A stretch of 64,000 bases of DNA. Origin: Streptococcus suis 10581. GTDB lineage: Bacteria > Bacillota > Bacilli > Lactobacillales > Streptococcaceae. Shown piece by piece: positions 1-64,000 of the stretch. Positions within the stretch are counted from its first letter, which is position 1; the number at the start of each line of letters is the position of its first letter. The DNA lies in contig ALKQ01000017.1 of the NCBI GenBank assembly GCA_000440235.1, positions 19,363-83,362 on the forward strand, in the 5' to 3' direction. The position numbers and the translations under genes were made by a program. Under the pieces are notes generated by a model, which saw only the letters and a program-made list of their open reading frames with translations, ran no database searches and was not told the origin of the DNA.

Positions 1-150
1 AAGTATGAGCCAAACCAATCCGACAGATTGAAGGAAAAATATCCAGAAGTCCACACTCAAAATATTTAAAGCAGGCAACTGGTACCAGTAGTAGATTAGC
101 ATTTCCAAAACTAGGGCTAACCAGGCAAAAACAAATAATTTTCTTTTCAT
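1..150 (-). CDS. N-terminal part of a membrane protein (cut by window edge)
   Basis: An open frame runs from an ATG at 150 off the left edge of the window (50 codons visible). It is preceded by a strong Shine-Dalgarno (GGAGG, 7 bases upstream). The visible residues begin MKRKLFVFAWLALVLEMLIY and form one hydrophobic segment, a short polar stretch (YYWYQLPALN), then a second hydrophobic segment, so this looks like the start of a small multi-pass membrane protein. I do not recognise the family. It is divergent from exoA, and the gap between them holds promoter-like sequences for both directions. Confidence 0.6.
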   Translation of the reverse strand, partial: MKRKLFVFAWLALVLEMLIYYWYQLPALNILSVDFWIFFLQSVGLVWLIL

Positions 151-264
151 AATAACCTCCTTGACACCGATTTATTAGTTCTATTGTATCACAATTTTAA
201 TGTTATAATACAAGAATTATAAAAATTTTTTCAAGTTTCCATATTCGCCTGCAACTTTTATTTT

Positions 265-273
265 TGGTATAAT
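265..273 (+). promoter_or_regulatory. Extended -10 promoter of exoA
   Basis: TATAAT at 268-273 is preceded by TG plus one base, giving an extended -10. No convincing -35 is present. The start codon lies 33 bases downstream behind AAGGA. This is the obvious promoter for the single-gene exoA unit; assignment is by inspection only. Confidence 0.5.
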
Positions 274-305
274 GTAAAACAGTAACAGACTAGAAAAGGA
301 AAATT

Positions 306-1133
306 ATGAAACTCATTTCTTGGAACATTGATTCTCTTAACGCTGCATTGACTGCAGAATCCCCACGCGCCCTCCTATCTCGCGCCGTAATTGACACGCT
401 CGTTGCTGAAGATGCCGACATTATCGCCATTCAGGAAACAAAATTGTCAGATAAGGGACCGACTAAAAAGCATCTAGAAATTTTGGAAAGCTACTTCCCT
501 GGATATGCCAATACCTGGCGTTCATCTGTAGAACCAGCTCGCAAAGGCTATGCTGGTACGCTCTTCCTCTACAAAAACCATCTAACTCCAACCATTACCT
601 TCCCTGAGATTGGTGCTCCAACAACCATGGATTCTGAAGGGCGCATCATCACGCTGGAATTTGATGACTTCTATGTCACACAAGTTTATACGCCAAATGC
701 TGGTGATGGCTTGAAACGGCTTGCTGACCGCCAAATCTGGGATGTGCAGTATGCTGAATACCTATCACAGCTTGACAGCCAAAAGCCTGTCTTAGCCACA
801 GGTGACTACAACGTTGCCCACAAGGAGATCGACCTGGCTAACCCAGCCAGCAACCGTCAATCTCCAGGATTTACAGATGAAGAACGTGAAGGATTTACAA
901 ACTTGCTAGCCAAGGGTTTCACTGATACCTTCCGCCACTTGCATGGGGATGTCCTCAACGCCTATACTTGGTGGGCTCAACGTAGCCGTACCAGCAAAAT
1001 CAACAACACAGGCTGGAGAATTGATTACTGGCTTGTCAGCGACCGCATCGCCGACAAAGTAAGTAAGTCAGATATGATTGACTCCGGTGCTCGTCAGGAC
1101 CATACACCGATTGTGATGGAAATTGAGCTATAA
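306..1133 (+). CDS. exoA: Exodeoxyribonuclease III / AP endonuclease
   Basis: 275 aa, the normal size for the ExoIII/APE1 family. It nicks DNA 5' of abasic sites and trims 3' blocked ends in base excision repair in the cytoplasm. The family landmarks are in order: N-terminal SWNIDSLNA, the metal-binding Glu in QETKLSD (about residue 43), the TGDYNVAH catalytic block (about 160-167), WWAQRS near 220, DYWLVSD (about 243) and the terminal catalytic DHTP. Start ATG at 306 follows AAGGAAAATT. It stands alone between a divergent membrane-protein gene and the convergent sortase genes, and ends just before a bidirectional terminator. Confidence 0.95.
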   Translation: MKLISWNIDSLNAALTAESPRALLSRAVIDTLVAEDADIIAIQETKLSDKGPTKKHLEILESYFPGYANTWRSSVEPARKGYAGTLFLYKNHLTPTITFPEIGAPTTMDSEGRIITLEFDDFYVTQVYTPNAGDGLKRLADRQIWDVQYAEYLSQLDSQKPVLATGDYNVAHKEIDLANPASNRQSPGFTDEEREGFTNLLAKGFTDTFRHLHGDVLNAYTWWAQRSRTSKINNTGWRIDYWLVSDRIADKVSKSDMIDSGARQDHTPIVMEIEL

Positions 1134-1147
1134 TAATACAGTTCACC

Positions 1148-1199
1148 AAAAAAAGACTTAGAACAGCCATCAGAAACGGTGGTTCTCTAAGTCTTTTTT
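1148..1199. terminator. Bidirectional terminator between exoA and the pilus sortases
   Basis: AAAAGACTTAGA (1151-1162) pairs with TCTAAGTCTTTT (1186-1197), with A and T runs on the outer sides, so it can end transcription from both exoA (+) and the last sortase (-). Confidence 0.8.
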
Positions 1200-1222
1200 C
1201 TTTTATTCCTGTTACACTATAC

Positions 1223-2071
1223 CTATCGTACTTTAGCAACTCGACATTCTCTCACAAGTCTGCCCAACTTGTAGGCAAGATAGACAAACAAGAACCAGCC
1301 AAAAAGGGTCAGATAGGCGATGAAGCTTACACCTTTCTTGCGATAAGATTCCAGCACTGCTTGACTAGACTGTGTTTTTTCTTCTGAAGCTGCTACCTGC
1401 TCGCTACTATCATGATGGCGATAGGCATTGACCAAAAGACGATAATCAAAGGGCGGAACCAATGGATCACAGGTCAACAGGGTCAAGACATCCTGTTTTT
1501 CAATCGGAAGCAATTTTTGCCAATCGGTTGCCTTGATGATTTCTGTATTTTTGACCCGATAGGTGACTACTTTTTCACCAATTTCAACAAAAATCTCATC
1601 GCCTTCACGCATTTCATTCAATCGGAAAAAACGCAAATCCGTGTACCAGCTTCTATGACCAGCCAGTACACTACGACGACCCAGACCTCCGAAAGGCAAG
1701 TCCGTTCCTGACACCACCGCTACCCCCTGATCAAGATGGGAATCACTGGCTCCCACCCGAATAGGTTGGCGGATTTCAAGACTAGGAATACTTACATAGC
1801 CGATGATGGTATCTCCAAAATCAGATACGGACTGCTCATCTTTCCTAGTCTCAGCAAAGGGATCAACCGTTGCCAGTTGACCACTCCGCACTACTTCCTG
1901 ATAGTGTTCGATGAGCTCTTCCTCTTTCTTTGAAAAGCCTGACTCCGACTTTTTATAACTCTGGTAGGCAAAAAATTCCCTCACCTCATGAACTGTCATA
2001 TTGCTGAACAATAATAAGGGCAACAACAATCCCACTATCATCAATAGATAGCCAACAATTTTCAACTTCAT
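1223..2071 (-). CDS. Class C (pilus) sortase, third of three
   Basis: 282 aa membrane-anchored transpeptidase that links pilin subunits through their LPxTG-type signals. An N-terminal hydrophobic helix (about 5-25) is followed by a class C lid carrying DPF (about 70), catalytic His in LAGHRS, catalytic Cys in TLLTCDP, and the downstream Arg in YRLLVNAYR. A second hydrophobic segment (about 250-270) and a basic tail anchor the C terminus. The sequence is clearly divergent from the two preceding sortases, so it may handle a different pilin or the final anchoring step. The start overlaps the upstream sortase stop by 4 bases (ATGA), indicating translational coupling. The trio resembles the srtBCD arrangement described for S. 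suis; I cannot say which letter applies to which copy. Confidence 0.9.
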   Translation of the reverse strand: MKLKIVGYLLMIVGLLLPLLLFSNMTVHEVREFFAYQSYKKSESGFSKKEEELIEHYQEVVRSGQLATVDPFAETRKDEQSVSDFGDTIIGYVSIPSLEIRQPIRVGASDSHLDQGVAVVSGTDLPFGGLGRRSVLAGHRSWYTDLRFFRLNEMREGDEIFVEIGEKVVTYRVKNTEIIKATDWQKLLPIEKQDVLTLLTCDPLVPPFDYRLLVNAYRHHDSSEQVAASEEKTQSSQAVLESYRKKGVSFIAYLTLFGWFLFVYLAYKLGRLVRECRVAKVR

Positions 2072-2925
2072 GACCGTCTCCTCCTAGTCGCTTTCCTTCT
2101 TTGAAAAAGGAGGTAACTTGCCAATAAGAGAATAAGAAGAAGGGCAGCTACCAGATAGGATAAAAGCATCCTATCGACAAAGAAACCTGGTTCTTCTTCC
2201 TCATGCACCTCTGGAACATAGGGAATCCGATGCCCCCTGACCAACAAGCGATGGCTATTGACCATATAAGGAGTACAGGTCAAGAGGGTGGCATAGTCCT
2301 TCTCTTCTACCACCAACACAGGCTCAAAATCACCAGGTTCAACAACTAAAATCTGATCTACTTCATAGGCCAAAATCTCAGCAATATTATGAATATAAAA
2401 TCGATCGCCCAGCTTGAGTTGATCCAAATTGGTAAAGAGAGAGGCCTTTGGAAGACCACGGTGGGCAGTCAAGACCGTATGGCTATTGGCACCACCGACA
2501 GGCAAGGAAGAACCTTCCAAGTGACCAACTCCCTTTTGTAAGACTTCCTCGGATGTTCCTGCATAGACAGGGATTTTTTCATTTAGTTTCGGAATCTCGA
2601 CATAGCCGATTTTCTCCTTAACCTCCAACATCCGAGCATACTCTGCTAGACCAGCCTTTTCCTCCTCTGAATAGGGATCTTGTAATTTTCTTGGATTCAA
2701 GGTCTTATTATAGGCCCTAGCCAATTCGAGACGATTTAACACCTCTTGAGTCGGTAGGTCTTTGGCTACCTGATAAAACTCCTGCACTTCCTGATCTGCC
2801 TCGTAGCGATAGTAAAGATGTGAACATAAAGGATAGAGTGTTATAATCAGCCCCGCCAAAAAAATCAAACGCAGGACTAACTTCTTTTGAAGAAAGCGAT
2901 TAGATTCCAGCAGGTTCTTCATCAT
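2068..2925 (-). CDS. Class C (pilus) sortase, second of three
   Basis: 285 aa. Architecture: cytoplasmic basic start, transmembrane helix (about 15-35), class C lid with DPY (about 81), catalytic His in LTAHRG, Cys in TLLTCTPYMVN, Arg in HRLLVRGHR, C-terminal membrane helix (about 250-270) and an Arg/Lys-rich tail. It is very close to the first sortase over the catalytic half, indicating a tandem duplication. It begins with two adjacent ATG codons and overlaps its upstream neighbour by 4 bases. The expected role is isopeptide polymerisation of the pilins encoded upstream. Confidence 0.92.
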   Translation of the reverse strand: MMKNLLESNRFLQKKLVLRLIFLAGLIITLYPLCSHLYYRYEADQEVQEFYQVAKDLPTQEVLNRLELARAYNKTLNPRKLQDPYSEEEKAGLAEYARMLEVKEKIGYVEIPKLNEKIPVYAGTSEEVLQKGVGHLEGSSLPVGGANSHTVLTAHRGLPKASLFTNLDQLKLGDRFYIHNIAEILAYEVDQILVVEPGDFEPVLVVEEKDYATLLTCTPYMVNSHRLLVRGHRIPYVPEVHEEEEPGFFVDRMLLSYLVAALLLILLLASYLLFQRRKATRRRRS

Positions 2926-3752
2926 TTCGTCCTCCTCTTCCTTTTAGTCAAGACAAAAATCAAACCAATGGCAACAAGCATGCCTAAGGCGTATAAAAGA
3001 TAGCGTATCAAAATTCGTTTCTCTGCCTGATCCGACGCCTTGCGATGTTCCTCCTCTACATAAGGAATGCGGTGCCCTCGCACCAAAAGTCGATGTGTAT
3101 TCACCATATAAGGCGTACAAGTCAATAAGGTTACATAATCTTGGTTTGGAACGACCAATAATTGAGAAAAATCACTCGGCTCAACTACCAAGATTTGATC
3201 CACTTCATAAGCCAATACGTCTCCGATATTGTGAATATAAAATTCATCTCCTAGCTTTACACGATGCAAATCGGTAAACAAGCGTGCCTTGGGAAGACCA
3301 GAATGAGCCGTCAATACACTATGGGTATCCTGACCGCCAACAGGTAGGGAAGTCCCCTCTAAATGCCCAATCCCTTTCTGCAAGACCTCCTCTGAAGTCC
3401 CAGCATACATAGGAATATCCACTTCAATCTTAGGAATCTCGACATGTCCTATCCGTTCATGGATTTCCAACATGCGTGCATATTCCGCCCGACCGGCCTC
3501 GTGACGAGAACGACTATAGGGATCTTCCGCAAGAACATTGTGTAAACTTTCGTTAAAGGCATGAGCTAAATCCAAACGTTGCTTGATTTCAGCTGAGGCT
3601 AAGCCTGACTTGGCTTGGTCAAAATCCGTTACAATGTGCGTCGCCTCATAACGATAGTAGAAATTTGAAATATGGGGGTAGAGTAAAATTCCAAATCCGA
3701 TTATAAAAATCAAGTAGAAAAAGAGATTATTCTTCTTTTTCCCTTTTCTCAT
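2922..3752 (-). CDS. Class C (pilus) sortase, first of three
   Basis: 276 aa. Same plan as the next sortase: N-terminal helix (about 10-27), lid motif DPY (about 78), His in LTAHSG, Cys in TLLTCTPYMVN, Arg in LLVRGHR, C-terminal helix (about 245-268) and a Lys/Arg tail. It leads the three-gene block with a perfect Shine-Dalgarno (GGAGGTGAT) before the ATG at 3752. It is separated from the pilin genes by a terminator and a broken Rpn gene. No clear dedicated promoter was found in the 200 bases upstream, so expression may depend on read-through from the pilin genes or on a promoter inside the remnant. Confidence 0.92.
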   Translation of the reverse strand: MRKGKKKNNLFFYLIFIIGFGILLYPHISNFYYRYEATHIVTDFDQAKSGLASAEIKQRLDLAHAFNESLHNVLAEDPYSRSRHEAGRAEYARMLEIHERIGHVEIPKIEVDIPMYAGTSEEVLQKGIGHLEGTSLPVGGQDTHSVLTAHSGLPKARLFTDLHRVKLGDEFYIHNIGDVLAYEVDQILVVEPSDFSQLLVVPNQDYVTLLTCTPYMVNTHRLLVRGHRIPYVEEEHRKASDQAEKRILIRYLLYALGMLVAIGLIFVLTKRKRRTK

Positions 3753-3952
3753 TCAACATCACCTCCATGTGCTACAACGTGATACATTGATGAAAAAATA
3801 GTTACGCACTATATCATTCCAAGCTAACAAAAATTGCAACTAAAATAACGCAATTCCTGATCCCTATCGTTTGAAACAGTACGGATGACCATAGAAAATT
3901 CTTTAATTCGTCCGTCTCACTCAGTTGCTCTTTGGATGCTCAACATTCAATT

Positions 3953-5079
3953 CTAGAAATCAGCTTTTGTCGCATCCAATCCTCCGGTCTTCAAACCATC
4001 CAAATCTTCCTGACTTAGTCCTGTCAGTTCCTTTATCAGCTCATCCGCAAAATGCTTTGCTAACATCTGACGAGCAACCTTGAGCTGACCATCCAGCATA
4101 CCTTCTGCTCGACCTTTTTGAATGCCCTTTTGAATACCTTTTTGAAGTCCTTGAGCCATACCCTCTTCCTGACCACGCTTTCTACCTAGTATGAAAGAAG
4201 TCTCCAATTCACCAAAATGATTGGCTGCACTATAGGCTAGTTGATTAATCATCTTCCTTTCCTCCTCTGTCCATGTATTTCTATCCAGCAGGTGTTCGGC
4301 CCTACTGATAGCGTCTGTTTGTTGCTGGCTAAATTCACGATTGGCAAAAAATTCCATCCACAAGCGTTGGTTCGTAGCCAATTTTCCCTCACTCAGCTTG
4401 TTCAATTCAATAATGAGGCTGGGCAAAAAGTCCAAAGCCACTTCTCAGAGTTCGTGTCAACATCTCAGCGCAGTGGTTGATTGGCAGATTTGCTCGTGTT
4501 TCACACTCCAAATCTGACCTAATCAACTGTGCGGGGGTGGGAAGACGAACTCTTTTTTGACTAGTTGAGTTCTTTCCCACTCCCTCTTCATCTCCCCTTG
4601 CTCTCCAAACGGAATTTCCAACACCTGTCCATTTTCCTCAGCCGTCAAGACAAAGGAATGAATGGGTGCTTGTCATCAAAATACTGGGTGGCGACCAAGG
4701 CGATGGAATAAACTGGTGAAATCTTGTCGTACATGTCATGGGTTCGTTTGACCTTGTCACGAACATTGGGCAAATCCTTGACCAAGTGCTGACAAGAGTA
4801 AGTCCAGAGACGTTTGATAAAGCTGTGTTGGTGAACCACCTGAATTTCAATGATAACCTGAGTCCCGTCGTCCAATCTTGCTAAAACATCCACCGTGGTG
4901 CTAAAATAGCCCTCCCGTTCTTTCTTCAAATCGGCAAGGGTGCCATTTAAAATCTGGACAGACTTGGGACGAAAGCCCAGAAAGGTCTCAATGAAATCAA
5001 TGGTAATCTCGTGGTCATTAAATATCTTTTTTGCCACGATATCAATCATGGGATTGATGCTATGTCGAAATTTTGTCAA
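3953..5079 (-). pseudogene. Broken Rpn-family (PD-(D/E)XK) nuclease gene
   Basis: The N-terminal part (5079-4645, 144 codons) starts MTKFRHSINPMIDIVAKKIF and contains the PD-(D/E)XK-like core with DVLARLDDGTQVIIEIQ (D...E-x-Q), typical of Rpn/PDDEXK_2 proteins. It stops early at ...KHPFIPLS. Reading the alternative frame gives an in-register continuation (HSFVLTAEENGQVLEIPFGEQ...), so a change in an ATTC tetranucleotide run near 4655-4665 probably caused the shift. A repeat element at about 4441-4583 then separates this from the C-terminal half (4441-3953), which carries the usual Gly/Gln/Lys-rich tail EEGMAQGLQKGIQKGIQKG. Two independent lesions argue for a dead gene. Family members are linked to RecA-independent recombination. 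Its role in a pilus island is unknown and it is probably a passenger. Confidence 0.8.
4441..4583 (+). repeat. Short copy (E1) of a modular intergenic repeat, inside the Rpn gene
   Basis: Shares ordered blocks with the copies at 19029-19340 (inverted) and 63766-64000: ACTTCTCA at the left end, GTCAACATCTCAGC, CAGTGGTTGATTGG, ACTCCAAATCTG, CTGTGCGGGGGTGGGA, GACGAACTCTT and GAGTTCTTTCCCACTCCC at the right end. It lacks the internal hairpin cassettes of the longer copies. The Rpn reading frame resumes on either side, so this looks like an insertion. Boundaries are estimated from where similarity between copies stops. Confidence 0.8.
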
Positions 5080-5193
5080 TTGTGTTCCTCCGATAAATAG
5101 AATTTAAGAATAATCTCAATCTATTAATTCGAAGTTCCTAGTAATATTATAGCATCTTGAAGGATATTTTTCCAGAGACACTCGGTGTTTTCA

Positions 5194-5236
5194 AGGAAAA
5201 ATACACCTGCTGACACTTAATTCAAGCAGGTGTATT
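5194..5236 (-). terminator. Terminator after the pilin genes
   Basis: AATACACCTGCT (5200-5211) pairs with AGCAGGTGTATT (5225-5236); on the minus strand the stem is followed by a T run. It lies just after the basal pilin stop and upstream of the sortases, so it can lower sortase transcription relative to pilins. Confidence 0.85.
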
Positions 5237-5262
5237 CTGTCAACACTAGGACCAAAGGCAGA

Positions 5263-6126
5263 CTAAGTCTTTTCCCCTTTCTTGTATGTGACCAAACGAT
5301 AGCCCAAGAGGAAAAGCAAGACTCCGATGTAAACGACCGTCACCAGCACTGCATTTCCGGTATATGGGATTTCAATACCGGGAGGTGTGACGGGTTTATT
5401 CTTGATTTTAACAATTTCAGACACATGTGAATCCGAAGTGATTTCAAAAGGAATTGTATCTTGGGCTAGAATATAGCCTGCAGGAGCCTTGACCTCTTTC
5501 AGATAATAAGTACCATAGGGAAGAGGTCCTACAACAAACTGACCGTTTGCTCCAGAAGTAACATGATAGGGAAAGCCGTCGACTATCACTTCCTTCAATT
5601 CTCCGTTCACTTCCTCAAGAACTACAAACTCTGCACCAGATAAGGGGGCAGTACTTGTAGATACCTTTAGAAATGGCTTACTTCCTTTTTCTTTGCTAGG
5701 CCTTCTTACCTTAGCCTCAATCCGCGCAACACTGCCGTCAACTTTCATCAAGAATGGGACAACCTCGAGACTCGTAGGAGTTCCTACTTGTCGGACATAA
5801 TACCACCCTTTCGTCAAGCCCTGAAAAGTGGCCTGACCTTCTGAAGTGAGAGCCAGTGAGGAAATTGGCTCTCCATAGAGTTGGTTTAGCTCGGACCGAC
5901 TTTTTTGATATAAAGTATCTGCCAACTGTTCAGAAGAGGTTGGCTCTTCTGCAGCGATATACCAAGCCTCCAAGCCTGTCGAAACTTGACTGGCATCTAT
6001 CCCATCAGGAAGCGGAATATGAACCTGAACATCAAAGGAATCTTGTGCTTGAAGTGAAAGCGAGGGCAGTGACAATACACAAATAATAGCTATGAAACAA
6101 CATACTAGCTGTCTGATTCGTCTCAT
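5263..6126 (-). CDS. Small LPxTG-type ancillary/basal pilin
   Basis: 287 aa secreted protein. Signal peptide (about 1-27, hydrophobic core CCFIAIICVLSL, cleavage near LQAQ). Two Cna-B-like domains follow: one ending near KGWYYVRQVG, the second near PLPYGTYYLKEVKAPAGY, which is a pilin E-box. The C-terminal sorting signal IPYTG precedes a hydrophobic segment and KKGEKT. Small size, position directly after the backbone gene, and a Pro-rich stretch before the sorting motif fit a basal pilin that ends polymerisation and attaches the fibre to the wall. Shine-Dalgarno AAAGGAGGG. The gap to the backbone gene is 23 bases, so they are co-transcribed. Confidence 0.88.
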   Translation of the reverse strand: MRRIRQLVCCFIAIICVLSLPSLSLQAQDSFDVQVHIPLPDGIDASQVSTGLEAWYIAAEEPTSSEQLADTLYQKSRSELNQLYGEPISSLALTSEGQATFQGLTKGWYYVRQVGTPTSLEVVPFLMKVDGSVARIEAKVRRPSKEKGSKPFLKVSTSTAPLSGAEFVVLEEVNGELKEVIVDGFPYHVTSGANGQFVVGPLPYGTYYLKEVKAPAGYILAQDTIPFEITSDSHVSEIVKIKNKPVTPPGIEIPYTGNAVLVTVVYIGVLLFLLGYRLVTYKKGEKT

Positions 6127-6149
6127 CTGTCCCTCCTTTTCAACGGATA

Positions 6150-8123
6150 TTATGCCTCTTCAGATTGGCGTTTTTTCATAGCGATGAATGCAAATGCCAT
6201 CACACTCAAACCAACAACTGTGAAGACAAGGGTACCAATGCCACCGGTTTGTGGAATAGTAACCTTTTTGTTTTTCACTTGTTGGAAGTTAGCTTCTGTC
6301 AATTCATCAGTTGTTCCCCAAGAATTCGGTCCAACGGTAAACGGAACAGTGGTACTTGGCAATGCGTATCCTTCTGGAGCCTTGGTTTCTTTCAAGTAGT
6401 AAGTCCCTTCTTTCAAACCTTTGACTTCGAATCTACCATCTTTAGAAGAGATAAACTTGAAGGCTTGGTTTTCATCTTGCACCCACTCCCACTGCATATT
6501 CAGTGTTTCATAAGCTGCGTCACGTGTTGCTTTTTCTGCGTCAGCAGCACCTGTTTTCAACGCTGTTAAATAGGCTTGTTCTGCTCGGTTATAGTCTTGT
6601 ACTTCTTTCTCTTTTGTGTCAGACGTTTTCAATGCCAAATATTTATTTTGTTCGGCATTCAACACCACAAACTCTGCACCGAGCAACTTGGTCGCTTGAG
6701 CTACCTCTTTATCGTCTGTTTTGATGAAGCGTTTACCGTAAGTGATAACTTTTGGTTGTTCTGGTACGATTGGTGGTGGGTTGTCTGATGGGTTGTTGGT
6801 TACGGTAACAACTCCATTACCATTAACTGTATAAGATGGTAAGAAACCTGAAACTGGTTGTTCAATAACAATATATTGTACGCCTGCTTTCAAACCAGTA
6901 GAATATTCAGCACTAGTTTGATTCGCTGGAAGAGTAACAGTCCCTACTTTCTTACCTGTCTCTTGTTCGTAGATATCGAACTTAACTTCTGGATGTGGAC
7001 CAACTGCATTTCCCCAAGTTTTATTTACAACAATTTTGTTTCCATTTGGATCTGGTGTGACTGGTTTTGGATTTTCATCTTGGAAGGTACGAGGACGGTT
7101 TCCATAATGGAATCTCACCTTGTTAGGGATTGCAGTATCAACTTGAGCAGAATCATTTAATACACCTTTGTAGTTTAAAGTAATAGTTACTTCTCCTGTT
7201 TTAGCAGCGGTCTCAACTTTAGCTAAACTATCTGCTTTTACCTTAGCAATAAAGCCTCGTTTGCTCTGTGTAATTTCAAGGTCAGCTAAACTAAGATTTG
7301 CACCTGTCACTTCTAAAGAAGAGACGACGAAGTCCAAACCTGCAACCATCAAGTCTTCCCAAAGAATGGTTTTGTAAGAAGAACCTTTTGGAATTTTTGT
7401 AGTGATTTTATAGCCGATTTCCTCACCAATTTCAACAGGTTTTCTTTCCGTGCTGTTATCCTCGAAAGTCTTTTTCACATCTGGCTTATCCTCTGTGTTT
7501 TTTGGATAAACATGGAGAGGTTTATCTGTGTTATTGAAATATCCTGTTCCGTCTGGAAGTGTAACTGGCAAAACGAGACGGAAAGGAACAGCTTTTGCTT
7601 CTGTTAGTTCGTTACCTTTGGTATCACCATCTTGTTTATTGTAGTAAGGTGATGCTACCTTATCTTCAACGAAGATGTAAGTTCCCTCACCTAGAGTGAA
7701 TTCTGCACCACTTTCTTTGGTATTTACACCTTCACTACCGTACTTTTTATCGCCGGCATCTTCAAATAACTTATAGTTTTCATCAACACCTTCACCAGTA
7801 ATCCCTAGTTCAGTACCAGTTTTTGTTTGCCCTTCAATCTTAGCATCAACCTTCTTCCAAACCTTAAAGTTGACATCTGCAATTTCTTTAGCACTACTAC
7901 CAAAGAAAGTAGTTATTTGGTCAATTTGATTACCTTTGTACTGATCTTTTTTAGTTTCATGATCAAACGCAGTAAATTCGTCTTTGTTCATCAAAATCTT
8001 GTGCACCACAACCTTAGTTTCCTGCGCATCATTCGCATGTACTAAATGTCGAAGATTTCCCAATGGACCGAACATCGTCAGAAGAACGGTCAAGAGGGAG
8101 AATAATTTTGTTAACTTCTTCAT
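6150..8123 (-). CDS. Major (backbone) pilin, SpaA/Cna-B type
   Basis: 657 aa. Signal peptide (about 1-30, cleavage near VHAND). N-terminal domain with a pilin motif containing VYPKN (about 205-210), whose Lys is the expected polymerisation residue. Middle Cna-B domains include KIVVNKTWGNAVG...VKFDIYEQ. The C-terminal domain has an E-box (YYLKETKAPEGY). The sorting signal is IPQTGG, followed by a hydrophobic helix and KKRQSEEA. Together these mark the repeating subunit built into the fibre by the class C sortases downstream. Shine-Dalgarno AAAGGAG before ATG 8123. A 124-base gap separates it from the giant adhesin; I see no terminator there, only a small hairpin around GTACTAAAGTAC. Confidence 0.92.
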   Translation of the reverse strand: MKKLTKLFSLLTVLLTMFGPLGNLRHLVHANDAQETKVVVHKILMNKDEFTAFDHETKKDQYKGNQIDQITTFFGSSAKEIADVNFKVWKKVDAKIEGQTKTGTELGITGEGVDENYKLFEDAGDKKYGSEGVNTKESGAEFTLGEGTYIFVEDKVASPYYNKQDGDTKGNELTEAKAVPFRLVLPVTLPDGTGYFNNTDKPLHVYPKNTEDKPDVKKTFEDNSTERKPVEIGEEIGYKITTKIPKGSSYKTILWEDLMVAGLDFVVSSLEVTGANLSLADLEITQSKRGFIAKVKADSLAKVETAAKTGEVTITLNYKGVLNDSAQVDTAIPNKVRFHYGNRPRTFQDENPKPVTPDPNGNKIVVNKTWGNAVGPHPEVKFDIYEQETGKKVGTVTLPANQTSAEYSTGLKAGVQYIVIEQPVSGFLPSYTVNGNGVVTVTNNPSDNPPPIVPEQPKVITYGKRFIKTDDKEVAQATKLLGAEFVVLNAEQNKYLALKTSDTKEKEVQDYNRAEQAYLTALKTGAADAEKATRDAAYETLNMQWEWVQDENQAFKFISSKDGRFEVKGLKEGTYYLKETKAPEGYALPSTTVPFTVGPNSWGTTDELTEANFQQVKNKKVTIPQTGGIGTLVFTVVGLSVMAFAFIAMKKRQSEEA

Positions 8124-8247
8124 TATTTTCTCCTTTTCTTTTTATAGTCTTTCAGTTTGCTTCTACTACTAAGCAACGAGTCACAGACTGTACTAAAGTA
8201 CGGCAAAACGGGTTAACGAAGTAATAAAAGATAAACTGATGACTAGT

Positions 8248-11200
8248 CTATTTACGTATGCGTTTCCAACGTTTCTCTTTTCCTAGCTCGACGGCAAGAG
8301 CCAGTAACATCATCCCTCCTCCCAATGTGATATATGGTAGAACTCCAAAACCTCCTGTCTTAGGATATTCCCCTTTTTTCAGGTTTTTAGCAGTAAGCAA
8401 CTGCCTATTGCTATCATCTAGGGACAAGAGGTCATCTCCGTCTAGGAGTTCCACTTGACCACTATCGGTAAGACGAAGTCGGTAAACTTTCGTATTGAGC
8501 TGATAGCCTTCAGGGGCTTGGGTTTCTTTCAGTTGGTAAATCTGACCGATACGGAGGTTGTCAAAGACAATTTCTTCTCCATCGGTCGCTGTCGTCTTGG
8601 TGGCAACAGGAGCCGCACCATTCTCTTCTTTCAATTCAAACACCGCAGCGAGACGATGATCGCTATCGCTATAAGCACGTTTGGCTAGCTTAAACTGTCC
8701 TGTGTTTCGTCTGTTCTTCATGGTAAAGACAACCACACGGTTAGTATCTGCCCCCTGTAGAGAGGTCATATCATCACTGTTATGTAAAGCAACTGTTCCG
8801 TCGTGATTGATTTGGAAAATGTATTCCTTATCATTGAGGACATAGCCCGTTGGTGCTTGGGTTTCTTGTAGGATAAAGTAGCCTGGACCCACATCAATGT
8901 TTGCTAATCCATTGGCTGTTACACCAGTCGCAAGCTGTTCTAACTTACCACCTGTATTGCCTTGGGCACGATAAAGAGTAAATCTCGCACCATCTAGTAA
9001 GGTTTGCTCATTGGTCGCATCTTGCTTTTTGATGCGCAGGCGGAATTTCTTGATATTTTTAATCAGCAAGATCAGCTCTTGAGTATTGCCACTTGTTTCT
9101 ACCGAAGCAAAATCACGATCGTTGACATCAATCTGCAGGCGACCGTCTTCCGTGATGGTGAATTGAATCGGTTGAATCGCTTCATAATTTCCAGCTGGTA
9201 CCCTTATCTCTTTCAAGATATAGGTATTCGGCAATAGATTTGGAAGAACCAACTCATGATTATTCACTATGGTATCTCCAACTAATCCAGAAAGTAGTTC
9301 TTCTTGATTGCCATTTTTTCGATAGAGTTGGAAACGAGCGTTTAAACCTCTATTGACATCATTGTAATCCCGCTTACGGATTTTGACTGTAAATGGTGTC
9401 CGGTCATTTTTAACGGTGATTGGGATAATCTTATCCGCACCCTGATCTTGGCTATTGCCAATTTCAATCTTAGCATCTCCATTGACCAACTGGGCGGCAC
9501 CATCATCGCCTATGGTCAACTGGTATTTGCGAGCATTAGCCTGATAACCTGTCGGTGGCTGACTTTCTTGCAAATAGTAGGTACCTGGTTCCAAGCCTGG
9601 AAGCGTGATTTCACCGTTGGTGTCTGTCGTCACTTCCTGACCTATCTGCGTATTTTCATCAGGACCAAATAGCTTGAAGCGTGCACCTGCTAGCTTGCGG
9701 TTGGCGTCACGGCTGTCGACTTTGGTAATCTTTATCTTAGGCTTAAAGACGTTGGTAAGCTTGATATGAACACGATTGTCTTTTTCTCCCGCCTCAACTT
9801 GTGCATTGTTTGTCGGAACTACCACCTGTCCATCTTCCGACATGGTAATATCAAACGGTTCCATTCGTTCATATCCTGCTGGTGCTTCCAATTCCGTTAC
9901 CGTGTAGGTACCTGCTGGCAGACTAAAGACTGCATTTCCTGCTGCACTTGTCCACCAACGGAGAGCACGATTAGCCGTATCAATCTCAGCCCGATAGTGT
10001 TCTCTATGCCAAGATTCATCACTAAAGATAGGTGAAAGCACTCCGTCTTTGGCCTTGATTTCCAACTTGACATTCATCAAAGTAGTGGTTGAAGCGAGTT
10101 TGCTTACTTTTTCGATACTAAATGCCGTATAAGGTTTATTTTTTACAGTTAGCTCAATGGTATTCTGGTTATTGGCAGGAGCAATGCTCACTAATTCTGT
10201 ATTGCCCGAATCAATGCTTGCCTCTCCCCTCTCGCCAATCGTTACCCGAATATCACTGTGTAAATAGTAACCCCTTGGGGATTCCGTTTCCCGCAAACGA
10301 TAGGTTCCTGGTGCGAGGTTCGTAAACAGATAGCTATTGCTTTCTTGATCTGTTCGTCCCTCTGTGACCTTCCGCTCTTGGCTATCATACAGCTCAAAGC
10401 GAGCTACCAGACCAGTAGTACCGTTAAGGGCACGTTTTAGAAGTTTGAGTTGATACAGTTCAGGATAGTTTTTTACCTTCAATTTGATGATATTATCGTT
10501 AACTGTATTGGTCGTATCAATGACCAGGTCTGACTCTGTATCGTAGACCTTTCTAAATCGTGTCACGGCTTTATTCCTACCGTCGTGAGACTGACCAGTT
10601 TCAAACAAGTCCATGAGTATTGGATTGTTTAAGCGTCTGTACCCCGTCGGTGCCTGCGTTTCAACCAAGGCATACCGTCCAAGTTCCTTGGCAGACAGTA
10701 AACTTGCAGTCTTAGAACCACTCTGCCATGTGAACTCTTGAACCAATCCACTGTCTTGAATACGTTCTGAAACATTCTGATAGGTCGTGTCGTTAGCAAC
10801 TTTATAGAGCTTGAAACGAGCAGTCAGGTTTGCACCTGTCATTACTTCATCCTGTGGATTGACTTTGACAATGGCGATAGATGGATTTTGTATGTTGCCG
10901 ACCAAGATTTTCTCATTTTGTCCAGCTTGGTTATATAGAATGGTTTGGGTATCAGCTTGAACTTGGAACTCTTGCACTGCCATCCATTTATTAACAACAA
11001 GCTCTGCATTTCGAATACGAAGGTAGCGTGCATTGATTGCCACATCCAAATCAATCAGTCGATCAGTGAAATGGTTGCTTGTGCCATTTTGAATGACCGT
11101 ATAAGTCACTCCATCTTCCGAGTATTCCAAAATAGCTTTCGCCATGCGATCGGCATGATTTCCTGCTCGTCCTTGTAAAACGCGAATATAGGTCACACGC

Positions 11201-14200
11201 TGGGTACTGCCTAAGTCAACGCCCAAATAACTTTCGGCTTGGATGTTGCTCTGACCATTGACATTGGTATCAAAGATGAGTTCGCTCGTATCACTTCCAT
11301 CAATCATATTGGCATCCGTAGTGTTGTCAATATAGCGGTTAAAATGCTCGGATTTTATGACGGATACCTGATTGATCTGTTTATAGTATTTAATCGAGCC
11401 ATCGTTGCTGACTTCCACCTTATAATTGGCATTTTCCTTCACATAGCCTTGGGGCGAAGTCACTTCTTCTAAGGTATATGTACCTGGAGCAAGATTTTCA
11501 ATGACAAAGTCGCTATTGCCGCTCTGTGTTTTTTCCACAGCAGTAAAGCTACTATCATTGTCTTTGGTCAAGCGGAAGGTTACATTGCCTGAGATTTCAC
11601 CCTGAACATCCTCAATCCCCTTGATACGTTTGGTGAAACGTAAGGTGGCTTTCTTATAGTTTTTCACTCGAATTTCCAGTGTAATTGGCTGGTTACCGCC
11701 TTGATTACTGATGATCAAATTCGGGCTTGTTGTATGGAAAGTTCCATCGTTGTTGACGGTAAATGGAATCAGTTCTGGCAGAATATTGTAACCATTTGGT
11801 GCCGTAAATTCCTTGATATAGTAGGTTCCAGCAACAAAATTCTGGTTTCGGTTATGGAAAGTAAAGGTTCCTCCGCTTGTAAAAGTGGCTACTTGCCCAC
11901 CAATAACTGAGCCATTTGCGTCAGTAATACCAATACGTGACTGGCTTGTAATTGGCTGATCGGTTACAGCATCAACCTTCACCACTCTAAATTGAAACTT
12001 CTTATTATCTGGTCTTCTATTGATGATAGTAGAACTATTTTCGGTGAATTCAATCTGACCATCTGCTGTTACTCGGAATTTAGCAACGGCATTTGTCGGT
12101 TTTTCGTAACCTTCAGGTGCCACAGTCTCCCAAACTTCATACTGGCTATTTGGTTGTAGATTATTCAACCGAAACTTACCAGCAGCATTGGTGGCGATGC
12201 CTGTTCGAATAACGTCATAGCCATCCTGTTTCATCTTTCTCAATTCAAAGATTGCATCTACAAGTGGTTGTCGTTCGGTATTGACCTTGGTAAATTCCTG
12301 GTTGATGTCTTCGTTGACAACATTCATGCGGAAAGTACCATTGCTTTCAAATACATGTCCAGACTGGATATGATTGGTATCAGTCACTTTACGAATTTTC
12401 AAAACACCTGCATCTTCATATACTTCAATCTCGATTGGGGTAATTTTTTTATAACCTACCGGAGCCGTTAATTCTTCTAAGACATAGGTTCCCTTTGCAA
12501 GGTTTGTAAAGAGGAAGGTAGCGGAAGATGCATTTTCTCCCAAAGTCACACTGTAGCGATTATTTTCCTTACTACGTAAACGGAAGACAGCTCCTTTCAG
12601 CCGACGCGTTTCCCCCTGAGTGTATTTATCAATCTGCAAAGAAATGTATTTGGTATTGACAATTTCTGGTGGTGTATTAGCATTATACGGACGTCCATCA
12701 ATTGTTATATTGTCAGCGTTCCTTATAACAATTTCTTTCTCAGTCGGATCCAAGGCATAGCCCACTGGTGCTAACACCTCTCTTAGTTTATAAGTACCTC
12801 CATACACATTTCGAATATTTAGAATACCTTCGCTATCTGATGTCACCCGCTGAACAACCTTCCCATCACGACTAAGTACAAATACTGCACCTTGTAGAGG
12901 ACGTTTCTGTCCATTTTCATTCCCCACTTTGCGTAATTTCAGAGAATACCAGTCCACTGGATAGGCACCACCCCAAGCCAGCGTATCTGCTTCGCGACGG
13001 AAATAGTCTAGTTTAGTTCTACGATTTAAACCAACTGAGTAGCTATTAGCAATAACTGCATTGAAGAAATAGTTTTCCGTAGGAGATATCATCTTTTTAG
13101 TTCGAACCTTGGCAAGAATCCCTCTTCGGTGAACACTGGCTACGTTACTTCCTTCGTAATAAAACTCAATCTTATACTTACTCCTAAACTGACGATTGTT
13201 GGCACCTATAAATTTTGATGGTGCCCAGTCCTGACTGCTCCCCGTCAGATGCACTTTTACATCAGTTCCTGGAAGAGTATATTCTTGGACATGTCCTCTT
13301 AACAATCCCTGAGTAGGAGTCAATTTTCGCATGGTATCTTGACGATAGCCACCAGCTGCCGTTCCTTCTATCAAATAAACATCAATATCCTGGATGAAAC
13401 TGTTTGGATTATTTCCGTGGTATAATTCGTTTGTTTCTGATAAGTGTTCAAAGAACTTACGGTTATTCCCATGCCAATTGCTTTTTCCCCAGATGTCACC
13501 ACCTGAAGCATTATAGACTACATCCCATACCATCTCATCTGCATCGGTATAAGACATCCATTTGTTAACTGAACCTGATAGGTACAAAATATTCCCATCA
13601 CTATAATTGGCAGTCGTTTGGTTGGTCACTGTCTTGCTACATTCCATGCCACTACCACTGTAATAGGTTTCAAATTGAAGTTCCTTTCGGACTTCCTTAG
13701 TCCCTATGGGATTGCTTGGATCAAAGAAGTATTCGATACGAGGGTTTACACCATCATAATAAGTTTGATTACCTGAAACCTGATTACCATTGATGTGAGT
13801 AACACCACGAATCTCATCTCCGATAAAGAAACTACCTGTATAATCAGTTACGGAATAAGCATCTGCTGTTAATATAAATCGAATTTTATCCTGCTCGACA
13901 TGGTAGACATTTGCAACATGGCGTCCATTAGCTTCAATTTCCTTCCAAACCTTGTTAGGATTGGACACATGTTTTAAAATCAGCTCTCGAGGAATTTTAA
14001 TTTCGAAATAATCTCCCTCTTCTGCATAGGCAGGAATCCTGAATTGCATCTGCAAAGGAGAGCCAAAGCCCTGCCAACCGTCACTCAAACGGAAGTACTT
14101 GATGTCAGTATTTTGTACCGAAGTGATACCATAGTGCGAACAGGTCCCAGGATTGGTCGGAACAGGTCGACTGGTATTCTTTTTGTTCTTGTAGGTGTAA

Positions 14201-16620
14201 ATTAGTTCCTCGGTGTCCTGCTCTGCAGCTACCAGGCTATAACCTGACGGTTCTACTTCATTTACATCATAAAATATTTTTTTACCAACTTTAAAAGTTG
14301 GAGATGTAGTTACTTCATATTTATTAACATCTCTTTTTACAACTTCTCTTTGATTACTTCTAATAGTTAATGTTTCATTTATATTTCCACCTTTGACTGT
14401 AAAATTAACATCAACTGGCGTTGCATTTTCAAGCCATTCTTTTTTTATAATCAAATCTTTTTTTAACGCCTCAAGCTCTGCACCTACAAACGTATGATTT
14501 GTCTTACTGTTAGTAATATTAGTTAACGTTTCTACTACAGCTATCCCCCCTGGAGGAACATTACTAGCTGTAACTTTACCATTAGAAACACTTGTATATG
14601 TTTGTTCACTTATTTGTCTATAGCCGTTTTCTGTTGGTTCATAAATATAAACTACAACATTGTGCAATCTTTGAGAATTATCAAGATCTATGCTAAAATC
14701 AAAGTTTTCTAGCGCAGTTCCTTTATTAACATTAGATTGCGTCCATTTTATAACACTTTCTGACTTATAATCACCTGCTACATTTGCTGCATTAGATACA
14801 TTAACAGTATCTGCACTTACCTTACTAAGTGGTCCACCCCAATCTTCTGCCGGTAAACTCAACGTTCCGGTAGTAGTAATATGTTTTATTTCTCCTCGTG
14901 CTATTTCTGTTGTAACTCCGTTTTGAGTTAACTTACTTTTTTGTGGAGGTTGAACTTTTATTGTAGAGTAATAATCTAAAGTATAGTAATCTCTAGGTGC
15001 TATAATAGGCGTTTCTATCGTATATGTATATACACCATTTTCTATCGGTAAATTTGAATAAGTAGATTTAAATCTATCATCTGCTATATTTAAAAAATTT
15101 TGGGATATGCTTTGATTATCTTTTGATAATGATAATATTCTAGGCTCACCCAATCCTGAATCCTTGGTTGTTGAAAAATGATTGACCAATTTTTTTACAA
15201 AGCTAGGATCTGCTCCGGTAACCGTCGTCGTATATTCCCAAACAATCGCAGTAGCCTCACCCTTGTTATTGGTTTTAATCTCTTTCTTCCGTAGCTGACC
15301 ATTTTGACTAAAATTCATAGAAGTTCCTGGAATAACCAATCGAATCGGATCAAAAATATACTTGGTGATTTCCTCTTCTTTCGTAACAGTAGTGGTTGTT
15401 CCATTCGGATTATTGATAATGGTAGTTGTACTATTCGTATTCGTTTCTGTTATAGCTCTCCTAGTCCGAGCAGAGCGCAACATACTACCAACCTGTCCTT
15501 CTAACTCATTCTTTTTAGCATTGGTGACATGGATTATTTTTTCGGCTCCACTTTCTTGCAACTGAATGACTGGCAACTGTTTCTCTACTTCGTAACCTTG
15601 AGCTGTTGACAATTGACTGATCTGGTACTCACCTACGGGCAAATCTCGCCATTCCAAGACTCCTTGTTCATCTGTACGACCTTTGTGAACGCTTTCAAAA
15701 TTTCCTACAGCTATCATAGAAAACTCCGCACCTGCGATGGGCTTGCTAGGTTGCAAGACACCTTCTTCATGTTCTCGTAATACCAAGCGTAGATTAGCTG
15801 TTTGAATGGCTAAAGCTTGTTCTTCTTGTATCACCTCTTCGCCTTCAGGTACTGGATTAGGCTGCGTGTTGTCAGAAGTAGATTCAGAAGTTTCTGGAAT
15901 TGGCTGCTCGGTATCGGAGGCTACGGAATCAGTCACCATCTCTATACTATTCCTTTTGACCAATTCTTCAAATGTTTTCCAGTCTTCTGTTAAGATGGTC
16001 TTATAATCTGATGACAGAACAGCCATAAATTGACCAGTTTGTAGCGGCTTCTTTATCTTCAAGCGTAGCAGAATTTCCTCGTATCTCCGCTCAGGCTTCT
16101 CTTCATCTACCTTCCACTCTATATGGCGTTCAGGCTCTGGCTTGATTTTGATGGAGTAATAGCCTAGACCATATACAGGCAAGGAAGATTCTAGAGAATC
16201 CTGTGTTGCAACAGTTGGGGCAACTTCCTGCTCAGGAAATTCCTTGGGCACATCTTCTTCACGATAGTCTTCATCCTTGACAAAACCTGGTGGAAGTTTT
16301 TCCTTTGGAACCCCTTGCTCATCCAGCTGACTTTCCAGTTCCAGCTCATTCTGGACTACCAAGCTAAGCCCCTTGCTGATGTCTACTCCCTCTTCAATCT
16401 GGACAATCACATCTAGCCTATCGAGCTGCTTTTGACTGGTATCTAGCTTAATGGCCAGCTTTTGACCATCTTCCTTCAGATGTTCTATATACTTAGTCCG
16501 AATGGTTAGTGGCGTTGTAGCACTAACTGATTCCGAAAAAATTGTTATCGGTAACCGAATAATATCCAGACATAGAACAAGTAATAAGAAAGAACTAAAA
16601 AAGTATCTTACCTTTTTCAT
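8248..16620 (-). CDS. Giant pilus-associated LPxTG adhesin with about 12 Cna-B repeats
   Basis: 2790 aa from the ATG at 16620; I prefer it to an in-frame GTG 16 codons upstream because TGGAGAAAA is well placed and the signal peptide MKKVRYFFSSFLLLVLCL follows. Order: signal peptide (1-34); N-terminal region with a Cna-B-like unit (about 270-370); a block to about 780 rich in Thr/Asn; a large non-repetitive region (about 830-1220) with two Cys that may be the ligand-binding part; then Cna-B/SpaA repeats of about 100-125 residues, most ending in an E-box such as LKETQAPEGY (near 1277, 1387, 1504, 1607, 1726, 1994, 2121, 2247, 2354, 2477, 2587, 2704). An F5/8-type-C-like (discoidin) module (about 1758-1891) interrupts the series. 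Sorting signal YPKTG, hydrophobic helix and a basic tail follow. First gene of the pilus operon; probably the tip or shaft-decorating adhesin. No von Willebrand A domain was recognised. Confidence 0.9.
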   Translation of the reverse strand: MKKVRYFFSSFLLLVLCLDIIRLPITIFSESVSATTPLTIRTKYIEHLKEDGQKLAIKLDTSQKQLDRLDVIVQIEEGVDISKGLSLVVQNELELESQLDEQGVPKEKLPPGFVKDEDYREEDVPKEFPEQEVAPTVATQDSLESSLPVYGLGYYSIKIKPEPERHIEWKVDEEKPERRYEEILLRLKIKKPLQTGQFMAVLSSDYKTILTEDWKTFEELVKRNSIEMVTDSVASDTEQPIPETSESTSDNTQPNPVPEGEEVIQEEQALAIQTANLRLVLREHEEGVLQPSKPIAGAEFSMIAVGNFESVHKGRTDEQGVLEWRDLPVGEYQISQLSTAQGYEVEKQLPVIQLQESGAEKIIHVTNAKKNELEGQVGSMLRSARTRRAITETNTNSTTTIINNPNGTTTTVTKEEEITKYIFDPIRLVIPGTSMNFSQNGQLRKKEIKTNNKGEATAIVWEYTTTVTGADPSFVKKLVNHFSTTKDSGLGEPRILSLSKDNQSISQNFLNIADDRFKSTYSNLPIENGVYTYTIETPIIAPRDYYTLDYYSTIKVQPPQKSKLTQNGVTTEIARGEIKHITTTGTLSLPAEDWGGPLSKVSADTVNVSNAANVAGDYKSESVIKWTQSNVNKGTALENFDFSIDLDNSQRLHNVVVYIYEPTENGYRQISEQTYTSVSNGKVTASNVPPGGIAVVETLTNITNSKTNHTFVGAELEALKKDLIIKKEWLENATPVDVNFTVKGGNINETLTIRSNQREVVKRDVNKYEVTTSPTFKVGKKIFYDVNEVEPSGYSLVAAEQDTEELIYTYKNKKNTSRPVPTNPGTCSHYGITSVQNTDIKYFRLSDGWQGFGSPLQMQFRIPAYAEEGDYFEIKIPRELILKHVSNPNKVWKEIEANGRHVANVYHVEQDKIRFILTADAYSVTDYTGSFFIGDEIRGVTHINGNQVSGNQTYYDGVNPRIEYFFDPSNPIGTKEVRKELQFETYYSGSGMECSKTVTNQTTANYSDGNILYLSGSVNKWMSYTDADEMVWDVVYNASGGDIWGKSNWHGNNRKFFEHLSETNELYHGNNPNSFIQDIDVYLIEGTAAGGYRQDTMRKLTPTQGLLRGHVQEYTLPGTDVKVHLTGSSQDWAPSKFIGANNRQFRSKYKIEFYYEGSNVASVHRRGILAKVRTKKMISPTENYFFNAVIANSYSVGLNRRTKLDYFRREADTLAWGGAYPVDWYSLKLRKVGNENGQKRPLQGAVFVLSRDGKVVQRVTSDSEGILNIRNVYGGTYKLREVLAPVGYALDPTEKEIVIRNADNITIDGRPYNANTPPEIVNTKYISLQIDKYTQGETRRLKGAVFRLRSKENNRYSVTLGENASSATFLFTNLAKGTYVLEELTAPVGYKKITPIEIEVYEDAGVLKIRKVTDTNHIQSGHVFESNGTFRMNVVNEDINQEFTKVNTERQPLVDAIFELRKMKQDGYDVIRTGIATNAAGKFRLNNLQPNSQYEVWETVAPEGYEKPTNAVAKFRVTADGQIEFTENSSTIINRRPDNKKFQFRVVKVDAVTDQPITSQSRIGITDANGSVIGGQVATFTSGGTFTFHNRNQNFVAGTYYIKEFTAPNGYNILPELIPFTVNNDGTFHTTSPNLIISNQGGNQPITLEIRVKNYKKATLRFTKRIKGIEDVQGEISGNVTFRLTKDNDSSFTAVEKTQSGNSDFVIENLAPGTYTLEEVTSPQGYVKENANYKVEVSNDGSIKYYKQINQVSVIKSEHFNRYIDNTTDANMIDGSDTSELIFDTNVNGQSNIQAESYLGVDLGSTQRVTYIRVLQGRAGNHADRMAKAILEYSEDGVTYTVIQNGTSNHFTDRLIDLDVAINARYLRIRNAELVVNKWMAVQEFQVQADTQTILYNQAGQNEKILVGNIQNPSIAIVKVNPQDEVMTGANLTARFKLYKVANDTTYQNVSERIQDSGLVQEFTWQSGSKTASLLSAKELGRYALVETQAPTGYRRLNNPILMDLFETGQSHDGRNKAVTRFRKVYDTESDLVIDTTNTVNDNIIKLKVKNYPELYQLKLLKRALNGTTGLVARFELYDSQERKVTEGRTDQESNSYLFTNLAPGTYRLRETESPRGYYLHSDIRVTIGERGEASIDSGNTELVSIAPANNQNTIELTVKNKPYTAFSIEKVSKLASTTTLMNVKLEIKAKDGVLSPIFSDESWHREHYRAEIDTANRALRWWTSAAGNAVFSLPAGTYTVTELEAPAGYERMEPFDITMSEDGQVVVPTNNAQVEAGEKDNRVHIKLTNVFKPKIKITKVDSRDANRKLAGARFKLFGPDENTQIGQEVTTDTNGEITLPGLEPGTYYLQESQPPTGYQANARKYQLTIGDDGAAQLVNGDAKIEIGNSQDQGADKIIPITVKNDRTPFTVKIRKRDYNDVNRGLNARFQLYRKNGNQEELLSGLVGDTIVNNHELVLPNLLPNTYILKEIRVPAGNYEAIQPIQFTITEDGRLQIDVNDRDFASVETSGNTQELILLIKNIKKFRLRIKKQDATNEQTLLDGARFTLYRAQGNTGGKLEQLATGVTANGLANIDVGPGYFILQETQAPTGYVLNDKEYIFQINHDGTVALHNSDDMTSLQGADTNRVVVFTMKNRRNTGQFKLAKRAYSDSDHRLAAVFELKEENGAAPVATKTTATDGEEIVFDNLRIGQIYQLKETQAPEGYQLNTKVYRLRLTDSGQVELLDGDDLLSLDDSNRQLLTAKNLKKGEYPKTGGFGVLPYITLGGGMMLLALAVELGKEKRWKRIRK

Positions 16621-16711
16621 AACTTTTCTCCATTTCATATACTTATATTCATCATTATTCTTTATCACGTTGTCATTACGTTGTCATTCACCTAATTTGG
16701 CGTTTCAGTTG

Positions 16712-16740
16712 ATTATACCAAATTTTTTCAAAAAAATAAA
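16712..16740 (-). promoter_or_regulatory. Candidate promoter of the pilus operon
   Basis: On the minus strand TATAAT lies at 16717-16712, about 90 bases before the adhesin ATG. The hexamer 17 bases upstream is TTTATT, a poor -35 inside a T/A-rich stretch, which suggests dependence on an activator or on DNA curvature from the A and T tracts. Confidence 0.55.
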
Positions 16741-16776
16741 AGTAGTTTACAGCAAAAAAACAAACAAATTCCACTG

Positions 16777-16800
16777 ATATATATATATATATATATATAT
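16777..16800. repeat. (AT)12 dinucleotide tract upstream of the pilus promoter
   Basis: Twelve perfect AT units, roughly 40 bases upstream of the weak -35. Tracts of this type change length by slipped-strand mispairing and are a known route to phase-variable promoters. Function here is inferred. Confidence 0.9.
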
Positions 16801-16808
16801 GCAAATGC

Positions 16809-16847
16809 GATTTTTTCAGCAGTTTTGCAGAGAGTTCTGAAAAAATC
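16809..16847. promoter_or_regulatory. 11-bp inverted repeat upstream of the pilus promoter
   Basis: GATTTTTTCAG (16809-16819) is the exact reverse complement of CTGAAAAAATC (16837-16847), separated by 17 bases. It sits beside the AT tract. It could be a regulator site or a secondary terminator for the upstream operon; a T run directly after the stem is lacking. Confidence 0.5.
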
Positions 16848-16972
16848 TTTGAAATTTTCTTGGTTCCAATCATACAAATATATATAGTTTTCATATATGT
16901 TTATTATGTCTATTTATACTCATTGAATGATTGGTAACTATTGCCTTTTATTTAGACTTTTATAGTCAATAA

Positions 16973-17003
16973 AAAATCCCGACCTTATAAGCCGAGATTT
17001 TCA
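16973..17003 (-). terminator. Terminator overlapping the end of the ArsC-like gene
   Basis: On the minus strand AAATCTCGGC pairs, with two G-U pairs, with GTCGGGATTT, followed by TTTT. The upstream arm lies inside the last codons of the ArsC-like gene. It ends the serC-serA-ogt operon before the pilus control region. Confidence 0.75.
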
Positions 17004-17338
17004 TATTTTGTGCGATAGCCAATCTGTAAGATTTTTCCATCTTGAATCAAGAGAGGACGTTTAATCAGCATACCATCATTAGCTAATAAGTCTAATGCTT
17101 GATCCACCGTCAAACTGTCAAATTTATCCTTCAGACCAAGTTCGCGGTAACTATTTCCTGAAGTATTAAAATACTTTTTCAATTCAAGACCTGTTGCTTC
17201 CATCCAAGCTTTTAGCTCTTCAGCACTAGGCGGTGTTGACTTAATGTCAATAGCTTCAAATTCCAAGCCCAAACTATTCAGCTCTGCTTTTGCTGCCCGA
17301 CAAGTCGAACATTTAGGATATTCATAAAATAAGATCAT
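16985..17338 (-). CDS. ArsC/Spx-family thioredoxin-fold protein
   Basis: 117 aa. Begins MILFYEYPKCSTCRAAKAEL, with the CxxC (CSTC) and following Arg of the ArsC/Spx superfamily in the first strand-helix. Conserved IKRPLLIQDG (about 92-101) matches the cis-Pro region (RPL). Members are either glutathione/thioredoxin-coupled reductases or, in the Spx branch, redox-sensitive RNA polymerase binders. The length and lack of an Spx-like C-terminal extension favour the YffB/arsenate-reductase-like group of unknown substrate. The ATG overlaps the ogt stop by 4 bases, so it is the last gene of the ser-ogt operon. Confidence 0.8.
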   Translation of the reverse strand: MILFYEYPKCSTCRAAKAELNSLGLEFEAIDIKSTPPSAEELKAWMEATGLELKKYFNTSGNSYRELGLKDKFDSLTVDQALDLLANDGMLIKRPLLIQDGKILQIGYRTKYENLGL

Positions 17339-17829
17339 TTCTTCACCTCAAATCTCGGATTTTCATGTTGCAAGAGCCAGATTTTCTTGTCCAGTCCACC
17401 TGCATAACCTGTCAACTGTCCTTTCTGATTGAGAACTCGGTGACAAGGAACAATAATAGAATAAGGATTACGCCCAACTGCACCTCCTACTGCCTGACCA
17501 GAACGAAGGCCCAGTTGCTGGGCAAGTTGCCCATAGCTAGTCGTCTGACCATGAGGGATTTCTTTCAATAAAGCCCAGACTTTTTCCTGAAATTCAGTCC
17601 CAATAGCTTCAAGAGGCAGGCTAGTAAAATCCACATCTTGACCTGAAAAATAAGCATCCAGCAAGAGACTGGTCTGGTCTAAAATAGGGTGCGAGCCTAG
17701 AACTGGTTCTTCAGTTAGTCCTCGTTCAAAATACTTTTGGTCCTCAAACCAGGCACCTCGCATGCCCCTATCACTAGCAACAAGGGACATAGGCCCAAGT
17801 GGACTTTGATAGATCGTTTTCACATACAT
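17335..17829 (-). CDS. ogt: Methylated-DNA--protein-cysteine methyltransferase
   Basis: 164 aa from ATG 17829. A longer frame exists but its first 25 codons lie inside serA, and the family N terminus (MYVKTIYQSPLGPMSLVASD) starts here, 1 base after the serA stop. It directly reverses O6-alkylguanine by a suicide transfer to Cys in IIVPCHRVLN (about 130-139). The helix-turn-helix DNA-binding part (TTSYGQLAQQLG, SGQAVGGAVGRNPY) is complete. No clear Shine-Dalgarno is seen, so translation is probably coupled to serA termination. Followed by the ArsC-like gene with a 4-base overlap. Confidence 0.93.
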   Translation of the reverse strand: MYVKTIYQSPLGPMSLVASDRGMRGAWFEDQKYFERGLTEEPVLGSHPILDQTSLLLDAYFSGQDVDFTSLPLEAIGTEFQEKVWALLKEIPHGQTTSYGQLAQQLGLRSGQAVGGAVGRNPYSIIVPCHRVLNQKGQLTGYAGGLDKKIWLLQHENPRFEVKK

Positions 17830-17830
17830 A

Positions 17831-19012
17831 CTAGTTTTTATTTTGGATAACACGAACCTTGACAATCGCATCGGTCGCTTCAAAGTTAGCAACCAACTGC
17901 TCAATTTTCACTTTATCCGCTTCATCCAAGTCTAACAAGGTATAAGCATAGTCACCTTTTGACTTGTTGATAATATTGTCAATGTTGATGCCCAATTCAG
18001 ACACGGCTGTGGTGATTTTTGCCACCATGTTTGGAATGTTTTTGTTGATGAGAGTAATCCGATAGGGAGCATCCAAGAACTGTTTGACATTTGGGAAGTT
18101 AACTGAGTTGATGATTTCACCTGTCTCCATAAAACGGCGAATGGTCTGACCAGCCGCAATGGCACAGTTAAGCTCCGCTTCTTCTGTTGACCCACCAACG
18201 TGCGGGAAGACAATAATGTTGTCTTTGTTGAGCACTTCTTCTGTTCCGAAGTCAGTGATGTAGTTCTTGATAACTCCTGCTTCGATAGCTTCAAACAGGT
18301 CAGCGTTATTGACCAACTCACCACGGGCGAAGTTAATCAAAGTCGTTCCTTTCTTCATTTGACCAAAACTGTCCGCATTGAACAAATCACGGGTCTTGTC
18401 TGTCAAGGGAACATGGACTGTGATATAGTCAGCATTAGCAAAAATTTCTTTCAAATCATCTACCCGTTTGACATGGCTAGAAATCGTCCAGGCTGTTTCA
18501 ACTGACACATAAGGATCATAACCAAGCACATTCATGCCCAGACGGCGAGCGTCGTTGGCAATACGAGCACCGATAGCACCAAGTCCAATGACACCAAGAG
18601 TTTTACCAGAAATTTCAGTCCCTGCAAACTGCTTCTTACCTGCTTCAACCTGCTTAGGTACATCATCTCCTGACAATGTATTTGCCCAAGCTGTCGCTCC
18701 GATATAGTCACGGGCAGACAATAGGATAGAGGCAAGCACCGCTTCTTTTACGGCATTGGCATTGGCTCCTGGAGTATTGAAAACAACAATTCCCTTCTCA
18801 GTCGCTTCCTCAATAGGAATATTGTTGGTCCCAGCACCTGCACGAGCAATGGCTTTCAAATTTTCAGGAAAATCAAAACCATGCAAGTTTTCAGAACGGA
18901 TGATAAAGGCATCTGGATTGGCCGCATGGTCTCCATCAATCTGGAATTTATTGCCTAATTCCTTAAGACCAATTTGATTGATATTGTTAAAAGTACGTAC
19001 GCTATATACCAT
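17831..19012 (-). CDS. serA: D-3-phosphoglycerate dehydrogenase
   Basis: 393 aa. First step of the phosphorylated serine pathway: 3-phosphoglycerate to 3-phosphohydroxypyruvate with NAD. Rossmann motif LGVIGLGAIGARIANDARRLG (about 138-158), catalytic Arg in NFARGELVNN and catalytic His in FPHVGGSTEEAE (about 270). The C terminus is an ACT domain (RITLINKNIPNMVAKITTAVSELG, about 320-390), expected to bind serine. It lacks the extra domain of the long SerA form. Start ATG 19012 with AGGT upstream. Transcribed in the same direction as serC but separated from the GNAT gene by a 312-bp repeat element, so read-through or a promoter within the repeat must be assumed. Confidence 0.95.
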   Translation of the reverse strand: MVYSVRTFNNINQIGLKELGNKFQIDGDHAANPDAFIIRSENLHGFDFPENLKAIARAGAGTNNIPIEEATEKGIVVFNTPGANANAVKEAVLASILLSARDYIGATAWANTLSGDDVPKQVEAGKKQFAGTEISGKTLGVIGLGAIGARIANDARRLGMNVLGYDPYVSVETAWTISSHVKRVDDLKEIFANADYITVHVPLTDKTRDLFNADSFGQMKKGTTLINFARGELVNNADLFEAIEAGVIKNYITDFGTEEVLNKDNIIVFPHVGGSTEEAELNCAIAAGQTIRRFMETGEIINSVNFPNVKQFLDAPYRITLINKNIPNMVAKITTAVSELGINIDNIINKSKGDYAYTLLDLDEADKVKIEQLVANFEATDAIVKVRVIQNKN

Positions 19013-19380
19013 TATTTTTACCTAAAAAGGGGAGTGGGAAAGAACTCACCTAACTACAGAAGAGTTCGTCTCACTTCCAAATCGTAGGTTCGGGCTAAAA
19101 TAGTCCACTGGACTATTTTAGTCCCACCCCCACACAGCTCCAGCAGTCAGAGTAGTGACTGTTGGAGGTTGGAAATAAGGCGAACTCAGTTCGTATCCGT
19201 CGTAAAGGTCAGATTTGGAGTATAAAATACGAACTGCTGAGATTTGCTTCGCAAATCTTATCTCCAACCTTTAACAGTCCACTGGACTGTTAAACCCAAT
19301 CAACCACTGTGCTGAGATGTTGACTCGAACCTTGAGAAGTAGTAATGAGCTGTTGCCTCGTCCCTTTGCTTTCGTTTTTT
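19013..19380. other. Gap between GNAT gene and serA filled by a repeat
   Basis: 368 bases without a gene. Apart from about 40 bases next to the GNAT stop, it consists of the modular repeat listed separately. I see no independent serA promoter outside the repeat. Confidence 0.7.
19029..19340 (-). repeat. Full-length copy (E2) of the modular hairpin repeat
   Basis: Read on the minus strand it has the same block order as the 4441 and 63766 copies, from ACTTCTCA to GAGTTCTTTCCCACTCCC, but with internal cassettes. Two contain the core AGTCCAGTGGACT in longer palindromes (19270-19294 and 19095-19121). One is GATTTGC-TTC-GCAAATC (19241-19257). Linkers of the type TCTTATCTCCAACCT adjoin them. Hairpins dominate the element, and it carries no open frame of interest. 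Confidence 0.85.
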
Positions 19381-19938
19381 TTAGTTATTCCCAAGCAACC
19401 AACGGTCGTCTTCACTGATTTCCTGGTAAAGACTCCGCTCGCTCTTATGCTTGATTTTTTGATAGGCTAGACGTTCTCCATCTATTGGGACTTTACCACA
19501 ATAGACATAGCCCAATTTTTTTAGAATGTGCTGCATTGTCTTATTCTGCTCGTGGGTATCACAGCGGAAATCCGGTCCTTTTTGACCTTCAATTAAACCT
19601 TGCAAAAAAGTTTGTATGATTCCTTGACCACGAAATTCGTCAGCTGCTGCAATTCTATGAAATGTTGTATATACAGGATGATTGTGCTGCCATTTTCCTT
19701 CATATATGGCCTCATATTCTGCTTCTTGACCACGATGAACGGCGGCATAAGCTGCCACCTTACCGTCAACTAGACCAACGTAACCTCTGCCAGAAAGAAT
19801 GTCATCAAAGATATCCTCTTTATTTGGATACTCTCCCTGCCATTGATTGATACCGGAGGTTGCTAGAAATGCACGAGCATCTTCAAGAATATTGACAATA
19901 GCCTCCATCTCATTTGGATGTGCTAATCTAATTTCCAT
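19381..19938 (-). CDS. GNAT-family N-acetyltransferase in the serine operon
   Basis: 185 aa. Gcn5-related fold: beta-strand VGLVDGKVAAYAAVH (about 54-68), acetyl-CoA loop FRGQGIIQTFLQGL (about 102-115), and the C-terminal KLGYVYCGKVPIDGERLAYQK typical of small-molecule acetyltransferases. The substrate is not predictable. It overlaps the serC stop by one base (TAATG), so the two are translationally coupled, which hints at a link to amino-acid metabolism. Confidence 0.85.
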   Translation of the reverse strand: MEIRLAHPNEMEAIVNILEDARAFLATSGINQWQGEYPNKEDIFDDILSGRGYVGLVDGKVAAYAAVHRGQEAEYEAIYEGKWQHNHPVYTTFHRIAAADEFRGQGIIQTFLQGLIEGQKGPDFRCDTHEQNKTMQHILKKLGYVYCGKVPIDGERLAYQKIKHKSERSLYQEISEDDRWLLGNN

Positions 19939-21029
19939 TAAACATTCTCCGCTGCAAATTTTTTCATGAATTCAATTAATTCAACCACACCTTGACGTGG
20001 GAAAGCATTATAGAGCGACGCCCGCATCCCACCTACTGAACGGTGACCTTTGATGTTTTTAAAACCAGCTACTGTTGCTTCTTTGACAAATTTAGCATCC
20101 AATTCCTCGCTTGGTGAGACAAAAGGAATGTTCGCTACTGAACGCTCTTCTTTTTTACGAACAGGGTTTGTATAGAAATTAGACTGATCGATATAGTCAT
20201 AAAGCAAACCAGATTTTTCACGGTTGATTTTCTCCATCTCATCAACACTACCAATTTCTTTTACCCATTCAAAGACGAGTTTAGAAATATAGATAGAATA
20301 AGCTGGTGGCGTATTATAAAGAGAGTCATTTTCTGCTTGAATACGGTAGTCCAACATGCTTGAAAGCATTGGTTGATCATTGAGGAAGTCCTCACGAACA
20401 ATCACCACCGTCACACCAGCAGGACCAATATTTTTCTGTGCACCTGCATAAATCATGGCAAAGTCTTCTACATTGTAGCGAGCCGCCAAGATGTTTGAAG
20501 ACATGTCGGCAATGACTGGCACGCCATTGGTATCAGGAATATCATAAACTGCTGTTCCTTCAATAGTGTTATTTGTTGTCAAATGCACGTAGGCAGCAGT
20601 CGGATCAATATCATTTTTATCGAAGGTTGGCAATTCTGCATAGGTGATATCTTCTGTAGAGCCAAGCAAGATTGGTTCAAAGTCAATTGTTTTAGACAGC
20701 TTCACAGCCTCAGTATAGGCTTTTTTACCCCATGAGCCACCGACAAGATAGTAGGCTTTTTTACCTTGGGCAAAGTTGAGAGGAATCATGGTAAATTCCA
20801 AAGATGCTCCACCTTGTAAGAACAACACCTTGTAGTTATCTGGAATGGCCATCAATTCACGCAGGGTCGATTCAGCACCTTTAATAATATCATCGAAGTC
20901 CTTGGAGCGATGGGACATCTCCAAAACACTCATTCCCGAACCATTGTAGTCCAAGAATTCAGCTTGAGCACGTTCAAGTACTGGTTTTGGCAAAACTGCA
21001 GGACCTGCAGAGAAGTTGTAGATTGTCAT
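19938..21029 (-). CDS. serC: Phosphoserine aminotransferase
   Basis: 363 aa class V PLP aminotransferase: 3-phosphohydroxypyruvate plus glutamate to phosphoserine. N terminus [19 protein letters not shown] is diagnostic. The PLP-binding Lys is in [14 protein letters not shown] (about 198), and the C terminus has [17 protein letters not shown], which contacts the substrate phosphate. Strong Shine-Dalgarno (GGAGGG). It heads the serC-GNAT-serA-ogt operon. Its promoter has an extended -10 and a CodY-like box, consistent with amino-acid control. Confidence 0.96.
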
Positions 21030-21057
21030 AAAATCCCTCCATTAAGTTAGTCTGTTC

Positions 21058-21083
21058 ATTATATCACAAATATTCAGACAATT
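21058..21083 (-). promoter_or_regulatory. serC promoter with CodY-like box
   Basis: On the minus strand an extended -10 (TGATATAAT, hexamer at 21063-21058) lies downstream of AATTGTCTGAATATT (21083-21069), which matches 13 of 15 positions of the CodY consensus AATTTTCWGAAAATT. The box falls in the -35/-10 interval, where CodY binding would block polymerase. Two mismatches make this weaker than the liv sites. Confidence 0.5.
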
Positions 21084-21130
21084 CCATAAAATATGCTGAG
21101 TTCTCAGAAAAGGTACGGAAAATACCTAAA

Positions 21131-21157
21131 AACAAAAAGACCAAGCATTAGCCTAGT
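21131..21157 (-). terminator. Terminator after rsmI
   Basis: On the minus strand GACTAGGC-TAAT-GCTTGGTC, paired with G-U wobbles, is followed by TTTTTG. The stem starts in the last codons of rsmI. Confidence 0.7.
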
Positions 21158-22011
21158 CCATGATATATATCGTATACTTCTTGTTTTTTGAGTTGGTAGC
21201 GTTTGGCCACTTCTTTGATAGCCTGATTAGGTTTTATGCCACTTGCAATTTCCCTTTCTACCTCAGCCTTCAAGTCCACTTCGTCAGCAGAAGGATAGAC
21301 TTCCTCACCGGCACCCTCGACAATAATCAAGCATTCTCCCTTAAGTGGATTTTCTTCCAAATACTCTAGTAATTCGGAAATGCTTCCTCTCTGGTATTCT
21401 TCGTATAACTTGGTCAATTCTCGAACAACCGTTACCTGACGATCACCATAAACTGTCAACATATTTTCTAAGGTATCTGCCACACGATATGGAGATTCAT
21501 AGAAAATCTGCGTCTCAGGATAGGTCTTTTTTTCTTGGAAAAATTCTTTTTGCTGCCCCGATTTTCTCGGTAAAAATCCATAAAAAATATGTGGCTGGGG
21601 TGCCAAACCAGATGCAATCAAGGCTGTAATTCCCGCCGATGCTCCTGGAAGTGCTACAACAGGAATATCTTCCGCAATCGCTGCCCCTACCAGGTCATGA
21701 CCAGGATCCGAAATGGAAGGCAAGCCTGCATCAGAAACTTGCGCAATGGACTGACCAGATTTGAGCCAATCAATCAAAACTGGAATTTTTTCATGGGCAT
21801 TGTGTTCATGAAAGGATATTTGCTTGGTTTCTACTTCAAAATGTTTGAGTAGAAGGCCTGTATTTCTCGTATCTTCCGCTGCAATTATATCCACTTCTTT
21901 CAAAATCTGAACAGCTCGGAATGTCATATCCTGTAAGTTTCCAATAGGCGTTGGCACCAGATATAAAGTCCCAAAACTCGTCTGTCCCTTAAATGATTTT
22001 TGTACTTTCAT
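21148..22011 (-). CDS. rsmI: 16S rRNA (cytidine1402-2'-O)-methyltransferase
   Basis: 287 aa. SAM-dependent tetrapyrrole-methylase fold enzyme that methylates the ribose of C1402 in the ribosomal decoding centre. Landmarks: LYLVPTPIGNLQDMTFRA (about 17-34), AAEDTRNTG (about 44-52), VSDAGLPSISDPGHDLV and VALPGASAGITALIASGL. The start lies 1 base after the yabA stop, so it is coupled to yabA. Last gene of the tmk-holB-yabA-rsmI operon, the usual streptococcal order. Confidence 0.95.
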   Translation of the reverse strand: MKVQKSFKGQTSFGTLYLVPTPIGNLQDMTFRAVQILKEVDIIAAEDTRNTGLLLKHFEVETKQISFHEHNAHEKIPVLIDWLKSGQSIAQVSDAGLPSISDPGHDLVGAAIAEDIPVVALPGASAGITALIASGLAPQPHIFYGFLPRKSGQQKEFFQEKKTYPETQIFYESPYRVADTLENMLTVYGDRQVTVVRELTKLYEEYQRGSISELLEYLEENPLKGECLIIVEGAGEEVYPSADEVDLKAEVEREIASGIKPNQAIKEVAKRYQLKKQEVYDIYHGLG

Positions 22012-22012
22012 C

Positions 22013-22330
22013 CTAATCTCGATTCAATAATTCTACACAGAACATACAAGGTTCATCATTATCCCTACGTTGACCATAAGAGAAGGTACAAATATGGAAA
22101 CCATCTTCGTAAATATTCTCCAAATTCTCCTTACCAAAGTTGGAAGATTTATGGCCTGTCTTATCATCTTTTTCCAAACGTTCGCGCAACTTGGAATTTT
22201 CCAAGCGGAGGGTCGTATTTTCATCAATAACTCCCTGTAAATGCTTTTTGATAGCATCTACTTCTGCCAACGTGGTTAGAAGATTCTGCGAAAAATCATC
22301 TAGGGCATCAAAAATTTCTTTTTTATCCAT
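22013..22330 (-). CDS. yabA: Replication initiation control protein YabA
   Basis: 105 aa. N-terminal leucine-rich coiled coil (about 1-60: [22 protein letters not shown]) for tetramerisation, flexible middle, and a C-terminal zinc-binding part (HICTFSYG...CMFC, about 80-101). YabA binds DnaA and the sliding clamp to restrain re-initiation. It sits 19 bases after holB, matching the conserved replication cluster. Confidence 0.93.
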
Positions 22331-22349
22331 TATCTCCCTTTCTTTTATT

Positions 22350-23234
22350 TTACAGAGTTATATACTCTAGACTATTTTGTAGACTTACGTTTGCCTGCCA
22401 CATCTTCTTAGCCTTAAGAACAGCATCCATTTTTTCACGTACATTTGCCGACTCCATCATTTTCTCAGATAATATCAGACTCAGAAGGTCAAACAAACGC
22501 CCCTGCTCAGCTTTTTCCACAGCTAAAGACACTAGGATTCCAACTTGCAAATAAGCACGTGTAGGCTCCACCAAGAGCAAGTCTGTAAATTTCTTTGCCT
22601 GTCCCATCAAATCTAAAAAGTTTTTATTTTCTGCTAACTTTTTCGCTTCTTCTTGACTTGAAACCAATTGAGCTAAGAGATTCGCTTGTGTTTTTAACAA
22701 GCCCTCCTCTTCTAACATTCGCTCCATGGCCGGAATATTTTTAGGAAAACCTATAATCTGTGTCCGACTCTTGATAGTAGGAAGGACAGCTTCTTCCTGA
22801 TTGGTCAATAAGAAGATATGAATGGCTGACTGAGGTTCTTCAATCACTTTTAGCAAAGAGTTGGCTGCGTTAGCATGCATCTTCTCAGCATCACGAATAA
22901 TGAAAACCTGCTTATTGGATTCAAATCCAGATTGTGAAAAATTCTTAACTAATTCACGTATCGTGTCTGTTTTGATAACATTTCCCTGCGGTGCAATAAC
23001 AGTAAGATCTGAAAACTCATTTGCTTCAATTAGGCGACAAGACCGACACTTCTGACAAGGAAGGACGCCTTCTTTCTCCTGACAAAATAACGATTGACTG
23101 AGAAAAATTGCCATATCAAAACTAGCAAAGTCACCTGAAAATAGATAGGCATGCGCCAAACGTCTCTGCTCTAAAATTGTCACAAAACGTTGAAATACAT
23201 TGGGTTGTAAGTTTCTAAGTTCTTCAATCTTCAT
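22350..23234 (-). CDS. holB: DNA polymerase III delta' subunit
   Basis: 294 aa clamp-loader subunit. N-terminal AAA+ domain with a degenerate P-loop ([14 protein letters not shown]), a four-Cys zinc module ([16 protein letters not shown], about 51-66) and a sensor/SRC-like motif TIKSRTQII (about 153). It lacks a functional ATP-binding Lys, as usual for delta'. The ATG overlaps the tmk stop by 4 bases. Confidence 0.93.
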
Positions 23235-23869
23235 GTTCTTTCTGCAAACCGTTTCTTAATGACCGCCAGAGCATCTGCAACAACAGCCTCTAGTGGCTGA
23301 CTGGCATCAATCTTTACAAACCGCTCTGGTTCCTGCTCTAAAATACTAAGATAGCCTTGACGCACCCGTCTATGCATATCTGCTTTTTCCATATCCAAGC
23401 GATCCACATCACGGTCAGCATTGCGGGCAATTCGAGCCAGCCCCTCCTCTGTATCAATATCAAAATAGAGGGTTAAATCTGGTTTTAAACCATCTGTTGC
23501 AAACTGGTTGAGCCAATGAATGTCATCTATATCCAAACCCCGTCCAAATCCTTGATAGGCAATAGAGGAATCGATAAAACGATCAATCAATAGCAATTTC
23601 CCCTGTGCCAAGGGTGGAAGAATCTTCTCTTTCAAATGCTGACGTCGTGCTGCAATGAACAATAACAGCTCCGTCTTATCATCCATCGCTGTATTGGCAG
23701 GATTGAGAATTATATTGCGAATTTCTTCTGCAATAGCCACCCCACCTGGCTCTCTAGTTGTGACTACTTCTGGCCCCAATTCCTGCAAGGCTGGCAATAA
23801 CTGTTGCAATACCGTCGTTTTCCCTGCCCCATCTGGACCTTCAAATGTAATAAAAAAACCGTTTCTCAT
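23231..23869 (-). CDS. tmk: Thymidylate kinase
   Basis: 212 aa from ATG 23869, chosen over an upstream in-frame start because GAGGGAAAG is a good Shine-Dalgarno and the family begins [19 protein letters not shown]. It phosphorylates dTMP to dTDP. P-loop GPDGAGKT (about 10-17), TREPGG (about 37), [15 protein letters not shown] (about 92-106, the DR motif) and an Arg-rich lid ([13 protein letters not shown], about 144-156). First gene of the tmk-holB-yabA-rsmI operon. Confidence 0.95.
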
Positions 23870-24043
23870 CTTTCCCTCGCTCTTAGTACCAGTATGCACA
23901 GTTCAGCACTTCACTTATGAAGACTGGTTCTTAGATATTCATTCCATTTTACCAAAAATTAGCCAAAAAATCACTTGAAAATTGACTTGTTTTTAAGGAG
24001 AAAATCTTTTAAAATTGATATATACACATATTCGGAGGTGCTT

Positions 24044-24910
24044 ATGGTTCGTTTGAAAAATATTTTACTTATTTTGCTTGGTGCAGGGCTATTTGCCTTT
24101 GGGCTAAATTATTTAATCATGCCCAATCGTCTATTCGAGGGTGGCGCAACTGGATTGACGCTGATTATTTACTACCTTTTTCATATTCAACCTTGGATAA
24201 TGAACATTGTGATTAATATTCCATTGTTCATCCTCGGGTGGAAAATACTCGGTAAGAAGACTCTCTATCTCAGTATCTTAGGAACCTTTAGCGTTACCTT
24301 TTGGTTGGCCATTTTTGAAAAAATCCATTTTTCAATCAATCTACAACAAGATTTGATACTCGTTAGTATCCTTGGTGGGATTCTTATGGGACTAGGTTTA
24401 GGAACCATCTTCCGTGCTGGCGGAACGACTGGGGGAAGCGATATTATTGCTCGTATAGGTCATAAATTCCTACCTTACTCCATTGGACAAATCATTCTTG
24501 CAGTTGACATCCTCATCCTAACTCTGATTGTTATTGTTTTTAAAGACCTTCGTACCGTACTCTATACCTTAATGATGCTGACAATTGCTTCTAGAATGAT
24601 TGATTTTGTTACAGAGGGCGGATATGGTAGCAAGGGTGTTATGATTGTTTCTCAAAAATCTGACCAATTGGCTCAGGCTATTGATTGTGAAATCGAGCGT
24701 GGTGTCACCTTTATCAAAGCACAAGGTTTCTACAGCAAAGCCGATGTCAACATGATTTACTCGGTCATATATAAGAGCCAACTCCAAGAGATGAAGGAGC
24801 TTATTCACCGCATTGACCCCCACGCATTTATCACCATTACAGACGCACATGAAGTACTCGGTGAGGGATTTACTTTAGATCGAGATAAAAAACCAATAGA
24901 ACGCCATTAA
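24044..24910 (+). CDS. YitT-family membrane protein (DUF161/DUF2179)
   Basis: 288 aa from ATG 24044, 3 bases after a perfect GGAGGTG; a longer frame lacks a ribosome site. Five or six hydrophobic helices fill residues 1-185, including the family-typical FGLNYLIMPNRLFEGGATG and GTIFRAGGTTGGSDI. The cytoplasmic C-terminal DUF2179 domain (about 200-285) contains ERGVTFIKAQGFYSKADVNMIYSVI. The molecular function is unknown; members are suspected transporters or regulators. It is a lone gene divergent from tmk. Confidence 0.9.
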   Translation: MVRLKNILLILLGAGLFAFGLNYLIMPNRLFEGGATGLTLIIYYLFHIQPWIMNIVINIPLFILGWKILGKKTLYLSILGTFSVTFWLAIFEKIHFSINLQQDLILVSILGGILMGLGLGTIFRAGGTTGGSDIIARIGHKFLPYSIGQIILAVDILILTLIVIVFKDLRTVLYTLMMLTIASRMIDFVTEGGYGSKGVMIVSQKSDQLAQAIDCEIERGVTFIKAQGFYSKADVNMIYSVIYKSQLQEMKELIHRIDPHAFITITDAHEVLGEGFTLDRDKKPIERH

Positions 24911-24912
24911 AC

Positions 24913-24945
24913 AAACCTGCAGTTTCGCTGAACTGCAGGTTTTAT
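24913..24945. terminator. Bidirectional terminator between yitT-like gene and telA
   Basis: AAACCTGCAGTT (24913-24924) pairs with AACTGCAGGTTT (24931-24942) around TCGCTG, with A and T runs outside. Serves both converging genes. Confidence 0.85.
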
Positions 24946-24946
24946 A

Positions 24947-26218
24947 TTATTGATTGGTTTCAAGTGGTTGCTCTGCCTCAGACTGTGCTTCTTTGCCTTG
25001 CTCCAGCAAAGCAGCAATGATTTTTTGATCGCGTAGCTTAACAGAATCATTGATAGTCTCTGCTGACCGTACAATAGCTGCTTCCAACTCCCGACGTTTC
25101 TGACGCCCTTCATCTATAGCTGCAATAATGCCATTATTTTGGGCAACCAAACTTTCTGCCAATTTGGTAACAGATGCTACTGAAAGGGTCGGATTCTGAG
25201 CTGTGCGTTCCATCATCGGGATGGCTTCTTTTGATGTATCCGCAAGCATTTGAAGGGCAGCATTATTAGCATTGACAATCGCATCTGCCGTCTGGCTAGA
25301 CTTGATAGATTGTTGTAAGATGCCCAACTGTGCAATGGACAATTTCATTGTTGGAATAGTATTGCGACGTAACATCCCAAGGCGCTGTTTCATATCCGAA
25401 GAAACCTTGACCAGATTACGCATCTGCGGTGTCGTTGTCCACGCGACATACAAGCGACTCATATACTCAGAATGTTGTTGTTCGAGGATATTAGCAACCT
25501 CTGTTACACGTGCCAACTTCTCAGAAGCTACTTGATAATCTACCGTAGTTGGTTGCAGACCTGCCAAGCGTTCTTGCTCTGCTTTTGCTCGCTGGGCAGC
25601 CTCTTGACCAGTCGCTTCAATAAAGGCGATGACCCCCACCAAATTCTCGATAGACTTGGTATTATTTTCAATCAAAAGCTCTGCAGAAACAATATTGCGC
25701 GCCAACACCTCTTCCTGCTTGACCACACTGGCTGCCATGCTATCCATTTTCTTTTCAATGGTCTGCGAATCAAAATAAAATTCCTGCAAATCATTTTTGG
25801 TCTGCTTGAACAGGCGTTGGAAGAAACCTGGTTTCTTTTCTAATTCAGCAGTTGTGGAAATGTCCTTATACTTAGCCACAAAACCATTCAATTCACGGTT
25901 GGTATTGGCCAAAAGCTCATCCACCTGTGGAATTTCAATCTTCTTCTGTTCTGACAAAATGTGATTGACCGTGGCATTTACTTCTTCTACCGCTTCCTTA
26001 CCAAAATCCAAGAGGGCATTTTGATTAGCTAAGAAATTATCCACTAATTGGGGAGCCTTGGCACGAATACCTGTTTGTTGTTCCGGTGTCAACTGTGCCA
26101 AGAAAGACACTTTCGAATTATCTCCAGTCGGAGTCGCTTGAATAAGCTCTGTTGTCTTATCTTTGGTTGATAAACTATTATTAGCAATCTGATCAATATC
26201 GAAATTAAATCCTGACAT
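24947..26218 (-). CDS. telA: TelA/KlaA toxic-anion resistance family protein
   Basis: 423 aa, soluble, largely alpha-helical with long predicted coiled coils. Start MSGFNFDIDQIANNSLS. The family motif region FFQRLFKQTKNDLQEFYFDSQTIEKKMDSM (about 132-160) and the repeated QLGILQQSIKSSQTADAI/NAALQMLADTSKEAIPMMERTAQNP near 295-345 match TelA proteins. First reported in tellurite resistance; in Firmicutes they go with cell-envelope stress and lantibiotic tolerance. Directly follows the XpaC-like gene with a 5-base gap, the standard pairing. Confidence 0.9.
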   Translation of the reverse strand: MSGFNFDIDQIANNSLSTKDKTTELIQATPTGDNSKVSFLAQLTPEQQTGIRAKAPQLVDNFLANQNALLDFGKEAVEEVNATVNHILSEQKKIEIPQVDELLANTNRELNGFVAKYKDISTTAELEKKPGFFQRLFKQTKNDLQEFYFDSQTIEKKMDSMAASVVKQEEVLARNIVSAELLIENNTKSIENLVGVIAFIEATGQEAAQRAKAEQERLAGLQPTTVDYQVASEKLARVTEVANILEQQHSEYMSRLYVAWTTTPQMRNLVKVSSDMKQRLGMLRRNTIPTMKLSIAQLGILQQSIKSSQTADAIVNANNAALQMLADTSKEAIPMMERTAQNPTLSVASVTKLAESLVAQNNGIIAAIDEGRQKRRELEAAIVRSAETINDSVKLRDQKIIAALLEQGKEAQSEAEQPLETNQ

Positions 26219-26223
26219 CTTCT

Positions 26224-27051
26224 CTATTCCTCTTCTCTTTTCATCATACGCAGACTGACTTCAAAATCTTTCATATCCGCTTCGTTAAATTGTTTGATGG
26301 TATCATCCAAATCCTTATCAAACATTTCCATGGCTGATTTTGCCTGCACCAATCGTTCTTCTGCGTTAAAATAATCTTTCGGTGATTTTTTGATTTTCAA
26401 ATACCCCTGTAAAATATCGTTAAACCGATTCATATTGGCCTCATGGATAGCTGTCAATTCTTCCCGCTTATCTGTCGCCTTTTCCAGCTTTTCAAGAATA
26501 ACAAGATTGTCTCTTTGAATATTACAATAGGTTTCTAGAATTTCAGGAGCTAAATCCGCTATCATGCCTTGTTCATCCATCACAGCATTACCACCAGTAG
26601 AAACCTGTGTGTCAGTATTTTTTTCTGTTTTAGCTTCTGGCAGTTTTAAATGATATTTTAGTTGCAAGGTATCTACAACTTCTTTACTTTCATATCCATT
26701 CAGATATTTTCCAACTTTTTGATAGAGCTGATCTAATTCAAATAATTGTCCTAACAGTCTGTTTCGCAACTGTAACACAACCTTATCCTCGCCCTTTTCC
26801 GCCAAGAGCTCTTGATGCTTTTCATAGCCCGAACGAATAGATAGCGCTAATACCTGCAAGCGTTTTATAGAATCTCCATTCAAAAAACGCTGGATAGCCT
26901 CTCTCTTGTAAAAATAGCCAATTAAGAGCCCAATGGGCAATAAGATATACCAGAAACTCATGACAAAACCGATTGCCAATAAAACAAGGAGGGCCACAAG
27001 TCCTGAATTATTTTTACCATATTTCTTATACTTTTTATATTTGTGCCCCAT
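26224..27051 (-). CDS. XpaC-like 5-bromo-4-chloroindolyl phosphate hydrolysis family protein
   Basis: 275 aa. Lys/Tyr-rich N terminus (MGHKYKKYKKYGKNN), two adjacent hydrophobic segments (about 17-45: LVALLVLLAIGFVMSFWYILLPIGLLIGYF), then a long cytoplasmic helical region. This is the XpaC family, named for a phenotype and with no proven enzymatic site. It is paired with telA; the pair is probably a membrane-stress module. Confidence 0.82.
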   Translation of the reverse strand: MGHKYKKYKKYGKNNSGLVALLVLLAIGFVMSFWYILLPIGLLIGYFYKREAIQRFLNGDSIKRLQVLALSIRSGYEKHQELLAEKGEDKVVLQLRNRLLGQLFELDQLYQKVGKYLNGYESKEVVDTLQLKYHLKLPEAKTEKNTDTQVSTGGNAVMDEQGMIADLAPEILETYCNIQRDNLVILEKLEKATDKREELTAIHEANMNRFNDILQGYLKIKKSPKDYFNAEERLVQAKSAMEMFDKDLDDTIKQFNEADMKDFEVSLRMMKREEE

Positions 27052-27120
27052 AGAGCCTCCTCATACGTGATATACTTTATTATATCACATTCCCCTAAAA
27101 TACTAGAATGATAGCTAAAG

Positions 27121-27150
27121 AAAAAAACCGAGAAATCTCGGTTTTTAAAT
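27121..27150. terminator. Terminator between XpaC-like gene and CBS gene
   Basis: AAAACCGAG-AAAT-CTCGGTTTT with flanking A and T runs (stem about 27124-27146). It ends the CBS gene on the minus strand and overlaps its last codons. Confidence 0.85.
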
Positions 27151-27801
27151 ATTTTTAGCAACAGTCGGAACCAAGCTATCCACTTGGATACCTGCACCCT
27201 CGAAAAGAGTTCGAACTTCTTCAACGTCAACTTTTCCGTCAATCTGCACTTCGATGACAACTTTTCCAGACTTGGTAGCAAGTTGCACAGTAGATACAAT
27301 ATTATAATCCTTATCTGCCACCAATCGAATAATTTTTTCTAACTCCCCTGCCTTATTTTCAACAAGGAACCGAGCGCGTACTCCTTCTTCTCCATAACCT
27401 GAGACATGAAGAAAAGCTGCAAAAATATCACGATCAGTAATAACTCCATAGAGTTGACCATTATCCACGACTGGTAAGATACCGACCTTGTTTTTGTACA
27501 TGAGATAGACTGCATCTTCTAGACTGGCATAGCCAGAAACGGTAATGACGTTCTTAATCATCACATCCTTGACCTTAGTCTTATTCAAAAGGTAGTTCAT
27601 CTCGTAAATAGATAGGCTAGTTGCCTTCGATGGACTAGCTTCTGCGATCGTTCCCTCAGTGACCAAACCAACCAACTTATCATTTTCAATAACAGGTAGA
27701 CGGTGCAAATCCTGTTCACGCATAATATCTGTAGCGTATGCAATGGTTGTATCTGGTGAAATGTAAACAACTTTACGGGTCATAAAATCTTTAACTGACA
27801 T
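27145..27801 (-). CDS. CBS-pair protein with C-terminal ACT domain (AcuB-like)
   Basis: 218 aa. Two CBS motifs (about 1-60: MTRKVVYISPDTTIAYATDIM...LVGLVTE; about 75-130: VKDVMIKNVITVSGYASLEDAVYLM...GVITDRDIF), then an ACT-like domain (about 140-210: RFLVENKAGELEKIIRLVADK). CBS pairs sense adenine nucleotides and ACT domains sense amino acids. Annotated as AcuB in relatives, but acetoin use is not implied here. It follows the liv block as in other streptococci, suggesting a role in nutrient sensing. Confidence 0.88.
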   Translation of the reverse strand: MSVKDFMTRKVVYISPDTTIAYATDIMREQDLHRLPVIENDKLVGLVTEGTIAEASPSKATSLSIYEMNYLLNKTKVKDVMIKNVITVSGYASLEDAVYLMYKNKVGILPVVDNGQLYGVITDRDIFAAFLHVSGYGEEGVRARFLVENKAGELEKIIRLVADKDYNIVSTVQLATKSGKVVIEVQIDGKVDVEEVRTLFEGAGIQVDSLVPTVAKNI

Positions 27802-27881
27802 AGGACTTCCTCCTTTGGTAAATCATACTTTATTATACCACAAATCCGAAAACGATTTCAATATTTAATGAAAAGAAATGA

Positions 27882-27908
27882 AAATCAGCGATAGAAAACC
27901 GCTGATTG
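27882..27908 (-). terminator. Terminator after VOC gene
   Basis: AATCAGCG and CGCTGATT pair across 9 bases, followed on the minus strand by TTTCATTTC. Moderate T content. Confidence 0.65.
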
Positions 27909-27929
27909 TTCCAAAGCTAACTAATTTTT

Positions 27930-28295
27930 CTATCCTTTAACCGCAAAGTAATGGCCACTTGGACTTGCAAAGTTAAAGTTAGGGAAAGGTTCCGCATTGA
28001 CCGGACTGCAAGTATCTGTCAGACCAGCGATTCGTGCCTGAAGACCGTCAATATCATCTGTCTCAAACAAGAGACTTGGCTTCATATCAATCACTTCTGG
28101 CGATACTTGGTGGATAAATTCATTTGCATAAACAGTAATGGTCGTTGTTGCTTCTGGATGTGACTTCATATCAAAGGTTTCGTAACCCATTATCTCTGAT
28201 TCATTGAAGATTGTGAAACCAGCAGCCGTCCAAAAAGTCTTCTCAGCAGCTACATCATCCACATAAAACATAAGACCAAATTCTTTGTTAAACAT
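27930..28295 (-). CDS. VOC (glyoxalase/bleomycin-resistance) fold protein
   Basis: 121 aa, one vicinal-oxygen-chelate domain made of two beta-alpha-beta-beta-beta units (GLMFYVDDVAAEKTFWTAAGF... and SLLFETDDIDGLQARIAGL...FNFASPSGHYFAVKG). Members bind a metal or a hydrophobic drug. The usual metal ligands are not obvious, so it may be a binding or self-protection protein. It stands alone, preceded by a repeat-rich gap. Confidence 0.8.
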   Translation of the reverse strand: MFNKEFGLMFYVDDVAAEKTFWTAAGFTIFNESEIMGYETFDMKSHPEATTTITVYANEFIHQVSPEVIDMKPSLLFETDDIDGLQARIAGLTDTCSPVNAEPFPNFNFASPSGHYFAVKG

Positions 28296-28657
28296 TTTTA
28301 TACCTCGGTATAGACATTCTAAAAATACTTCTGATGGAGATACAATGCTATCATATTATCCAGAAATTAGCAAGTAAGAGATAAAAAGAAAAACGTTAAA
28401 GTTGGAGGACCAAGTAATGCATATTGCTGGTGTTCCTATCTCCCGATTAAAACAGCCCAATCTTGATATAAAGAAAAACGCCTCTCGGCGTTTCTCATCT
28501 CCAACTTAAAACGTGGGGTAACCCACTTATAAAGAAAACCGCTTACCAGCGGTTCTCATTTCCAACCTAAAATGAGGTGTCAGCATCGGGGGACAAACCA
28601 GCAACTTGCGTTACTGGTTTTCCTATTTCCTACCTAAAACAACCCGTCAGGGTTGTT
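28296..28657. other. 362-bp gap holding a four-unit hairpin-linker array
   Basis: No gene. The right half carries the array listed next; the left 90 bases (28296-28390) are AT-rich without recognisable structure beyond a likely promoter for the VOC gene. Confidence 0.7.
28411..28640 (+). repeat. Array of hairpins joined by a conserved 20-base linker
   Basis: The linker TCYYATYTCCNACYTAAAAC, allowing one or two differences, occurs at 28434-28453, 28493-28512, 28554-28573 and 28621-28640, at 59-67 base spacing. Each is preceded by a short GC-rich hairpin with a different stem: AAACGCC/GGCGTTT, AACCGCT/AGCGGTT, AACCAG/CTGGTT. The same linker occurs inside the copies at 19.03 and 63.77 kb, so this array belongs to the same modular family. 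Confidence 0.8.
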
Positions 28658-28660
28658 TTA
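28635..28660 (-). terminator. Terminator after livF
   Basis: AAAACAACCC-GTCA-GGGTTGTTTT: ten-base stem, four-base loop, then TAGG on the minus strand. The upstream arm overlaps the livF stop region. It may have been recruited from the adjacent hairpin array. Confidence 0.7.
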
Positions 28661-29368
28661 GCCACCCAGATATGCTTTTTTGACTTCTTCTGAGGCGAGG
28701 AGTTCTTTTCCTGTTCCTGAGAGGACAACTTTTCCTGTTTCTAGAACATAGCCACGATCTGCGATAGCAAGGGCTTTGTTGGCATTTTGCTCAATCAAGA
28801 GGACAGTTGTTCCTTGTTTTTGAATATCTTGGATAATATCAAAAATTTCTTGGATAAAGATCGGAGCCAAGCCCATTGATGGTTCATCAAGGAGCAGGAG
28901 CTTTGGTTGGCTCATTAGGGCACGTCCCATGGCCAACATCTGTTGCTCCCCACCTGAAAGGGTAGCGGCATCTTGATTCTTACGCTCCTCCAAACGTGGG
29001 AAGCGCGCAAAGATTTTTTTCAAGTTTGCTTGGTTTTCTTCACGATTGTTACGAAGGAAGGCACCCATTTCCAAGTTTTCCATAACAGTCAAGCCTGCAA
29101 AGACATGTCGACCTTCTGGAACTTGTGACAAACCGTCTGCAACGATTTTACGAGCAGGAACTTTTTGAATCTCATTTCCAAGGAAAGAAATCGTTCCAGC
29201 TGATGGACGAACAAGTCCTGAAATAGTACGAAGGATAGAGGTTTTACCAGCACCATTAGCGCCGATAAGTGTTACAACTTCACCTTCATTAACCTCAAAG
29301 CTAACATCTTTAACAGCTTCGATAACACCGTAGTTAACGGAAAGATTTTTTACTTCTAACATTGCCAT
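28658..29368 (-). CDS. livF: Branched-chain amino acid ABC transporter, ATPase LivF
   Basis: 236 aa. Walker A GANGAGKTS (about 36-44), Q-loop, signature LSGGEQQMLAMGRALM (about 137), Walker B LLLLDEPSMGLAP (about 156), switch His region replaced by VLLIEQNANKAL as usual for LivF. It powers leucine/isoleucine/valine uptake together with LivG. The start overlaps livG by one base. Confidence 0.95.
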   Translation of the reverse strand: MAMLEVKNLSVNYGVIEAVKDVSFEVNEGEVVTLIGANGAGKTSILRTISGLVRPSAGTISFLGNEIQKVPARKIVADGLSQVPEGRHVFAGLTVMENLEMGAFLRNNREENQANLKKIFARFPRLEERKNQDAATLSGGEQQMLAMGRALMSQPKLLLLDEPSMGLAPIFIQEIFDIIQDIQKQGTTVLLIEQNANKALAIADRGYVLETGKVVLSGTGKELLASEEVKKAYLGG

Positions 29369-30132
29369 TAAGCTTCACCTCCAAGGTAGGCTTCAATTAC
29401 ACGCTTGTTATTACGAATTTCTTCTGGTGTACCATGGGCAATCAAACGACCGTACTCCAATACGTATATCCGCTCCGTTACTTCCATAACCAAGCTCATA
29501 TCGTGTTCGATCAAGATGATAGTAATGCCAAATTCTTCTTTGATTTTACGGATGAGTTGGGTCAATTCTGCCGTTTCTTGTGGGTTCATACCAGCCGCTG
29601 GTTCATCCAAGAAAAGAATTTTTGGTTCAGTCGCAAGGGCACGAACGATTTCCAAACGTCGTTGTTGACCGTAAGGAAGATTTTTAGCTAATGTATCTGC
29701 ATCTCCATCCAAATCGAAGATTTTCAAAAGTTCAATCGCTTTTGTTTTCAACGCTTCTTCATTCTTATAGAATGCTGGAAGACGGAAGAAACTTGCAAAT
29801 ACTTCTGATTTACCATGGTTGCCAAGACCAATCAAAACATTTTCCAAAACGGTCATATTTTTGAACAAACGAATGTTCTGGAAAGTACGACCAAGACCAA
29901 GCGAAGCAATTTTTGATGGTGCTTTACCGTTCAAAATAGTCCCTGCAAGAGAAATTGTCCCCTCGCTTGGCTCATAAACACCTGTTAAGAGGTTGAAAAG
30001 AGTCGTTTTACCAGCACCGTTTGGACCGATAAGACCAACCAATTCCCCTTCATGAAGTTCCATGGTCACGTCACCAACGGCAGTCAGGCCACCGAAGTTC
30101 TTGGTTAAATCTTTTACTTCAAGTAATGCCAT
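29368..30132 (-). CDS. livG: Branched-chain amino acid ABC transporter, ATPase LivG
   Basis: 254 aa. Walker A GPNGAGKTT (about 36-44), signature YGQQRRLEIVRALATEP (about 153) in place of LSGGQ, Walker B ILFLDEPAAGMNP (about 171), H-loop IILIEHDMSLVM. The C-terminal EEIRNNKRVIEAYLGG is typical of LivG. One-base overlaps with livM and livF show tight coupling. Confidence 0.95.
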   Translation of the reverse strand: MALLEVKDLTKNFGGLTAVGDVTMELHEGELVGLIGPNGAGKTTLFNLLTGVYEPSEGTISLAGTILNGKAPSKIASLGLGRTFQNIRLFKNMTVLENVLIGLGNHGKSEVFASFFRLPAFYKNEEALKTKAIELLKIFDLDGDADTLAKNLPYGQQRRLEIVRALATEPKILFLDEPAAGMNPQETAELTQLIRKIKEEFGITIILIEHDMSLVMEVTERIYVLEYGRLIAHGTPEEIRNNKRVIEAYLGGEA

Positions 30133-31079
30133 TACTTAACCTCCTTCTTCTTGAGTAGAGCCGCTACGCTGAATTCCTTCGTTCCCAAAAGACCTCCAGG
30201 ACGGAAAATCATCAAGAGAATAAGAGCTAATGAATAGATAATCATTGAAATATCAGAGTAACTCTTGAGGAATACGTTCAAAATACCAAGTACAATGGCT
30301 GCTACAAAGGTACCTGTGATAGAGCCCAAACCACCCAATACAATGATAATCAAAACGTTAACGGAGGTCATAAAGGCAAAGTCTTTCGGAACAATTGTCC
30401 CAACGTATCCTGCATGGAGACCACCTGCAATGGCTGCCGTCATAGCACCAAATACAAAGGCTGAAACCTTAACAAATGTTGGATTGACACCTACAGATTC
30501 TGCCGCAATTTCATCCTCACGAACAGAAATTGTAGCACGTCCCATCGGACTGCGCAAAAAGTTAACTGTCACCAAGGTTGTGATGATTACAAAAATATAA
30601 ACTAAAGGCCAGCTTGTAAAGAGTGGAATAGACATAATACCTGCTGCACCATTCGTTACACTACCACCATTGATAATTAAAATACGAATAATCTCTGCAA
30701 CACCAAGGGTCGCAATGGCAAGGTAGTCACCTTTCAAACGCAATGTTGGAAGACCTACTAAGAGGGCTACACCACCAGCAACCAACATACCAACAAACAA
30801 GGCAATAGCAAAACCACCATAAGATGGCATCATTTTCCCAAAGATACCTACTGCATAAGCACCAATAGCCATAAAACCAGCATGACCAAGTGAAAATTGA
30901 CCTGAGAAACCAACAATCAAGTTTAAACCAACTGCCAAGATAATTTGAATACCGATTTGCTGAACAATCTGGATGTAGTAAAAATTCAGAATCCCTGCTG
31001 ATACAAGACCTTGAATAAGTCCAAAACCAGCCAATAAGATAGCCAACCAAATTGCATTAACTTTTAAATTTTGCTTCAT
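30132..31079 (-). CDS. livM: Branched-chain amino acid ABC transporter permease LivM
   Basis: 315 aa, eight or more hydrophobic helices. Family motif LNLIVGFSGQFSLGHAGFMAIGAYAVG (about 52-78) and the cytoplasmic coupling loop SPMGRATISVREDEIAAESVGVN (about 176-198). Forms the transmembrane pore with LivH. The start lies 3 bases after the livH stop. Confidence 0.95.
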   Translation of the reverse strand: MKQNLKVNAIWLAILLAGFGLIQGLVSAGILNFYYIQIVQQIGIQIILAVGLNLIVGFSGQFSLGHAGFMAIGAYAVGIFGKMMPSYGGFAIALFVGMLVAGGVALLVGLPTLRLKGDYLAIATLGVAEIIRILIINGGSVTNGAAGIMSIPLFTSWPLVYIFVIITTLVTVNFLRSPMGRATISVREDEIAAESVGVNPTFVKVSAFVFGAMTAAIAGGLHAGYVGTIVPKDFAFMTSVNVLIIIVLGGLGSITGTFVAAIVLGILNVFLKSYSDISMIIYSLALILLMIFRPGGLLGTKEFSVAALLKKKEVK

Positions 31080-31081
31080 GG

Positions 31082-31971
31082 TTACACCTTCTCTTTCACA
31101 TTTTTACCAAGAATACCACTTGGACGAACAAGGAGGATGATGATCAATACAGCATAAACAATCGCATCACGGAAAGTATCCAAACCGATTACATATGTAA
31201 ATGTTTCAATAATACCGATAACAAATCCACCAAGTGCTGCACCTGGAATAATACCGATACCGCCCAATACTGCCGCAACAAAGGCTTTCAGACCTGGCGT
31301 CATCCCCATCAAAGGCTCTATCTGGTTATAGTAGAGACCTAGGAGAACACCCGCAGCACCCGCAAGAGCTGACCCAAGAGCAAAAGTAAAGCTGATTGTA
31401 CGGTTTTTACATTGATCCCCATAAGCTGAGCTGCATCGCTATCTACAGAGACCGCACGCATGGCTTTCCCCATTTTTGTACGTTTGACAATTAATTGAAG
31501 AGCGACCATCAACACAAGCGATACACCAAGAATAATCAACTGGATATTGGTAACAGAAACTGGACCAAGGTTAAAAGTCACAGCTTCGATTGCTTGTGGA
31601 AAGGCTTTTACGTCTGCTGTAAAGAATTTGACCATAGTGTATTCCAAGAAGAAGGATACACCTATAGCCGTAATCAAAGCTGCTATACGCGTTGAATTAC
31701 GCAAAGGACGATAGGCTAAAAACTCTATAACGACACCGAGAATAGCCGTCCCTACCATCGCTAAAATGAGAGCAACAAAGAAACGCATTCCACCATCTGC
31801 AATAAAAGTTAAATTATTTAATAGGAAGTACCCCATAAAAGCACCCATCATATACAAATCACCATGGGCGAAGTTAATGAGTTTGATAATTCCGTACACC
31901 ATGGTATAACCAAGGGCCAAAAGGGCATAAACAGAACCAAGAATCAAACCATTGACAAGTTGTTGAAGCAT
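31082..31971 (-). pseudogene. livH: Branched-chain amino acid permease LivH, frameshifted
   Basis: Codons from 31971 encode a normal LivH start (MLQQLVNGLILGSVYALLALG) through the coupling region MGKAMRAVSVDSDAAQLMGINV, then the frame changes at a run of five A (plus-strand T at 31404-31408) and ends at 31339. The other frame restores LivH from RTISFTFALGSALAGAAGVLLGLYYNQIEPLMG to the natural end ...SGILGKNVKEKV at 31082. Three A instead of five would read NVNRT in frame; a one-base loss fits equally well. The result is two fragments (210 and 76 residues from available starts). Flanking livM, G, F and J are intact, so this is recent decay, a slippage-prone site or a sequencing error. Confidence 0.88.
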
Positions 31972-32006
31972 AGGTTCACCAATCTTTCTAAATATTTTTC
32001 GAGCTC

Positions 32007-32052
32007 AATAGCATTGTTACATTATACAAAATTTTCTGAAAATAAGCAAGTT
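32007..32052 (-). promoter_or_regulatory. livH promoter with CodY box in the spacer
   Basis: On the minus strand TTGCTT (-35), 17 bases, TATAAT (-10). The spacer contains the complement of AATTTTCTGAAAATA (32030-32044), 14 of 15 matches to the CodY consensus AATTTTCWGAAAATT. CodY with branched-chain amino acids would occlude this promoter. Confidence 0.75.
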
Positions 32053-32137
32053 AGATAGGGAGTTTAATCATTAATATTACAGAAATTTTAACCAAATTTT
32101 ATATCCGCATGTCTACTATTCTATACATTCTGACAAG

Positions 32138-32165
32138 TGAAAAAGAGGGAAGTCCCTCTTTTCAT
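32138..32165 (-). terminator. Terminator between livJ and livH
   Basis: AAAGAGGGA and TCCCTCTTT pair around AG, with a T-rich end on the minus strand. It separates the binding-protein gene from the permease/ATPase genes, which have their own promoter. Confidence 0.8.
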
Positions 32166-32171
32166 CCACTA

Positions 32172-33341
32172 TTAGTCAATAGAGATAGTATCTACAGATG
32201 ATTCTTCTCCGTTTGTTAAACCAACAACATAAACTGATTTAACGACATTGTGCTCTTTGTCAACAGACATTGTACCAGTCACACCTTCAAAGTCTTTCAG
32301 AGCTGCAAGATTAGCCTTCACTGCTGCTGAATCAGCTGCACCTTTTGCTGCTTCTGCTGCCATGTAAACTGAGTCGTAAGCTAGAGCTGAGAACATTGAT
32401 GGTTCTTCATTGTATTCTTTCTTATATGCATCATAGAATGCTTTGGCTTTTTCACTTGCTGATGTTACAAATGCAGAAAGGTAGTAAACATTTGATGCTG
32501 CTGATGCAGTTGCCAATTCAGTGAATTGTGGTGAGTCAAAACCATCTGAACCAAGTATTGGCTTGTCAATACCCAAACCGCGTGCTTGCTTCACAATTGT
32601 ACCTGTTTCATTGTAGTAACCAGGCATGATGATAGCATCAAATTCCTTATCTTTCAATTTTGTCAGAGCAGCTTGGAAATCTTTATCGCCAGAAGCAAAT
32701 GTGATTTCTGAAACGATTTCTCCTGTGTATGCTTTCTTGAACGCCTCTGCTACACCCTTACCATAATCAGAAGAGTTGTCAAAGTAAAGAACAACTTTCT
32801 TAGCTGACAAGTTCTCAGTAGCGTATTTAGCCATAATTTGACCTTGATACCCATCTGTAAAGGTTGTACGGAAGAAGTATTCTTGGACCTCACCTTTATC
32901 GTTCACAACCAAGTTTGTTTGAGTTCCTGAAGGAGTAATCATAGGAACACCAGCAGATGTCAATGCTGGAATAGAGGCTGCTGAAGCTCCTGATGTAGCT
33001 GGGCCAATCACAACGTTTGCCCCTTCACTTGCTAAGCTTGTTGCGACAGTAGCTGCCTCTGCTGTTTCAGACTTGTTGTCTTTTGTGATCACTTCGATTT
33101 TTTTGCCGTCAATACCACCCGCAGCATTGATTTCTTTCACGGCAAGGTTGGCACCTTTTTCCTCTGTTTGACCATAAGATGAAACAGCACCTGACAACTC
33201 CAAGTTGTAGCCGATTTTAAATGTATCACCTACAGAAGAACCTGCGGCTGAAGTATTGGTTGTCGAAACATTACCACATGCAGCGAGTAGAGCTGCAGAG
33301 GCAAATGTAGCAAGCGCTACTGCAAATTTTCTTGTTTTCAT
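32172..33341 (-). CDS. livJ: Branched-chain amino acid ABC transporter substrate-binding lipoprotein
   Basis: 389 aa. Lipoprotein signal peptide with lipobox LLAAC (Cys about 22) followed by an Asn/Thr/Ser linker. The periplasmic-binding-protein type I fold begins FKIGYNLELSGAVSSYGQTEEKGANLAVKEINAAGG, with ligand-loop segments GPATSGASAASIPALTSAGVPMITPSGT (about 117-144). Delivers Leu/Ile/Val to LivHM. Its own CodY-boxed promoter and downstream terminator allow higher expression than the membrane parts. Confidence 0.95.
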   Translation of the reverse strand: MKTRKFAVALATFASAALLAACGNVSTTNTSAAGSSVGDTFKIGYNLELSGAVSSYGQTEEKGANLAVKEINAAGGIDGKKIEVITKDNKSETAEAATVATSLASEGANVVIGPATSGASAASIPALTSAGVPMITPSGTQTNLVVNDKGEVQEYFFRTTFTDGYQGQIMAKYATENLSAKKVVLYFDNSSDYGKGVAEAFKKAYTGEIVSEITFASGDKDFQAALTKLKDKEFDAIIMPGYYNETGTIVKQARGLGIDKPILGSDGFDSPQFTELATASAASNVYYLSAFVTSASEKAKAFYDAYKKEYNEEPSMFSALAYDSVYMAAEAAKGAADSAAVKANLAALKDFEGVTGTMSVDKEHNVVKSVYVVGLTNGEESSVDTISID

Positions 33342-33381
33342 GAAAACCCCTTAAATCTTTCTTAAATTTTACGATGTATCT

Positions 33382-33410
33382 AATATACTGAATTATCTGA
33401 AAATTGTCAA
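33382..33410 (-). promoter_or_regulatory. livJ promoter with CodY box in the spacer
   Basis: On the minus strand a consensus TTGACA (33410-33405), 17-base spacer, TATATT (33387-33382). The plus-strand sequence AATTATCTGAAAATT at 33391-33405 matches 14 of 15 positions of the CodY motif and fills the spacer. Confidence 0.85.
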
Positions 33411-33435
33411 CAAAAAAAGAAAAAATTTTAAAAAT

Positions 33436-33472
33436 AAAAAATTAGCAGGGAATACATACCTGCTAATTCCGA
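33436..33472 (-). terminator. Terminator after ylbG
   Basis: ATTAGCAGG and CCTGCTAAT pair around a short loop; the minus-strand product runs into TTTTTTATTTTTAAAA. It separates ylbG from livJ. Confidence 0.85.
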
Positions 33473-33745
33473 CTATCCTACGACTGATGGTTCTTCATCT
33501 CTCCATAGATTACCTACAAAATTTTGGTCAATTTCTTTTATGTAAGAAGGAACTACTTTTTTGACAAACTTTTCCTTCTTCAATTTTGCAACTATCTCTT
33601 CTTGCTGTTCTTGATTGATATATACAGATACATAACGCAATCGTTTGGAATGGTAAATCATATCACCATATTGACTGAGTTTCCTTGCATCTCGATTGTA
33701 GTGTAAATAAATCGTTAAACTTGTCCGTGACTGTTTCTCAAACAT
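33473..33745 (-). CDS. ylbG: YlbG family protein (DUF2129)
   Basis: 90 aa cytosolic protein with MFEKQSRTSLTIYLHYNRDARKLSQYGDMIYHSKRLRYVSVYIN, the conserved half of the YlbG family, and a charged C terminus. Function unknown. It lies between clpP and livJ, the same neighbourhood as in other streptococci, and has its own terminator. Confidence 0.88.
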   Translation of the reverse strand: MFEKQSRTSLTIYLHYNRDARKLSQYGDMIYHSKRLRYVSVYINQEQQEEIVAKLKKEKFVKKVVPSYIKEIDQNFVGNLWRDEEPSVVG

Positions 33746-33821
33746 GACTTCTCCTCTTAAATAGCTCTCTGTTTATTATACAATTTTAATATAAAAATGA
33801 AAAGCTAGAGAATGTTCAAAT

Positions 33822-33852
33822 AAAAAAGAGATGAATCAATCACCTCTTTCAA
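33822..33852 (-). terminator. Terminator after clpP
   Basis: AAAGAGGTG and CATCTCTTT pair (one G-U) and are followed by TTTTTATTTG on the minus strand. Confidence 0.7.
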
Positions 33853-33861
33853 GTAATACAG

Positions 33862-34452
33862 TTATTTGGCTTTCGTATTGTCCATAATCTGGTCAATAAA
33901 TCCGTAAGCCAAGGTTTCTTCTGCTGACATCCAGTAATCACGTTCTGCATCCTTGTGGATTTGCTTGACTGTCTTACCTGAGTTGTCTGCCAAGATTTTT
34001 TCTAGCTTATTACGTGTTTTTAATAGGTGTTCTGCTGCAATAGCCATGTCTGTTTGCTGAGTGCCACCACCTGTTCCGCCCATTGGCTGGTGAATCATGT
34101 ACTCTGCATTTGGCAACATGAAACGTTTGCCCTTGGCACCGCTTGATGCAATGATGGTTCCCATGCTCGCAGCTGTTCCCATAACGATGGTTTGAACGTC
34201 AGCTTTAATGAAATTCATCGTGTCTACAATGGCAAGACCTGCTGACACCGATCCTCCTGGCGTATTAACATAGAGGTAAATATCCTTTGTAGGGTCTTGG
34301 GCATCAAGGAAAAGCAATTGTGCAATGATAGAGTTTGCCATGTTGTCCTCAACTGGTCCTGTCAACATGATAATGCGGTCTTTCAAAAGGCGTGAGTAAA
34401 TATCATAAGAACGCTCACCACGGCTAGTTTGTTCAATAACTACTGGAATCAT
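33862..34452 (-). CDS. clpP: ATP-dependent Clp protease proteolytic subunit
   Basis: 196 aa, standard length. Catalytic Ser in GTAASMGT (about 96), His in MIHQP (about 121) and Asp in the DYWMSAEE region (about 171). N-terminal [30 protein letters not shown]. Forms the two-ring protease barrel that works with ClpX/ClpC/ClpE. Its promoter carries a CtsR box, as expected for a stress-induced clp gene. Confidence 0.97.
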
Positions 34453-34478
34453 AAAATTACTCCTTTTCGAGATTTTCT

Positions 34479-34514
34479 GTACTCATTATATATGAATAGT
34501 CAAAATTGGTCAAA
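34479..34514 (-). promoter_or_regulatory. clpP promoter with CtsR box
   Basis: On the minus strand TTGACC, 17 bases, TATAAT. The plus-strand sequence AGTCAAAATTGGTCAAA (34498-34514) is a tandem RGTCAAA-N3-RGTCAAA, the CtsR heptad repeat, overlapping the -35 and spacer. CtsR repression and heat derepression are expected. Confidence 0.85.
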
Positions 34515-34535
34515 TAAAAAACACGATTTCAGGAA

Positions 34536-34566
34536 ATGAAAAAGAAACCAGCAGAGCTGATTTCTT
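34536..34566 (-). terminator. Terminator after upp
   Basis: On the minus strand AAGAAATCAGC-TCT-GCTGGTTTCTT (one G-U pair) followed by TTTC. Confidence 0.75.
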
Positions 34567-34568
34567 AA

Positions 34569-35198
34569 TTATTTTGTACCGAACAAGCGGTCACCTGCAT
34601 CTCCCAAACCTGGTACGATGTAGCCTTTTTCATTGAGTTTTTCATCCAAGGCTGCCGTATAGATATCAATATCTGGATGTGCTTCTTGAAGAGCTTTTAC
34701 ACCTTCTGGAGCTGAAACAAGAGCAACAAATTTGATATTTGAAGCACCACGTTTTTTCAATGAATCAACTGCAAGAATAGCTGAACCACCTGTAGCAAGC
34801 ATTGGGTCAACTACAAAAATATGACGTTGATCAATATCTTCTGGTAATTTCACAAGATACTCAACGGGTTGAAGGGTTTCTTCATCGCGGTACATACCGA
34901 TGTGACCAACTTTAGCTGCTGGTACCAAGCTTAGCAAACCATCAACCATACCAACACCTGCACGAAGAATTGGTACGATAGCTAATTTTTTACCTGCAAT
35001 TTGTTTCTGAACTGTTTTAGTGATTGGTGTTTCAATCTCCACATCTTCAAGTGGCAAGTCACGCAAAACTTCGTAACCCATCAGCATCGCGATTTCATTA
35101 ACCAACTCACGAAAATCCTTTGTTGAAGTAGATGTACGACGAAGGATAGACAACTTATGCTGAATGAGTGGGTGTGAAATGACTTGGAATTTACCCAT
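34569..35198 (-). CDS. upp: Uracil phosphoribosyltransferase
   Basis: 209 aa. Salvages uracil to UMP using PRPP. PRPP loop [16 protein letters not shown] (about 126-141), [15 protein letters not shown] (about 75-89) and the C-terminal uracil-binding [17 protein letters not shown]. Start [17 protein letters not shown] is the family start. Upstream of clpP with its own terminator. Confidence 0.97.
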
Positions 35199-35280
35199 GA
35201 TGATAAAACCTCTCTTTTTTGTTTTTTCTATTTTACCAAAAATTCATGAAAAAAGCATGGGAAAAGAAAAACTGAGTAAC

Positions 35281-36897
35281 TTATTTTTTAAAAACTATCG
35301 CCTCGAAAGGTCTCAGAACATTCTCATCCAAATTGACACCATTTTCGTAATTATGCATAAACATGGAATACCCTTCACTTGATACATCGAAGGCTTGCTC
35401 TTCACTTGTGAAATTGACTAAAATGATGAAATCATCTTGTTCATCATATTTACGGTAGGCCATTACCGAGCTATTTCCTGTCTCCATCACTTCATATTTT
35501 CCTTCAGACATACAAGGATACTCTTTCCGAAGAGCAATTAATTTTTGATAGGTATAGAAAAGCGATTGTTTGTCTGCAAGTGCTTTTTCAACGTTGATGT
35601 CTTTGACAGTATCTCCCAAAGCTAGCCAGGCTTGACCTGTACTGAAGCCTGCACCTTCTTCTGCTGTCCATTGCATTGGACGACGAGCATTATCACGACC
35701 TTTGGCATTTATAGAAGTAATCAATTCCTCCTTGGTGAAGCCATTTTCAATCCGCTCCGCATACATACGACGTGTTTCAATATCATCCGCTTGGCTAACA
35801 TCCGTAATCGGTGTATTAATCATACCGATTTCCTCACCTTGGTAGATATAAGGTGTCCCTGACATAAAATGAAGATAAATAGCTAACATTTTACCACTTA
35901 GTTCACGAAATGCAGGTCGATCATCACCGAAGCGAGAAATGGCACGAGGTAAATCGTGGTTATTCCAGAAAAGTGAGTTCCAACCTTTACCAACCAGTTC
36001 AGTCTGCCATTTGGATAGAACCTTATGCAAACGTGCTGGATCTAGCGGTGCCAAATCCCACTTTTCTTTCCCTTCCTGCTGATCAAGTCCGACATGTTCA
36101 AATTGGAAAATCATCGAAAATTCTTTTCGGTCAGGATGCGAATATAACTGAGCATTTTCTGGATTGGCACTCCAGGTTTCCCCAACAGTCACTAAGTCGT
36201 ATGCACCAAAGGTTTTCTCATTTAATTCCTGAATAAGAGGATGGAGAGTCGGTCCATCGGCTGTAATTAATTTTTCCGGTTCCTTTCCAATCAAATCAAT
36301 CACATCTAGCCTGAAACCGCCGACACCTTTTTCAATCCAAAAATTGATCATGTCCCAGATTTCTTGTTTCAGAGCAGGATTTTTCCAGTTCAGATCTGGC
36401 TGCTTAACAGAGAATTGGTGGAGATAGTATTTGTTCAGATGTGGAACGTATTCCCAAGCAGAGCCTGAGAAGGTCGAGCGTAATTCATTCGGCTCATCAG
36501 CCCAAACATAATAGTCATAATAGGGATTATCTGGTCCTTTGAGGGCTTCTTGAAACCAGAAATGTTCATCCGAGGTATGATTGAGCACCAAATCCATGAT
36601 TATTTTGATATTGCGCTTATGGCCTTCTGCAATCAATTCTTCCATATCTTCCATGGTCCCAAATTCTGGAGCAATTCCTTGGTAATCACTAATGTCGTAA
36701 CCATTGTCATCCATGGGGGACTGATAAACAGGACTTAGCCAAATAGCATCAATTCCAAGATCATGGAGATAATCTAATCGGCTGATAATCCCTCGAATAT
36801 CTCCAATTCCATCTCCATTTGAATCTTGAAAACTACGAGGGTAAATTTGGTAAATGACGGACTTCTTCCACCAATCTGTTTTTTGTATTTCTGACAT
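35281..36897 (-). CDS. dexB: Glucan 1,6-alpha-glucosidase (GH13)
   Basis: 538 aa from ATG 36897 (AGGA upstream, and the family N terminus MSEIQKTDWWKKSVIYQIYPRSF follows). Cytoplasmic GH13 enzyme that hydrolyses alpha-1,6-linked isomalto-oligosaccharides. Catalytic nucleophile Asp in GGFRLDVIDL (about 197), acid/base Glu in TVGETWS (about 240) and the third Asp in WNNHDLPR (about 315). Calcium/loop region DSNGDGIGDIRGI near 25-40. Last gene of the msm operon. Confidence 0.95.
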   Translation of the reverse strand: MSEIQKTDWWKKSVIYQIYPRSFQDSNGDGIGDIRGIISRLDYLHDLGIDAIWLSPVYQSPMDDNGYDISDYQGIAPEFGTMEDMEELIAEGHKRNIKIIMDLVLNHTSDEHFWFQEALKGPDNPYYDYYVWADEPNELRSTFSGSAWEYVPHLNKYYLHQFSVKQPDLNWKNPALKQEIWDMINFWIEKGVGGFRLDVIDLIGKEPEKLITADGPTLHPLIQELNEKTFGAYDLVTVGETWSANPENAQLYSHPDRKEFSMIFQFEHVGLDQQEGKEKWDLAPLDPARLHKVLSKWQTELVGKGWNSLFWNNHDLPRAISRFGDDRPAFRELSGKMLAIYLHFMSGTPYIYQGEEIGMINTPITDVSQADDIETRRMYAERIENGFTKEELITSINAKGRDNARRPMQWTAEEGAGFSTGQAWLALGDTVKDINVEKALADKQSLFYTYQKLIALRKEYPCMSEGKYEVMETGNSSVMAYRKYDEQDDFIILVNFTSEEQAFDVSSEGYSMFMHNYENGVNLDENVLRPFEAIVFKK

Positions 36898-36934
36898 TTG
36901 ATTGATCCTTTCTGTACAATCTAATTTACGCAAG

Positions 36935-36958
36935 AAAAAGAGGTGTCCCCCTTTTTCT
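36935..36958 (-). terminator. Weak intercistronic hairpin between gtfA and dexB
   Basis: On the minus strand AAAAAGGGGGACACCTCTTTTT folds with a few mismatches and ends in a T run. It lies inside the operon, so it probably attenuates dexB rather than ending all transcripts. Confidence 0.5.
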
Positions 36959-36969
36959 ATATAATCATA

Positions 36970-38418
36970 TTATAACTCAATTGTGGTAATTTTTCCCTCT
37001 TCTATTTCAACAATTTCAAAGGATTTTTCTTTTAGATTTGCTGTTAGACGGGCAGACACCCCTGCATCTTGATTATTCCAGAAAATTTCCATACTTGTTT
37101 CATCCAGCATCTTAACAGAGAACTCTCCGTCGAAAGCTGGACTTGTATTGCGGAATTTAAGGAGTTTGAACAAGGATTGTACCACAGGTCGTTGTACTTC
37201 CTGCTCAATTTCTTCCAAATCATAGTAATGGCGATTGATATTGCGGCCTTCCTTACTTGATTCTAAAAGTTCAATATCATTTTCGCCTGCAAGTAAACCA
37301 ACATAGTAAATCTGTGGAATACCTGGTGCAAAACATTGGAGAACACGCGCTAATAGGTAAGCTTGATCGTTATTGCCAAGGGCAGAATAATAAGTACAGT
37401 TAATCTGATAAATATCCAAATTATTGTAGGCTTCTGTACTATAAATTTTCTTGACATTTGCACCTTGTGCATACAAGGCTTCACGCGTTTCCTCTGTCTC
37501 CTCATCCGTCAGCAAATCCTTAACGTCCACAACACCGATTCCATCATGTGTATCTAGGGTTGTAAATTGCTTGCGAGGGCAAATCTCCATCCAGTGTACC
37601 AGACGATTGACATGACCAGAATACAAAGCGTGGAGAACCAGCATTGGCAAGGCAAAGTCATAAACATAATAATCTTGCTCGGCAATTTTTTGCTGAATGG
37701 TGTAGTGTTCATGGATTTCAGGCAAGATTTCCACATCTTTTGGTGCCAATAACTGACGTGGAAAATGGAGCATTTCCCAAATATCAGGCTCCACAAAGAA
37801 ACAGTTAGTTCCGATTTTTTTATTTGCATAAGCGAAGGCGTCCAAACGAATGATCGAAGCACCATGCTCTGCCAACTGTTCCAAATTTTCTTGGATGAAA
37901 CGACGGGTTGTCTCTGTAGTCACGTCCAAGTCAATCTGTTGCTCATCAAAGGTACACCATACCTTCTCCTCGCTACCATCAGCAAATGTTGCAATTCGAT
38001 ATGGAGCACGAGGTTTACGCTTATAGATTAAATCAATATCTTCTTGCGTTGGCTCACCATTTGGCCAAAAGTTTTTATAGCGAATAAACAAATCCGCATA
38101 AGCTGATTCATCTTTCTTTTCAAGGAAATCAAGGAAATATGGAGATTTTGCCGAGATATGATTAATCATAAAATCGAACATCAGATAGTAGTCTTTGCTT
38201 AGTGCTTCAATATCAGACCAATCTCCAAATGCAGGATCTACTTTGGTATAATCCATTGGTGCAAACCCACGATCCCCAGATGATGGGAAAAACGGCAGAA
38301 TATGGATACCTCCCACAACATCCTTTAAAGGCCCCTCAAGAACTTTTTTCAAATCCTTAAGATTCTTGCCTAAACTATCCGAATAAGTAATCAACATAGC
38401 TTGGTTTTTAATTTTCAT
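36970..38418 (-). CDS. gtfA: Sucrose phosphorylase
   Basis: 482 aa from ATG 38418, preferred over ATG 38424 because GGAGA is 7 bases upstream of the inner ATG and abuts the outer one. GH13 subfamily enzyme converting sucrose and phosphate to glucose-1-phosphate and fructose. Catalytic Asp in [17 protein letters not shown] (about 190), Glu in [10 protein letters not shown] (about 234), and LDTHDGIGV near 288. Cytoplasmic. In the S. mutans msm operon it has the same position, and it processes sucrose released from raffinose by Aga. Confidence 0.95.
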
Positions 38419-38460
38419 AGACATTCTCCTTTGTAAGCCTTTTCTTTTTTATTTTTTTGA

Positions 38461-38483
38461 AAAGGTTGAACAAGTCAACCTTT
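38461..38483. promoter_or_regulatory. Intercistronic hairpin between msmG and gtfA
   Basis: AAAGGTTGA (38461-38469) pairs exactly with TCAACCTTT (38475-38483) around a five-base loop. On the transcript it is followed by an A-rich, not U-rich, stretch, so it is more likely an RNA-processing or stability element than a terminator. Confidence 0.6.
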
Positions 38484-38487
38484 GTAA

Positions 38488-39318
38488 TTATTTGACAGAA
38501 CCACTTGTCATACCTGAAATAATATGTTTCTGGAAGACAAGGTATACCAATAAGATTGGGATAATCCCCACCACATAGGATGCAAATGATGGACCATAGT
38601 CACTGAAATACATACCTTGATAGTTGTATTGGAAAAGAGGTAAAGTCCACATGCTTTGATCACGGTTCAATACTAGTAAAGGCAAGAGGAAATCGTTCCA
38701 GACCCAGAGGGCATTGATAATCAAAACGGTTGCGTGCATGGGTTTCATGAGTGGGAAAATAATTTTCCAATACATAGTAAATTTATCACAGCCATCAATA
38801 GCTGCCGCCTCATCCATTTCTTCAGGAACAATGGTCTTAATATAGCCGACATAGAGGAAGAGGGCCTGAGGAACTGCATAGGTCAAATAAAGAATAATCA
38901 AACCGACAATATTGTTTAAACCAAGGCTTGACATTAATTTGGTCATTGGGAGCATAATCACTTGGAAAGGTACAAAAATCCCAATAATCAAGAAAAAGTA
39001 GATAAAGTTAAACACTGTCTGGCGTTTCATTTGACGGGCTACGGCGAAAGCTGCCATTGGAATAACAAGTAGAATCAAGCCAACTGCTACAATCGTAATC
39101 AAGGCTGAATTGCCAAAATATTGTACAATCCCATCATTAAACAGGCGTTCATAGTTATTTAAGGTGAAATTTTCAGGAAGACCAAAGAAGTTGCTCGTGA
39201 TTTCCTTTGTTGGTTTGAACGAACTTATAATCGTCACGAGTAGCGGAATAAACATGAAGAGAATACCGCTGAAGAGCACGAGATAGACCCACCAATTTTT
39301 CTGTTTTTGAGTATTCAT
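38488..39318 (-). CDS. msmG: Multiple-sugar ABC transporter permease MsmG
   Basis: 276 aa from ATG 39318 behind AGGAGGACTGTC. Six transmembrane helices. The coupling EAA loop reads YIKTIVPEEMDEAAAIDGCDKFTMYWKIIFPLMKP (about 160-195). Partner of MsmF in importing raffinose, melibiose or isomaltosaccharides. No msmK-type ATPase is in the window; in streptococci a shared ATPase encoded elsewhere energises several sugar importers. Confidence 0.94.
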   Translation of the reverse strand: MNTQKQKNWWVYLVLFSGILFMFIPLLVTIISSFKPTKEITSNFFGLPENFTLNNYERLFNDGIVQYFGNSALITIVAVGLILLVIPMAAFAVARQMKRQTVFNFIYFFLIIGIFVPFQVIMLPMTKLMSSLGLNNIVGLIILYLTYAVPQALFLYVGYIKTIVPEEMDEAAAIDGCDKFTMYWKIIFPLMKPMHATVLIINALWVWNDFLLPLLVLNRDQSMWTLPLFQYNYQGMYFSDYGPSFASYVVGIIPILLVYLVFQKHIISGMTSGSVK

Positions 39319-39328
39319 GACAGTCCTC

Positions 39329-40204
39329 CTAAATTTCAAATTTCTTCGAAATTCTCATCTGAATCAATGAGATGACAATAATGAAGATGAAGAGTACTAC
39401 AGCCAAAGCATTAGCATAAGAGAATTTATTGTCTACAAAGGCATAGTTGTAAACGAGTAAACCCAAGGATTCTGTTTTGCCATCTGGGCCACCACTTGTC
39501 AATGCAAAGATAAGGTCGAATGCTGTCAAACCTGACTTCATTGCCAAGATGAACACCATACTGATAGATGGTAATAAGAATGGAAGTTCAATGTTGAAGA
39601 ATTGTTGAGAACGAGTAGCTCCATCAATCGCTGCTGCTTCTTTCACATCTTCTGGAATACTTTGTAAACCAGACAAGAAGATGATGACTGGCATCGCCAG
39701 CCCTTGCCAGAGAGCAACAAAGAGTACGGCTGGAATAACAGTATTTTCTTGTACCAATAAGTTTTCCATCAACCAATCAATATGTAGTAATTCTCCAATT
39801 TGTGTGAAACCATAGTTGAACAATTGGACAAAAATCAAGCCTAAAGTAACGGTTGAAAGAACTGCAGGGAAGAAATACCAGGTTCTAAAGAATCCAACAG
39901 CTTTGATCTTACGATTGAGGAGACTAGCCAACCAAATCCCTATAACAATTTCTCCAATGACCAAACCAATGGTGAAGATAATGGTAAAAGTCATAGACGT
40001 ATAAAAATCAGGATTCTTCAAGATATCTAGATAGTTTTGAACGCCAATCAAGCTGAAATCTGATGTCAATCCATTCCAATCCGTCAGACTATAATAGATT
40101 CCCGTTAATAAGGGATAGAAGAAAAAGATTAACTGTAGACCAATTGGTATGGCAACAAATAGATAGGGCCAATATTTGGCAATAAATCCTTTTTGATTCA
40201 TCAT
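39329..40204 (-). CDS. msmF: Multiple-sugar ABC transporter permease MsmF
   Basis: 291 aa. Six hydrophobic helices with the EAA loop SGLQSIPEDVKEAAAIDGATRSQQFFNIELPFLLPS (about 175-210). ATG 40204 is followed by a second ATG; GGAG fits either. It lies downstream of a long inverted repeat that separates it from msmE, and 10 bases before msmG. Confidence 0.94.
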   Translation of the reverse strand: MMNQKGFIAKYWPYLFVAIPIGLQLIFFFYPLLTGIYYSLTDWNGLTSDFSLIGVQNYLDILKNPDFYTSMTFTIIFTIGLVIGEIVIGIWLASLLNRKIKAVGFFRTWYFFPAVLSTVTLGLIFVQLFNYGFTQIGELLHIDWLMENLLVQENTVIPAVLFVALWQGLAMPVIIFLSGLQSIPEDVKEAAAIDGATRSQQFFNIELPFLLPSISMVFILAMKSGLTAFDLIFALTSGGPDGKTESLGLLVYNYAFVDNKFSYANALAVVLFIFIIVISLIQMRISKKFEI

Positions 40205-40226
40205 GGTACTCCTTTTTTCTATAATG

Positions 40227-40295
40227 TATAGTTGCTTAGGGACAGTTTGAATGGAGTGGTTAGGGGGGGATTCAAACTGACCCTAAGCAACTATA
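40227..40295. repeat. 26-bp inverted repeat between msmE and msmF
   Basis: The left arm (40227-40252) and right arm (40270-40295) are reverse complements with a single mismatch, around a 17-base loop. On the transcript the hairpin lies between the binding-protein and permease genes and is not followed by a U run, so it fits a stability or processing barrier giving more MsmE than MsmFG. Confidence 0.85.
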
Positions 40296-40339
40296 AAGAA
40301 GAGCTAGGCTGTTCTAGCCCTCCTTATAGTTTTCTTGAA

Positions 40340-41575
40340 TTATTTTTTCATTGGGTCAAAGAAGGCATTCAATTTCTTCACAAGTTCGCCTGAATTTGGA
40401 TTTTTCACTGCTTCTACTGTAATATTCCAGAACTCATCTTCTGATTCCCATTCAGATTGCAACCAAACTACGTGTTTATCAGTAAAGGCATATTGTGTAA
40501 CTCCAGCGGTTTCTTCAAACTTACCTTCTGTATCTACACCTTCAACTGAAGTTGGTGAGCCATCTACATCATAGTATTTCTGGATAACTTCTGGACGAGA
40601 GAGGTATTCTAGGAATTTTTTAGACTCTTCTGGGTGCTCTGTATCTGCTGAAATAGATAGAGCAAGGTCAGCTGCACCGATGGTATAGTCGCCACCTTCT
40701 TTATCACCAGGGAATGTAAACATACCATATTCAAATTCTGGTTCTTGTTGGTTTACAGCTGTAGCTGCCCATGTACCTTGTGGAAGCATGAGAGCATCAC
40801 CTGCTGCAAAGGCTGCCACTGCATCTGCATAGAGCGCACCTGTTGCACCTTTTTGACCATTATCTGTCAACAGTTGCAAGCGTTCTAAGACAGCTTTTGT
40901 TGTCGCATCATCTTGAATCGCTCCCTTTGCACTACGAATCAGAATATCTTCTGCACCATCAAATCCACCCGCAACAGTTACCCAAGCTAACTGATGGTAG
41001 CCGTTCAATGACCAAGCATCGTTCAATGAAAGAGCAAACGGTGCTGCACTGCCATCAGACTTGATTTTGTCTACCAAAGCCACAAATTCTGCATAGGTAG
41101 TTGGAACTTCGAGCCCCAATTCTTTGAACTTATCCTTATTATAGTAAATACCATAGGCATTTGCTGTCAAAGGAAGGGTGTAATTTTTTTCGTTAACAAG
41201 ATAAGGCGTTACAGCACCATCTTTCAAATGATTTAATCCTGCATCATCACCAATTTCTAGGAAACGTCCATCCGCTGCGTATGCTTTGAAGTCCGCATTT
41301 TGTGGATATATGTTAATCACATCTGGCGCTTCATTGTTGGCCATACGGGTTTTCAAAACAGTTCCTGCATCTGGTACATTTGAAAATTTAACATCTATCG
41401 TAGGATTTTCTTTTTCGAAATCATCAATAATTTCCTGAAGGGTAGCTTGCATTTCTGGTTTTTGTGAGAAATATTCTATTTCTACCTTATCGCTACTACT
41501 TGCATTCCCACAAGCAACCAAAAAGCTGGCAAAAGCACAAACCGATGCACATTTTAAAAATGTTTTCATTTTCAT
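40340..41575 (-). CDS. msmE: Multiple-sugar-binding lipoprotein MsmE
   Basis: 411 aa from ATG 41575 (GGAGGATTTTATAT upstream). Lipoprotein signal with lipobox FLVAC (Cys about 22). Family 1 extracellular solute-binding protein: EIEYFSQKPEMQATLQEIIDDFEKENPTIDVKF, then DVINIYPQNADFKAYAADGRFLEI and AFAAGDALMLPQGTWA. Captures oligosaccharides for MsmFG. The preceding aga stop is 13 bases away. Confidence 0.94.
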   Translation of the reverse strand: MKMKTFLKCASVCAFASFLVACGNASSSDKVEIEYFSQKPEMQATLQEIIDDFEKENPTIDVKFSNVPDAGTVLKTRMANNEAPDVINIYPQNADFKAYAADGRFLEIGDDAGLNHLKDGAVTPYLVNEKNYTLPLTANAYGIYYNKDKFKELGLEVPTTYAEFVALVDKIKSDGSAAPFALSLNDAWSLNGYHQLAWVTVAGGFDGAEDILIRSAKGAIQDDATTKAVLERLQLLTDNGQKGATGALYADAVAAFAAGDALMLPQGTWAATAVNQQEPEFEYGMFTFPGDKEGGDYTIGAADLALSISADTEHPEESKKFLEYLSRPEVIQKYYDVDGSPTSVEGVDTEGKFEETAGVTQYAFTDKHVVWLQSEWESEDEFWNITVEAVKNPNSGELVKKLNAFFDPMKK

Positions 41576-41588
41576 ATATAAAATCCTC

Positions 41589-43763
41589 CTAGATTTTGTT
41601 AAAAATATATTGTACACTAAAATAATCTTTTTGAACATGGGGCATGGTGAGTCCAATGTTCATCAGTTCATCCCCGTAGAATGTCTCTCCTAATTGTGGG
41701 CATTCATACAAGGCATCTGGGTCTAGCCCCTTCAACCGAACATGAAGCAAAGGCGCTTCTGGCTTGGCAAGAATTTTTACAAATGTAAAGACCGCTTGAT
41801 TCTTATCTTGACTAACATAATTGGCAGCCCAGGTATTGGTCGTCTTTTTCAGACGGTAGAGCTGACCGAATTGTATAGTTTCACGAATGGAGTGATAGGT
41901 TTCGATTTGCTGACTGATTTCATCCAATTCCTTTTCCGAAAGTTTCGTTAAATCCAGCTCGTAACCAAATGCTCCTCCCATCATAGCCACATTGCCTCGT
42001 GTAGAAAGAGGTGTGATCCGACCAACCTGATGGTTTGGAACGGCAGAAACGTGTGCTCCAATTGAGGAAGGGGGATAAATCAAACTAGTACCTTCTTGAA
42101 TAGATAAGCGCTCAATCGCATCTGTATCATCACTTGCCCAAGCTTGCGGCATGTAATACATGATTCCCAAATCATTACGACCTCCACCGCCTGCACAGGA
42201 TTCGAAAAGAATATCCGGGAACCGCTTTGTAAGGTGGTCTAATACACGGTAGAGACCTAGCATGTAACGATGGTGGAACTCAAAGCGCTGGTCATTTGCT
42301 AAACCTTCAGGGATATTGGTGATATTACGGTTCATATCCCATTTTACATAAGAAATATTGGCTGATTCTAATATGGAAGAGACGCTATCAATGATGTAGT
42401 CACAGACTTCCTGCTTGGTCAAATCCAAAACTAATTGTTCTCGGCTGTAGATTGGTAAGCGTCCTTCTGTGCGAATTGCCCAATCAGGATGCTCACGATA
42501 AAGATCGCTATCAATAGAAATCATCTCTGGTTCAAACCACAATCCGAATTTCATGCCAAGCTCATTTATTCGCTCTGCTAAACCATTCAAACCATTTGGC
42601 AACTTATCCAAATTGACTTTCCAATCGCCCAATGAACTTTCATCATTGTTTCGTTTACCAAACCAACCATCATCCAGAACAAACAATTCAATACCAGCTC
42701 GACTTGCAACCTGAGCTAACTGTAAAATCTTTTCTTCTGTAAATTCAAAATAGGTTGCTTCCCAGTTGTTGATTAAAATGGGTCTTGGTTTGTTTACAAA
42801 CGATGATCGAATGAGGTGTTTTGTGATAAAGTGATGACTATTTTGTGTCATGCCAGTAAATCCTTTATCAGTGTATGATAAGAGAACTTCTGGAGTTTGA
42901 AACCGGTCATCCTTATCCAATTGCCATGAGAAATAGTGACTTTCCAATCCTAGTCCCAATCGACTGGTTTCCATGGCTGTCGTTTCGACAAATGCTGTAA
43001 AGTTGCCGCTATAGACAAGGTGGGCTGCATAAACATCGCCCTTGTCCTCACTTGCATCGGGTGAGGCTAGTGCTAAGAAGGGTGTTCTTGAGTGACTCGA
43101 AGCACCTCGAATGCTACCAATCGAATACTGACCTTTTGTCAACGGGGTCTGTGTCCACTCTTTTTCATAGGCATAACGTCCTGCCAAGCTGTGAACAATG
43201 AAATCTTGATGTGGAAAATCAAGCGTTGCAGACAAGACCTTCTCTAGTTTGCATGGATATTTGCCAGTTTGAATTGTAGCTGACCGTGCGAGATAGGAAG
43301 CTTCTTCAAAAACAGAATACTGAAGTGTTACGGTAACATCTGTCAACTGATCATAAAGATCAATTTCAAGACTCTCTACTTCTTCTTGATTTCCAAAACT
43401 TGCTGGTAAACCATTTAACTCATTTTTTCCTTTATAGGTTCTATACGATTTAAATTTTAAATCTAGGGTCGTTCCAAATTCATTTCGAACATCTAATGCT
43501 GAGGTTCTAAAATCTCCTAGACCATTGCTGGAATATTCGAGTGGGAGGACATCCAATGAGTATGTTCTATCCCCAGTAATTGGACTCGGAGAAAACGATC
43601 GATCTAAATATGTTATTTTGTTTCCATCGCTAAATTTTTCGATTTTTTTCCCAAAATAACGATGAACTAGATCTCCTGTTTCCAACACTTGGATGATATA
43701 AGAGAATTCTCTTGTTTTTAGGTGAAAAATCTGTTTTGTTTCATGAATCTCAATCACATTCAT
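41589..43763 (-). CDS. aga: Alpha-galactosidase (GH36)
   Basis: 724 aa from ATG 43763; a start three codons earlier (43772) and a GTG at 43757 are also open, because GGGGGAG lies between them. Cytoplasmic enzyme releasing galactose from melibiose and raffinose. Beta-sandwich N-terminal domain, then the barrel with LFVLDDGWFGKRNNDESSLGDW (about 360-380), nucleophile Asp in YVKWDMNRNIT (about 477) and acid/base Asp in WASDDTDAIERLSIQ (about 545). First gene of the msm operon, divergent from its regulator msmR. Confidence 0.94.
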   Translation of the reverse strand: MNVIEIHETKQIFHLKTREFSYIIQVLETGDLVHRYFGKKIEKFSDGNKITYLDRSFSPSPITGDRTYSLDVLPLEYSSNGLGDFRTSALDVRNEFGTTLDLKFKSYRTYKGKNELNGLPASFGNQEEVESLEIDLYDQLTDVTVTLQYSVFEEASYLARSATIQTGKYPCKLEKVLSATLDFPHQDFIVHSLAGRYAYEKEWTQTPLTKGQYSIGSIRGASSHSRTPFLALASPDASEDKGDVYAAHLVYSGNFTAFVETTAMETSRLGLGLESHYFSWQLDKDDRFQTPEVLLSYTDKGFTGMTQNSHHFITKHLIRSSFVNKPRPILINNWEATYFEFTEEKILQLAQVASRAGIELFVLDDGWFGKRNNDESSLGDWKVNLDKLPNGLNGLAERINELGMKFGLWFEPEMISIDSDLYREHPDWAIRTEGRLPIYSREQLVLDLTKQEVCDYIIDSVSSILESANISYVKWDMNRNITNIPEGLANDQRFEFHHRYMLGLYRVLDHLTKRFPDILFESCAGGGGRNDLGIMYYMPQAWASDDTDAIERLSIQEGTSLIYPPSSIGAHVSAVPNHQVGRITPLSTRGNVAMMGGAFGYELDLTKLSEKELDEISQQIETYHSIRETIQFGQLYRLKKTTNTWAANYVSQDKNQAVFTFVKILAKPEAPLLHVRLKGLDPDALYECPQLGETFYGDELMNIGLTMPHVQKDYFSVQYIFNKI

Positions 43764-43799
43764 CTCCCCCATCTCTTCTTTATGGTCTTATTGTACAAA

Positions 43800-43815
43800 A
43801 TGTAAACGCTTTACT
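43800..43815. promoter_or_regulatory. cre-like palindrome between aga and msmR
   Basis: ATGTAAACGCTTTACT is a near-palindrome with the TGTAAACG half of CcpA cre sites and two deviations at the other end. It overlaps the -35/-10 interval of a possible aga promoter (TACAAT on the minus strand). Catabolite repression or MsmR binding are both possible. Confidence 0.5.
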
Positions 43816-43867
43816 TAATAATCTTTTGTTTTTAAAACATGGTATAATGTTTCCTAGGAGGATTGAA

Positions 43868-44707
43868 ATGAATATTCTGAATATCTATAATGAATTTGAT
43901 AGTCATAATTTTGACTTAAACGTTGACCATTATGGAGCCGAACAATGTGACAAGGGCTATTCCTTCGGTCCTACTATCCGTGATAATTTTGTCCTGCATT
44001 TTATTACAAAAGGAAGAGGAAAAATTCTTGTTGACGGAAAAACAAGCTATCTTGCTGCCGGCGATTTGTTTATTCTTCCAAAGGATGTTTCTATTTTCTA
44101 TCAAGCTGATGATATAGACCCGTGGACCTATATATGGGTTGGTTTTAGTGGTTTACGAGCAAAAGACCTACTTAATCAAAGTCAACTGCTAGAAAACTAC
44201 TACCTCCACTCCAATCTAGAGTCACCAATTCTAGGCTACATGCATCAGATTAACCATGTTCAGATGCATCCCATCCCCTCTATCACAGAATTGGTCTTAA
44301 TTGGCTACCTCAACCAACTCTTAGCAGCACTCATCGAGGAATTTCCCAGTGAAACATTAATTAAGCCTGAAACACAAACCAAGCACTATGTTCAGCAAGC
44401 CATCAAGATGATCCATAACCACTATGCCCATCCAATTAAAGTTGCTGAAATAGCAGATTTTCTAGCTTTAAGCCGAAGCTATCTCTATAAAATTTTTAAG
44501 CAGGAAACTGGCTACTCTATCAAAGATTATATTTTACAAGTAAAAATGAATCGTTCTTGTCAACTATTAGAAGATGCTTCTCGGAGTATCACTGAAATCG
44601 CCTATTCTGTCGGATACCAAGACCCTCTCACCTTCAGTGCAGCCTTCAAAAATTATTTCCATATGAGCCCGACAGAATTTAGAAAAACACAAAAAAATAA
44701 GGATTAG
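43868..44707 (+). CDS. msmR: AraC-family activator of the msm operon
   Basis: 279 aa from ATG 43868, 7 bases after AGGAGG; a much longer open frame upstream overlaps aga and is spurious. N-terminal cupin-like sugar-sensing domain (VLHFITKGRGKILVDGKTSYLAAGDLFILPKD, about 40-75). The C-terminal pair of helix-turn-helix motifs (IADFLALSRSYLYKIFKQETGYSIKDYI, about 197-225; ITEIAYSVGYQDPLTFSAAFKNYFHMSPTEFR) is the AraC/XylS signature. TATAAT with TGG in front lies 11 bases upstream of the Shine-Dalgarno. Divergent from aga, as in S. mutans. Confidence 0.92.
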   Translation: MNILNIYNEFDSHNFDLNVDHYGAEQCDKGYSFGPTIRDNFVLHFITKGRGKILVDGKTSYLAAGDLFILPKDVSIFYQADDIDPWTYIWVGFSGLRAKDLLNQSQLLENYYLHSNLESPILGYMHQINHVQMHPIPSITELVLIGYLNQLLAALIEEFPSETLIKPETQTKHYVQQAIKMIHNHYAHPIKVAEIADFLALSRSYLYKIFKQETGYSIKDYILQVKMNRSCQLLEDASRSITEIAYSVGYQDPLTFSAAFKNYFHMSPTEFRKTQKNKD

Positions 44708-44736
44708 GTGAGTTTAGTCACACCTAGTCCTTATTT
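44695..44736. terminator. Bidirectional terminator between msmR and patB
   Basis: AAATAAGGATTAGGTG pairs with CACCTAGTCCTTATTT with one mismatch, flanked by A and T runs; serves two converging genes. Confidence 0.85.
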
Positions 44737-44738
44737 CT

Positions 44739-45899
44739 TTATCCAAAAACCTTACCAAGTCGCTGACAGGCTTCTTCAATCATGTTGAATGGTGCTGCTA
44801 CATTCAGACGTGCATGATGCTTACCTTCCTTACCAAAGGTCAAACCATCATTCAAAATCAACTTCGCTTTACAATGAAGAATATCAAAGAGCTCCGCATG
44901 CTCTAACTCATAAGCAGAAAAATCAAGCCAGATGAGGTAGGTTCCCTGGGGCTTCATGACCTTGATCCTTGTATGGGTTGTCAAATACTCCTCAACAAAG
45001 TCTATATTTCTCTCCAAAATAACCTTCAACTCCTTCAACCACTCATCTCCATAAGTGAAAGCAGCTTCTGTGGTTAACAAGCCAATCGTTGGAATCTCGT
45101 GCTGATTATTTATCAATTGACGCTTAGCGAAAGTCTTGCGAATGCTTGGATTTTCAATGATTGCAAAGCTATTTTTTGTACCAGCGATATTGAAGGTCTT
45201 GGTCGCAGATGATAAGATAATTGAAAAATCTTTGAAATTTTTATCCACCGTGTTAAAGGAATAATGCTTGTGACCATACAAGGTCAAATCTTGATGTATT
45301 TCATCTGAGACAAGGATAACACCATGTTTCTGACAAAGACGTCCAATGGCCAACACTTCCTCTCTTGTCCAAACTCTACCACCTGGGTTGTGGGGATTAC
45401 AGAAAATATAGAGTTTCACTTGATTCTCTACAATGTCCTTTTCAAGCTGGTCAAAATCAATCCTAAAAATACCATCCACATCAACTAGTGAATTGGTGAC
45501 TAGCTGACGATTGTTTAATTTTACAGTCCGCGCAAAGGGTGGATAGACAGGCGTATTAATTAGGACTGCATCCCCTTCTTCTGTCAAAGCTTGAATAGCC
45601 ACAGATAAGGCAGGAACAACTCCTTCGATGAGCAGGATGGACTCTCTTTCAATCTTGTAGCCATGCTGTCTATCTTCCCAGTCAATAATAGACTGATAGA
45701 GGCTGTCACTAGCATAAGGATAACCAAAAACATGATGATCTGCGTAGTCACGGATAACTTGGCGAATTTCTGGTAGAGGCTCAAAGTCCATATCTGCTAT
45801 CCACAAGGGTAAGAGTTCTTTATCCGTCTCTACTTTTCTCCATTTTTCCGCATGCTGGGATAGGCGATTCGGACTATCTATAAAATTATACTGTGTCAT
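44739..45899 (-). CDS. patB: MalY/PatB-type aminotransferase-fold cystathionine beta-lyase
   Basis: 386 aa, class I/II PLP enzyme. N-terminal MTQYNFIDSPNRLSQHAEKWRKV and LPLWIADMDFEPLPEI are typical of the MalY/PatB C-S lyases. The PLP Lys is in LSSATKTFNIAGTKNSF (about 225-241). Likely cleaves cystathionine or cysteine S-conjugates to homocysteine or thiol, pyruvate and ammonia. The gap to metC is only 3 bases, so they form a two-gene methionine/cysteine operon. Confidence 0.88.
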   Translation of the reverse strand: MTQYNFIDSPNRLSQHAEKWRKVETDKELLPLWIADMDFEPLPEIRQVIRDYADHHVFGYPYASDSLYQSIIDWEDRQHGYKIERESILLIEGVVPALSVAIQALTEEGDAVLINTPVYPPFARTVKLNNRQLVTNSLVDVDGIFRIDFDQLEKDIVENQVKLYIFCNPHNPGGRVWTREEVLAIGRLCQKHGVILVSDEIHQDLTLYGHKHYSFNTVDKNFKDFSIILSSATKTFNIAGTKNSFAIIENPSIRKTFAKRQLINNQHEIPTIGLLTTEAAFTYGDEWLKELKVILERNIDFVEEYLTTHTRIKVMKPQGTYLIWLDFSAYELEHAELFDILHCKAKLILNDGLTFGKEGKHHARLNVAAPFNMIEEACQRLGKVFG

Positions 45900-45902
45900 A
45901 TC

Positions 45903-46994
45903 TTATCCCTCCAAGGCTGTCTTTAAATCTACAATCAAGTCTTCCGCATCCTCTATACCAATAGATAAACGAAGCAAGTCATCTGTCAATCCATAAGAAT
46001 GACGGGTTTCTGCTGGAATGTCTGCGTGGGTCTGAGTGGCTGGGTAGGTAATCAAGCTTTCCACTCCTCCCAAACTTTCTGCAAAGGTAAAGACTTTCAG
46101 GGTGTTGAGAATATGGGGAATCCGACTTTCATCTACCACCTTAACCGAAATCATCCCACCTTTTCCTGTGTAGTAAACTTGCTTGACTGCTGGACTCTTC
46201 TCCAAATACGCTACAATTTTCTGTGCATTTTGTGTTGCCCGTTCCATTCGAAGCGAGAGGGTTTTGAGTCCACGCATGAGTAAGTAAGAATCCAGTGGAG
46301 ATAGGGTTGGACCCGATGTATTTTGGTCATAAAAGAGCTTATCATATAGGTCTTGATCATTGGTCATCAAAGCGCCAGCTAGTACATCATTATGCCCTGA
46401 CAGGTACTTGGTTGCTGAATGTAGGACAACGTCCGCTCCTAGAACAAGTGGATTTTGATAAATAGGGCTGTAAAAAGTGTTATCGACAATCACCTTAGCA
46501 CCTTTGGCATGGGCGATAGCCGAAACCTTAGCGATGTCAAACTCCACCATGAGTGGGTTAGTCGGTGTCTCCAGATAAACATAGTCTGTCTCTTCGGTGA
46601 TGGCTGCAATCAGCTCCTCCTCGGTGTTTGCATAGGTAAATTGGAATCTACCGATACTCTCTTGCTCATTGAACCAGCGGAAGGAACCACCGTACAAATC
46701 ACGCGCCGCTACCACTTGACTCCCTACAGGAAAACCATTAAAAAGTAAGACCAGAGCAGCCATTCCCGAGCTCGTTGCTAGGGCATAGTCAGCCTTTTCA
46801 ATAGCTGCCAAAGTCGTCTCTAGACTGGCACGTGTCGGATTTTTTGTTCTCGTGTAGTCATAACCTGTCGATTGACCAAACTCAGGGTGTTGATAGGTCG
46901 TCGAAAGGTGGATAGGGGAAATCAAGGCACCAGTTTTTTCATCGTTATTAATGCCAGTATGTGCCAAAATCGTATCAATCTTATAATCTGTCAT
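45903..46994 (-). CDS. metC: Trans-sulfuration PLP enzyme (cystathionine beta-lyase/gamma-synthase)
   Basis: 363 aa. Cys/Met-metabolism PLP family: STTYQHPEFGQSTGYDYTRTKNPTRASLE (about 31-59), YLETPTNPLM (about 138), PLP Lys in LHSATKYLSGHNDVLAGA (about 186-203), and ESLGGVESLITYPATQTHADIP near the C terminus. MetC and MetB cannot be told apart reliably by eye; pairing with patB favours beta-lyase activity. Upstream are two palindromes that may bind a LysR-type sulfur regulator. Confidence 0.88.
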   Translation of the reverse strand: MTDYKIDTILAHTGINNDEKTGALISPIHLSTTYQHPEFGQSTGYDYTRTKNPTRASLETTLAAIEKADYALATSSGMAALVLLFNGFPVGSQVVAARDLYGGSFRWFNEQESIGRFQFTYANTEEELIAAITEETDYVYLETPTNPLMVEFDIAKVSAIAHAKGAKVIVDNTFYSPIYQNPLVLGADVVLHSATKYLSGHNDVLAGALMTNDQDLYDKLFYDQNTSGPTLSPLDSYLLMRGLKTLSLRMERATQNAQKIVAYLEKSPAVKQVYYTGKGGMISVKVVDESRIPHILNTLKVFTFAESLGGVESLITYPATQTHADIPAETRHSYGLTDDLLRLSIGIEDAEDLIVDLKTALEG

Positions 46995-47039
46995 AACATC
47001 TACTCCATTCTAACTTATTAACTAGTCTAGCATGAAATG

Positions 47040-47116
47040 GGATATTTGGTGTGAAAAATATCCAAAAATACTTATAGAAAAACAGCAAGCTTTGTTATAG
47101 TTTTTCTTTATAACAA
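47040..47116. promoter_or_regulatory. Two palindromes upstream of metC
   Basis: GGATATTT-N8-AAATATCC (47040-47063) and TTGTTATA-N9-TATAACAA (47092-47116), both with perfect 8-base arms. The second contains AAACTATA on the minus strand, which resembles half of the MetR motif I recall from streptococci (TATAGTTTnAAACTATA). They lie 46 and 98 bases before the metC ATG and also upstream of the divergent small-protein promoter. Confidence 0.5.
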
Positions 47117-47143
47117 AACTTACTGTCGTTTGCATATAAATAA

Positions 47144-47172
47144 TTGAAAATCCGCAACTGAATTGATATAAT
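47144..47172 (+). promoter_or_regulatory. Promoter of the three small membrane-protein genes
   Basis: TTGAAA (47144-47149), 17 bases, TATAAT (47167-47172): close to consensus. The first gene starts 24 bases downstream with AGAGGGGAG in front. Confidence 0.8.
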
Positions 47173-47195
47173 AAAAGAAAGAGAGGGGAGTGGTT

Positions 47196-47462
47196 ATGAA
47201 ATTCCAGTTTAACAAGCATTTCTATCGTTATAGCGCCTTCTATTCTCTGGTTTTTTGGACTTGTTTTTTTCTATCAGACATATTGCTAGATCCTTCCCAA
47301 ACGCCTGCATGGTATAGCCTACTAGCCTGTCTGATTATTTTTATCAATGCCATTCGGGTATTCTTCTTCAAAGAAGAAAAGGAGCTCACTCGCATGGGTT
47401 ACATCTTCTATATCGGATTGATCGTCGTGATTATCTATCTGAAATTTATTTTGGGTAAATAG
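47196..47462 (+). CDS. Small membrane protein 1 of a tandem trio
   Basis: 88 aa from ATG 47196 (GGGGAG 7 bases upstream; an in-frame GTG two codons earlier is less likely). Begins MKFQFNKHFYRYSAFYSLVFW. Three hydrophobic segments (about 15-33, 38-55 and 66-85) separated by short charged turns. It shares with its two neighbours an F-N-x-x-[FY]-Y-R start and the same three-helix plan, so the trio looks like diverged duplicates. Unknown function. Confidence 0.75.
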   Translation: MKFQFNKHFYRYSAFYSLVFWTCFFLSDILLDPSQTPAWYSLLACLIIFINAIRVFFFKEEKELTRMGYIFYIGLIVVIIYLKFILGK

Positions 47463-47475
47463 AAAGGAGCTTACT

Positions 47476-47730
47476 ATGTTTAAGAACTTCAATACAGCAT
47501 TTTATCGGACCTGGGAATTTTACTTGTCTCTTGCCTGTATCCTACAAGTGATTTATGCTGCTGTAAATGGACCGTTTTGGTTTATCCATTTTCTCAAGCT
47601 TGGAGTCGGACTTTATGCTGGTTATCTAGCTTTCTTTAAGTCACGTAGCTGGATTAAAAAAACATGGCAACTATACTTAGTCATTAGTTTTATTGTCAGT
47701 TGGATAATCGTTTCCTTCTTTGTACTGTGA
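47476..47730 (+). CDS. Small membrane protein 2 of a tandem trio
   Basis: 84 aa. Begins MFKNFNTAFYRTWEFYLSLA, behind GAAAGGAGC. Three hydrophobic segments with a central basic turn (FFKSRSWIKKTWQLY). The N-terminal FNTAFYR and the K-x-W-Q-L-Y near residue 65 match the third protein (RANWQIYLCI). The gap after gene 1 is 13 bases. Unknown function. Confidence 0.75.
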   Translation: MFKNFNTAFYRTWEFYLSLACILQVIYAAVNGPFWFIHFLKLGVGLYAGYLAFFKSRSWIKKTWQLYLVISFIVSWIIVSFFVL

Positions 47731-47739
47731 GGATTTTAT

Positions 47740-47991
47740 ATGTTTAAGGAATTTAATAAAGAATATTATCGGAGTTTGAATTTTTATTTAATGATATTGT
47801 TGTTATTAGGTAGCATTGGAGAATGGTTGGACAAGGGGCCTAGCCTCTGGTTTGGACTTTTGCTATTTGCTACTGTCGGTACTGCCCGTAGTGCCTTTTG
47901 GTCTAAAGAATGGATGTTGAGGGCAAATTGGCAAATCTATCTCTGCATCGCATTCTTGCTTGTTGGGGCTTGGGTAGAATTTTTTGTTTAA
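47740..47991 (+). CDS. Small membrane protein 3 of a tandem trio
   Basis: 83 aa. Begins MFKEFNKEYYRSLNFYLMIL, behind GAGGATTTTAT. Same layout as gene 2: MFK-[NE]-FN start, hydrophobic middle, then FWSKEWMLRANWQIYLCIAFL. The gap after gene 2 is 9 bases, so the three form one operon, closed by a terminator. Unknown function; small, basic-turned membrane proteins of this type can be immunity proteins or modulators of larger membrane complexes, but nothing here proves either. Confidence 0.75.
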   Translation: MFKEFNKEYYRSLNFYLMILLLLGSIGEWLDKGPSLWFGLLLFATVGTARSAFWSKEWMLRANWQIYLCIAFLLVGAWVEFFV

Positions 47992-47995
47992 GGAT

Positions 47996-48022
47996 TGAGG
48001 GCGAAGTATTCGCTCTCTTTTT
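47996..48022 (+). terminator. Terminator after the small membrane-protein trio
   Basis: GAGGGCGAA and TTCGCTCTC pair (one G-U) around a very short loop, followed by TTTTT. Confidence 0.8.
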
Positions 48023-48055
48023 GTTTCAAAATATACAGTGATTTTCATTCAAAGA

Positions 48056-48071
48056 TGGTATAATAAACCTA
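48056..48071 (+). promoter_or_regulatory. Extended -10 promoter placing +1 at the trmN6 ATG
   Basis: TGG-TATAAT with the hexamer at 48059-48064. With standard -7 to +1 spacing, transcription starts at 48071, the A of the ATG. No Shine-Dalgarno exists between them. Confidence 0.65.
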
Positions 48072-48820
48072 TGCAAAAAATTGATTTACTAGACGGGGAG
48101 CGGATTGACCAGCTCTTCTCGACAGATGTTCAGATTATTCAAAATCGGGAGGTATTTAGCTACTCGATTGACAGTGTCCTACTCTCGCGGTTTCCAAAAA
48201 TGCCTGCTCAGAAGGGGTTGATTGTTGACCTTTGTAGCGGAAATGGGGCGGTGGGGCTATTTGCCTCTACACGCACCAAGGCACAGATTATTCAGGTTGA
48301 ATTACAGGAACGCTTGGCGGATATGAACCGCCGCTCCATTGCCCTCAATGGTCTGGAGGAACAGGTTTCGATTATCAATGACGACTTGGCAAATCTACCC
48401 CAGTATGATTTACGCTCCAAGGTTGATTTGATGCTCTGCAATCCTCCCTACTTCAAGGTGGACGAGGGTTCAAACCTCAATGAAAGCGAGCATTATCTTC
48501 TGGCCAGACACGAAATCGCGACCAACCTAGACAGCATTTGTCAGGTGGCCCAACAGGTGCTCAAGTCCAATGGTCGCTTGGCCATGGTTCACAGACCTGA
48601 CCGATTTTTAGATATTTTGGACACGCTGAGAACCTACAAATTGGCGCCCAAACGCATCCAGTTTGTCTATCCCAAGGCCAGCAAGGAGGCCAATATGTTG
48701 CTAATTGAGGCTATCAAGGACGGCTCGGTGGACGGTCTGCACATTCTGCCACCTCTGGTTGTCCATGAGGAAAATGGCGACTATACTCCTGCCATTCGTG
48801 AGATTTATTATGGAAAATAA
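48071..48820 (+). CDS. trmN6: tRNA1(Val) (adenine37-N6)-methyltransferase-like protein
   Basis: 249 aa from ATG 48071 ([15 protein letters not shown]). SAM-dependent methyltransferase: motif [16 protein letters not shown] (about 56-70), acidic VELQERL (about 83) and the N6-adenine motif NPPY in [10 protein letters not shown] (about 127-136). Homologues (YfiC/TrmN6, YabB in Bacillus) methylate A37 of tRNA. The transcript appears to be leaderless. It overlaps the GIY-YIG gene by 11 bases, a pairing also known from Bacillus (yabB-yazA). Confidence 0.88.
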
Positions 48821-49082
48821 GGCCTACTTGTATGTCTTGGAATGTGCCGACGGGAGTCTATATACTGGTTATACGACTGATGTGGAGAAACGGCTTGCTA
48901 CCCATAATCGTGGAAAAGGGGCCAAGTACACCCGCGCACGCTTGCCTGTCAGCCTGCTCTATCAGGAAGCCTTTGCCAGCAAGCAGGAAGCCATGTCTGC
49001 CGAGGCTTTGTTTAAGAAACGCAGTCGGCAGAGTAAATTAGATTATATTGCAGAAATGACAAAAAAACCTCGCTCCACATAG
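48810..49082 (+). CDS. GIY-YIG domain protein (YazA/UPF0213 family)
   Basis: 90 aa from ATG 48810, overlapping the methyltransferase; a longer frame lies inside that gene. [46 protein letters not shown] is the single GIY-YIG nuclease fold (here AYLYV...LYTGYTTD), with the catalytic Arg in EKRLATH. These short stand-alone proteins have no settled biological role; DNA repair or RNA processing is suspected. Confidence 0.88.
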
Positions 49083-49096
49083 GGCGAGGTTTTGAC
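49062..49096. terminator. Bidirectional terminator between GIY-YIG gene and azoR
   Basis: AAAACCTCGC (49065-49074) pairs with GCGAGGTTTT (49085-49094), flanked by A and T runs. The left arm is inside the last GIY-YIG codons. Confidence 0.85.
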
Positions 49097-49708
49097 TTAA
49101 AATGTCTCCAAAATCGTATCAATCTTGGTCATTGCCTCAGCATAGATAGCTTCAGCCTGGCTTGGATCGGCAGATTGCCCTTCGATAAAGACCTGGTGAA
49201 GGTCTTCAAAGCCTAAAAATTCAAAGATAGACTTGATGTACTGGGCAGCTGGATCTTGACCTGCATAAACACCACCATTGGACTGGATGTGCAGGAGCTT
49301 TTTGTCCTTGACCAAGCCGATAGAGCCTTCTGGACCATACTTAAAGGTCAGGCCTGCTACATTGATGGTATTGACCCAAGATACCAACTGACTTGGCACA
49401 TTGAGATTCCAGAGAGGATTGACGACGACAATCTTATCAGCTGCAAGAAATTGCTGGGTCAAGGCATTATAGCGGTCCAACTGCTCTGCTTGTTCAGGAC
49501 TGATTTCTATACCTTTTTTAACCGCTCCCATAGATTCTAACAAAGGCTTATCCAAAGCTGGAATCTGGTCTTCAAAGACATCCACTACTTCTATCTTATC
49601 CTCTGGGTGCAAACTGGCGTAACGAGTTTGAAACTCTTCCAAGGCTCGCAAGGCGTAGGACTTTTGTGCATCGAGGGGGTGGGCCTTTACAATTAATAGA
49701 GTTGCCAT
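49097..49708 (-). CDS. azoR: FMN-dependent NAD(P)H azoreductase/quinone reductase
   Basis: 203 aa flavodoxin-like protein. N terminus MATLLIVKAHPLDAQKSYALRALEEF binds the FMN phosphate. NPLWNLNVPSQLVSWVNTINVAGLTFKYGPEGSIG (about 97-131) is the AzoR core, and LHIQSNGGVY (about 139-148) contacts FMN. Likely protects against quinones and electrophiles; azo-dye reduction is a side activity. Single-gene unit. Confidence 0.92.
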   Translation of the reverse strand: MATLLIVKAHPLDAQKSYALRALEEFQTRYASLHPEDKIEVVDVFEDQIPALDKPLLESMGAVKKGIEISPEQAEQLDRYNALTQQFLAADKIVVVNPLWNLNVPSQLVSWVNTINVAGLTFKYGPEGSIGLVKDKKLLHIQSNGGVYAGQDPAAQYIKSIFEFLGFEDLHQVFIEGQSADPSQAEAIYAEAMTKIDTILETF

Positions 49709-49787
49709 TGTTTTGCCCCTTTTATCACTAGTTATTGATAGTTGTATTATACTATTTTTGATTTATAATTCAAATCATTTGCTCGAA

Positions 49788-49812
49788 GCAAAAGGCTGGT
49801 CTCCCAGCCTCT
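49788..49812 (-). terminator. Terminator after the GNAT gene at 49.8 kb
   Basis: On the minus strand AGGCTGG-GAGA-CCAGCCT is followed by TTTGC. Compact stem with a short T run. Confidence 0.65.
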
Positions 49813-49830
49813 CCCTTTCTAAATTGTTCC

Positions 49831-50238
49831 TTATTTTAAATAAGTATAAGCAACACAGTCCAAGCTTTCAACAGCTGTAAAGCCAAGTTCCTCATAAAAA
49901 GACCGTGTTTTCTCAGTATTGTCCGTCAAGAGATGAAGCTGATAAATACCCGGAAAGTGGGTAACGGCCTGCTCCAAAAGATGACGCCCAATCCCTTGTC
50001 GCTGATAGGTTGGTAGGACCAAGATGTCCTGAATAAAAACGATTGAATAGCCGTCACCAACTGCTCGCAAGAGACCCACTAGACGGTCACTGTCAAAGGC
50101 AGCGAGAACCAGTAGGCTATGTTCCAAGGACTTCTCTAACATTTCTGGACGGCTGGTATATCCTGTCCAGTCCACAGAAGCATAGAGGTCTAGGACTGCT
50201 TGAAAATCAAGTTGAGGATTTTGTTTGTAAGTAATCAT
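49831..50238 (-). CDS. GNAT N-acetyltransferase under leader-peptide control
   Basis: 135 aa from ATG 50238 behind AAGGAGAAAGAC; a longer in-frame start lies inside the control hairpin. Complete GNAT fold: VGLLRAVGDGYSIVFIQDILVLPTYQRQGIGRHLLEQAVTHF (acetyl-CoA loop QRQGIG, about 78-83) and RSFYEELGFTAVE. Substrate unknown. Its Shine-Dalgarno is buried in a hairpin behind a 12-codon leader, an arrangement typical of ribosome-inducible antibiotic resistance genes, so acetylation of a ribosome-targeting compound is a fair hypothesis. Confidence 0.88.
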   Translation of the reverse strand: MITYKQNPQLDFQAVLDLYASVDWTGYTSRPEMLEKSLEHSLLVLAAFDSDRLVGLLRAVGDGYSIVFIQDILVLPTYQRQGIGRHLLEQAVTHFPGIYQLHLLTDNTEKTRSFYEELGFTAVESLDCVAYTYLK

Positions 50239-50244
50239 GTCTTT

Positions 50245-50274
50245 CTCCTTTGTATTTTTTTTAGAATACAAAGG
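50245..50274 (-). promoter_or_regulatory. Hairpin hiding the Shine-Dalgarno of the GNAT gene
   Basis: On the transcript CCTTTGTATT (50274-50265) and AATACAAAGG (50256-50247) pair perfectly over ten bases around an eight-base loop. The second arm contains AAGG of the Shine-Dalgarno AAGGAG (50250-50245). The first arm is the last sense codons of the leader, so a ribosome held there would open the stem. Confidence 0.75.
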
Positions 50275-50299
50275 CTTTATCCATTGTCAAAATGCCCAT
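50261..50299 (-). CDS. 12-residue leader peptide MGILTMDKAFVF
   Basis: ATG 50299 follows a strong AGGAGG seven bases upstream and reads 12 codons to TAA at 50261. The last codons form one arm of the hairpin that hides the next gene's ribosome site. TATACT on the minus strand (50332-50327) is a suitable -10 just upstream. No homologue is known to me; recognition rests on position, ribosome site and the overlapping stem. Confidence 0.7.
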   Translation of the reverse strand: MGILTMDKAFVF

Positions 50300-50337
50300 G
50301 GTCTTACCTCCTATTTTACTACTTCTAGTATAACAAA

Positions 50338-50364
50338 AACCGCTCCAATTATGAAGCGGTTTTA
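50338..50364 (-). terminator. Terminator overlapping the end of sdpI
   Basis: On the minus strand AAAACCGCT pairs with AGCGGTTTT around ten bases, then TTG. The stem includes the final sdpI codons and stop. Confidence 0.75.
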
Positions 50365-50948
50365 AAATGCAGATAAGCATAATAGATACTAAGACTTACA
50401 ACAGAAATACCAACCAATATCATTACAAGGATAGATAGAGTTGGTGAACCCAACAAACTTACTAACTGCAACAACCCACCAATCATCAAGAGATAGCCTG
50501 ACTGCTTTCTTCCCTTTCGTTCTATTTCGTTGATCTTGCTATCCAATTCCTCTTTGGGTAAATAATTCCCTATCACCATATAATATACAGCCAGCAGTCC
50601 AATGACAAGCCTCCGATAATCCAGTTCTCCTCCTAAATTATACCAGAGTAAAGAAACTTGAATGATGAGAGCCAGTAGCGGAAAAAGCCATTTGACCACT
50701 CGAATGACTGGTGTTTTCCCTATCCCTTTCACATCATAAAGTACACAAATGAATAGGTGAACACAAAAAAATGATAGCGGTGTCAAAATCATCATATACT
50801 TGGCCATAGAGCCATTTGGCTCACCATTTACGCCAAAATGTGTCACCAGGGTATCTGGCAATGCTTTATAGTAATAAATCATCAATACAGCTATTAGTAG
50901 AAATATACTAGAAGTTGCTAATAATGTTTTTATGTCAATTTTCTTCAT
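50349..50948 (-). CDS. sdpI: SdpI-family membrane protein (immunity/sensor)
   Basis: 199 aa from ATG 50948 (GAGGGCAACAAG upstream), overlapping sdpR by 14 bases. Five or six helices. The N-terminal part carries the DUF1648-like LPDTLVTHFGVNGEPNGSMAKY (about 31-52), and the C-terminal SdpI part contains GNYLPKEELDS. In Bacillus, SdpI protects against the SDP toxin and also captures SdpR at the membrane. No SdpC-like toxin gene was found nearby. Confidence 0.88.
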   Translation of the reverse strand: MKKIDIKTLLATSSIFLLIAVLMIYYYKALPDTLVTHFGVNGEPNGSMAKYMMILTPLSFFCVHLFICVLYDVKGIGKTPVIRVVKWLFPLLALIIQVSLLWYNLGGELDYRRLVIGLLAVYYMVIGNYLPKEELDSKINEIERKGRKQSGYLLMIGGLLQLVSLLGSPTLSILVMILVGISVVSLSIYYAYLHFKTAS

Positions 50949-51213
50949 CTTGTTGCCCTCCAAAACTTGCAATCCAAACCAAGACTTCTTCAAAGACCGT
51001 ATAGTTTAGACGATAATAAATAAAATTTTTCTGCTTTTCCTCCAAGATTAATCCAGCTTTTTTCAAAGTGGATAAATGATGAGAAACTGTTGCTCCTGTT
51101 AATTGAAATTGTTCTACAATTTCCCCAGCAGACTTCGGCCCCGACTTAAGACTATCTAGAATTTGCCTACGAATAGGAGCAGAAATTGCCTTCAAAGTTT
51201 CAGAAAGCCCCAT
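50935..51213 (-). CDS. sdpR: ArsR-family autorepressor SdpR
   Basis: 92 aa winged helix-turn-helix. MGLSETLKAISAPIRRQILDSLKSGPKSAGEIVEQFQLTGATVSHHLSTLKKAGLI is the SdpR/ArsR fold, with the recognition helix around residues 38-52. No metal-binding Cys pair is present, matching the SdpR branch rather than metal sensors. The overlap with sdpI and its position after an ABC exporter suggest one operon answering a membrane-active peptide. Confidence 0.9.
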   Translation of the reverse strand: MGLSETLKAISAPIRRQILDSLKSGPKSAGEIVEQFQLTGATVSHHLSTLKKAGLILEEKQKNFIYYRLNYTVFEEVLVWIASFGGQQDEEN

Positions 51214-51249
51214 ACTATCATTTCCTCCTTCTTTCTAGTAGCAATTACT

Positions 51250-51267
51250 CTTCAATAAAACTTGAAG
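51250..51267. promoter_or_regulatory. Small palindrome upstream of sdpR
   Basis: CTTCAA-N6-TTGAAG in the 80-base gap between the ABC permease and sdpR. It could be a weak terminator or an SdpR operator. Confidence 0.35.
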
Positions 51268-51293
51268 CCTATATTTCTTTAGTTTAATCATTA

Positions 51294-52103
51294 TTAATTA
51301 TTCAAAATAAATTTTTCAAAATTAAATCTCTTAACGACAACAATAAACGTCACAATTACTACGAACAGTAAGATGGATATGAAAACAATCGTTTCAAAAA
51401 TTCCTAATATTAAAACTCCTGACGATTGGGATATCAACATCCCTAAAATCGGAAACACTATTATCATCGCAATTCCTTGTGCAGATTTGCTATTTTTGAA
51501 ATATTGTGAACTTCCAATAATGAGCAGAATTGACAATAAAATAAGCAATGGGGAAATGACGAAAACTACTAACAACCAAGTAAGATTCGGTAAGATAATA
51601 TGCCCAAAGTTGCTCCAACCTAATATATTAACCATCGTTGAATAGATGATAACTGACGTAATCGTTACTAAAAATGCTGGTATTGCGCATGCAAGAGCCT
51701 TACCCAAAATTAAGTTCTTAGGAGATAAGGGAGTATATAACAACCCCTCCATGGTCTTGTTCTCCTTCTCACCAATAAGACTACTTACTGCCAATATGGA
51801 AGAAGCCATGATTGGAACCAACATGAATAACGGTAAAAAGAAATAGGTAAAAATAGCATAATATGGTACATTTGCAGAAGTCACATAGCTTGGATACTTC
51901 AAAATTTGAAAGTGTTCTAAAAAATCACTTAATCCAGCAATACTAGTGGTGACACCTCCATTAGCACCAAAGACCAATATCAGAGAGGGAAGCAATATGC
52001 TAATAATGATCGGAGGAAGGAACAGACTCAATAACAATCCCTTATCTTTTAGTAACTCAATTAAATCTTTTTTAACAATTACTTTAATTTGATAGCTCTT
52101 CAT
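51294..52103 (-). CDS. ABC-2 type exporter permease
   Basis: 269 aa from ATG 52103 (GGAGGTACTCATC upstream), overlapping the ATPase gene by 20 bases. N-terminal cytoplasmic helix (MKSYQIKVIVKKDLIELLKDKG), then six hydrophobic segments. The ABC-2 motif GEKENKTMEGLLYTPLSPKNLILGKAL (about 110-137) is the NatB-like coupling region. Probably exports a peptide, drug or ion with its ATPase. Confidence 0.85.
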   Translation of the reverse strand: MKSYQIKVIVKKDLIELLKDKGLLLSLFLPPIIISILLPSLILVFGANGGVTTSIAGLSDFLEHFQILKYPSYVTSANVPYYAIFTYFFLPLFMLVPIMASSILAVSSLIGEKENKTMEGLLYTPLSPKNLILGKALACAIPAFLVTITSVIIYSTMVNILGWSNFGHIILPNLTWLLVVFVISPLLILLSILLIIGSSQYFKNSKSAQGIAMIIVFPILGMLISQSSGVLILGIFETIVFISILLFVVIVTFIVVVKRFNFEKFILNN

Positions 52104-53007
52104 GATGAGTACCTCCAACAATTCTAAAGTATATATCTTTTAAAGATTCGGTTTCCTGATGAATACCGTAAATAGCATTTTCTTTAACTGATAATTTTTT
52201 TACAATTTCTGGAATATTGTCAAGTCTATCTACCTTAATATGGAACTCAGTATTCGAACATTTCAATATAGCCCCAAGATAGGACAGTTCTTCCAAGTCA
52301 TTTGGATGAAAATGTCCTTGAAATTGAACTATTTTTTCTGTTTTTTGAAGTGCATCTAAGTCACCACTTTGCAAGATACAACCGTTTTTTAGGATACCTA
52401 TACTATCTACCACTCCATCCATTCCATAAAGATAGTGAGTGCACATAATAATTGTAATACCTTCTTTTTTCAACTGTTTGATAAAACTATAAAATTCATC
52501 AATGGCCTCTGGATCCAAACCGGTCGTAGGTTCATCCAATATCAATACTTCTGGATTATGCAACATAGCTCTAGCGAGCATAACTTTTTGTCTGTTCCCT
52601 TTACTAAGACTCCCTATAACCATGTCTAGATACTGTTCTAACCGAAATAACTTTTTTAAAATACTTATTCTAGAGTCAATCTGACTATTGTCCATACCAT
52701 AAATTTCTCCCCAAATAGCCAGGTTCTCCTGAACAGTTAGGTTTTCGTAGAGATTGCCATCATTTTGAACACCAATACGTTGCAACAACTCTGTTCTGGA
52801 ATTTTCCGTCAGTATCATATCAAATAGTTTAACCGTTCCCTTATCAGGGTGTAATAACCCTAAAATAATTCGAATTAATGTCGTTTTTCCAGCACCATTT
52901 GGCCCAAGTAATGCAAAGACCTGACCTCGCTCAATTTTTATAGAAACATTATTAATGATACTTTTTGAACCAATTGTTTTCTGAATTCCATTTACTTCAA
53001 CAACCAT
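52084..53007 (-). CDS. ABC exporter ATPase, first gene of the sdp-linked operon
   Basis: 307 aa from ATG 53007 (AGGAGGGAATAAA upstream). Walker A GPNGAGKTT (about 38-46), signature LSKGNRQKVMLARAM (about 134, with SKGN in place of SGGQ as in drug-exporter ATPases), Walker B VLILDEPTTGLDP (about 156), H-loop IIMCTHYLYGM. A C-terminal extension of about 90 residues is typical of antibiotic/bacteriocin exporters. Transcribed from a consensus promoter with a palindromic operator; permease, sdpR and sdpI follow. Confidence 0.9.
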   Translation of the reverse strand: MVVEVNGIQKTIGSKSIINNVSIKIERGQVFALLGPNGAGKTTLIRIILGLLHPDKGTVKLFDMILTENSRTELLQRIGVQNDGNLYENLTVQENLAIWGEIYGMDNSQIDSRISILKKLFRLEQYLDMVIGSLSKGNRQKVMLARAMLHNPEVLILDEPTTGLDPEAIDEFYSFIKQLKKEGITIIMCTHYLYGMDGVVDSIGILKNGCILQSGDLDALQKTEKIVQFQGHFHPNDLEELSYLGAILKCSNTEFHIKVDRLDNIPEIVKKLSVKENAIYGIHQETESLKDIYFRIVGGTHHEELSN

Positions 53008-53092
53008 TTTATTCCCTCCTATACCTATAAGACCCATGAGAAATGAAGCATGCTCATGAAGAGAATTGAGATAGTAAAAAATTCATCGTCAG

Positions 53093-53144
53093 TATTTAGA
53101 AATATTTCTAAATAGAATTATACTCTGTTTTTATTGTTTGTCAA
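53093..53144 (-). promoter_or_regulatory. Consensus promoter and palindromic operator of the ABC-sdp operon
   Basis: On the minus strand TTGACA (53144-53139), 16 bases, TATAAT (53122-53117). The 22 bases at 53114-53093, right after the -10, form a perfect palindrome (half site TATTTAGAAAT). A related half site (TCTATTTAGAAAAT, 53172-53159) lies upstream of the -35. A repressor bound at both would bracket the promoter. Confidence 0.85.
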
Positions 53145-53177
53145 GAACTATTTCGATTATTTTCTAAATAGATTTCA

Positions 53178-53207
53178 AAAAAACAGACCACTCTTTATGG
53201 TCTGTCA
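53178..53207 (-). terminator. Terminator after cshA
   Basis: On the minus strand ACAGACCA pairs with TGGTCTGT around seven bases and is followed by TTTTTTT. Confidence 0.9.
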
Positions 53208-53215
53208 AATACGGC

Positions 53216-54787
53216 TTATCTCTCCCCTTTATTGCGAATCACAAAGCCTGTTTTCTTTTCACTTGATGTGCGTTGATGTGGTTTTTTATTATCTTGACGG
53301 CGGTTGTCACGCTTGAACTTGTCATCGCGACGGTTGCGGTCTCCACGGCGTCCTCCACGATCTCGGTTGCGGTCACCATCACGACGACCACTACGATCAC
53401 GGTCGCGACCACCACGGCCACCTTTGCCCTTGGCTTGACCAGGTGCAAACTTGAATGGCAGTGGTTTTTCACGCGCGATTTCCACTTCTGGCAAGCTATC
53501 TGGATCTTGTACGGTTAAACTGAGTACGTAGAGAGCAAGCTCTTCAGGGGTAAATTCAGTCGCCAGCTTGATTGCATCTTTCTTAAACTTATCAAAGTTT
53601 CCACGAATGGTCTCGTCTGCGAAGTCACGCTCAATCTTTTTCAGAGCAACTTTTTTCTTAGCTTCAAAAGCCTCTTCAGCTGTCGCAGGCTTGAGCCCCT
53701 TCATACGCTTCTTGGTCAACTCTTCGATAATGGCCAAGTAGCCCATCTCATTTGGCGAAACAAAGGTAATAGATTGACCTGATTGACCCGCACGACCTGT
53801 ACGACCGATACGGTGAACATAGCTTTCTGGGTCTTGTGGAATATCGTAGTTGTAGACATGTGTCACACCAGAAATATCCAAACCACGCGCCGCTACGTCC
53901 GTCGCAACAAGGACATCAATCTGGTCATTTTTAAAGTCACGAATAACACGAAGACGCTTATTCTGGTCCAAATCTCCGTGGATACCTTCTGCACGGAAAC
54001 CACGCAGTTTGAGTCCACGAGTCAATTCATCGACACGGCGTTTGGTACGACCGAAGACGATTGACAATTCTGGCTGGTCAACGTCCATAAGGCGAGTCAT
54101 GGTGTCAAATTTTTCATGTTCTTTGACACGGATATAGTATTGGTCCACGTTGACGTTGGTCAATTCCTTGGCCGCAATCTTAACGTGCTCAGGCTCTTTC
54201 ATGAACTTGACACCAATACGCTTGATTGGCTCAGGCATGGTCGCAGAAAATAGAAGGGTCTGGCGACTTGCTGGCACACGTTCGATGATGGCTTCAATAT
54301 CGTCCAAGAAGCCCATGTTGAGCATTTCATCTGCCTCATCAAGAATAAGGGTTTCAACGCCGTCAAGCTTGAGGGCTTTTCTCTTAATCAAGTCCAAGAG
54401 ACGACCTGGTGTACCAACAACAATGTGGGCACCAGAGCGAAGGGCCTTGATTTGTTTTTCAATGCTAGAACCACCGTAAACAGAGCGGACTTTCACACCC
54501 TTTTCACGACCAAATTTGAAGAGTTCTTCTTGACTTTGCACCGCCAACTCACGCGTTGGGGCAATAATCAAGGCTTGGACAGCTTGATTGTTGATGTCAA
54601 TCTTATTGAGGGTGGGCAGACCAAAGGCAGCTGTTTTACCAGTACCCGTCTGGGCTTGACCAATCACATCTTTACCCTCAAGAGCGAGAGGAATAGTCTG
54701 CTCCTGGATAGGTGACGGCGTTTCAAAACCAGCCTTCTCAACGGCAAGCAAAATGTCTTCTGATAGATTTAATTCAGTAAATTTCAA
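53216..54787 (-). CDS. cshA: DEAD-box RNA helicase CshA
   Basis: 523 aa. Motifs in order: Q-motif FETPSPIQEQTIP (about 21-33), AQTGTGKT (about 45), PTRELA, TPGRLLDL, DEADEML (about 150), SATMP (about 181), DVAARGLDISG (about 280) and HRIGRTGRAG (about 325). The C-terminal 70 residues are very rich in Arg, Gly and Asp (RGG-like), giving general RNA binding. Helps unwind mRNA for degradation and translation in the cold. A leader of roughly 110 bases precedes the ATG if TTATACT near 54895 is the -10, so translation control is possible. Confidence 0.95.
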   Translation of the reverse strand: MKFTELNLSEDILLAVEKAGFETPSPIQEQTIPLALEGKDVIGQAQTGTGKTAAFGLPTLNKIDINNQAVQALIIAPTRELAVQSQEELFKFGREKGVKVRSVYGGSSIEKQIKALRSGAHIVVGTPGRLLDLIKRKALKLDGVETLILDEADEMLNMGFLDDIEAIIERVPASRQTLLFSATMPEPIKRIGVKFMKEPEHVKIAAKELTNVNVDQYYIRVKEHEKFDTMTRLMDVDQPELSIVFGRTKRRVDELTRGLKLRGFRAEGIHGDLDQNKRLRVIRDFKNDQIDVLVATDVAARGLDISGVTHVYNYDIPQDPESYVHRIGRTGRAGQSGQSITFVSPNEMGYLAIIEELTKKRMKGLKPATAEEAFEAKKKVALKKIERDFADETIRGNFDKFKKDAIKLATEFTPEELALYVLSLTVQDPDSLPEVEIAREKPLPFKFAPGQAKGKGGRGGRDRDRSGRRDGDRNRDRGGRRGDRNRRDDKFKRDNRRQDNKKPHQRTSSEKKTGFVIRNKGER

Positions 54788-54959
54788 TGTTTTCTCTTTT
54801 CTAAAAGGCAGTGCGAAGCTACCTTATCTCACTTTTTTGTAACAATTATTTCCACTGGCAGCGAACTAACCAGTATCAGACTTGCAACTTACCTAGTATA
54901 ACACATTCTAAGCATAAAGGTTGGCTTTTGCCTTGAAAATTTAAAAAATGCGTTTTCAT

Positions 54960-54986
54960 GAAAAAAGGAGCTTTCGCTCCCCTTCT
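54960..54986 (-). terminator. Terminator after the PH-domain gene
   Basis: On the minus strand GGGAGC-GAAA-GCTCCT followed by TTTTTC; tetraloop hairpin. Confidence 0.85.
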
Positions 54987-54994
54987 TCAGAAAA

Positions 54995-55378
54995 TTATTT
55001 CAACAATACCGCTGCTGCAAGTGCCTGTTGAATTTGAATGACACTCTTATCACTCTTGAATTGGAGGGTTTCCGCTGGATCTGCCGCAGAAGAAATCCAA
55101 ATCTTGAGCTCCGCGTCCATATCAAAATGACCGGAGGTTTCGACCGTAAAGCGTGAAATCGACCGATAAGGAATTGATTTGTAAGACACCTTCTTGCCCG
55201 ACATGCCCTGCTTGTCCACCAAAATCAAGCGGTGTTCTGTGAAAACAATCAAATCGCGTACCAGGCTGAAAGCCATTTCTACTCGTTCGGTGTCTAGCAA
55301 AATGTCCGCCAGATCTTGTTCTACCTTGTTATTGTCCTTTTGGGAAGCATTGCCCATTAAACCTGAAAATAACCCCAT
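54995..55378 (-). CDS. Bacterial PH-domain protein
   Basis: 127 aa, soluble. MGLFSGLMGNASQKDNN leads into VEMAFSLVRDLIVFTEHRLILVDKQGMSGKKVSYKSIPYRSISRFTVETSGHFDMDAELKIWIS, which is the bacterial pleckstrin-homology (bPH) domain of the YvbH-like type, followed by a terminal helix (VIQIQQALAAAVLL). Function unknown; such proteins form oligomers near the membrane. Single-gene unit. Confidence 0.85.
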   Translation of the reverse strand: MGLFSGLMGNASQKDNNKVEQDLADILLDTERVEMAFSLVRDLIVFTEHRLILVDKQGMSGKKVSYKSIPYRSISRFTVETSGHFDMDAELKIWISSAADPAETLQFKSDKSVIQIQQALAAAVLLK

Positions 55379-55448
55379 GCGATAACTCCTTTTTCTAATT
55401 TTCTATTATTGTACCGAAAAACTTACAGGAAACAAAGTAAAAACCAGC

Positions 55449-57044
55449 CTATAATACAAGCCTCTCGTCAAACAAGCCTAGAAATTCTTCATTCTGCGAA
55501 TGGGTGACGACGATGACCAACTTATCCTCAATCTTGGACAAGGTTTCCGCAATTAAACTTTCATTTCTAGTATCTAAGCCCGTCGTTGGCTCATCAAATA
55601 ACAAGACTTCCGCATCACGATAGAGGGCTCTAGCTATATCAAACCGCCGCTCCTCCCCTCCCGATAATTGCTGGGCAGAGGATAGCAGGGTGGCGAAACC
55701 ATTTTCCTGTCGTTCAAACCAGTCTAGCAGACCAACCCTGCTCAAGCAAGTCAGCGCCTTTCTCTGATCCAAGGGACCAAACAGGCTCAGATTTTCCCCA
55801 ATACTAGCTGAGAAAATAGCCGTTTTTTGAGGAAGATAGTAGATTTTTCCAAAAACAGAGGTCTGTTCTAGGTCCGCAAGATTGGTCTGGTTGACCAAGA
55901 CCCGTCCCTCATCTGCTTTCTGAACACCCAGCAGCAGACGGAGTAAGGTCGTCTTCCCACTGCCGCTTTTGCCTAGAATGGCATATTTTCTATCGGTAAG
56001 AAAACGATAGGAAAACCTATCAAAGAGACGGTGATTGTGCTGCTCATAGGTAATCGTTTCCAAGCTGATGCTGTCAATGGTTTCAGTCAGTTCTTCCTTG
56101 GCTTCATTTTCCTGGAATTGCCCCTGCAAAATCGCCGTCAAATCTGCCACAACAGTCCGACTGGCCAGGTAATCCGTCACCAGTCCAGACATGGTCTGGA
56201 TAGGCCCCGCCACCGTTCCCATGAGGGTGGTCATGGCAATCAAGTCTGAAATCTTCAGCAGGCCTTGAAAGACAAAGATACCACCAATAACCCAGGAACC
56301 CGAATAAACCACACTACTCAAACCGTAGGACACGGCGTAGGTCTGAGATTGTTTTTTGGAAAAATGGTTGGCTCGCCTAGCATATTCCTGACTGGATGCT
56401 TGGAGTTTCTCCTCAAAAATCGGCGTAATGGTGCTGATTCGGATAAAGGTCAGAGAATGAACAAACTCACTAAAGAGCTTGAGATAGGCATTCTTCTCCG
56501 ACTGACTATCCTGAGTGGCATGAGCAAGGATGCGATTATTGATCAGGGGTGCTAGGAAAGGAATGAAGCACAAAGCCAGCATAATCAGCGTCATGGTCCC
56601 TTGCAAATAAAGGGCACCAATTAGTGAAAAGGTAAAGACAAGAAGACTGGTCAACATGGACAAGAGCGGTGTTAGATAACCATTTTCCAAGACATCCAAG
56701 TGGTTGACCAAAATGTGAATCTTGTCAGCACTCTTTTTGTCATCATTTCCTGAATCATCGCCAGCTGCGTAGACAGCCACCAGCTGATTGCGAGTCCTTT
56801 CCATGACACGATTAACCAACTTGGCCTTGAGATAACGAGGCAGGTAGTCAAAGTAGGTATCGCAGATGAAAAAGCCCACCGCTATGAGTGAACTGGTCAC
56901 AAATGCCTTTTGGTCACCGGACAGAGCCGCCTCTGAAACCCTAGCATAGACAAAACCTGTTGCTGCCAAAATCAGAGCATAGACAAGAGCTACCAAGACA
57001 TAAGCCAGCACCTCCGACTTACACTTTCTAAGGTAGTAAAACAT
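55449..57044 (-). CDS. Fused ABC exporter (membrane domain plus ATPase)
   Basis: 531 aa from ATG 57044 (GGAGG upstream; an ATG nine codons earlier lacks a ribosome site). Six transmembrane helices over about 1-290, then the nucleotide-binding domain: Walker A LGKSGSGKTTLLRLL (about 353-367), signature LSGGEERRFDIARAL (about 452), Walker B VLLFDEPTTGLDT (about 474), H-loop VVTHSQNEE. The form is a half-transporter that dimerises, like multidrug or lipid/peptide exporters. Unlinked to other transport genes; substrate unknown. Confidence 0.88.
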   Translation of the reverse strand: MFYYLRKCKSEVLAYVLVALVYALILAATGFVYARVSEAALSGDQKAFVTSSLIAVGFFICDTYFDYLPRYLKAKLVNRVMERTRNQLVAVYAAGDDSGNDDKKSADKIHILVNHLDVLENGYLTPLLSMLTSLLVFTFSLIGALYLQGTMTLIMLALCFIPFLAPLINNRILAHATQDSQSEKNAYLKLFSEFVHSLTFIRISTITPIFEEKLQASSQEYARRANHFSKKQSQTYAVSYGLSSVVYSGSWVIGGIFVFQGLLKISDLIAMTTLMGTVAGPIQTMSGLVTDYLASRTVVADLTAILQGQFQENEAKEELTETIDSISLETITYEQHNHRLFDRFSYRFLTDRKYAILGKSGSGKTTLLRLLLGVQKADEGRVLVNQTNLADLEQTSVFGKIYYLPQKTAIFSASIGENLSLFGPLDQRKALTCLSRVGLLDWFERQENGFATLLSSAQQLSGGEERRFDIARALYRDAEVLLFDEPTTGLDTRNESLIAETLSKIEDKLVIVVTHSQNEEFLGLFDERLVL

Positions 57045-57123
57045 GGGATAAGACCTCCAATCCATTTCCATTTATATAACTATAGTATATTATAATAATA
57101 CTTTTTTTGCAATGATAACAAAA

Positions 57124-57150
57124 TTAAAAAAAGCCAGGACTTGCCTGACT
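57124..57150 (-). terminator. Distal terminator downstream of prfC
   Basis: On the minus strand GTCAGG-CAAGT-CCTGGC (one G-U) followed by TTTTTTT. It is 270 bases beyond the prfC stop, after the direct repeats, so the prfC message would include them. Confidence 0.75.
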
Positions 57151-57176
57151 TCTTATGGTCTTAGATTGAATTAGTC

Positions 57177-57357
57177 GAAGATTGAACTTGAGGTTCATCG
57201 AAGCAACTTAACGAAGTTTTAGCTTGATTTTCAAAGCTGAATACTAACTTTAATACGCAAAGAAAATCAAGAATAAAACTAGGCAAGGAGCTGAAGATTG
57301 AACTTAAGGTTCATCGAAGCGACTTAACGAAGTTTTAACTTGATTTTCAAAGCTGAA
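57177..57357. repeat. Two 65-base direct repeats downstream of prfC
   Basis: 57177-57241 and 57293-57357 differ at only a few positions (both begin GAAGATTGAACTT and end GATTTTCAAAGCTGAA); the period is 116 bases. Each contains AACTTAACGAAGTT-like segments that can pair. They encode nothing obvious. Confidence 0.9.
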
Positions 57358-57378
57358 CAGCTGTAATCGGACTACCGT

Positions 57379-57421
57379 CAGTTCCCATCTCCCGATAGCA
57401 AACATCTCCCAGATGTTTGCT
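57379..57421. repeat. Modular-family linker and hairpin at the prfC stop
   Basis: TTCCCATCTCCCGAT (57382-57396) matches the linker seen at 28.4 kb. AGCAAACATCT-CCC-AGATGTTTGCT (57397-57421) is a perfect hairpin whose core TCTCCCAGA is shared with the hairpin at 63939-63961. The last base pairs include the prfC stop codon. Confidence 0.7.
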
Positions 57422-58964
57422 ACATCTTCTCTTCCAGCGCCACATCTGGATACTTGTCCGCAAACCAGCGGAGGGCGAAGTCGTTTTCAAAGAGGAAGAC
57501 TGGTTGGTCAAAGCGATCTTTGGCGAGAATATTACGGCTTGAAGACATCCGTTCATCCAGGTCTTCTGGCTTGATCCAACGGACTGTCTTTTTACCCATT
57601 GGGGTCATAACCACTTCAGCATTGTACTCGCCTTCCATGCGGTGTTTGAAAACTTCAAACTGGAGCTGACCAACGGCACCAAGCATATACTCGCCTGTCT
57701 GGTAGTTCTTGTAGAGCTGGATAGCTCCTTCTTGCACCAGCTGCTCGATTCCCTTGTGGAAGGATTTTTGTTTCATGACATTTTTAGCAGACACTTTCAT
57801 GAAAATTTCAGGGGTAAAGGTCGGTAGCGGTTCGAACTCAAACTTGTTCTTGCCTACGGTCAAGGTATCTCCTACCTGATAGGTCCCTGTATCGTAAACC
57901 CCGATAATGTCCCCCGCTACTGCATTTTCCACATTCTCACGGCTTTCTGCCATGAACTGCGTCACGTTGGACAACTTAGCCCCCTTGCCTGTACGAGGCA
58001 GGTTGACCGCCATGCCGCGTTCAAATTCGCCCGAAACCACACGGACAAAGGCAATGCGGTCGCGGTGACGAGGGTCCATGTTAGCTTGGATTTTGAAAAC
58101 AAAGCCTGAAAAGTCTTTGTTGAGTGGATCAATGACATCACCAGTTGTCGTCTTGTGTCCATGTGGCTCTGGAGCAAATTCCAAGAAGGTATCAAGGAAG
58201 GTCTGCACACCAAAGTTGGTCAGGGCTGAGCCGAAGAAAACAGGTGTCAAGTCGCCGTCCAAAATCGCCTGTTCTGAAAATTCATTCCCAGCTTCCGCCA
58301 GAAGTTCAATATCATCGAGAACTTGTGCATAAAATGGGTTAGAACCAAAGAGTTTGTCACCCTCGTCCAAGCTTGCAAAACGCTCATCACTACGGTAGAG
58401 TTCCAAGCGTTTGTTATGGAGGTCATAGAGTCCCTCGAAGGATTTCCCCATACCAATCGGCCAGTTCATCGGGTAGCTAGCAATGCCCAAGACTTCTTCC
58501 AATTCCTGCAGCAAATCCAGGGGCTCACGACCGTCACGGTCCAACTTGTTGATGAAGGTAAAGACTGGGATATTGCGGTGTTTCACAACCTCAAAGAGTT
58601 TTTTAGTCTGGGCCTCGATACCCTTGGCAGAGTCCACCACCATGACAGCCGCATCCACCGCCATCAAGGTCCGATAGGTATCCTCAGAGAAGTCCTCGTG
58701 CCCTGGTGTATCTAGGATATTGACCCGCTTGCCCGCGTAGTCAAACTGCATAACAGACGAGGTAACAGAGATACCACGCTGCTTCTCGATATCCATCCAG
58801 TCAGACTTGGCAAAGTTACCAGTCTTTTTCCCCTTTACCGTACCAGCCTCACGAATTTCGCCACCAAAATAGAGCAACTGCTCAGTAATAGTGGTCTTAC
58901 CCGCGTCCGGGTGAGAGATAATCGCAAAGGTGCGGCGTTTCTTGATTTCTTCTTGTAGTGACAT
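57420..58964 (-). CDS. prfC: Peptide chain release factor 3
   Basis: 514 aa GTPase that recycles RF1/RF2 after termination. G1 [16 protein letters not shown] (about 17-32), G2 region [10 protein letters not shown] (about 62-71), G3 [14 protein letters not shown] (about 84), G4 [10 protein letters not shown] (about 138), then domain II and C-terminal RF3-specific sequence ([21 protein letters not shown]). Start [15 protein letters not shown]. Single gene; the stop codon is part of a repeat-family hairpin. Confidence 0.96.
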
Positions 58965-59109
58965 AATGTTTCCTTTTCTTTTTCTTATTCTTTTTTTTGA
59001 TACATAGCAGAGCTGAGCTCTTATCCTATTCGATTTACATTGGATTCATCCTTATTCTTTACTAGACAACTCTCTTATTATATCGGAAATAAGGGAATTT
59101 TTCAAACTA

Positions 59110-59137
59110 TTGAAGAATAGGTCTACAGACCTATACT
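59110..59137 (+). promoter_or_regulatory. P-type ATPase promoter with palindrome in the spacer
   Basis: TTGAAG (59110-59115), 16 bases, TATACT (59132-59137). The spacer is filled by ATAGGTCT-AC-AGACCTAT (59117-59134), a perfect 18-base palindrome. A bound dimeric regulator would act directly on polymerase binding. Confidence 0.7.
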
Positions 59138-59205
59138 ATTGTATTATAAATGTGTTACAATAAGTATGAGATGTATTCTATATACTAGAAAAGAAAGATA
59201 AAATA

Positions 59206-61542
59206 ATGAGCAAACAAATAAAAGTTTTATCAACCAAGGAAGTACAAGAACGTATTCAAAACCAGCAAACCAATCATTTTAAGACAAAGACCAGTGCCAG
59301 TAATTGGGAAATCTTCAGACGAAATGTGTTTACATCTTTTAACGCACTCAATTTTGCCATTTTCTTAGCCTTACTAGCTGTACAGGCATGGTCCAACCTT
59401 TTCTTCTTCGGAGTTATTGTCCTCAACGCTGTTTCAGGAATGCTGACAGAATGGCGAGCACGACGAATGATTGACAAACTCAACCTGATGAACAAGGATT
59501 TTATCCGAGTTGTTCGTGACAGTGAGACAATCTCTCTTGCACCAGAAGATATTGTTTTAGATGATGTTCTCTTGCTGTCTGCTGGCGAACAAGTTCCTAG
59601 TGATGCTATTGTTTTAGAAGGTATAGCCGAGGCAAACGAGGCCATGTTAACCGGTGAAAGCGACTTGATTGTGAAAAATACTGGGGCTGAATTATTGTCT
59701 GGTAGCTATCTAGTTAGCGGACAGATTTACGCAAAAGTCATCCATGTTAGCGCAGAAAACTATGCCAATAAGCTCATGCTTGAGGCGAAAACTCACAAAC
59801 CTATCGTCTCTCGTATTCTTTACAATATGGATAAAATTGCTAAATTTACAGGAAAAATTATCATTCCATTCGGACTTGCTCTTTTTCTAGAAGCCTTTTT
59901 CATCAAACTTCTTCCCTTAAAAGACTCAGTTATTACCAGCTCTACTGCCCTACTAGGTATGTTACCAAAGGGAATTGCTCTGCTGACCATCACTTCTCTC
60001 TTAACTGCCGTTATCAAACTGGGAATGAAAAATGTCCTCGTACAAGAAATGTATTCCGTCGAAACACTTGCCCGAGTTGATGTTCTTTGTTTGGATAAGA
60101 CCGGAACGATTACTCAGGGGAAAATGACCGTCGAAAACCTGCTCCCCTTAACCAACCATTATTCACTTGACACTATCCAACAGATACTCACTACCTATAT
60201 CCAGACAAGTGAGGATACTAATTCAACAGCTCAGGCCATTCGAAAAGAATATGGTGATTTAGAGCACCACTATAAAGCTAGTCACATCATCCCATTTTCT
60301 AGTGATAGAAAATGGGGGGCAATGACAATAGAAAACATTGGTCACATTTTTCTAGGGGCACCAGAAATGTTACTAACACAAAATCCTCCTTCTGTTTCTG
60401 AGGCACAGGCTCGTGGTTCCCGTGTCCTGATCCTCGCACTTAGCCAACAGTCCCTTCCTTCTTCTCAAAATCAGCTACCTGAGAATATTGAACCTCTAGC
60501 TCTATTAGAAATTGCCGATCCAATCCGAGAAGACGCCGCAGAAACACTGGCCTATCTTCGCTCGCAAGAAGTGACACTAAAAATAATCTCTGGTGACAAT
60601 CCTGTGACGGTCTCACACATTGCCAGGGAAGCTGGATTTGCTGACTTCGATAGCTATATCGATTGTTCCAAAGTAGACGACGAAGAACTAATTGCCAGAG
60701 CTGAAACAACCGCTATTTTCGGTCGCGTATCCCCACATCAGAAAAAATTGCTCATCCAAACTCTCAAAGCACAGGGACATACTACTGCAATGACCGGTGA
60801 TGGTGTCAATGATATTCTTGCACTACGTGAAGCTGATTGTTCCATTGTTATGGCTGAAGGCGATCCGGCTACCAGACAAATCACTAATCTGGTCCTCCTA
60901 GATTCTGAATTTCGCGATATTTCTGAGATTCTCTTTGAGGGACGACGCGTTGTTAACAACATCTCCCACATTGCTCCCATCTTTCTTATCAAAACAATCT
61001 ACTCTTTCTTACTTGGCCTTATCTGTATCGCTAGTATTGCCCTAGGTAAAGCAGAATATTTATTAGTTTTCCCATTTATCCAAGTACAAATGACCCTCAT
61101 TGGTCAATTTGTCGAAGGTTTTCCTCCTTTTATCCTAACTTTTGAACGAAATATCCGCCCTGTAGAAAAACATTTTCTCAGAAAATCTCTTCTCTTAGCC
61201 CTCCCAAATGCTCTCATGGTTGTTCTCAGTGTCCTTATTTTCCATTTAATGCAAGTATTTGGATACTTAAACTTGCATGACATGCAAACCCTCTCTTATT
61301 ATGTTCTTGGTTCAACAGGTCTACTGGCTGTCATTCGTGCCTGTTTGCCACTGTCAAAAGCTCGACTGGCTCTTATTATTTATTCCGTTTTCGGTTTCTT
61401 CATCAGCTCCCATTTCCTACATGGTCTGATTGAAATCCACCCCCTAAACAGTCACACATTGCCAATCTATTCTGGATTAATGCTCATTTTTATCCCTGTC
61501 TTTTTCTGGATTAGCTACAAACAAGGCGCATTTAAAAACTAA
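59206..61542 (+). CDS. Cation-transporting P-type ATPase (CtpE/YfgQ-like)
   Basis: 778 aa. Actuator loop MLTGESDL (about 147-154), phosphorylation site CLDKTGTITQGKM (Asp about 297), nucleotide domain, and hinge MTGDGVNDILALREADCS (about 529). Eight to ten membrane helices, the last six after residue 585. Transmembrane helix 4 reads LGMLPKGIALLTI where many family members have PEGL, so a Lys replaces the Glu. No N-terminal metal-binding domain and no CPC motif, so it is not a copper/cadmium pump. Resembles the streptococcal group related to mycobacterial CtpE, for which calcium has been proposed; the ion is uncertain. Confidence 0.88.
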   Translation: MSKQIKVLSTKEVQERIQNQQTNHFKTKTSASNWEIFRRNVFTSFNALNFAIFLALLAVQAWSNLFFFGVIVLNAVSGMLTEWRARRMIDKLNLMNKDFIRVVRDSETISLAPEDIVLDDVLLLSAGEQVPSDAIVLEGIAEANEAMLTGESDLIVKNTGAELLSGSYLVSGQIYAKVIHVSAENYANKLMLEAKTHKPIVSRILYNMDKIAKFTGKIIIPFGLALFLEAFFIKLLPLKDSVITSSTALLGMLPKGIALLTITSLLTAVIKLGMKNVLVQEMYSVETLARVDVLCLDKTGTITQGKMTVENLLPLTNHYSLDTIQQILTTYIQTSEDTNSTAQAIRKEYGDLEHHYKASHIIPFSSDRKWGAMTIENIGHIFLGAPEMLLTQNPPSVSEAQARGSRVLILALSQQSLPSSQNQLPENIEPLALLEIADPIREDAAETLAYLRSQEVTLKIISGDNPVTVSHIAREAGFADFDSYIDCSKVDDEELIARAETTAIFGRVSPHQKKLLIQTLKAQGHTTAMTGDGVNDILALREADCSIVMAEGDPATRQITNLVLLDSEFRDISEILFEGRRVVNNISHIAPIFLIKTIYSFLLGLICIASIALGKAEYLLVFPFIQVQMTLIGQFVEGFPPFILTFERNIRPVEKHFLRKSLLLALPNALMVVLSVLIFHLMQVFGYLNLHDMQTLSYYVLGSTGLLAVIRACLPLSKARLALIIYSVFGFFISSHFLHGLIEIHPLNSHTLPIYSGLMLIFIPVFFWISYKQGAFKN

Positions 61543-61582
61543 AAATAAGACTTGAAAAACTAATTTCAAGTCTTATTTTTTT
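61541..61582. terminator. Bidirectional terminator between the P-type ATPase and YwaF-like gene
   Basis: AAATAAGACTTGAAA pairs with TTTCAAGTCTTATTT around a short loop with flanking A and T runs. Confidence 0.9.
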
Positions 61583-62271
61583 AATATATGCGAATTCATT
61601 TGTTTGCTTTCTTTTTTCAAATAGGCAATTAACATAGCTTGTATACTCAAAATAGAGAAGCAGAGTAGGCAGGTTACCAAGAAGAAATTCAAAGGAAGAT
61701 TGGTACTGTTCACTAAAGGTGTCTGTCTCAAAAATCCATAATTTCCGCCAGTTAAAAGAGCTACTCCTAGAATCAGCATATTCATAATAAGCGTATATTT
61801 CACTACCTCTTTTCCCTTCAACATTTCCCCTTCTAAATCAGATAACAGGTACAACATACAATTAACAGTCAAAGCATAGTGACCAATAACAAAAGTAAAG
61901 AAGGTCAGATGTGGAAATGCAAATGGGTCAAATACTGGATGAATAAAGGCCGCAAGCGATCCAAAAAGACCCAGATAGGCAAAATAACGTTTCAAAGGTC
62001 CAGGCTTCACCCAAAGAATAAAGAGCATGGCCAAGCGACAATGATAAAAAGGAAGACTCTCAGAAAGAGGAAAATCAGCTACGATATACCAAGTATAAAG
62101 GGAGACAATCTGTATAAATTGAAGCCACCAAAAAACAATATGAAACCATCTTTTTTGATAACAACGAAAACAAAGATGGAATATGAAAAACCAAATAATC
62201 ATGAGAAACAGGTGTTCCAATACGTTCAGGTTCGGTGCTTCAGAAATCTGATTGCTAAAAAAATCACTCAT
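61573..62271 (-). CDS. TIGR02206/YwaF-family membrane protein
   Basis: 232 aa from ATG 62271 (MSDFFSNQISEAPN, AGAGGAA 10 bases upstream); an ATG 20 codons earlier is less likely because the family begins near the first helix. About seven membrane helices. Landmark residues: LPFYHCRLAMLFILW (about 94-108), FIHPVFDPFAFPHL (about 133-146), FVIGHYAL (about 151). Function unknown. Immediately downstream of murF but separated by the murF terminator. Confidence 0.82.
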   Translation of the reverse strand: MSDFFSNQISEAPNLNVLEHLFLMIIWFFIFHLCFRCYQKRWFHIVFWWLQFIQIVSLYTWYIVADFPLSESLPFYHCRLAMLFILWVKPGPLKRYFAYLGLFGSLAAFIHPVFDPFAFPHLTFFTFVIGHYALTVNCMLYLLSDLEGEMLKGKEVVKYTLIMNMLILGVALLTGGNYGFLRQTPLVNSTNLPLNFFLVTCLLCFSILSIQAMLIAYLKKESKQMNSHILKK

Positions 62272-62341
62272 CTTATTAAATTCCTCTCTTTCCCAAAAAG
62301 TTAGTATATCAACTTTTCGGTGTTTTGACAAGACTTGCTAA

Positions 62342-62366
62342 AAAAGAGAGGTCTTGCCTCTCTACT
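62342..62366 (-). terminator. Terminator overlapping the murF stop
   Basis: On the minus strand AGAGAGG-CAAG-ACCTCTCT followed by TTTTT. The first arm begins at the murF stop codon. Confidence 0.85.
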
Positions 62367-63723
62367 TTTCTATTGCTTCCACCACTTTCCCAAGATTCAT
62401 GGAATTAGAGCCTTTAAAGAGGATTTGGTCCTCTTTCCCTAGACTTTCCCTAACCTGTTTAACCAGATCTTCAAATTGGTCCTGCTCTGCATTTTTCCTA
62501 AAGAAATAGACTTTTCCAATCGGGAACATCTGACTAGCCAACTGGGCCAGACCTTCAATATCTTGACCATAGAAAATAACGGTATCCAACACATCAGGCG
62601 ACAGGCTCAGAATCATCTGATTGTGGAGATCGACGGACTGGCTCCCCAGTTCTTTCATATCTGCTAAAACGGCGATTTTCTTGCCGCCTTCGTTTGCAGG
62701 AATGCTAGAGAAGGTTTCCAAAATCAATCGCATAGCCGTTGGATTGGCGTTGTAGACATCACTGAGAATATCTGCTCCGTTTGCTGCCTTCTTCCACTCG
62801 GTGCGGTTGCGGGTCAAGTTCAGACCAGCTAGGGCTGACTTGATTGCCTCATCTGGCACACCCAAGGTCTTACCCACGTAGCTTGCTACCATGGCATTGG
62901 TGGCATTGTACTTACCCGTTACTGGGAGGAAAATGTCGCCGTCCATAAAATTGACGGTGAAGGTCAGGCTATCTTTTGACTCGACCAGACTAGTCACCTG
63001 CAAATCAGCCTGCTCACCGAAACGAATGAGTTCTACATGACTTGGCAAAAAGCTATCCACAATCGGATCTGCTGGGATCAAGAGTTTACTACCTGGCTCC
63101 ATTCCATCTGCAATCTGTAATTTTCCTTTGGCAATCTCTGCTCGTGAGCCGAAAAATTCCAAATGGGCTTCGCCAAATAGAGTAATAACCGACAGACTTG
63201 GTTTGGCAATTTCGGATAGAAGATGAATGTCTCCCAAGTGGTCTTGGCCCATTTCCAAGACCAGTTTTTCTGTATCATCAGGCATGTGGAGGACGGTGTA
63301 AGGTAGACCAATTTCGTTGTTGTAGTTGCCTTGTGTCTTGTAAGTCTTGTAAGTCGTCGCCAGAACATCGTGAATCATGTCCTTGGTGGTCGTTTTACCG
63401 TTTGATCCTGTCACAGCAATGACTTCTACCCCTGTTTTCTCTAGGTAGTAGGCCGCTAATTGTTGAAGCACAGCCAAGCAGTCCTCTACTAGAATATGAG
63501 GAACATCAAGGCTGATTTCAGACAGGGTTACTGCGCAGCCATTTTCAAAAGCAACAGGAATAAAGTCATGACCGTCACGCGCTCCCTTGAGGGGAACAAA
63601 AAGATCCCCTTCTGTAATCAGGCGACTGTCGAACTCCACCTTGTTAAGGGCTCTATCAGGATAAAGACTAATATCATTTTTTGCGCCCAAGACCTGAGCG
63701 ACTTCGTGTAGGGTTAATTTCAT
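62362..63723 (-). CDS. murF: UDP-MurNAc-tripeptide--D-alanyl-D-alanine ligase
   Basis: 453 aa from ATG 63723 (GGAGAAAACA upstream, family start MKLTLHEVAQVLGAK). A longer frame continues into the upstream repeat and is spurious. Adds D-Ala-D-Ala to the peptidoglycan precursor. N-terminal domain (1-85, SRLITEGDLFVPLKGARDGHDFI), ATP-binding VTGSNGKTTTKDMIHDVL (about 105-122), EMGQDHLGDIHLLSEIAKPSLSVIT and the C-terminal DVYNANPTAMRLILET. Cytoplasmic, essential. Confidence 0.95.
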   Translation of the reverse strand: MKLTLHEVAQVLGAKNDISLYPDRALNKVEFDSRLITEGDLFVPLKGARDGHDFIPVAFENGCAVTLSEISLDVPHILVEDCLAVLQQLAAYYLEKTGVEVIAVTGSNGKTTTKDMIHDVLATTYKTYKTQGNYNNEIGLPYTVLHMPDDTEKLVLEMGQDHLGDIHLLSEIAKPSLSVITLFGEAHLEFFGSRAEIAKGKLQIADGMEPGSKLLIPADPIVDSFLPSHVELIRFGEQADLQVTSLVESKDSLTFTVNFMDGDIFLPVTGKYNATNAMVASYVGKTLGVPDEAIKSALAGLNLTRNRTEWKKAANGADILSDVYNANPTAMRLILETFSSIPANEGGKKIAVLADMKELGSQSVDLHNQMILSLSPDVLDTVIFYGQDIEGLAQLASQMFPIGKVYFFRKNAEQDQFEDLVKQVRESLGKEDQILFKGSNSMNLGKVVEAIEK

Positions 63724-63765
63724 TGTTTTCTCCAATAAACTAAAGGCTAGGTTCATCCCCACACC

Positions 63766-64000
63766 GCTTCTCAAAATTTGCGTCAACATCTCAGCGCAGT
63801 GGTTGATTGGCTTTAATAGTCCAGTGGACTATTAAAGGTGGGAGATAGGATTTGCGAAGTAAATTTCAGCTGTTCGTAATTACACTCCAAATCTGTCCTA
63901 ACTACTGATGCGAACTGTGTTCGCTTTATTTCCAACCTCAAACTGTCTCCCAGACAGTTTGAGCTGTGCGGGGGTGGGAGTGAAACAGTCTGGGAATAGA
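63766..64000 (+). repeat. Copy E3 of the modular hairpin repeat, cut by the window edge
   Basis: Same block order as E1 and E2: GCTTCTCA, GTCAACATCTCAGC, CAGTGGTTGATTGG, a palindrome around AGTCCAGTGGACT (63811-63837), a linker in inverse orientation (GGTGGGAGATAGG), ACTCCAAATCTG, the linker TTATTTCCAACCTCAAAC, a hairpin with TCTCCCAGA core (63939-63961), and CTGTGCGGGGGTGGGA. It continues past 64000. It lies about 40 bases upstream of the murF ATG. Confidence 0.85.

What the first reader, a model, noticed from the sequence alone, without database searches (positions are those of the whole stretch)
50238..50332. Leader peptide plus Shine-Dalgarno-hiding hairpin in front of a GNAT acetyltransferase
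Seen: a -10 (TATACT), a strong AGGAGG, a 12-codon ORF (MGILTMDKAFVF), then a perfect 10-bp stem whose first arm is the last leader codons and whose second arm contains AAGG of the acetyltransferase ribosome site. Known: erm and cat leaders use ribosome stalling in a short ORF to open such stems. Inferred: this acetyltransferase is induced by a compound that stalls ribosomes, or by shortage of a specific aminoacyl-tRNA, and may modify that compound. I know of no description of this locus.
Basis: partly seen in the sequence, partly recalled or inferred. Interest (0 to 1): 0.72.

Follow-up and report, generated by a model that had tools for sequence, protein, structure and literature searches.

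The report
Drug-sensing leader peptide before acetyltransferase gene
In front of an acetyltransferase gene, Streptococcus suis carries a tiny gene plus an RNA hairpin that looks like a switch which turns the enzyme on when an antibiotic of the erythromycin type jams the ribosome; some relatives of the enzyme in gut bacteria carry other switches of the same kind, so the enzyme may belong to an undescribed antibiotic response.

Summary
On the minus strand: extended -10, AGGAGG, a 12-codon ORF (MGILTMDKAFVF), and a perfect 10-bp stem pairing leader codons 9-12 with AAGG of the GNAT ribosome site. It is not chance: the leader core occurs once, at this gene, in 18 of 20 close genomes. Codons 2-8 show a synonymous excess (26:16, carried by codons 2, 4 and 7), codon 9 does not (1:7).

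Two comparisons suggest the signal. (1) The homologous leader in S. cuniculi and S. acidominimus, MGIRNLDKASSL, matches the ErmBL arrest core (MRNVDKTSTV) in register: 0 of 3000 shuffles, post hoc; the S. suis form alone does not. (2) Clostridial relatives of this GNAT carry leaders beginning MRLR, a known macrolide arrest sequence: 12 of 200 loci against 0 of 632 other genes (partly ascertained).

Best reading: a translational attenuator in which a tunnel-binding drug, probably a macrolide, stalls ribosomes on the leader and switches on the acetyltransferase. Nothing was tested at the bench; substrate and protection are unknown. New variant of the erm/cat-type attenuator.

The parts
50336..50363 (-). 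terminator-like hairpin AAAACCGCT..AGCGGTTTT of the upstream gene, overlapping the promoter
   Evidence: by eye, folded (plus strand); not flagged by the scan; absent upstream of some relatives (e.g. L012, L015-L017), so not part of the switch
50327..50335 (-). extended -10 promoter element TG-T-TATACT; transcript probably starts about 50320 (inferred)
   Evidence: TGnTATACT in 13 of 14 aligned rows, TGTTATATT in L020
50307..50312 (-). Shine-Dalgarno AGGAGG of the leader ORF
   Evidence: GGAGG invariant in the 14-row alignment
50261..50299 (-). leader ORF MGILTMDKAFVF*
   Evidence: synonymous excess in codons 2-8; core pattern once per genome
50279..50281 (-). Asp7 codon, proposed P-site codon of the arrested ribosome (Lys8 in A site, 50276-50278)
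   Evidence: inferred from the ErmBL register, the codon-wise event counts and stem spacing; Met6 in the P site also fits the spacing
50265..50274 (-). 5' arm of the stem, CCTTTGTATT (leader codons 9-12)
50247..50256 (-). 3' arm of the stem, AATACAAAGG, overlapping the GNAT SD
50245..50250 (-). Shine-Dalgarno AAGGAG of the GNAT gene
49831..50238 (-). GNAT acetyltransferase, 135 aa (P0001)
   Evidence: Pfam PF13508 E 1.4e-13, PF00583 E 5.3e-13; PDB 2atr E 8.2e-39
49793..49810 (-). terminator-like hairpin AGGCTGGgagaCCAGCCT + T4 after the GNAT gene; gene probably monocistronic
   Evidence: by eye from the sequence; not flagged by the scan

Best explanation
A translational attenuator. Without drug, ribosomes read and leave the 12-codon leader, the stem re-forms and partly hides the GNAT SD (shown: sequence and predicted fold; inferred: regulation). 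When a drug sits in the peptide exit tunnel, most likely a macrolide, the nascent chain MGILTMD stalls the ribosome with Asp7 in the P site and Lys8 in the A site (inferred). That ribosome covers codons 9-12, the 5' arm, so the SD is freed and the acetyltransferase is made (inferred). The signal peptide is of the ErmBL class in this clade and of the RLR class in some clostridial relatives (shown as sequence for the RN-type and MRLR leaders, inferred for the S. suis form and for function). The enzyme probably protects against the inducing drug or a related ribosome-targeting compound (inference, weak).
For: Leader codons 2-8: 26 synonymous vs 16 nonsynonymous parsimony events over 30 loci (expected synonymous 19%, p 1e-9; frames +1 14:42, +2 3:52); codon 9 gives 1:7. 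Codons 10-12 are invariant as nucleotides in the 13 distinct S. suis-type leaders. RN-type leader MGIRNLDKASSL matches ErmBL 6-15 with R, N, V/L, D, K at -3, -2, -1, P and A; score 30, 0 of 3000 shuffles, and it alone reaches that score among 2882 short-ORF peptides of the loci. ErmBL needs R7 and V9-K11; at its P site Asp > Glu > Gly and ours varies D/E/N; Arg in the A site works better than Lys and L011 has DR; Leu at -3, as in S. suis, made ErmBL arrest erythromycin-selective. XDK is a listed erythromycin arrest motif. MRLR leaders: 5 of 80 loci fetched without regard to leaders, 12 of 200 overall vs 0 of 632 control genes. SD-hiding architecture 30 of 200 vs 0 of 632. Stem starts 8-11 nt after the presumed P-site codon in 9 of 10 MRLR loci measured; here 7 nt if Asp7, 10 nt if Met6 is in the P site (and arithmetic).
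Against: No experiment. The S. suis-type leader alone is not significantly like ErmBL (1638 of 3000 shuffles as good); other RN-type forms match less well (MGIRNLEKGSSF 3 of 3000, MGIRNLDTACSF 64 of 3000), and ErmBL was chosen for comparison after the likeness was noticed. DK is not kept in 9 of 30 leaders (DR, EK, NK, DT, DI). The synonymous excess rests on codons 2, 4 and 7 (23 of 26 events); codon 8 is 0:3 and codon 3 is 2:4. No covariation in the S. suis stem. SD hiding is only partial here (0.38 unpaired, against 0.47 median without leader). The fold is not clearly better than shuffles in RN-type L049 (37 of 200), MRLR L074 (41 of 200) and L223 (10 of 200). The leader is absent in 7 of the first 30 and 39 of a further 40 Streptococcus loci read, so the enzyme does not need it. 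Two sub-MIC macrolide proteome papers on S. suis do not mention an acetyltransferase in their main text.
Confidence: 0.7

Rival explanations
1. Same attenuator, but the physiological signal is another stall-causing compound: a phenicol, lincosamide, pleuromutilin or a peptide antibiotic of competitors, or several classes as for E. coli toiL.
For: toiL in front of topAI-yjhQ responds to at least five antibiotics that are thought to stall at different codons. Phenicols and oxazolidinones favour Ala, and phenicols also Ser/Thr, at the penultimate residue, and Thr5 and Ala9 are present.
Against: Thr5 changes to Ala or Asn and Ala9 to Thr, Val, Asp or Gly across relatives, whereas position 7 stays Asp, Glu or Asn. 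MRLR in relatives is a known macrolide arrest sequence.
Confidence: 0.16
2. Constitutive translational coupling: the leader merely lets terminating ribosomes open the stem and hand over to the GNAT start; no inducer.
For: The stop codon lies beside the stem loop, 22 nt before the GNAT ATG, so a terminating ribosome would also open the stem; simple and needs no drug.
Against: Coupling does not explain amino-acid selection in codons 2-8, the ErmBL-register match of the RN-type leader or MRLR leaders in relatives.
Confidence: 0.09
3. Metabolite- or starvation-sensing leader (polyamine or amino acid, or shortage of one tRNA) controlling a small-molecule acetyltransferase.
For: Polyamines and amino acids stall some regulatory leaders, as noted for toiL; GNATs include polyamine acetyltransferases (recalled).
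Against: No run of one codon in the leader; two unlike leader classes in the GNAT family both match known macrolide arrest motifs.
Confidence: 0.05

Closest known systems
ermB attenuator with ErmBL leader
   Same: Arrest register R-N-V/L-D-K in the homologous RN-type leader; short SD-preceded leader, stem over the downstream initiation site
   Different: Downstream gene is a GNAT, not a 23S rRNA methyltransferase; leader is 12 codons, not 27; one simple stem instead of ermB's alternative helices; S. suis form has L-T-M-D-K
ErmDL / RLR-class macrolide leaders
   Same: 12 of 200 GNAT loci, clostridial, have leaders beginning MRLR, most with an SD-hiding stem
   Different: The S. suis leader itself has no +X+ motif
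cat-86-type phenicol attenuator (recalled)
   Same: Single stem whose 5' arm lies in the leader and which hides the SD of an acetyltransferase gene
   Different: GNAT is unrelated to chloramphenicol acetyltransferase; different leader peptide; inducer not shown
toiL uORF of E. coli topAI-yjhQ (PMC12121999)
   Same: Antibiotic-sensing uORF whose ORF pairs with the downstream SD; the operon includes yjhQ, a GNAT-type protein by recall
   Different: First gene is a toxin; unrelated leader and host; no orthology tested

Membership tests
erm/cat-type translational attenuator | short translated leader ORF with its own SD | tested here: met
   AGGAGG and ORF present; synonymous excess points to selection as a peptide; no ribosome footprint data
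erm/cat-type translational attenuator | stem formed with leader sequence that hides the SD of the next gene | tested here: met
   10 bp covering AAGG; 30 of 200 GNAT loci vs 0 of 632 control genes; only partial hiding here
erm/cat-type translational attenuator | no transcription terminator in the leader (translational, not transcriptional) | tested here: met
   3' arm is followed by AGAAAGACATG, no T run; the scan of 49000-51500 found no minus-strand terminator-like site, but it also missed two hairpins that I call terminator-like by eye
erm/cat-type translational attenuator | drug-dependent ribosome arrest at a defined leader codon | not testable with these tools
   needs toeprinting
erm/cat-type translational attenuator | downstream product gives resistance to the inducer | not testable with these tools
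   GNAT substrate unknown; 0 of 9 NCBIfam matches reach the cut-off
ErmBL arrest peptides | R(-3), V(-1), D(P site), K(A site) core | tested here: inconclusive
   RN-type MGIRNLDKASSL matches (0 of 3000 shuffles), MGIRNLEKGSSF 3, MGIRNLDTACSF 64 of 3000; S. suis-type keeps D-K and has Leu at -3, not significant by itself (1638 of 3000)
RLR-class leaders | Arg-Leu-Arg near the leader start | tested here: not met
   absent in the window leader; present in 12 of 200 GNAT loci, in clostridial genomes
GNAT superfamily | acetyl-CoA-binding GNAT domain | tested here: met
   PF13508, PF00583, PF13673 above gathering scores; close solved relative 2atr
Known Rfam leader families | covariance-model match | tested here: not met
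   0 matches in the whole window at gathering thresholds

The most novel reading that the evidence does not exclude
This GNAT subfamily is an undescribed intrinsic response to exit-tunnel antibiotics: in Streptococcus and in several clostridial lineages it has separately acquired drug-sensing leaders (ErmBL-like, MRLR, MVKLR) with unrelated stems, and its product acetylates a macrolide-like or other tunnel/PTC drug or repairs its effect.
Probability: 0.3. Interest if true: 0.85.

Novelty: new variant of a known kind. Interest (0 to 1): 0.66.

Why it matters
Antibiotic-sensing leaders normally mark genes linked to drug resistance (stated for uORFs in PMC12121999). Finding two unlike macrolide-type leader classes on relatives of one uncharacterised acetyltransferase points to an unrecognised drug-inducible enzyme in a pig and human pathogen and in gut Clostridia, and makes its inducer and substrate directly testable. 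The -3 position (Arg in sister species, Leu in S. suis) also offers a natural test of how leaders tune drug specificity.

Tried and rejected
Compensatory changes in the S. suis-type stem: looked for, none. Transcription attenuation: no T run after the stem. A known RNA family: none. Leader elsewhere in the genome: a first pattern was mis-spaced by me and found nothing even at the known site; the corrected one, exact matches only, found one site per genome in 18 of 20 genomes, each beside the GNAT. Leader in most other streptococci: not found in 39 of 40 further loci. GNAT on phages: no match. GNAT relatives on plasmids (37.6-43.8% identity in the 12 of 92 records listed): of three opened none has the MGI or MRLR leader, but Lactococcus L239 has an SD-preceded GTG ORF MDKLWIDYSI* with an 8-bp stem next to its SD. 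Crude counting of distinct codons gave no peptide selection in the S. suis-type set (2 syn, 10 nonsyn); the event count on a tree did, because synonymous codons toggle repeatedly; recombination could inflate that count, and the test ignores transition bias. The leader groups compared are not phylogenetically independent. Literature: searches, in the held open PMC library only and mostly with capped listings, showed no description of this locus or of an MRLR/ErmBL-like leader before a GNAT; subscription papers and preprints are not covered.

Full report
What is there. The gene lies on the minus strand. Reading 5' to 3': an extended -10 (TG-T-TATACT, 50335-50327), AGGAGG (50312-50307), a 12-codon ORF (50299-50261, MGILTMDKAFVF), a perfect 10-bp stem CCTTTGTATT/AATACAAAGG (50274-50265 with 50256-50247), AAGGAG (50250-50245) and the GNAT ATG at 50238. 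The stem's 5' arm is nucleotides 26-35 of the ORF; its 3' arm takes in AAGG of the SD. The fold has z -2.18, 6 of 200 shuffles as good. The gene ends at 49831 and a terminator-like hairpin follows (by eye), so it is probably transcribed alone. The window lies in S. suis or a near relative: the 14 closest named loci are labelled S. suis.

More than chance. A mechanical test asked for an SD-preceded ORF of 4-24 codons whose 3' part pairs by at least 7 bp (at most one G-U) with at least 3 nt of the next gene's SD. It is met at 1 of 302 start candidates in the window, this one, at 30 of 200 GNAT loci, and at 0 of 632 other genes of the fetched loci. The 200 are 202 distinct upstream regions out of 225 matching loci less two too close to a contig end. 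The 30 are 22 S. suis-type, 6 MRLR, L096 and L201; the 8 RN-type and 6 further MRLR loci fail, because their stems are interrupted, G-U-rich or short, overlap the SD too little, or (L223) because the gene start was mis-called.

Distribution. 182 of 197 Streptococcus genomes have a match to the GNAT at E <= 0.001, but the leader is restricted. Of the 30 best loci, 23 carry it (L001, L003-L017, L019, L020 and the divergent L022-L026), 7 do not; of 40 further loci that I picked down the list, 1 does (L113). The other matches were not read. Among named loci, 13 of 14 labelled S. suis carry it, and S. sp. LYSM12, S. azizii, S. cuniculi and S. acidominimus carry the divergent form (several are the same genomes as). 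An exact pattern for the S. suis-type leader core hits once per genome, beside the GNAT, in 18 of the 20 genomes with the most similar GNAT. L018 keeps the promoter block but lacks the leader.

The peptide is selected. On a tree of 30 GNAT genes, leader codons 2-8 show 26 synonymous and 16 nonsynonymous events (19% synonymous expected, p 1e-9); the other two frames give 14:42 and 3:52. The excess rests on codon 2 (10:0), codon 4 (6:2) and codon 7 (7:4, only Asp, Glu and Asn); codon 3 is 2:4, codon 8 is 0:3, codon 9 is 1:7. A cruder count of distinct codons within the S. suis-type set shows no excess (2:10). In the 13 distinct S. suis-type leaders codons 10-12 do not vary even at synonymous sites. 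So the leader is kept as peptide up to codon 7 or 8 and as RNA from codon 9 on. That boundary lies where a ribosome with Asp7 in the P site would be reading, and such a ribosome would cover the 5' arm (footprint size recalled).

What the leader resembles. The homologous leader in S. cuniculi and S. acidominimus, MGIRNLDKASSL, aligns without gaps to ErmBL 6-15, MRNVDKTSTV, score 30, 0 of 3000 shuffles; no other of 2882 short-ORF peptides of the loci scores as high. Related forms do less well: MGIRNLEKGSSF 3 of 3000, MGIRNLDTACSF 64 of 3000, S. suis MGILTMDKAFVF 1638 of 3000. ErmBL was compared because the likeness had been noticed, so these are post hoc figures. The register is that of the ErmBL arrest: R7, N8, V9, D10 in the P site, K11 in the A site (PMC4935803, passages and one section). 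Published ErmBL mutants fit the natural variation in part: Asp > Glu > Gly at the P site (PMC8274638, passages), Arg threefold better than Lys in the A site, Leu at -3 erythromycin-selective though weak in vitro (PMC6238534, passages). XDK is a listed erythromycin arrest motif (PMC8298421 and PMC13410324, passages). DK is exact in 21 of 30 leaders.

The enzyme's relatives have other leaders. In loci fetched only by GNAT similarity, 5 of 80 (L052, L061, L065, L067, L074) have a leader starting MRLR directly in front. Searches with the L052 protein added L187, L188, L196, L198, L221, L223 and L226; because the L052 query was chosen after its leader was seen, the total of 12 of 200 against 0 of 632 is partly ascertained. 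MRLR is a known short macrolide arrest sequence (PMC8298421, passages). Stems differ: TCTCCTTT/AAAGGAGA, GTTCTCTTTT/AAAGGAGAAC, TCTTCTGTCA/TGACAGGAGG, TTCTGTGACC/GGTTACAGAA. L096 has MVKLRILL with a 13-bp stem and fold z -3.41; L201 has MVKLWNALSA with an 8-bp stem. Folds against shuffles: L046 0 of 200, L096 0, L223 10, L049 37, L074 41. Median SD unpaired probability: MRLR 0.09 (11 loci, L223 not scored; L221 0.53), MGI-type 0.37 (30), GNATs without these leaders 0.47 (129). In the GNAT tree (174 rows, few columns, poorly resolved) the 29 MGI-type rows lie in one 31-row branch with leaderless L018 and L021, and the MRLR rows are scattered among leaderless rows; the fewest state changes are 8.

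Spacing. In 9 of 10 MRLR loci measured the stem starts 8-11 nt after the first base of the Leu codon that should sit in the P site by analogy with ErmDL, in L221 15 (for L223 I moved the gene start by 15 nt). L196 and L074 gave only 4-5 bp with the method (offset 20), L096 gives 6. Here the figure is 7 for Asp7 or 10 for Met6 in the P site; the RN-type loci give 7-15. The exact stall codon is not settled.

The enzyme. It is a GNAT with a close solved relative, 2atr (S. pneumoniae by recall), and no named function above cut-off. Invariant residues across 40 chosen members include Y19, W24, Y27, R58, G61, D62, Q70, D71, G82, G84, Q100, T105, F114, Y115, so leader-bearing and leaderless enzymes look like one family. 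I could not model it. The substrate is open.

Verdict. A real, conserved short leader and stem with the anatomy of a translational attenuator of the cat/erm kind; the leader most likely ErmBL-like, the inducer most likely a macrolide or another tunnel drug. Shown: sequence, conservation, selection, resemblance of the sister leader. Inferred: arrest, induction, protection. Two S. suis sub-MIC macrolide papers do not mention an acetyltransferase in the main text (PMC4811924, PMC5072222, passages). Within the held library I found no description (searches listed under tried and rejected). On checking I lowered confidence from 0.72 to 0.70 because the codon-8 count does not by itself support peptide selection there.

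Noticed in passing
L096:2959-3375 and upstream; L201; L167: Further short leaders before distant GNAT relatives: MVKLRILL* (13-bp SD-hiding stem), MVKLWNALSA* (8-bp stem) and MVKLRKKVSCRK* (6-bp stem); the first and last contain K-L-R, a +X+ motif.
   Followed up: partly
L018 upstream of the GNAT: Terminator-promoter block kept but the leader and stem are missing, as if deleted; a natural leaderless control.
   Followed up: no
window 50349-53037: A membrane protein, an ArsR-like regulator and an ABC transporter (names by eye) lie between the DEAD-box helicase gene and the GNAT here, while in L003, L008, L009 and L020 the helicase end directly precedes the GNAT promoter: strain-variable insertion.
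   Followed up: no
L239:1437-1500 (Lactococcus cremoris pAF12): A plasmid-borne GNAT relative (85 of 92 plasmid records with a match are Lactococcus) has its own SD-preceded GTG ORF MDKLWIDYSI* and an 8-bp stem CTATTCAA/TTGAATAG beside its SD; a short ORF annotated as bacteriocin lies upstream.
   Followed up: partly
L060 / L156 upstream: Short leader MGVLNY* with good SD before a clostridial GNAT; starts MGVL like some S. suis leaders but stops at codon 7.
   Followed up: no
L113 (G115): RN-type leader intact but the GNAT reading frame contains one TAA.
   Followed up: no
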